NCBI RefSeq assembly: GCF_000003605.2
Contig: NW_003156743.1
Location: forward strand, 200,057-220,099
DNA from: Saccoglossus kowalevskii
Taxonomy: Eukaryota; Hemichordata; Enteropneusta; Harrimaniidae
Length of the DNA: 20,043 nt
Direction: 5' to 3'
The notes under the pieces are model-generated. The model saw only the letters and a program-made list of their open reading frames with translations. It did no database searches and was not told the origin of the DNA. This document shows, piece after piece, positions 1-20,043 of the stretch. A program made the translations under genes and the position numbers. Within the stretch, counting starts at the first letter, position 1; each line of letters starts with the position of its first letter.

Positions 1-2
1 TT

Positions 3-101
3 TACCCACCCACGAATAGTGGGCTCAACCACGTGCAACCCTTAACTTGGTTTGACACGGTCGATCGCCGTGAGTTTATGGCGTACGAACAGGCTGTATA
101 G
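3..101 (+). pseudogene. Fragment of a DDE_1 (pogo-like) transposase, late catalytic domain
   Basis: An open run enters from the left edge and ends at TAG 99-101. It reads YPPTNSGLNHVQPL, then WFDTVDRREFMAYEQ. In pogo/Tigger transposases a proline- and asparagine-rich loop followed by QPLD lies just before the last catalytic acidic residue, then a basic and aromatic helix (K/R-x-x-YR). The match is short and partly degenerate. The D after QPL is not kept, and no intact reading frame links it to the next run. The position just inside a pogo-like terminus is the main support. Confidence 0.3.
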
Positions 102-194
102 CTTTCGCTTTGACATGCTGCTCAATTGAGAAATAGAGATCAGAATTCTATGAATTCAACTCATTGTAGCGAGTTTTTGTAGAGGTATACCAAA

Positions 195-326
195 ATGGGA
201 CCGGCCAAGAAGTACGTACGGTCACTACTCGACACCCCTGTTGACACCTTGAGTAAGGCCACTGTTGCTCATTGGGTCTCAGCAATTGACGGACAGTGGG
301 TGTTAAGTTGTCTCTTTAACGGTTAG
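195..326 (+). pseudogene. Possible C-terminal fragment of the pogo-like transposase (43 codons)
   Basis: An ATG at 195 opens a 43-codon frame ending at TAG 324. It contains LSKATVAHWVSAIDGQWVLS. The C-terminal part of pogo-type transposases commonly has a V-x-x-W-(V/I)-x-x-A-W segment followed by a serine-phenylalanine-cysteine-glycine motif (..SF..CGI). VAHWVSAID and LSCLFNG fit this loosely. It lies about 140 bp from the terminal repeats, which is the right place for the end of the transposase frame. It could also be a chance open frame. Confidence 0.3.
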
Positions 327-419
327 TTAAAAACACTATGCCACGAAACATTAGTCTTTGTACTTGAAAATTGCTGTCAAAACACAATAGAAATTTTGGG
401 AGCCATCCAAGTACCCGTT

Positions 420-469
420 ACTTAGCCGAATCGCGACTTACCGAGGCGCGACTTAGCGAGGGGCCACTG
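420..469 (+). repeat. Transposon terminal repeat tip: three tandem 15-16 bp units
   Basis: Units lie at 420-435 (ACTTAGCCGAATCGCG), 436-450 (ACTTACCGAGGCGCG) and 451-465 (ACTTAGCGAGGGGCC), followed by ACTG at 466-469 and a TA at 470-471. The repeat pattern next to a terminal CAGT on the other strand is typical of subterminal binding sites in pogo/Tigger elements. Its high GC content contrasts with the AT-rich flank that starts immediately after. Confidence 0.55.
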
Positions 470-471
470 TA

Positions 472-2945
472 CTTTCAATTGAACTTAGATATGTCGGTCA
501 TAAGATATTATCAGATATATTGGTAAGTTCGGAAGATACGCTGATTGTTCTTGGATCAAGGGTAGCTAAAATACTTAATAGATGATCTCATAAATAGTAT
601 CAATATTACCGCTTTAATCAAGCCATATGATATTCAATACAGTTAAGTATATACTGAACACAATAGTATAGGATTATTATAAGCCTAACGCAAAGTATTC
701 ATAATAATGAAGGAAGCAGTAGTGAATTGGATGACGTACTGTTGAGATATCCTCGGAATTACCGCAGGAATTTTCGTCATTCTGATCAAACCGAATTGTA
801 TATAAAGCAAAAACCTGAGCAAAAATCATTGCAATATTTTCTCTTTATACGTGTAATCGTTTAAACTGCATTAACTAATAAAGATATGGTGCACACTGTT
901 CGATGCCACACAATTACAGCTTAATACATATAGTGATAGTATATACAATAAACTATAGGAAATACGTGCCTGATTTGTTTGCTGCGGCGTTCAAGACAAT
1001 ACCAGTGAAAACAGCAAACCAAAAAACTGAAATTAAATTATAATATTAATAATATAAGATTATTAACATACATAATCGTAAACATATGTTTAGTAAGGTA
1101 ACACATCCCACTCACTGACTGGCCCATGTAATTATTATGATGGTGTTGGGTATTGTACTAAAATGTTATTTAACAGAATATTTGAATGATTACAACAATA
1201 AATGTATGATTTTAAGACTAGACACTACGTAACAGTTTTTAGTCACATGATCAGTGTGTAAAATAACAACGAAACCATCGAAGACATCTACAACAAGAAT
1301 AATGTACGCCATTGAGTCCGATTAAAAAAACATTAATGATCGGAAATATGTATGCCAACTATATCCATCATTTGAAACAGAAAAGAACACGACATCCCAG
1401 TCTTTCCTAATGTTGGATTTCAACTTACGTGCAATGAATTTCAGTGTCGCTCTATAAACCATTTTTCACAACAATCCTAAATCCGCTGTATCATTCACTT
1501 GTACCTACTCGCAGTGGTCATATCTGCTCATTGAATTTACTTGATGATGTTAAATGCGTGTATGACTTGAGGCGGATTCATGAAGTACTATAACATCTGC
1601 CATTATATCGTTTTTGATAGCGCACAACCAATTGGAAACCATCATCAAATAATTAATGCTCATACAGACAAATTCAAGCATCTACTAGACCAATTCATAC
1701 GCATAAAACTATTTCCTTGCATATAAAACACTCAACAAAGTCCAGGAATATGTAAAAGGACGCGAATATTGTAACATATTTCAATACACCTATTTGTATG
1801 AATATTAAGTAATATTAATAAAGTAACATCAAGTTAATAATTTTACAGATATGTAAATTTGTCATTCGATGTATTCAATCTTGCCTCATAATAGTAGCAG
1901 AGTTGAGAGTTCTAGTCAAAAAATGTTTTAAACTTGTGCCCTACGGCATGGGTGTGTCGAACGATCAGCAACAACAATTTCAGTGACAACTGTCATGTAT
2001 AGCCAGATAAATACAAAGAAATTTTGTTTTCTCAAGCATGTATTTATTTACCATAACAACCAATCATTATTCAATTTCTACCTGCTATTTACACTATTGT
2101 ATCCCACTTACTAACTCGCAAAGCTTGCTTTCAGTATGCGACTATCATTATTACCGAACAAGCACCAGGCTGACGTTTGCATTACTATCAGTAGTAGTTC
2201 AATATAGTAGTACTTATATGGCAAACACACATCGTAGTTTCTTTCGACATATAAGTTACATACACCAGCTCAATATTATATTGGTGGTCTTTGTTTACAA
2301 GTTCAAGGCCATCGGCCAATAAAAGTATACACATAAATATTCTTAAATTACAAAAATCCGTAATATCGCTTCTACGTTTCAATGTGTGATAAGCATAGGC
2401 TGCCAAACATTTAATTATATTGGTTTCTTGTGAAGTTAATAATTCTTCAAATTTATAAAAAGATGGAGGGTTGAAATAGTATTTGGAAGATACAATTGAC
2501 GAAATTCAGAATAAAATGGGCATACTAAAAGGAAGTGGTATTCGTTTTCAATTTGATTTGCAACACAGACTTGACAAAGTCGCTGGTCTCTCTCAAGTGT
2601 TCCCCTGTCAGTTTCGATGCGCAGGCTATGCGAAGAGCAACGAAAACATGCTAAGGTTTTTTTGTGAGGGTTGATAATGACCGAAGTAAGATATTTTTTC
2701 CGCTGTAGTGCTGTTTCAAATTCTCAAACGTACATATGTAACTTAGCCAGTTATGCTGCAAGTAACATTTAAATCTAACAGTAAATGTTTCCATAAACGT
2801 GCTTGTATTGTTAAGGTTAAGTAAGCAAAATTCTGCTGCGCATTTGTTTTGCGCATGCAAACTCCCTAGCTTAGTTGAAACAAAATTGTGTGTTCTGCGT
2901 CGTATGCTGTCAATGTTTGCTCGATCGTGACTTGCGGTGTATGCA
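472..2945. other. AT-rich stretch without a recognisable gene
   Basis: About 2.5 kb with strongly AT-rich composition and many short A/T runs. Open frames of 60-95 codons at 2038-2322 (+), 2188-2406 (-), 2483-2674 (+) and 2651-3001 (-) show no family motif, no consistent splice context, and overlap each other on opposite strands. The left part of the Mutator-like element (promoter, 5' terminal repeat) may lie in 2400-2945, but no inverted repeat partner was found by eye. Confidence 0.5.
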
Positions 2946-3388
2946 ATGTCGGCCATAAGAAAATTTCTCTCTGGGAAGGAAAAAAGAAGACCTTGTGGCA
3001 ACAGCGAATTCGGAAAGATGTTGTAATTTTGTAGCGAGTCATTCGGGTGAACAGGGGCGATTGACCATCAGTTGCGAGAGTGACCGGGATGTAAACAATG
3101 AAAATGGCGCAGCAGACGACAATGTCACCCGTAATAAAGATATTCCGTGGGACGAAGGCATCAGAATGGTGAATTTGGACGTTTTATCCAAGGGTTTAGA
3201 CAGTTGTAATGTTTGTTCTTAACATCTAAGACTTAGTAGTTGCGTGGGAGAGTCAAAATACGGCGGTGGCTGTAATCTTCACATACCATGCGATCAGTCT
3301 GCCTCCATATACACCAACAAAACACAACACAAAGAAGGGAAGACATGCGGTATGGGTGCATTTGACATTGATACTAAAATAGCAACAG
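2946..3388 (+). pseudogene. Mutator-like gene exon 1: N-terminus and Cys-rich region
   Basis: ATG 2946 starts MSAIRKFLSGKEKRRPCGNS, a basic N-terminus closing at TAA 3024. From 2995 the next frame carries the recognised part: RNKDIPWDEGIRMVNLDVLS, then LDSCNVCS, a TAA at 3220-3222, then HLRLSSCVGESKYGGGCNLH, IPC and FDIDTKIATG. The family has a G-R-x-(V/I)-x-x-x-x-L-(A/S) start followed by a CxxC, a later Cys and an F-D-(I/V)-N-T-K segment, so the stop sits where a coding residue (often Ser or Pro) is expected. The donor is G/GTATGT at 3388/3389, phase 1. The need to change frame between 2946 and about 3030 implies a one-base shift; alternatively translation began elsewhere. Confidence 0.65.
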
Positions 3389-3584
3389 GTATGTTTCTTA
3401 TATTTTAATGTGTTGATATGTTTTTCGAGATTACTGCACCAAAATGTTGCCTTGAATGAAATCACTTCCTGAAAAATATCTCCGTGCAGGAAGGGGGGGA
3501 GTAGATTATTAGATTGTATTTTAAGTTTAATTTACATAGCTATTTTATTTACGAATCCCTTGTCAATATTGTCTTTCCCTAAAG

Positions 3585-3771
3585 GTATGATCAATGCTGG
3601 TATTGGCGAACGTCATGTAAATTCTATGTTTACTGCAATGTCAATACCAAGCATACATAGTACAACATTGAAACGAAAAGAAAGAGAGACTAGTGAAGCA
3701 ATTATAAAAGTGGCCAAGGAATCCTGTGTACATGCTTTAGTTGATGAGATGTCTTCTTCCAAAAAACCAAG
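3585..3771 (+). pseudogene. Mutator-like gene exon 2: N-terminal domain end
   Basis: The acceptor CCCTAAAG ends at 3584 and the exon opens in phase 1 (completing Gly), reading GMINAGIGERHVNSMFTAMS, then IPSIHSTTLKRKERETSEAI, then KVAKESCVHALVDEM. This is the most family-like part of the N-terminal domain: (G)MxxAGIG..(H/Q)(V/L)N..L(S/T)..NIPP(I/M)....LK.RE.E.G..I..VA..SC..A. No stop or shift lies within the exon. The donor is AG/GTATTA at 3771/3772, phase 2. Lengths and phases join cleanly to exons 1 and 3. Confidence 0.75.
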
Positions 3772-4026
3772 GTATTAATGTTAAAAATATTACATAATAA
3801 TGTGTGCCAATGTAATCAGTATTTTAACATGTTTCTGTAGTGGCCAATATTTGTGTTCCCATGTACTGAATGACAGTTATCTTTACTTGAAATATATTCA
3901 GTGTTCCCTCTGGCTAATTTGCTTGTGGCTAAATATTGTTAGCTAAATATGTAGCAAAATTTCAATATCATTTGAGTTGAAATTAATTTGAAGACCAAAC
4001 ATTTAATCTGTTTTCTATTCATTTAG

Positions 4027-4098
4027 AATTGATGTGTCATATGATGGTGGATGGTAGAAGAGGGGAGGGAAGTGGAAGAGTTTACACAAGTTTAGCAG
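4027..4098 (+). pseudogene. Mutator-like gene exon 3: first catalytic Asp (VSYDGGW)
   Basis: The acceptor ATTTAG ends at 4026. The exon completes Arg and reads IDVSYDGGW, then TAG at 4055, KRG, and after a shift GSGRVYTSLAG. The family has (V/I)SYD(M/A/G)GWQKRG.GR.Y.S.(S/T)G. The TAG therefore replaces a CAG glutamine codon (one base), and the duplicated GGGA at 4067-4070 explains the shift: dropping it restores GSGRVYTSLAG. The D in VSYD is in the position of the first catalytic acid of the transposase core. The donor is G/GTAATA at 4098/4099, phase 1. This small exon carries two disabling changes within 16 bp. Confidence 0.7.
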
Positions 4099-4203
4099 GT
4101 AATATTATACTTTGTACTTGCCAATATTTGTAATTTATGGCAAATAATTTCACTAAGACAATGGCCAAACAAATTATTTAAGTCTGTGAGTGGTGAATAA
4201 AGT

Positions 4204-4208
4204 CAAAT

Positions 4209-4255
<47 letters not shown>

Positions 4256-4278
4256 CAATCAATCAATCAATCAATCAA
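4204..4278 (+). repeat. (TCAA)n microsatellite inside a Mutator-like intron
   Basis: About seventeen TCAA units with one AAAC variant near 4253. It is preceded by GTGAATAAAGTCAAATAA and followed by degenerate TCAA-like sequence to about 4370. It lies in the intron between exons 3 and 4. A sequence with AATAAA running into (TCAA)n is often the 3' tail of a short retroposed element, so the repeat may have grown from such a tail; no body of such an element was recognised. Confidence 0.9.
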
Positions 4279-4457
4279 AAAAAGAAAATTAGTCAATCCA
4301 TGCATTCAAATCAACCAGTCAGCCAAAAAACAATCATTAGTCTGTCCACTCAATCACTCAACCAATAATTTAACTAATAGAGATACTTTATAAACGAATT
4401 AATAAAATATTTGGTAGTTGTAGTTAGTTTAATAAAGTGTATTTTACTTACGTCATG

Positions 4458-5216
4458 GTACAGTTCTAGGCTATCAGACAGGCAAGGTACTTTCATACAG
4501 TACAAGATGTAAACTGTGTCGTGTTTGTGAAGGTGCGCAAATGATGGGAAAGGAGACTCGGTGTCATAGCTGTCATAAGAACTGGTTAGGCAGTTTAAAA
4601 GCTATGGGGACAGATATTGCTGTTGAAGCAATAAAAGAAACTGAGCAAAAAGGTGAAATAGCCAGCATAACAATGGATAGATTGCAAACAAAAATAAAAA
4701 ATGACAAGGTAAAAAATAACCACACAAAGAAAGGATTTACTAATAAACTGTATAAGTTAAAGGAAGATTACAAGCAGTTATTAACAAAGGTCATAAACTA
4801 TTTACAGAAGTGTTTTAGTTATGCAATCTCTCAAAATCGTGACAGTGTTAGTAGCATGCAAAAGAATCTGAAATCTATAATCCCACATGCATTTGGAGAC
4901 CATACACATTGTTATGGCAGTTGGTGTCAATATTTAGTTGACCCTGCTAATTACAAACACAGTAGCCTGCCTTATGGAAAGGAATTGTGTAGTGATGATC
5001 TAAGAGCAAGTTCAGATAAGATTATGAAGACTTACATAGATAGTTCAAATGACTTAGCTAGGATGGGTTCAACACAGGGTAATGAAAATATGAATATGGT
5101 GATAGCTTCTAAGGCACCAAAAGCAAAACACTACAGTGGCTCTGATAGCTTCAATGTCCACATTGCAGCAGCTGTTGCCCAGAAGGACATAGGGCATACA
5201 TATGTGTGTCAGGTTG
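4458..5216 (+). pseudogene. Mutator-like gene exon 4: transposase core
   Basis: This is the largest intact piece: 253 codons open from 4458. It starts (G)TVLGYQTGKVLSYSTR, then CKLCRVCEGAQ, CHSCHKNWLGSLKAMGTDIA, ITMDRLQTKI, NHTKKGFTNKLYKL, YLQKCFSYAISQN, IIPHAFGDH, WCQYL, YKHSSLPYGKEL, RMGSTQGNENMNMVIASKAP and HYSGSD, then AAAVAQKDIGHTYVCQV. In the family the MD motif carries the second catalytic acid and is usually followed by D/E-D-S/A; here it is MDRLQTK, so that loop is altered, and the stretch before NHTKKGF is shorter than usual. The expected acceptor AG before 4458 reads TG (CATG), so splicing may be lost. The donor is G/GTAAAT at 5216/5217, phase 1. Confidence 0.8.
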
Positions 5217-6208
5217 GTAAATTAGCTTATACATGTAGTTCTACACCCATACTAATTGTATGTATGACTATAAATGCATGTATTTATATTGACACAATAG
5301 AGAGTAGTTAAATGTTAAGTAAATACTTATGTGTAAAATCACTCATAGTATAAATAAATTGTGGCACAGTAATTCACTGAATGTGCAGACATACATTGTA
5401 TGTTGTGTATATACCCCTGTACTCACCGGATAGATATAATTATGACAAATGTTGTTAAGATAAGTTATACAGTGCCTGAACATTTTATAGGCAATGTCCC
5501 AATTTCAACACACATAAAAAAGACTGACTGTATGTTTACATTAGAGAATACTACTATGGTGAACCATATATTTTGCTATTTAATCTGGGTCAACCAAAAA
5601 AATAACTTGTCACCCAGTAGTGCATGCCAAACAAGAAAAACAAAAATCCAAAACAAGAGAAAAAAAAACTACAACGATAGTATTATGATATTGTATTGCT
5701 GGGGGACATAAAGTACAACATTCACTCTAAAAGGTGGGAAGGGGTTAAATTTCTACTTTTTCAAAAGAAAAGGGGTCCAAAATTCGAGTTTTGCAGCCAT
5801 AGAAAATAGTAGGCCAAAATACCGCCTTTTCCAGAAGCAGTGTCTTTCCAAAATCCAAAGGCGCCAGCTAGCCAGGCCGATAGACAGTAGGCTTCCCTGT
5901 AGCCACCTGAGGAAAACTCATATCTTGGGCAACACTATGTGAGGATTTTGTGTTCAAATTTTATGGCAGAAACATCAGTGTATTCACTTTAGAATTACAC
6001 GATGTTTAGGTAGATGAATAACATTCCAATGTGCTAAAAGAAAAAAAACAATGACTCAAACAAACTCACTTTGAGGTAGTCAGTACTGATATACGGACCG
6101 GCCATAGAAGGCACTGTTGCATATTAAACTCAGAAGTCCCCCCCAATATAAACCAGATGTTTACTAGATTACAGCCAATGTTTCATTTCCTGTTGTTTTT
6201 CCTTGCAG
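5217..6208 (+). other. Intron region where at least one exonuclease exon is missing
   Basis: About 1 kb between exon 4 and the exonuclease segment. Family members have a linker and the first exonuclease motif (F-D-x-E-T) here, but no convincing copy was found in any frame. A 103-codon open frame at 5400-5711 has no family motif. The segment 5740-5900 contains a run of GGGG/AAAA-rich sequence of no known type. The missing exon was either deleted or has decayed beyond recognition. Confidence 0.5.
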
Positions 6209-6319
6209 GTTCAGATGCAGAGATTACTCAACTATCTGCTGTTACTGGTGAGAGACAGTTTGAAGGTTATATATTGCCAAAACAACAGTCCAGTTGTTTC
6301 CAGGATAACTCATCTGATG
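6209..6319 (+). pseudogene. Mutator-like gene exon: exonuclease motif I end (SDAEITQLSA)
   Basis: After the acceptor TTTTTCCTTGCAG ending at 6208, the 111-nt exon reads (G)SDAEITQLSAVTGERQF, then EGYILPKQQSSCF and QDNSSDG. DEDD exonucleases have D-x-E-T-T-G followed by (D/S)-x-E-I-x-Q-(I/L)-(S/A)-(A/C), then a beta strand ending (Y/F)(V/I)LP, and this order is kept. The donor is G/GTAAAA at 6319/6320, phase 1, giving an in-phase join to the next exon. No disabling change is visible inside this exon; its upstream partner with the first catalytic D and E is missing. Confidence 0.75.
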
Positions 6320-6415
6320 GTAAAAAATGGTGAATTGTGCTACCAGAGCCAACCAGTGAAAACAATGGATTTTAAAAAAAAAACATGCTCGGAAAAATTT
6401 CTTTATTTTTTTTAG

Positions 6416-6927
6416 ATGTCAAGAATCCTATTTTAGTTGGTCATAATAGGTTTATGGAAGTTGTTAGTGGTTTTGTGAATACTCTGCCATTGTTTAAATC
6501 TGTGTATCCTGGTGAAGATTCATATGCACAACAAAGTTTGGTTGGTGAATTTGTTGGTCAGGTTTATAGTTTACATAATGCTAGTGTGGATGTGCTTGCA
6601 CTACAGAATTGAATGTTGCAAAATTGACTTGCCAACAATGTTAGATCATAGCTATACATTTGAATATGCTGTTAGTTGTCACGATTACAATAGTAAAAAG
6701 TCATCTAACTATAACACATTGTCTATACTAGTCAACAGCAAAATAATCAGTAAGTCAATGGCACAGAAAATTTCAGGGTCAGGCCCAAGGTACAGTCAAT
6801 GAAGCTGGCTTATGATAGAGGTGACATTGATGGACTTACCAGAATACTTACAGAAAAAATAGATGATATTGTGAGAGTTACAAACAGAATCATCTTAAAT
6901 ATATATGAATATTTCAATAAAAAGTGA
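6416..6927 (+). pseudogene. Mutator-like gene last exon: exonuclease motifs II-III and C-terminus
   Basis: A T-rich acceptor (TTTATTTTTTTTAG) ends at 6415, 97 bp after the previous exon. The exon reads DVKNPILVGHNRF, MEVVSGFVNTLPLFKSVYPG, EDSYAQQSLVGEFVGQVYSL, HNASVDVLALQ, then in the next frame PTMLDHSYTFEYAVSCHDYN and SKIISKSMAQKISGSG, and in a third frame MKLAYDRGDIDGLTRILTEK, ending at TGA 6925-6927. HNxxxxDxxAL is the last DEDD motif (H, D). VGHN should be followed by K-x-F-D and about 20 residues before SGFVDTLP, so a deletion between RF and ME removed the third motif. Single-base shifts lie near 6606 and 6797. Confidence 0.8.
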
Positions 6928-7860
6928 TGGTTATTTTTTATTTAAAAACATGTGTTTTCGCCATGCAAATATAAAATTGTTATTATATCAAGCAAAATCT
7001 AACTGAAGAACACACTAATATAAATTACACAATAATTGTTATTTTGTATATATATATACTATATCAATAAAAATACAAGTTACTTTGTATGAATCATTGT
7101 GTTACTTGCATGTGAGCAATTATTGGTATGGAAATTTTGTTTGATGGTCCTGCTATATTGAATAAATCAAATAGTTACATTACTTATTTAATTTTATCTC
7201 TGCTAAAAGTCATCATTTTCTGGTGCTTTAGAATGAAAAATTGGTCATCCTCCATTCACAAACTCTATACACCTATTCCCATTACAGGTATAAAATGAGT
7301 AGCCTGAGGGGTCTAGTTTTATAACTATCATAACATACTAGCTCATAGTTCGATCAGGTGATTAGTCTATATGAATCTAAAATTTGGTACGTTTAAGATG
7401 CACCGTATTTGGACAATAAAATTAACTTTTTAAAATTTGCCCCCCCCCAACTTACTGGTTATTATACAGAAACTGATAAAATGGCGTCCGTATATTATTT
7501 CAACATCACACAAAGAGGAATATTCACTCCTATAATTTGAAAACGAGTATGGTTACCACCATTTTTTTTCTTGCGCATGTAATTGTCATATGTCCAGCTC
7601 CCCACATGTGAAATATGATTAAATTGTCATTGGTTTTGGGAATTTTGTGAGTTCACCAATTTCAGATTTTTTTTGTTCAGCTAGGGTTATTCAAACAGTC
7701 GATAGTTTTGATTACTATGGTACCACATATCTGTTTAAAATAAAAGTTTTTGATAATTTTGCCAATTATCATTTAAGTAAACGGAGATTTATTATTTGCT
7801 GTGGTAAGTGATACACGATATGATATACCTGTTTTGTCCAGGCTTGGTGAGCCATAATAA
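6928..7860. other. AT-rich flank after the Mutator-like gene, no gene
   Basis: An AATAAA at 7066-7071, 139 bp past the last stop, could be the poly-A signal of the Mutator-like gene; an alternating TA run precedes it at about 7047-7060. The rest has no open frame of interest. AAAATGGCGTC near 7480 resembles a YY1-type motif and is roughly mirrored by GACGCCATATTTT near 7889-7902, which could mark a short inverted-repeat element, but the intervening sequence gives no further support. Confidence 0.4.
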
Positions 7861-7896
7861 AGTGGCGTTACCATGGAAACGAGTGCGGTGACGCCA
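7861..7896. promoter_or_regulatory. Hairpin with an RFX X-box-like palindrome
   Basis: GTTACCATGGAAAC at 7867-7880 fits the X-box pattern GTNRCC-N(0-3)-RGNAAC bound by RFX factors in animals. The larger segment also folds: TGGCGTTACC at 7863-7872 pairs with GGTGACGCCA at 7886-7895 with one non-Watson-Crick position. The motif lies at the 3' edge of the LINE on the other strand, so it may belong to a repeated element rather than a promoter. No gene start is seen nearby. Confidence 0.35.
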
Positions 7897-7904
7897 TATT
7901 TTTA

Positions 7905-10744
7905 TTAGCAATTTCGAAACCCCCAATATAGAAGAATGCTTATACAAAGTTTGGTATAATTGACATGGGTTTTGAAATTGTCATATATTGGAACGCTGTA
8001 CCTTAACTTCCTGACTGTACCAAAAATTATGCATATTACAAATAAAAAAAACAAATTCTTTATATCAGAGATCCATGTATGCTTATTTCTAACTCCAGAC
8101 TCTTCTATACTGTAAAGCATATCATAACATTTACGGTGATATCTATTATGGAGCATGTTAATTAATTTTGCCCAATATTTTGCACAAACAGTTGTTTATT
8201 AGACGAGGTATCCCATTTTTCTGGATTCGTTCGAGGCAATCATACTGTCGAAATCCCCAAATTTCAGCACCATATGATAAAATTGGCAAAATCTTGGAGT
8301 CAAAAAGTTGAAAAATACATCATAATTTAGGGACCTGTTTTGTCACTTATTTTCATAATGGCAAACATGGCATTTTTGGCTTGTTCTGCTAAAACCTTTG
8401 TTGCTGTTGACCATAGACGTTTACAAGAAAAATCAACCCCAAGATAATTATAGTAGGTAACTGCCTCGATTTCATCACCTTTATAAAACCATTTTTCATT
8501 TTTAGACAAGTGACCACTAGCTTTAAAAAACACAACTTTAGTTTGTTTCCTATCCACTGTCATTTTCCACCTGTCACAGTAACTACTTATTATTTTAAGT
8601 AATCTTTGCAACCCGATAACCGTATCTAAAAACATTGCTACATCATCTGCAAATAATAAGCAGAAAAGTTTCACAGGGTCGGGGAAGAGCTGTCTGACAT
8701 GATAATTGCGTTGCGTTGCTGCAATTCAAAGAACAGTTCGTTTATGAAAAGGAAAATAAAAAGGGCTTAGCATGCAGCATTGCTGAACGCCGACAGAACA
8801 GTCGAAATATTCGGTTTCTCCATTTGGGGGCGGACACAAGATTTCACGTTTGAATATATGCTGGACAATATTTTAAACATTTTCCCGTTTATACACCCTT
8901 TAGCAGAATATACCACAACCTTTGTCTATCAACAGTGTCAAAAGCCTTCGAAAAATCGAAGAACGCACAATAAAATTTTCACCGTTTTCTGGTAATGTAC
9001 TTATGAATAATTGACAGCGTGATAAAAATGTTATCAAACGTTGGGTAACCCTTTCTGAATCCCGCCTGTGCTTCGTCGATCTTTCCAAGTGCTTCTGCCC
9101 CAAAATACAGCCGTCTAATTAGCATCGAAGTAAAAATTTAACCAAATATACTGAGCATGGAGATTGCTCTATAATTCCCTGGGTCATCGGTGGACCTTTT
9201 TTTATATATTGGAATGACAATTGCTCTTGACCAGACGTTTGGGAATTTTCCTGATTCAAATATTTGGTTTAAAATAATGTTTAAAATGTGGGAAAAGAGT
9301 TTTTAAAGAATTTGCCAATCAGCTCGTCGGAACCTGCAGATTTACTATTTTTAATACTAGTAATGCTATGACTAATTTCGTCAGCTGTGATAGACCCATT
9401 TAGGATATTCCCATAGTGCTAGGTTGAAATTCGTCAACTAATTTAAGTAGATCCTGGAACTCGTCTGCAAGAGCAAAGTTATCCTCTGCCTTATCACCTG
9501 TAAAGAGCGTACTAAAGTAGTCATACCATTTAGCAGGTGTGATAGGCAGATTTGGTTTGGCAGAGAAAGGGTTATTTGGTTGTCTAAATGACGACCAAAA
9601 CAGATTTGTATCAGCGCATATCAAATGTGACTTGATTTGATCTATATGTTGGTGTTTTTTGTCCCGGCAAACATACACAAACCTTTTACTCATTAAGTGG
9701 TATTCATGTAAATGAGTTGGGTTATTGGTATTACGGAATTCGTATAACAATCTGTATTTCTCTTTTTTATGTTGTTTACAATCATTGTCAAACCAAGGTG
9801 GTTGTTCTGTATATGTGTTTGACATTTTCTTTATCATACCACAGTTATCAGCTACAGATCGATTCAAGTCTTCAATTATATTAACAGATACGTCTGTATG
9901 AGATTTACATTTTCAGAAATCGGGTTTAACCCATTTTGTATTTCCTCGGTATATAATTTGCTCATACAATTTGCATTGACATAAAATTGTTTATGTACAG
10001 ACCCCTGTATACTAAATACAAGTGGGAGATGATCAGACTCTGTACGGGACATAATAAAGAAATCAGTGATATCAGTAAATAAAGGTGTCGACACAAGAAC
10101 ATAGTCAACAAGGCGTGCCCCGTTACTTGAGATACACGTAAAGTAACCAACACATACATCGCTGCCTACTATACCATTCAAAATATGCAAATTGTGTGAG
10201 CAGCAAAGAGATAACAAAGTACGACCAAAATTTTTAGAAATGTTATCTTTTGTTGCGCTTGGAATGTTGAAGGTCACCGTTTAAAATCAATTTGCGTCAT
10301 CAACTTAAATAAAATGGTGATCAAACAATTTTCAAATAATTCAATTCCATTTCGTGATTCATGATTATCATACAGTGTTGCATTTTGGGGAGGTATATAA
10401 ACATCACAATAGATGATATCTTTATCAAAGCCAAACAATTCTTTTTGGAAAGGAAAAAATAAGCAATCATGAAGGCCAGTTTTGATACATTTAACATGGT
10501 GAATCAAATTATTTCTAATTAGTGTTAAGACACCTCCAAAAAATCGAAAATCGATTACTGACTTTCGCGGTCTAATACGATTGTACACTTTAAACCCATG
10601 AAAAAATCAGAAAGATTCGACAGATTCAGGCCAGGTTTCTGTTAAAGAAATAACATCATATGATAGTAAAAAGTTTATGAATTCGGGAGACTGAAGTTTA
10701 TATTTTAATCCTCTGATATTCCAAGAAATAACGTTTATTTTCGT
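7905..10744 (-). pseudogene. LINE ORF2 remnant: APE endonuclease, reverse transcriptase, C-terminal region
   Basis: Endonuclease: KINVISWNIRGL at about 10741, YDVISLTETW, a TGA at 10609-10607, YNRIRPRKS, FGGVLTLIRN, a GDL/NIPS motif split by a shift near 10270, GARLVDYVLVS and ESDHLPLVF (catalytic D-H). Linker: TEQPPWFDNDCKQHK and PAKWYDYFSTLF. Reverse transcriptase: DDPGNYRAISMLS, KIDEAQAGFRKG, FFDFSKAFDTVDRQRLW (catalytic D, near 8950), VGVQQCCMLSP, LFINELFFELQ, then LFADDVAMF at 8653-8642. C-terminus: LFDSKILPILSYGAEIWGF near 8250, then HNRYHRKCYDMLYSIEESG and TWISDIKNLFF. These follow the usual order of target-primed reverse transcription enzymes. Many shifts and stops; no active copy. 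Confidence 0.88.
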
Positions 10745-10886
10745 CGGGTTTTGGCCGGATTCCTATTCGGCAATATTGTCGACCAGCACATTTTCTCCAG
10801 TGCTCAGGGTTTGTTTTTGTGTTCGAGGTCGAGTAGGTGGTCGTCGGTCTTCTTTTCTTTGGATCTGATTTGATGACAGTGCCCTA

Positions 10887-11379
10887 TCAGAATCCTAAAC
10901 AATTTAGCTCTTTTAAAATATCCCTTTTCCCGTCTGACTTCAATTTTCCCAGTATTTCATTTTGGCGCCTCATCAAATCATTCTTTTTGCACTGGACGGA
11001 CAGTGAGTGCAAGTAGCTTATCATCGGAATAGTGAAATTTCGCAATAATTGGACGTGTACGGCCCTGAATCGGAGTGTTCGGCACTCTTTGTGCACGGAC
11101 AATATTCCGTTTAACCCATACTTTTTCAGTGATACTTTCATTTAATAAGTTTAATACTTTGACCTTACAGTCTTCGAACAACAGGCCGTCAGCTTCAGCG
11201 ATTCCATGGAGTTTTACAATATCTGTCCGAGAAAATGACCCCTGTCTATGAGCATCGGCATCTAAAATATCTATACGTTTGATGATTTCGTCCAGCTTTT
11301 CGTTTATCACTGTACAGTCAAGATCTTGAATATTACTATTTTCGGAAATTTCTCCAACTTCATCCTTCAATATATTCAC
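10887..11379 (-). pseudogene. LINE ORF1 remnant, L1-like RNA-binding protein
   Basis: The frame 11379-10978 reads VINEKLDEIIKRIDIL (short coiled coil), GSFSRTDIVKLHGIAEADG, then NIVRAQRVPNTP and GRTRPIIAKFHYSDDK. L1-type ORF1 proteins have a coiled coil followed by an RRM with N-x-(R/V)-(I/L)-x-G-(I/L)-x-E, then a basic R-A-H-R-x-G and R-P-R-P-I-I-(V/A)-(K/R)-F, and these are in the right order. A second frame, 11141-10887, carries the tail CKKNDLMRRQNEILGKLKSD and RDILKELNCLGF, so a one-base shift lies near the A-run at about 10980. ORF1 protein binds the element's RNA in the cytoplasm. Confidence 0.7.
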
Positions 11380-11400
11380 TGTGACATTGTAGCTTCGTCA

Positions 11401-11921
11401 CCTTTTCACAGTTGTCTTGGCGCGCGTGAACAGAGGACCCACTGAACCATATGAAGTTAACGTAGCTAGTGACACATGTACGAATAGATCCGAAGTACAT
11501 AACGTACACAGTTTTATGGTTTTAAAATTGAGTCCTCAATATGTAGTGCGCCCTCAGTGTTGGATTCAATCTGACACAAACTTATCTGGAATTCTAAAAA
11601 TGAACACGGAACTAAATAGTTAGCATACAATATGTATTCCTTGATACAATATATAGAATGAAACGAAAATCATGAATGTTCGTTCTTAGTAGCCCCACAG
11701 AAAAAAATGAGTTAGTTTTTAAACATATTCGATATTCAATACTTTCATTAAGTCTAAATAAATATAATTTTTTGTTAGTTCACCATTCTTAAATAGTCCA
11801 CCACATGTTATAATACATAATTTTTAATTATCGTTATATTGTTTAATAAAGAAGAATGTCAGTAGAATTAAGTAACACACAGGCGTGTTTGAGTACTGTG
11901 TTTGGGAAATTATAAACCCCT

Positions 11922-11960
<39 letters not shown>

Positions 11961-12061
11961 GTAATAATAATAATAATAATAATATGGTTATCACATACTG
12001 CAAAATGTTTCTAAAGGCAGCACGTAATTATATCAGCCGACTTTTATGTCGTATCTTGATT
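11401..12061. other. Region between LINE and membrane-protein gene; probable 3' UTR on the minus strand
   Basis: No gene seen. If the minus-strand membrane-protein gene is real, its 3' UTR runs leftward from 12061 and includes the (TAA)n tract. An ATTAAA poly-A signal candidate lies on the minus strand at 11828-11823, beyond the tract. A 68-codon plus-strand open frame at 11417-11623 has no recognisable motif. The LINE 5' border lies somewhere near 11380-11420. Confidence 0.4.
11923..11984. repeat. (TAA)n microsatellite
   Basis: About 20 copies of the trinucleotide, interrupted once by a G near 11961. It lies about 80 bp downstream (minus strand) of the predicted stop codon of the membrane-protein gene, so in its likely 3' UTR. 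The polyasparagine run in a translated plus-strand frame is an artefact of this repeat. Confidence 0.95.
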
Positions 12062-12291
12062 TCATGTCATGTGCCATATACCTCCTGGGTCATCTCCCAT
12101 CTCAATGTTTTCGTTATTTTCTTCCATTTCCATTTCCCGGCGTATTTTGTGCTTTTTATTACGGGCTGCCCGTTTTGTGTTATCCTTGCCTCGTTCCGAG
12201 CGTCGGGAGCGTGATATGTCAAAGCACATAAATAGAATCGAGACACATAATGCGAATACCACCAAGAGAAGGCCATTGTATAACAGCCATC
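12062..12291 (-). CDS. Last exon of a single-pass membrane protein: transmembrane segment and cytoplasmic tail
   Basis: On the minus strand, the acceptor TTTACTGTCTTCATAG ends at 12292 and the exon opens in phase 1. It codes for 75 full codons to TGA at 12064-12062. The first ~24 residues are hydrophobic (WLLYNGLLLVVFALCVSILF), followed by a basic stop-transfer stretch (SRSRRSERGKDNTKRAARNK, KHKIRR), then an acidic stretch (EMEMEENNENIEMGDD) and PGGIWHMT. The basic cluster after the helix predicts an inside C-terminus (type I topology). No known tail motif was recognised. The frame is open from the acceptor to the stop and codon use looks natural, which argues for a host gene. Family unknown. 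Confidence 0.62.
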
Positions 12292-12469
12292 CTATGAAGA
12301 CAGTAAATATATATATTTGAGTTATGTTTAGTGTCGATATTATTCAAACAAAAAAATAGGAATATAAATAATAATATTTAAGATATGTTATAATAATATG
12401 TAAGATTATATAATAATATTTCAGAAAACATTAAAATGTCTGACTCAGTTTTAATTATTTTGTATTTAC

Positions 12470-12544
12470 CTTTCAAATCGTCACCGTGTTTGTCCATAAC
12501 AATTGTCACCAAATTTGTGGTATAGTTCACATTCAAAGCATTAT
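12470..12544 (-). CDS. Penultimate exon of the membrane protein, 75 nt, phase 1-1
   Basis: The acceptor CTCTTTTTGTATATAG ends at 12545 and the donor is AAAG/GTAAAT at 12470/12469. The exon reads (D)NALNVNYTTNLVTIVMDK, HGDDLK(G). Both borders are phase 1 and the length is a multiple of three, so it joins in frame to both neighbours: the last codon becomes GGA (Gly), followed by WLLYNG. It gives one N-glycosylation sequon (NYT) and lies just outside the membrane helix, consistent with a juxtamembrane segment. The intron to the last exon is 178 nt. Confidence 0.6.
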
Positions 12545-13460
12545 CTATATACAAAAAGAGCAAAGTAAATAAGCGGCAAATTATTCTTAGTTCAACTCTC
12601 CACACGGAAGTTAGGGTTGTAGTACGGTCGTTCATATGATTTAGTGCCCTAATATGATGCTCCCAATTCGCTGTTGCAAATTGTATTCTGATTGCTCACA
12701 AGACAATGTGTTGCCTGCCAAGTTTGAAAGAAATCGGCCAACCAAAAACAATCACAGAGTTAATACATGACGACGACATACATGCGATTATAAACGGATT
12801 GCAAACAAGACATGGACTCTCATCAAATCATGGCACTATTGTTACGGGTATTTAATCACTTGATATTTCCTACAGGAAACCTCATTATGATATTTAGTAA
12901 ATACAATATTGTCATGATTGTTTAGATATGTAAATGCAGTAATTTGTGTCCATACCGCCGGAGAATACACCGCGCCAAAAACTTTCATACTCTAAAACTA
13001 GGGGAACTTTGTGACGTAAATGCCCCATAGTGTAAACTTAATATTAAATAATTCATAAACACTCGTTCCAGGGCTATAAACTATATGCAAATCAGACTAG
13101 CATTTATATTTATATGAGGTAATTAGACAAGACGAAACATGGTAGGAGTTGGGTCGAATTCAATTTCACGTATATATTGATGTTCCATATTTAATTATTT
13201 CAAAATATAAGTGGTGAAAAACGCATGCATAAACTTATGTTGACCTTTATATTGACAGGCTGTGTTTTCATCGTCTAAACTTCCCACTTACCAACAAAAT
13301 AGTAGTTACGATTAATTTCTGTAAAAAATATCGCTAATGTTCAAACCATGCAATTTTGTTTAACCAAGTCAGGTTGTTTTAGCGACATACATACATCGAT
13401 GGGTTCATTCTGATCTGGACATATTTCCATGAGGTTTCATTCGAATACAATATATCGACT
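12545..13460 (-). other. Intron of the membrane-protein gene, part before the minisatellite
   Basis: AT-rich, no coding signal seen. CCAAGTTTGAAAGAAATCGG at 12718-12737 resembles the AAGTTTGAA...ATCGG core found in the diverged repeats at 16100-16920, so a relic of the same dispersed family probably sits at about 12690-12860. CATACATACATCGATGGG just before 13400 leads into the repeat array. Confidence 0.4.
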
Positions 13461-13866
13461 GTATATTAGACAGACGTGTACATCGATATCAGTCAATAAA
13501 GCAATTGTGTATTAGACAGACGTGAGTGCATCAGACAATGAAACGACTGTCAATTAGACAGACGTATTTGCATTAGACAATGAAGCAACTGTACATCTGA
13601 CAGACATGTGTGCAATATACAATGAAGCAACTGTAGATTTGACATATATGTGTGCATTAGACAATGGAGTCAGTGTACATTCGACAGAAATGTGTGCAAC
13701 AGACAATAAAATCAGTGTACATTGGACGGACTTGTGTGCAACATTCAATGGAGCAACTGTACATTATACAGACATGTGTGCAACAGTCAATGAAGCATAT
13801 AGCGTGCAATGTCATATCAATTATTGGCATGTAAGCGTAAAATAGCATGAATGTTGTTAATAAATT
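13461..13866. repeat. Minisatellite block 1 (406 bp)
   Basis: The block begins GTATATTAGACAGACGTGTA, carries about eight 42-bp units and ends in a 66-bp non-repeat tail (13801-13866: AGCGTGCAATGTCATATCAA ... GTTGTTAATAAATT). Block 2 begins and ends with the same sequences, so the two are copies of one larger unit. Confidence 0.85.
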
Positions 13867-15741
13867 GTATATTAGACAGACGTGTACATCGATATCAGTC
13901 AATAAAGCAATTGTGCATTAGACAGACATGAGTGCATCAGACAATGAAGCGACTGTCAATTAGACAGACGTATTTGCATTAGACAATGAAGCAACTGTAT
14001 ATCTGACAGACATGTGTGCAACAGTCAATAAAGCAACTGTACATTAGATAGACATGTATGCAACAGTCAATGAAACAACTGTACATTAGACAGGCATGAG
14101 TACAACAGTCAATGAAGCAACTGTACTTTTAACAGAGCCGTATGTAACAGTCAATAAAGCAACTGTACATTAGAAAGACATGTGTGCAACGATCAATGAG
14201 GCAACTTTTCATTTAACAACTATATGTGTGCATCAGACAATGAAGTCAGTGTACATTAGACGGACATGTATGCAACAGTGAATGAAGCAACTGTACATTA
14301 GACAGACATGTGTGCAACAGTCAATGGAGCAACTGTACTTTAGACAGAAATGTGAGCAACAGTCAATGAGGCAACTGTACATTAGACAGACCTGTATGCA
14401 ACAGTCAATGAAACAACTGTACATTAGACAGACATGTGTGCATTAGACAGTAAAGCAACTGTACAATAGACAGACATGTGTGCAACAGTCAATGAAGTGA
14501 GTGTGCATTTGACAGATATATGTGCATCAGACAATGAAGTCAGTGTACATTAGACAGACATGTATGCAGTAGACAATGAAGCAACTGTACATTAGACAGA
14601 CTTGTGTGCAACAGTCAATGAAGCGACTGTACATCTGACAGATTTGTTAGCAACAGTCAATGAAGCAACTGTACATTAGATAGACATATCTGATACGTTG
14701 CGCATTGAGAAACTCGATATTAAACTGATTTTTGAACACAGGCCATGGAATAGGGGCTTGCTCCGTCCTGGCCACGGATTGACTCAATATTGCAGTAATT
14801 CTGGGAATGGTCCACCTCATAAACAATTTAATATCAGAATAAAACTAATCAACCCTTTGCGTCACTCGTTTTGTGCATTTAAAAAAAAGACATGTGTACT
14901 GCAGTCAATGAAGCAACTGTACATTAGACAGACATGTGTACAGCAGTCAATGAAGCAGCAGTACATTAAAAAGACATTTTTGAATCAGACTATGAAGTCA
15001 GTGTATATTAGACGGACATGTGTGTAATGGACAATGAAGCAACGTCAGTGTACATTAGACAGATATGAATCAGACAATGAAGTCAGTGTACATTAGAAGG
15101 ACATGTGTGCAATGGACAATGAAGCAACTGTACCTTAGACAGACATGTGTGCAACAGTCAATGAAGCAATTGTACATTAGACAGACATGTGCGCAATAGA
15201 CAATGAAGCAACTGTACATTAGACAGACTTGTGCTGAACAGTCAATGAAGCAACTGTAGATTAGACAGACATGTATACAACAACCGAAGAAGCAACTGTA
15301 CATTAAACAGATATTTTTGCACCAGACAATGAAGTCAGTGTATATTAGACGGACATGTGTGCAATGAACAATTAATCAACTGCACTTTAGACAGACTTGT
15401 GCTGAACAGTCAATGAAGCAGCTGTACGTTAGACAGACATGTATACTGCAATCAATGAAGCAACTGTACGTTAGACAGACATGTGTGCAACATTCAATGA
15501 AGCAACTGTAGATTTGACATATATGTGTGCATCAGACAATGGAGTCAGTGTACATTCGACAGAAATGTGTGCAACAGACAATAAAATCAGTGTACATTCG
15601 ACGGACTTGTGTGCAACATTCAATGAAGCAACTGTACATTATACAGACATTTGTGCAACAGTCAATGAAGCATGTAGCGTGCAATGTCATATCAATTATT
15701 GGCATGTAAGCGTAAAATAGCATGCATGTTGTTAATAAATT
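13867..15741. repeat. Minisatellite block 2 (1875 bp)
   Basis: The block starts with the same leader as block 1 immediately after the block 1 tail, carries close to forty units plus a 200-bp insertion, and ends in the same 66-bp tail (15676-15741) with a single visible difference (CATGCATG versus CATGAATG). The 200 bp before the tail also match block 1 (13594-13800) closely. Block 2 therefore differs mainly by expansion of its middle, or block 1 by contraction. Confidence 0.85.
14688..14887 (+). mobile_element. 200-bp retroposed-looking insertion in the minisatellite
   Basis: Non-repeat sequence interrupts a 42-bp unit. AGACAT at 14682-14687 on the left recurs as AGACAT at 14888-14893 on the right, preceded by A7-8. 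A poly-A end next to a short direct duplication of the target is the mark of LINE-driven retroposition. The body (CAGGCCATGGAATAGGGGCT, CCGTCCTGGCCACGG) is more GC-rich than its surroundings. No clear pol III A or B box was found, so it could be an unrecognised SINE, a 5'-truncated LINE end or a retrocopy of a cellular RNA. Confidence 0.55.
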
Positions 15742-15759
15742 CATTTCATGATTGAATAC

Positions 15760-15921
15760 CAATTGGTGTCGTATTTGTTACTGCTCCCGTAGTCTCAAAA
15801 TATGTATTGTTCGTCACACCAAGAGTAGAATGTATAATATCTGCCGCCGATTTCTTTGTTGTGGGTGAGGTTGAAAACTCAGTTGTAATGTCTGATTGAT
15901 AAACATTTTCAACAGTACTAG
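15760..15921 (-). CDS. Upstream exon of the membrane protein: Ser/Thr-rich extracellular stalk, phase 1-1
   Basis: The acceptor TGTCTTTATATCTTTCAG ends at 15922. The 162-nt exon reads STVENVYQSDITTEFSTSPT, TKKSAADIIHSTL, VTNNTYFETTGAVTNTTPI and ends ATTG/GTATTC at 15760/15759, phase 1. It is rich in Thr and Ser with sequons NNT and NTT, as in O-glycosylated, mucin-like stalks. It joins in phase to the 75-nt exon (G + AT makes Asp). The donor GTATTC is weaker than usual; without splicing the frame ends at TGA 15754-15752. The 3.2-kb intron that follows holds the minisatellite. Earlier exons were not found in the window. Confidence 0.5.
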
Positions 15922-16000
15922 CTGAAAGATATAAAGACACGAGGGTGATTTCTTCTGAGAATATAGTTATAATGTATTCCAATTATTGGAGGGATCAGAC

Positions 16001-16032
16001 CATATTAGTTGTAGCATACACATACTAATATG
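16001..16032. repeat. Perfect 9-bp inverted repeat
   Basis: CATATTAGT (16001-16009) and ACTAATATG (16024-16032) are perfect complements around a 14-nt loop. GTAGCATA occurs twice around it. It lies in the upstream intron of the predicted gene; function unknown. Confidence 0.7.
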
Positions 16033-16083
16033 TAGCATATAACAGACATGACGGTCAACCACCTTGAAACAGCTTGTATAAAA

Positions 16084-16960
16084 AGTGCATGTGCAAATGT
16101 GTTACATGATGTATGTGTAAAGTTTGAACAGTCCAGCTTTGTTAGCAATATGGCTTCAAAACAGCACTCGTTAAAAATGGCCACAAATCATGCATTACGG
16201 TTCAACTATGTCCAATGGTCATATTTTCATGCAGGGCCGAAATCCAGTTCTTGAATGGCAGGAATACTTGATTTTGATGTTTTTTATAACTAAAATGGCC
16301 GCGATTCGGCCATCCCGAATTATATCATGAAACAGAAGCATATGCCCATGCATGATATGATATATCTGCCAAGTTGGAATCAGTCAAAGATTGTAAGAGA
16401 TATGATCCGAGAAATGCATTTGTTAAAACAAAATTGTAGCAGGTCATTTTTAATCTGATCTGAAAAATAAATTGATATGCATCACGGTACCATTGTGTTC
16501 AACGTATGTATAAATTTAAACAGAATATGTTCATGCACAACCTAGATCCCCTTCCTTAATGATGAATATTAATTGTCGTAAAATGGCTACATATAATATA
16601 ATTCAGCCATTTTTTATCTTAACATGAAACAAAGGCATGCAAGATATGAAGTATGATGTATATGTGAAGTTCCAAATTTGTTCTAAGCATGTTGAATATA
16701 TGGATTCGAAACTGCATTTTTCAAAAAAATTTACGTGCATCATGACCCCATTGTTTAATAAATGATACAACGCTAAACTATATCCATCGACATACGACTG
16801 CCATATGCTACAGAAATGGTGAAATGTGTAATCCTGATGCACCTAAATTGAATCATGAAATGTATGTGCATGTGGGGGATATAATGTCTGGTCAGTATCA
16901 GTGAAGTTTGAACTTAATCGGTACATAAGTAACTAGTCGACACATTTGACAAATCATTCT
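16084..16960. repeat. Four diverged tandem copies of a ~230-300 bp repeat
   Basis: Shared anchors recur in the same order: an AAAATGG segment, TCATGAAAC, a CAT/GCATGATAT-rich stretch, then AAGTTTGAAC or a variant. AAGTT-type anchors lie at about 16120, 16371, 16667 and 16904 (spacing 251, 296, 237) and ATGAAA(C/T) anchors at 16327, 16624 and 16856. The copies differ by many substitutions and short indels, so the duplications are old. The open frames at 16048-16254 (+) and 16603-16842 (-) fall inside and look like chance. Part of it lies in the upstream intron of the minus-strand gene if that gene continues rightward. Confidence 0.55.
16295..16313. repeat. GC-rich 7-bp hairpin in AT-rich DNA
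   Basis: ATGGCCG (16295-16301) pairs with CGGCCAT (16307-16313) around CGATT. It sits at the start of one copy of the ~290-bp repeat. Confidence 0.6.
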
Positions 16961-18079
16961 AACAGCTGACAGCTGGTTCTACAAAAAATAATACAAAAAT
17001 ACAAAACACTACATCATCAAAATAGAAAGGCTTGAACCTACATGTTATGTAAAGTGCGCACATCAAACATAGGCACATTAACGACACAAATCATGTAAGA
17101 ACAATCTATGAACAGTAAGCACCAGTACATTTTCATCAAGTCAGCCTGCTGTTTTCGAGCAGCTTAATGAGCCGACTTTGCTAGTTAGCTCAGATCAATC
17201 GATTTTAAAATGTTTATGATTGTGATGAATTGCTGATGTATAATGTGCAGATGCAATCGGCCAACCCATTGTCCTCGATTGTTTTTCTGTGAGTGACATC
17301 TTCTCTATTTGTCGAGACTGCCTTCAGGTTGGTGGAGCCCTTATGTTCAAGGTTTTTTAAACCATTTTAATTCCATGCCTTAATTCGTCATCATCAGTGT
17401 TCAGAGAATAAATTCAATCTTATCTATTTTTTAAAACCTCACTATGTTTGACATCTGTAAGGCTGTTCCAACATCGACTGAGGCACTCAGTGTGAAAGCG
17501 TTTTAACTTTCCCCAGGTTTCAAATATTTTTTTTCTGTAGGGCAGCACCAGGTTTTCTGTTATGTGTGTCTGTAAATGGCAGGGCATTGTAATAGTCTCA
17601 ACCAGACTATCTGTCCTGGCGAATAAGTCATTTAAAGTCGTCGTCATCTTCAATTGCATCGGATTGATATGCTATCACAGCCATTTTTCTGCTATGTTTG
17701 ACGTGTAAATTATTACTCCAAATTAAAAAAAAACAAGGCTATGAGTCAGTTTGGTCACAAGCACAAACCTGGCACGTTCACATGAAATCTCCTTAAGGTT
17801 AAAGATGTTTGTCAATTAGTTACCATCATCAACTATCCAGTGAAAATTGACCAGAGTCAGCAGTTTCTGTTTTTTTTTTGGTTTCGAAACCTATATATGT
17901 CATCATTTTTCAAGGAGTTGCATGTTTGGTATTTACTGCCACCATTACGACAATTTCGCTGTGGTGCAAAACCTGAGCTATTCCCTCATGAAAAAGACCT
18001 CAATCGATAAGTTCAGTGGGAATGAGGTTATATCGATTTATATCCACTCTGGAAACCTGTAAAATAGCAAAAGTACACC
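16961..18079. other. No gene recognised
   Basis: A minus-strand open frame of 79 codons at 17420-17659 (contains LNDLFARTDSLVETITMPCH and a cluster of aromatic and basic residues) has no recognisable family, no matching splice sites were identified, and it may be chance. A 71-codon plus-strand frame at 17847-18062 starts at TTG beside a T-run and is also unsupported, although it directly precedes the coding-like runs that follow. No upstream exon of the membrane-protein gene could be identified here. Confidence 0.35.
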
Positions 18080-18082
18080 TAG

Positions 18083-18256
18083 CACCAAGGCATTGCCACA
18101 GTGCATGCTATCATAATTGTGTATGCTTATGACAAATGTTTCTACTTCATACTGTACTTTGAATCTTCAAGTCTCACATACCGCCAGGGAGCACTTGGGG
18201 ACCTCTTTGAGTATGACCTGATGTTAAATAATCTAGGCCACAGACGATTTCATCGC
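18083..18256 (+). other. Coding-like open run of unknown family (58 codons)
   Basis: Open between TAG codons, without a good ATG start. It reads GIATVHAIIIVYAYDKC, FYFILYFESSSLTYRQGALG, DLFEYDLMLNNLG. Composition looks protein-like (mixed charged, aromatic and hydrophobic residues) rather than the low-complexity output of AT-rich DNA, and local GC is higher than in the left half of the window. It may be relic of an old mobile element or of a host gene. Family not recognised, so no function is given. Confidence 0.3.
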
Positions 18257-18467
18257 TAGCAAGTACAACATTGTCACCCAGCCTGAACTGGGCTTTAAAA
18301 TAGATAAGTTGTATGAATGTGTCCTGCATCACCGCAAGTTCAGCCAAGTGCTGAATAACACAATGTGGATCATGAAATTCAATTCAATGTTCCTCTTACA
18401 GCATGACAGGAGGTACTTCCATGGTGACCATGTGCATAGTCACACATCATCTTACATCAACGACTAA
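18237..18467 (+). other. Coding-like open run of unknown family (76 codons)
   Basis: Open after TAG 18234 to TAA 18465. It reads ATDDFIASKYNIVTQPELGF, KIDKLYECVLHHRKFSQVLN, NTMWIMKFNSMFLLQHDRRY and FHGDHVHSHTSSYIND. The central part has the look of a folded helical protein; the end is His/Ser/Asp rich. No ATG at the start and no obvious acceptor, so it is not a complete gene as it stands. No family recognised. Confidence 0.35.
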
Positions 18468-19032
18468 TATCTTTTAAACAATTAGAGCTAGATAAAGATT
18501 ATTTCTATATCCAAAATGTGTGTCTCTTACTGATGAAAACGGGTTTGTCAAAATCATAGGGCAATTGTGAAAAATGATTAGTGGAAAGCTCAAAGCTGTG
18601 CATTAGGAGCATAAACAACACGATTCACCTGCAGACCAGCTCAAGCAACATAAACTGCTTTGTCTAGTAAACAATGTGAGCATCTAGATTAATGATTAGC
18701 ATAATCAGCAAAGGCGAGCACATACATTTCAGGTTTTCTCGAATAGCTATATACAACATTGTTAAAATTGGGCTAATGTGAGAGCAGACACAAAGTTCTA
18801 GGACCACTTGCAACAAGTTTATAACCACTGAACATTCATTCTTGAGGCTCTGGCATCAAGCCAAATAATTGAACAATAGTATTGGTGTGGGCGTATAAGC
18901 AGGTCTATCGAACCATCAAATATGACTCGCAGCATAATTTAATGTTTAACTCGAGAATGCCCTAAAAAACAAAAACAAAAAGCTTCTCTATTTTTCCTGG
19001 TCATCTCAGTTTTGGAAAGTAAAAGCTAATGA
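18468..19032. other. No gene recognised
   Basis: Mixed sequence between two coding-like runs, with stops in all frames. An A-rich stretch (AAAAAACAAAAACAAAAAGC) lies near 18964-18983. Confidence 0.4.
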
Positions 19033-19260
19033 AAGTCTTCGTCAGGTGTTGATGTTCATTACTGCTACCAGTCTGGCAAGCTGGGGCCATCTGATCCAAT
19101 GTGGTCCCTCCAGGTGTACCAGCATAAATACTCAGTCACCAAGGCTGATGAACCTGTGTTGTATTATCTGTTCGTTGAACCACCTTGTAGATTAATTCAG
19201 CTGTGGTGCCAACTTATATCAACCTGTGATCGGACCATGTTCTCACATGCTAAGTACTAA
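19033..19260 (+). other. Coding-like open run of unknown family (75 codons)
   Basis: Open after TGA 19030 to TAA 19258. It reads SGVDVHYCYQSGKLGPSDPM, WSLQVYQHKYSVTKADEPVL, YYLFVEPPCRLIQLWCQ and ends TCDRTMFSHAKY. The alternation of aromatic, proline and charged residues looks like real protein. It lies about 570 bp after the previous coding-like run on the same strand and may belong to the same relic, but that link is unproven. No family recognised. Confidence 0.35.
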
Positions 19261-20043
19261 ACCACCAATTTTGTGGTTGCTTATTCGTGCCGTCCACATC
19301 ATACTTCTATGCATCTTTAGGATTGTGGGCCCACAGACACCTGCTGCACAATGGTTTGATATAGCTTAGACCTGTAATAATTCAACTGCCAAGTTAAAAA
19401 CATGCACTTAAAACTGAGCATGATGCATGATGCTGGTTGACAGGTTACCTACACAAACTGATGTATATACTCCAAACATGTCACTGCGAAATAGAAAAAA
19501 ATAGCCTACTCAAAGTAGTAAACTTCTGACCCATCCTATTAGGTGGCATATCACTCTGATCACTGCTTCAGAAAAAGCCAGCGTCAAGACAGAACATCGT
19601 TTGGCACAGTTGATTCAGTCGTCTATTTGGCCTAGCTACAATATTCTAAATTTGGTAGATATTACGCATGTTTTAAAGCGCACTGCAAGCTTGCACACCC
19701 GTTGGGCCCATTAAACTGCTGATACAAATGGTACAGACAACATACACATGTTTCCTAGCTGCAATCTTCCCATGCCTTGACCCCACCTAAAACATGCCAG
19801 GTTGGTGTGCTTAGAAATTTTCATTTCTGCAAAGCTGATGCTGCTATCTTAATGAAGAGGTAATTGATTGGGACCTGAGTCATATGTTAATGGGGTACCC
19901 AACAAGCTAGGGAAGTTGTTTGGTCTCACCATTCACTCGAAAGCTGACTAGGTAGCATCATTTAATGTTGCTGCTAACAATATATCCTTGTCGAGAGGCT
20001 ACCACAACGATGTCCTATAAAGGTCTTCTGAACGTTGTCAGGG
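19261..20043. other. No gene recognised
   Basis: No open frame of note on either strand and no repeat seen. Short protein-like strings (for example GVPNKLGKLFGLTIHSKAD near 19890-19950) may continue the relic to the left, but are too short and interrupted to annotate. Confidence 0.4.

Follow-up and report, generated by a model that had tools for sequence, protein, structure and literature searches.

In the window analyzed here (the whole 20,043-nt stretch, positions 200057-220099 of contig NW_003156743.1 of Saccoglossus kowalevskii), three minus-strand segments form the 3'-terminal coding exons of an animal gene whose product is anchored at the cell surface: exon 1 of the visible part (15760..15921, 162 nt, phase 1-1), which encodes a Ser/Thr-rich stalk (20 of 53 residues are serine or threonine); exon 2 (12470..12544, 75 nt, phase 1-1), which encodes a juxtamembrane piece with one sequon; and exon 3, the terminal coding exon (12062..12291, 230 nt including the TGA stop codon), which encodes a transmembrane helix followed by a basic and then an acidic tail. 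On the same strand, exons 1 and 2 are separated by an intron (12545..15759) that contains a 42-bp minisatellite, and exons 2 and 3 by an intron of 178 nt (12292..12469). An AG precedes all three exons, a GT follows exons 1 and 2, and exon 3 ends at the TGA; when the exons are joined, every junction falls in phase 1 and the frame is open for 154 codons. The original prediction, made from the letters alone, had placed acceptors and donors at these borders, joined the segments in phase 1, and read from them a stalk, a juxtamembrane piece, a helix, a basic region, an acidic tail and a stop, all of which are found in the joined chain.

The 154-residue chain has two sequons, by a rule that bars proline after the site, and one hydrophobic stretch (Kyte-Doolittle mean 2.81 over 19 residues), which is followed by a basic stretch, so that the transmembrane check proposed for the last exon came out in favor of a single helix. 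The net charge of the tail is +9 in its first 30 residues and -6 in its last 26. Exon 3 fits a type I single-pass membrane receptor: one transmembrane helix runs into a basic stop-transfer stretch, after which comes the cytoplasmic tail. A single-sequence AlphaFold model folds residues 2-63 of this exon into a single long helix at a mean pLDDT of 78.7, which supports the reading weakly. Taken on its own, the tail is an ordinary kind of thing.

The gene in the window (copy A) is one member of a three-gene tandem family. A search of the genome (572,110,611 bases in 4,830 contigs) with the DNA of exon 3 returned, besides the exon itself, two matches that are 85% identical and share its contig and strand, and a protein search returned nine matches, namely the three exons in each of three copies, with no further genomic match of exons 1-3 among the 13 candidates, all of which were scored. 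Exons 1-3 recur in the same order on the same strand ~39 kb away in copy B (exon 3 at contig positions 172752-172979, from the protein search) and ~72 kb away in copy C (exon 3 at 140564-140788, likewise), the spacing being 39.4 kb between A and B and 32.2 kb between B and C. The splice sites used and their phases are common to all three copies, as are the GT and AG of the short intron, the length, borders and frame of exon 2, and the position of the stop codon (TGA in A and B, TAA in C), and exons 2 and 3 contain no indel. The 18 nt (six codons, in frame) that immediately precede the exon-1 donor in copy A have no counterpart in B or C, and in copy B this exon carries an in-frame TAA at its fourth full codon; because the exon is symmetric, copy B could skip it and keep the frame. 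The introns and minisatellite also align among the copies, and thus a large block was duplicated.

These paralogues uphold the prediction of the 3' end of a host membrane-protein gene with three phase-1 exons. Dispersal of the same segments as repeats, which had been named as grounds for abandoning that prediction, was looked for genome-wide and rejected, since the only other matches are the two tandem copies on one contig. The protein search suggested for the tail was productive in part: it yielded the tandem paralogues in the genome, but only weak matches, all under the cut-off, in Pfam and PDB. Neither the tail nor its last exon had a relative in viral, prokaryote-genome or plasmid collections, and a LINE piece had none in viral contigs.

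A fourth exon (11843..11919, minus strand), reached from a donor at 12081 (score 5.1 in copy A) through an acceptor at 11919 (score 8.7), was rejected because neither copy B nor copy C has its donor GT and the downstream sequence shows no conservation. An alternative donor within exon 1 at 15819 (score 4.5) has its GT in copies B and C as well; the border at GGTATTC, which is common to the three copies, is preferred because the frame continues to it, and possibly both donors are in use. Two ATTAAA poly-A signals lie 214 and 233 nt past the stop codon, although such signals are estimated to arise easily by chance in DNA as AT-rich as this.

The phase-1 symmetry of the exons had been called typical of shuffled extracellular modules, and modules of that kind, a C-type lectin domain (CTLD) and a pentraxin domain, were found upstream; according to the available part of one source (PMC8001218), extracellular modules shuffled in animals are as a rule of class 1-1. 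Upstream of copy C, on the same strand, three exons follow one another: two that encode the halves of a CTLD, the second of them bearing EPN and WND, and one that encodes the pentraxin domain. The two-exon lectin domain scores 78 bits against Lectin_C (cut-off 22.6; positions 4-107 of 107) and contains both motifs of the Ca2+/sugar site, EPN being associated with mannose/glucose in the accessible text of PMC12842671. At copy A the first half of the domain lies 10 kb upstream of exon 1 in the same orientation (contig 226392-226168); alone it scores 23.0 bits against Lectin_C (PF00059; cut-off 22.6), and its divergence from the first half in copy C is dN 0.040 and dS 0.108. A sialyltransferase gene (Glyco_transf_29, 154.8 bits) is situated upstream of copy A on the same strand, which hints at a limit to the gene's extent. 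No convincing phase-1 signal-peptide exon was seen in the scanned upstream stretches of copies A and C.

The pentraxin exon of copy C (570 nt, phase 1-1) scores 32.2 bits against Pentaxin (PF00354; cut-off 25; positions 24-192 of 194) and 32.9 against Laminin_G_3. The pentraxin family signature is H-x-C-x-[ST]-W-x-[ST]; copy C reads HICIIWVA and differs at both [ST] positions. The lectin module has phase-1 borders at both ends and a phase-0 intron inside, so that the lectin, pentraxin and tail exons, having matching phases, can be spliced together with the frame unchanged. Elsewhere in the genome, among the matches listed, the best for the lectin-pentraxin pair has an E value of 1.7e-13 (29% identity over query positions 1-150), compared with 9.1e-127 for the pentraxin exon's own match in the same search.

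The shared order, strand and compatible phase of these exons suggest that the family is likely to consist of type I, single-pass membrane lectins whose ectodomain would comprise the upstream CTLD and pentraxin domain, and other modules could intervene between the lectin and pentraxin exons and exon 1. We lean slightly toward the specific proposal that one chain, assembled out of class 1-1 modules, carries a mannose-type CTLD fused to a pentraxin domain, stands on a Ser/Thr stalk and has a conserved cytoplasmic tail of its own. An alternative that we consider unlikely, but not negligibly so, is that the tail exons belong to a real membrane-protein gene with a different ectodomain, and the lectin-pentraxin exons to a neighboring gene for a secreted lectin. 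Read on past its donor, the pentraxin exon meets a stop after three more codons, so a secreted protein is possible; but this phase-1 donor at the end of the domain is strong (score 9.9), so the exon is probably not terminal, and it needs a phase-1 exon downstream. Exon 1 of the tail is the next evidenced exon on that strand in the sequence examined, although the intron leading to it would be ~18.7 kb in copy C and the interval there has opposite-strand open frames that are LINE-like by eye. The genome has many CTLD and pentraxin frames (at least 121 matches, with 123 of 324 candidates scored, so that the counts are lower bounds), and yet the lectin half-domain accompanies the tail at both of the two visible loci, copies A and C. 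If the exons do form one gene, it would encode a membrane-bound C-type lectin with a pentraxin domain, in a small tandem family with constrained and divergent parts, and would exemplify how a gene is put together from class 1-1 exons.

Constraint on the tail exons was estimated by the Nei-Gojobori method on 147 or 148 of the 149 shared codons, with the six extra codons of copy A, the premature stop of copy B and the final stops excluded. For the joined exons dN/dS is 0.48 (A-B), 0.57 (A-C) and 0.67 (B-C), and for exon 3 alone 0.29, 0.44 and 0.52 (ratios of the printed dN and dS), with 51 of the 76 residues of exon 3 identical in all three copies. For two pairs, a Fisher test that compared synonymous with replacement changes (rounded counts) gave p values of 0.015 (A-B) and 0.047 (A-C). 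Exon 1 alone is under little or no constraint (dN/dS pairs of 0.114/0.094 for A-B, 0.139/0.178 for A-C and 0.108/0.111 for B-C). A dead or dying family, in which the copies would be duplicated remnants without function, is quite improbable: whole-tail ratios that are only moderately below 1 and the stop in exon 1 of copy B are what such a family could display, but the coding parts seen of copy A (the lectin first half and exons 1-3) and of copy C (the lectin and pentraxin exons and exons 1-3) have open frames and intact splice sites, and even copy B could leave out its symmetric exon 1 without loss of frame.

Splice sites were scored with an approximate metazoan matrix and ranked among 1,982 AG and 2,474 GT sites; on this scale the acceptors of exons 1, 2 and 3 score 9.5 (top 0.6%), 6.9 (top 3.8%) and 8.8 (top 1.2%), respectively, and the donor of exon 2 scores 7.8 (top 1.1%), while that of exon 1 is weak in copy A (0.7, top 33%). 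Exons 1 and 2 alone are little proof of a gene, because the window abounds in open phase-1 segments flanked by fair sites (55 on the plus strand and 38 on the minus strand, 93 in all). The architecture of exon 3 was defined, after the exon had been seen, as an acceptor of at least 8.7, at least 70 codons, and a hydrophobic helix that leads into a basic stretch. The window has one such segment, and 400 order-3 Markov simulations restricted to phase 1 produced none; when any phase was accepted, under the same post hoc criteria, acceptor, length and helix together arose in 1 of 400 simulations and the full architecture in none of 400. The period-3 power of exon 1 was equalled by 0 of 997 background windows and that of exon 2 by 24 of 1,049. 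A separate period-3 test gave p = 0.0005 for exon 1, 0.016 for exon 2 and 0.011 for the joined exons, but no signal in exon 3 (p = 0.39). CpG content does not separate the exons from other sequence in the window. That the segments are an open frame with plausible splice sites and no gene is scarcely credible: the abundance of comparable segments, the weak exon-1 donor of copy A and the flat periodicity of exon 3 would allow it, but frame, borders and stop are kept in two diverged paralogues, exons 2 and 3 have no frameshift, and replacements in the last exon are restrained, by which this reading is refuted unless all three copies are dead. Tandem paralogues with the same exons, borders, phases and stop position thus settle the question of gene versus chance in favor of a gene.

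C-type lectin and pentraxin domains, two kinds of sugar-binding module with a place in innate immunity, are usually studied apart. The best solved relatives of the lectin domain are the PLA2 receptor and the mannose receptor family (the CTLD of copy C against PLA2R gave a whole-chain E value of 1.1e-45, summed over several CTLDs), whose members (PLA2R, mannose receptor and CD205) likewise carry CTLDs on a type I membrane protein; proteins of that family have many CTLDs, however, and are not known to include a pentraxin domain, whereas one CTLD and one pentraxin domain are seen here, and the tail is different. For the pentraxin exon, the closest solved sequences are neuronal pentraxin-2 (7.5e-15) and neuronal pentraxin-1 (5.6e-14). 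NPTXR is a membrane pentraxin that is anchored at its N-terminal end, and neuronal pentraxins are not known to contain a C-type lectin domain, whereas the candidate described here would have a CTLD upstream, a C-terminal helix and a divergent pentraxin signature. The bivalve membrane C-type lectins CgCLec-HTM and ScCTL-1, as described in the available part of PMC12842671, have an outer CTLD and a C-terminal transmembrane segment, and in this they are like the predicted protein, whose CTLD would lie outside and whose membrane helix would be C-terminal. Neither "pentraxin" nor "pentaxin" occurs in the main text of that paper, as far as it was accessible, or in the corresponding text of a paper on bivalve CTLD architectures (PMC10140915), and the accessible portion of an Aplysia paper (PMC9334734) lists both kinds of lectin without joining them. 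The combination of lectin, pentraxin and membrane anchor was not met in searches of partly accessible full-text literature, which leaves its absence from print unproven.

The gene product is probably a recognition receptor, and the role that its predicted domains point to is most likely the recognition of microbes or of the glycans of other cells, in innate recognition or adhesion. The Ca2+ site of the lectin domain, with its mannose-type EPN/WND motifs, would bind surface glycans, and the pentraxin domain may serve as a second binding or clustering module, kept off the membrane by a Ser/Thr stalk that is likely to be O-glycosylated. Inside the cell, cytoskeletal or trafficking proteins may be partners of the basic stretch and of the C-terminus, which is acidic and conserved (IEM-D-PG-IWHM). 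The tail has no tyrosine in copy A, two in copy B and one in copy C; the lack in copy A makes adhesion, uptake or cytoskeletal coupling via the basic region likelier than ITAM-type signaling.

The intron between exons 1 and 2 records part of the history of the locus. Its 42-bp minisatellite forms tandem arrays at 13490-13797 and 13896-15672, and is older than the duplications, since the array aligns to copies B and C. Within the intron, on the plus strand, is a block of ~200 bp specific to copy A (14688..14887), which no alignment of the copy A intron to copy B or C crosses, and which contains the 3' portion of a U2 snRNA together with an A-run. The Rfam U2 match (70.4 bits) extends over 14631-14820, its 5' part being minisatellite, and the block is read as a putative 5'-truncated U2 retrocopy within the intron.

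The three copies of the membrane-protein gene, that of the window (copy A, minus strand) and its tandem paralogues on the same contig (copies B and C), differ in both stalk and tail. Copy B has an in-frame TAA within exon 1, the Ser/Thr-rich stalk exon (C4619 near 175160). As both borders of this exon are in phase 1, a transcript that skipped it would stay in frame. In exon 3, the cytoplasmic juxtamembrane stretch includes a CxxC motif in copies B and C (SRCSECGK and SRCSNCGK, respectively), and copy A reads SRRSERGK at that position.

Exons 1 and 2 of copy A are separated by an intron that contains a 42-bp minisatellite (13490-15672), which alignment showed to be present in both paralogues as well. 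In this part of the window, a block at 15741-15407 is repeated at 13866-13532 with 92% identity. Within the array lies a putative U2 snRNA retrocopy (14688-14887, plus strand), which carries a short A-run and appears to be 5'-truncated; none of the alignments of copy A to copies B and C spans this block, which is found only in copy A.

LINE pieces are located on the same strand as the membrane-protein gene (7900-11400 and 2436-3067, minus strand). The former includes reverse transcriptase and endonuclease-like Pfam matches under the curated cut-offs (8330-8725 and 9879-10280); the latter was judged LINE-like by eye only, with no LINE family found in Pfam. The LINE was apparently split by a Mutator-like element on the opposite strand, the transposase of which (4436-5311, plus strand) matches PF20700 (E = 2.7e-32). 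A simple search identified no clear target-site duplication, the longest shared word being 9 bases. Downstream of the transposase, exon-like pieces (6055-6612, plus strand) appear exonuclease-like by eye, with no family in a Pfam search and a single weak PDB match (E = 0.052).

Elsewhere in the genome, 17 of the 121 matches listed for the lectin-pentraxin pair of copy C are pentraxin-like frames clustered densely on one strand of another contig (C350:216187-262939), and a second cluster is present on C4257. Upstream of copy A is a sialyltransferase gene (C4619:235189-236055, minus strand; Glyco_transf_29, E = 3.9e-45).
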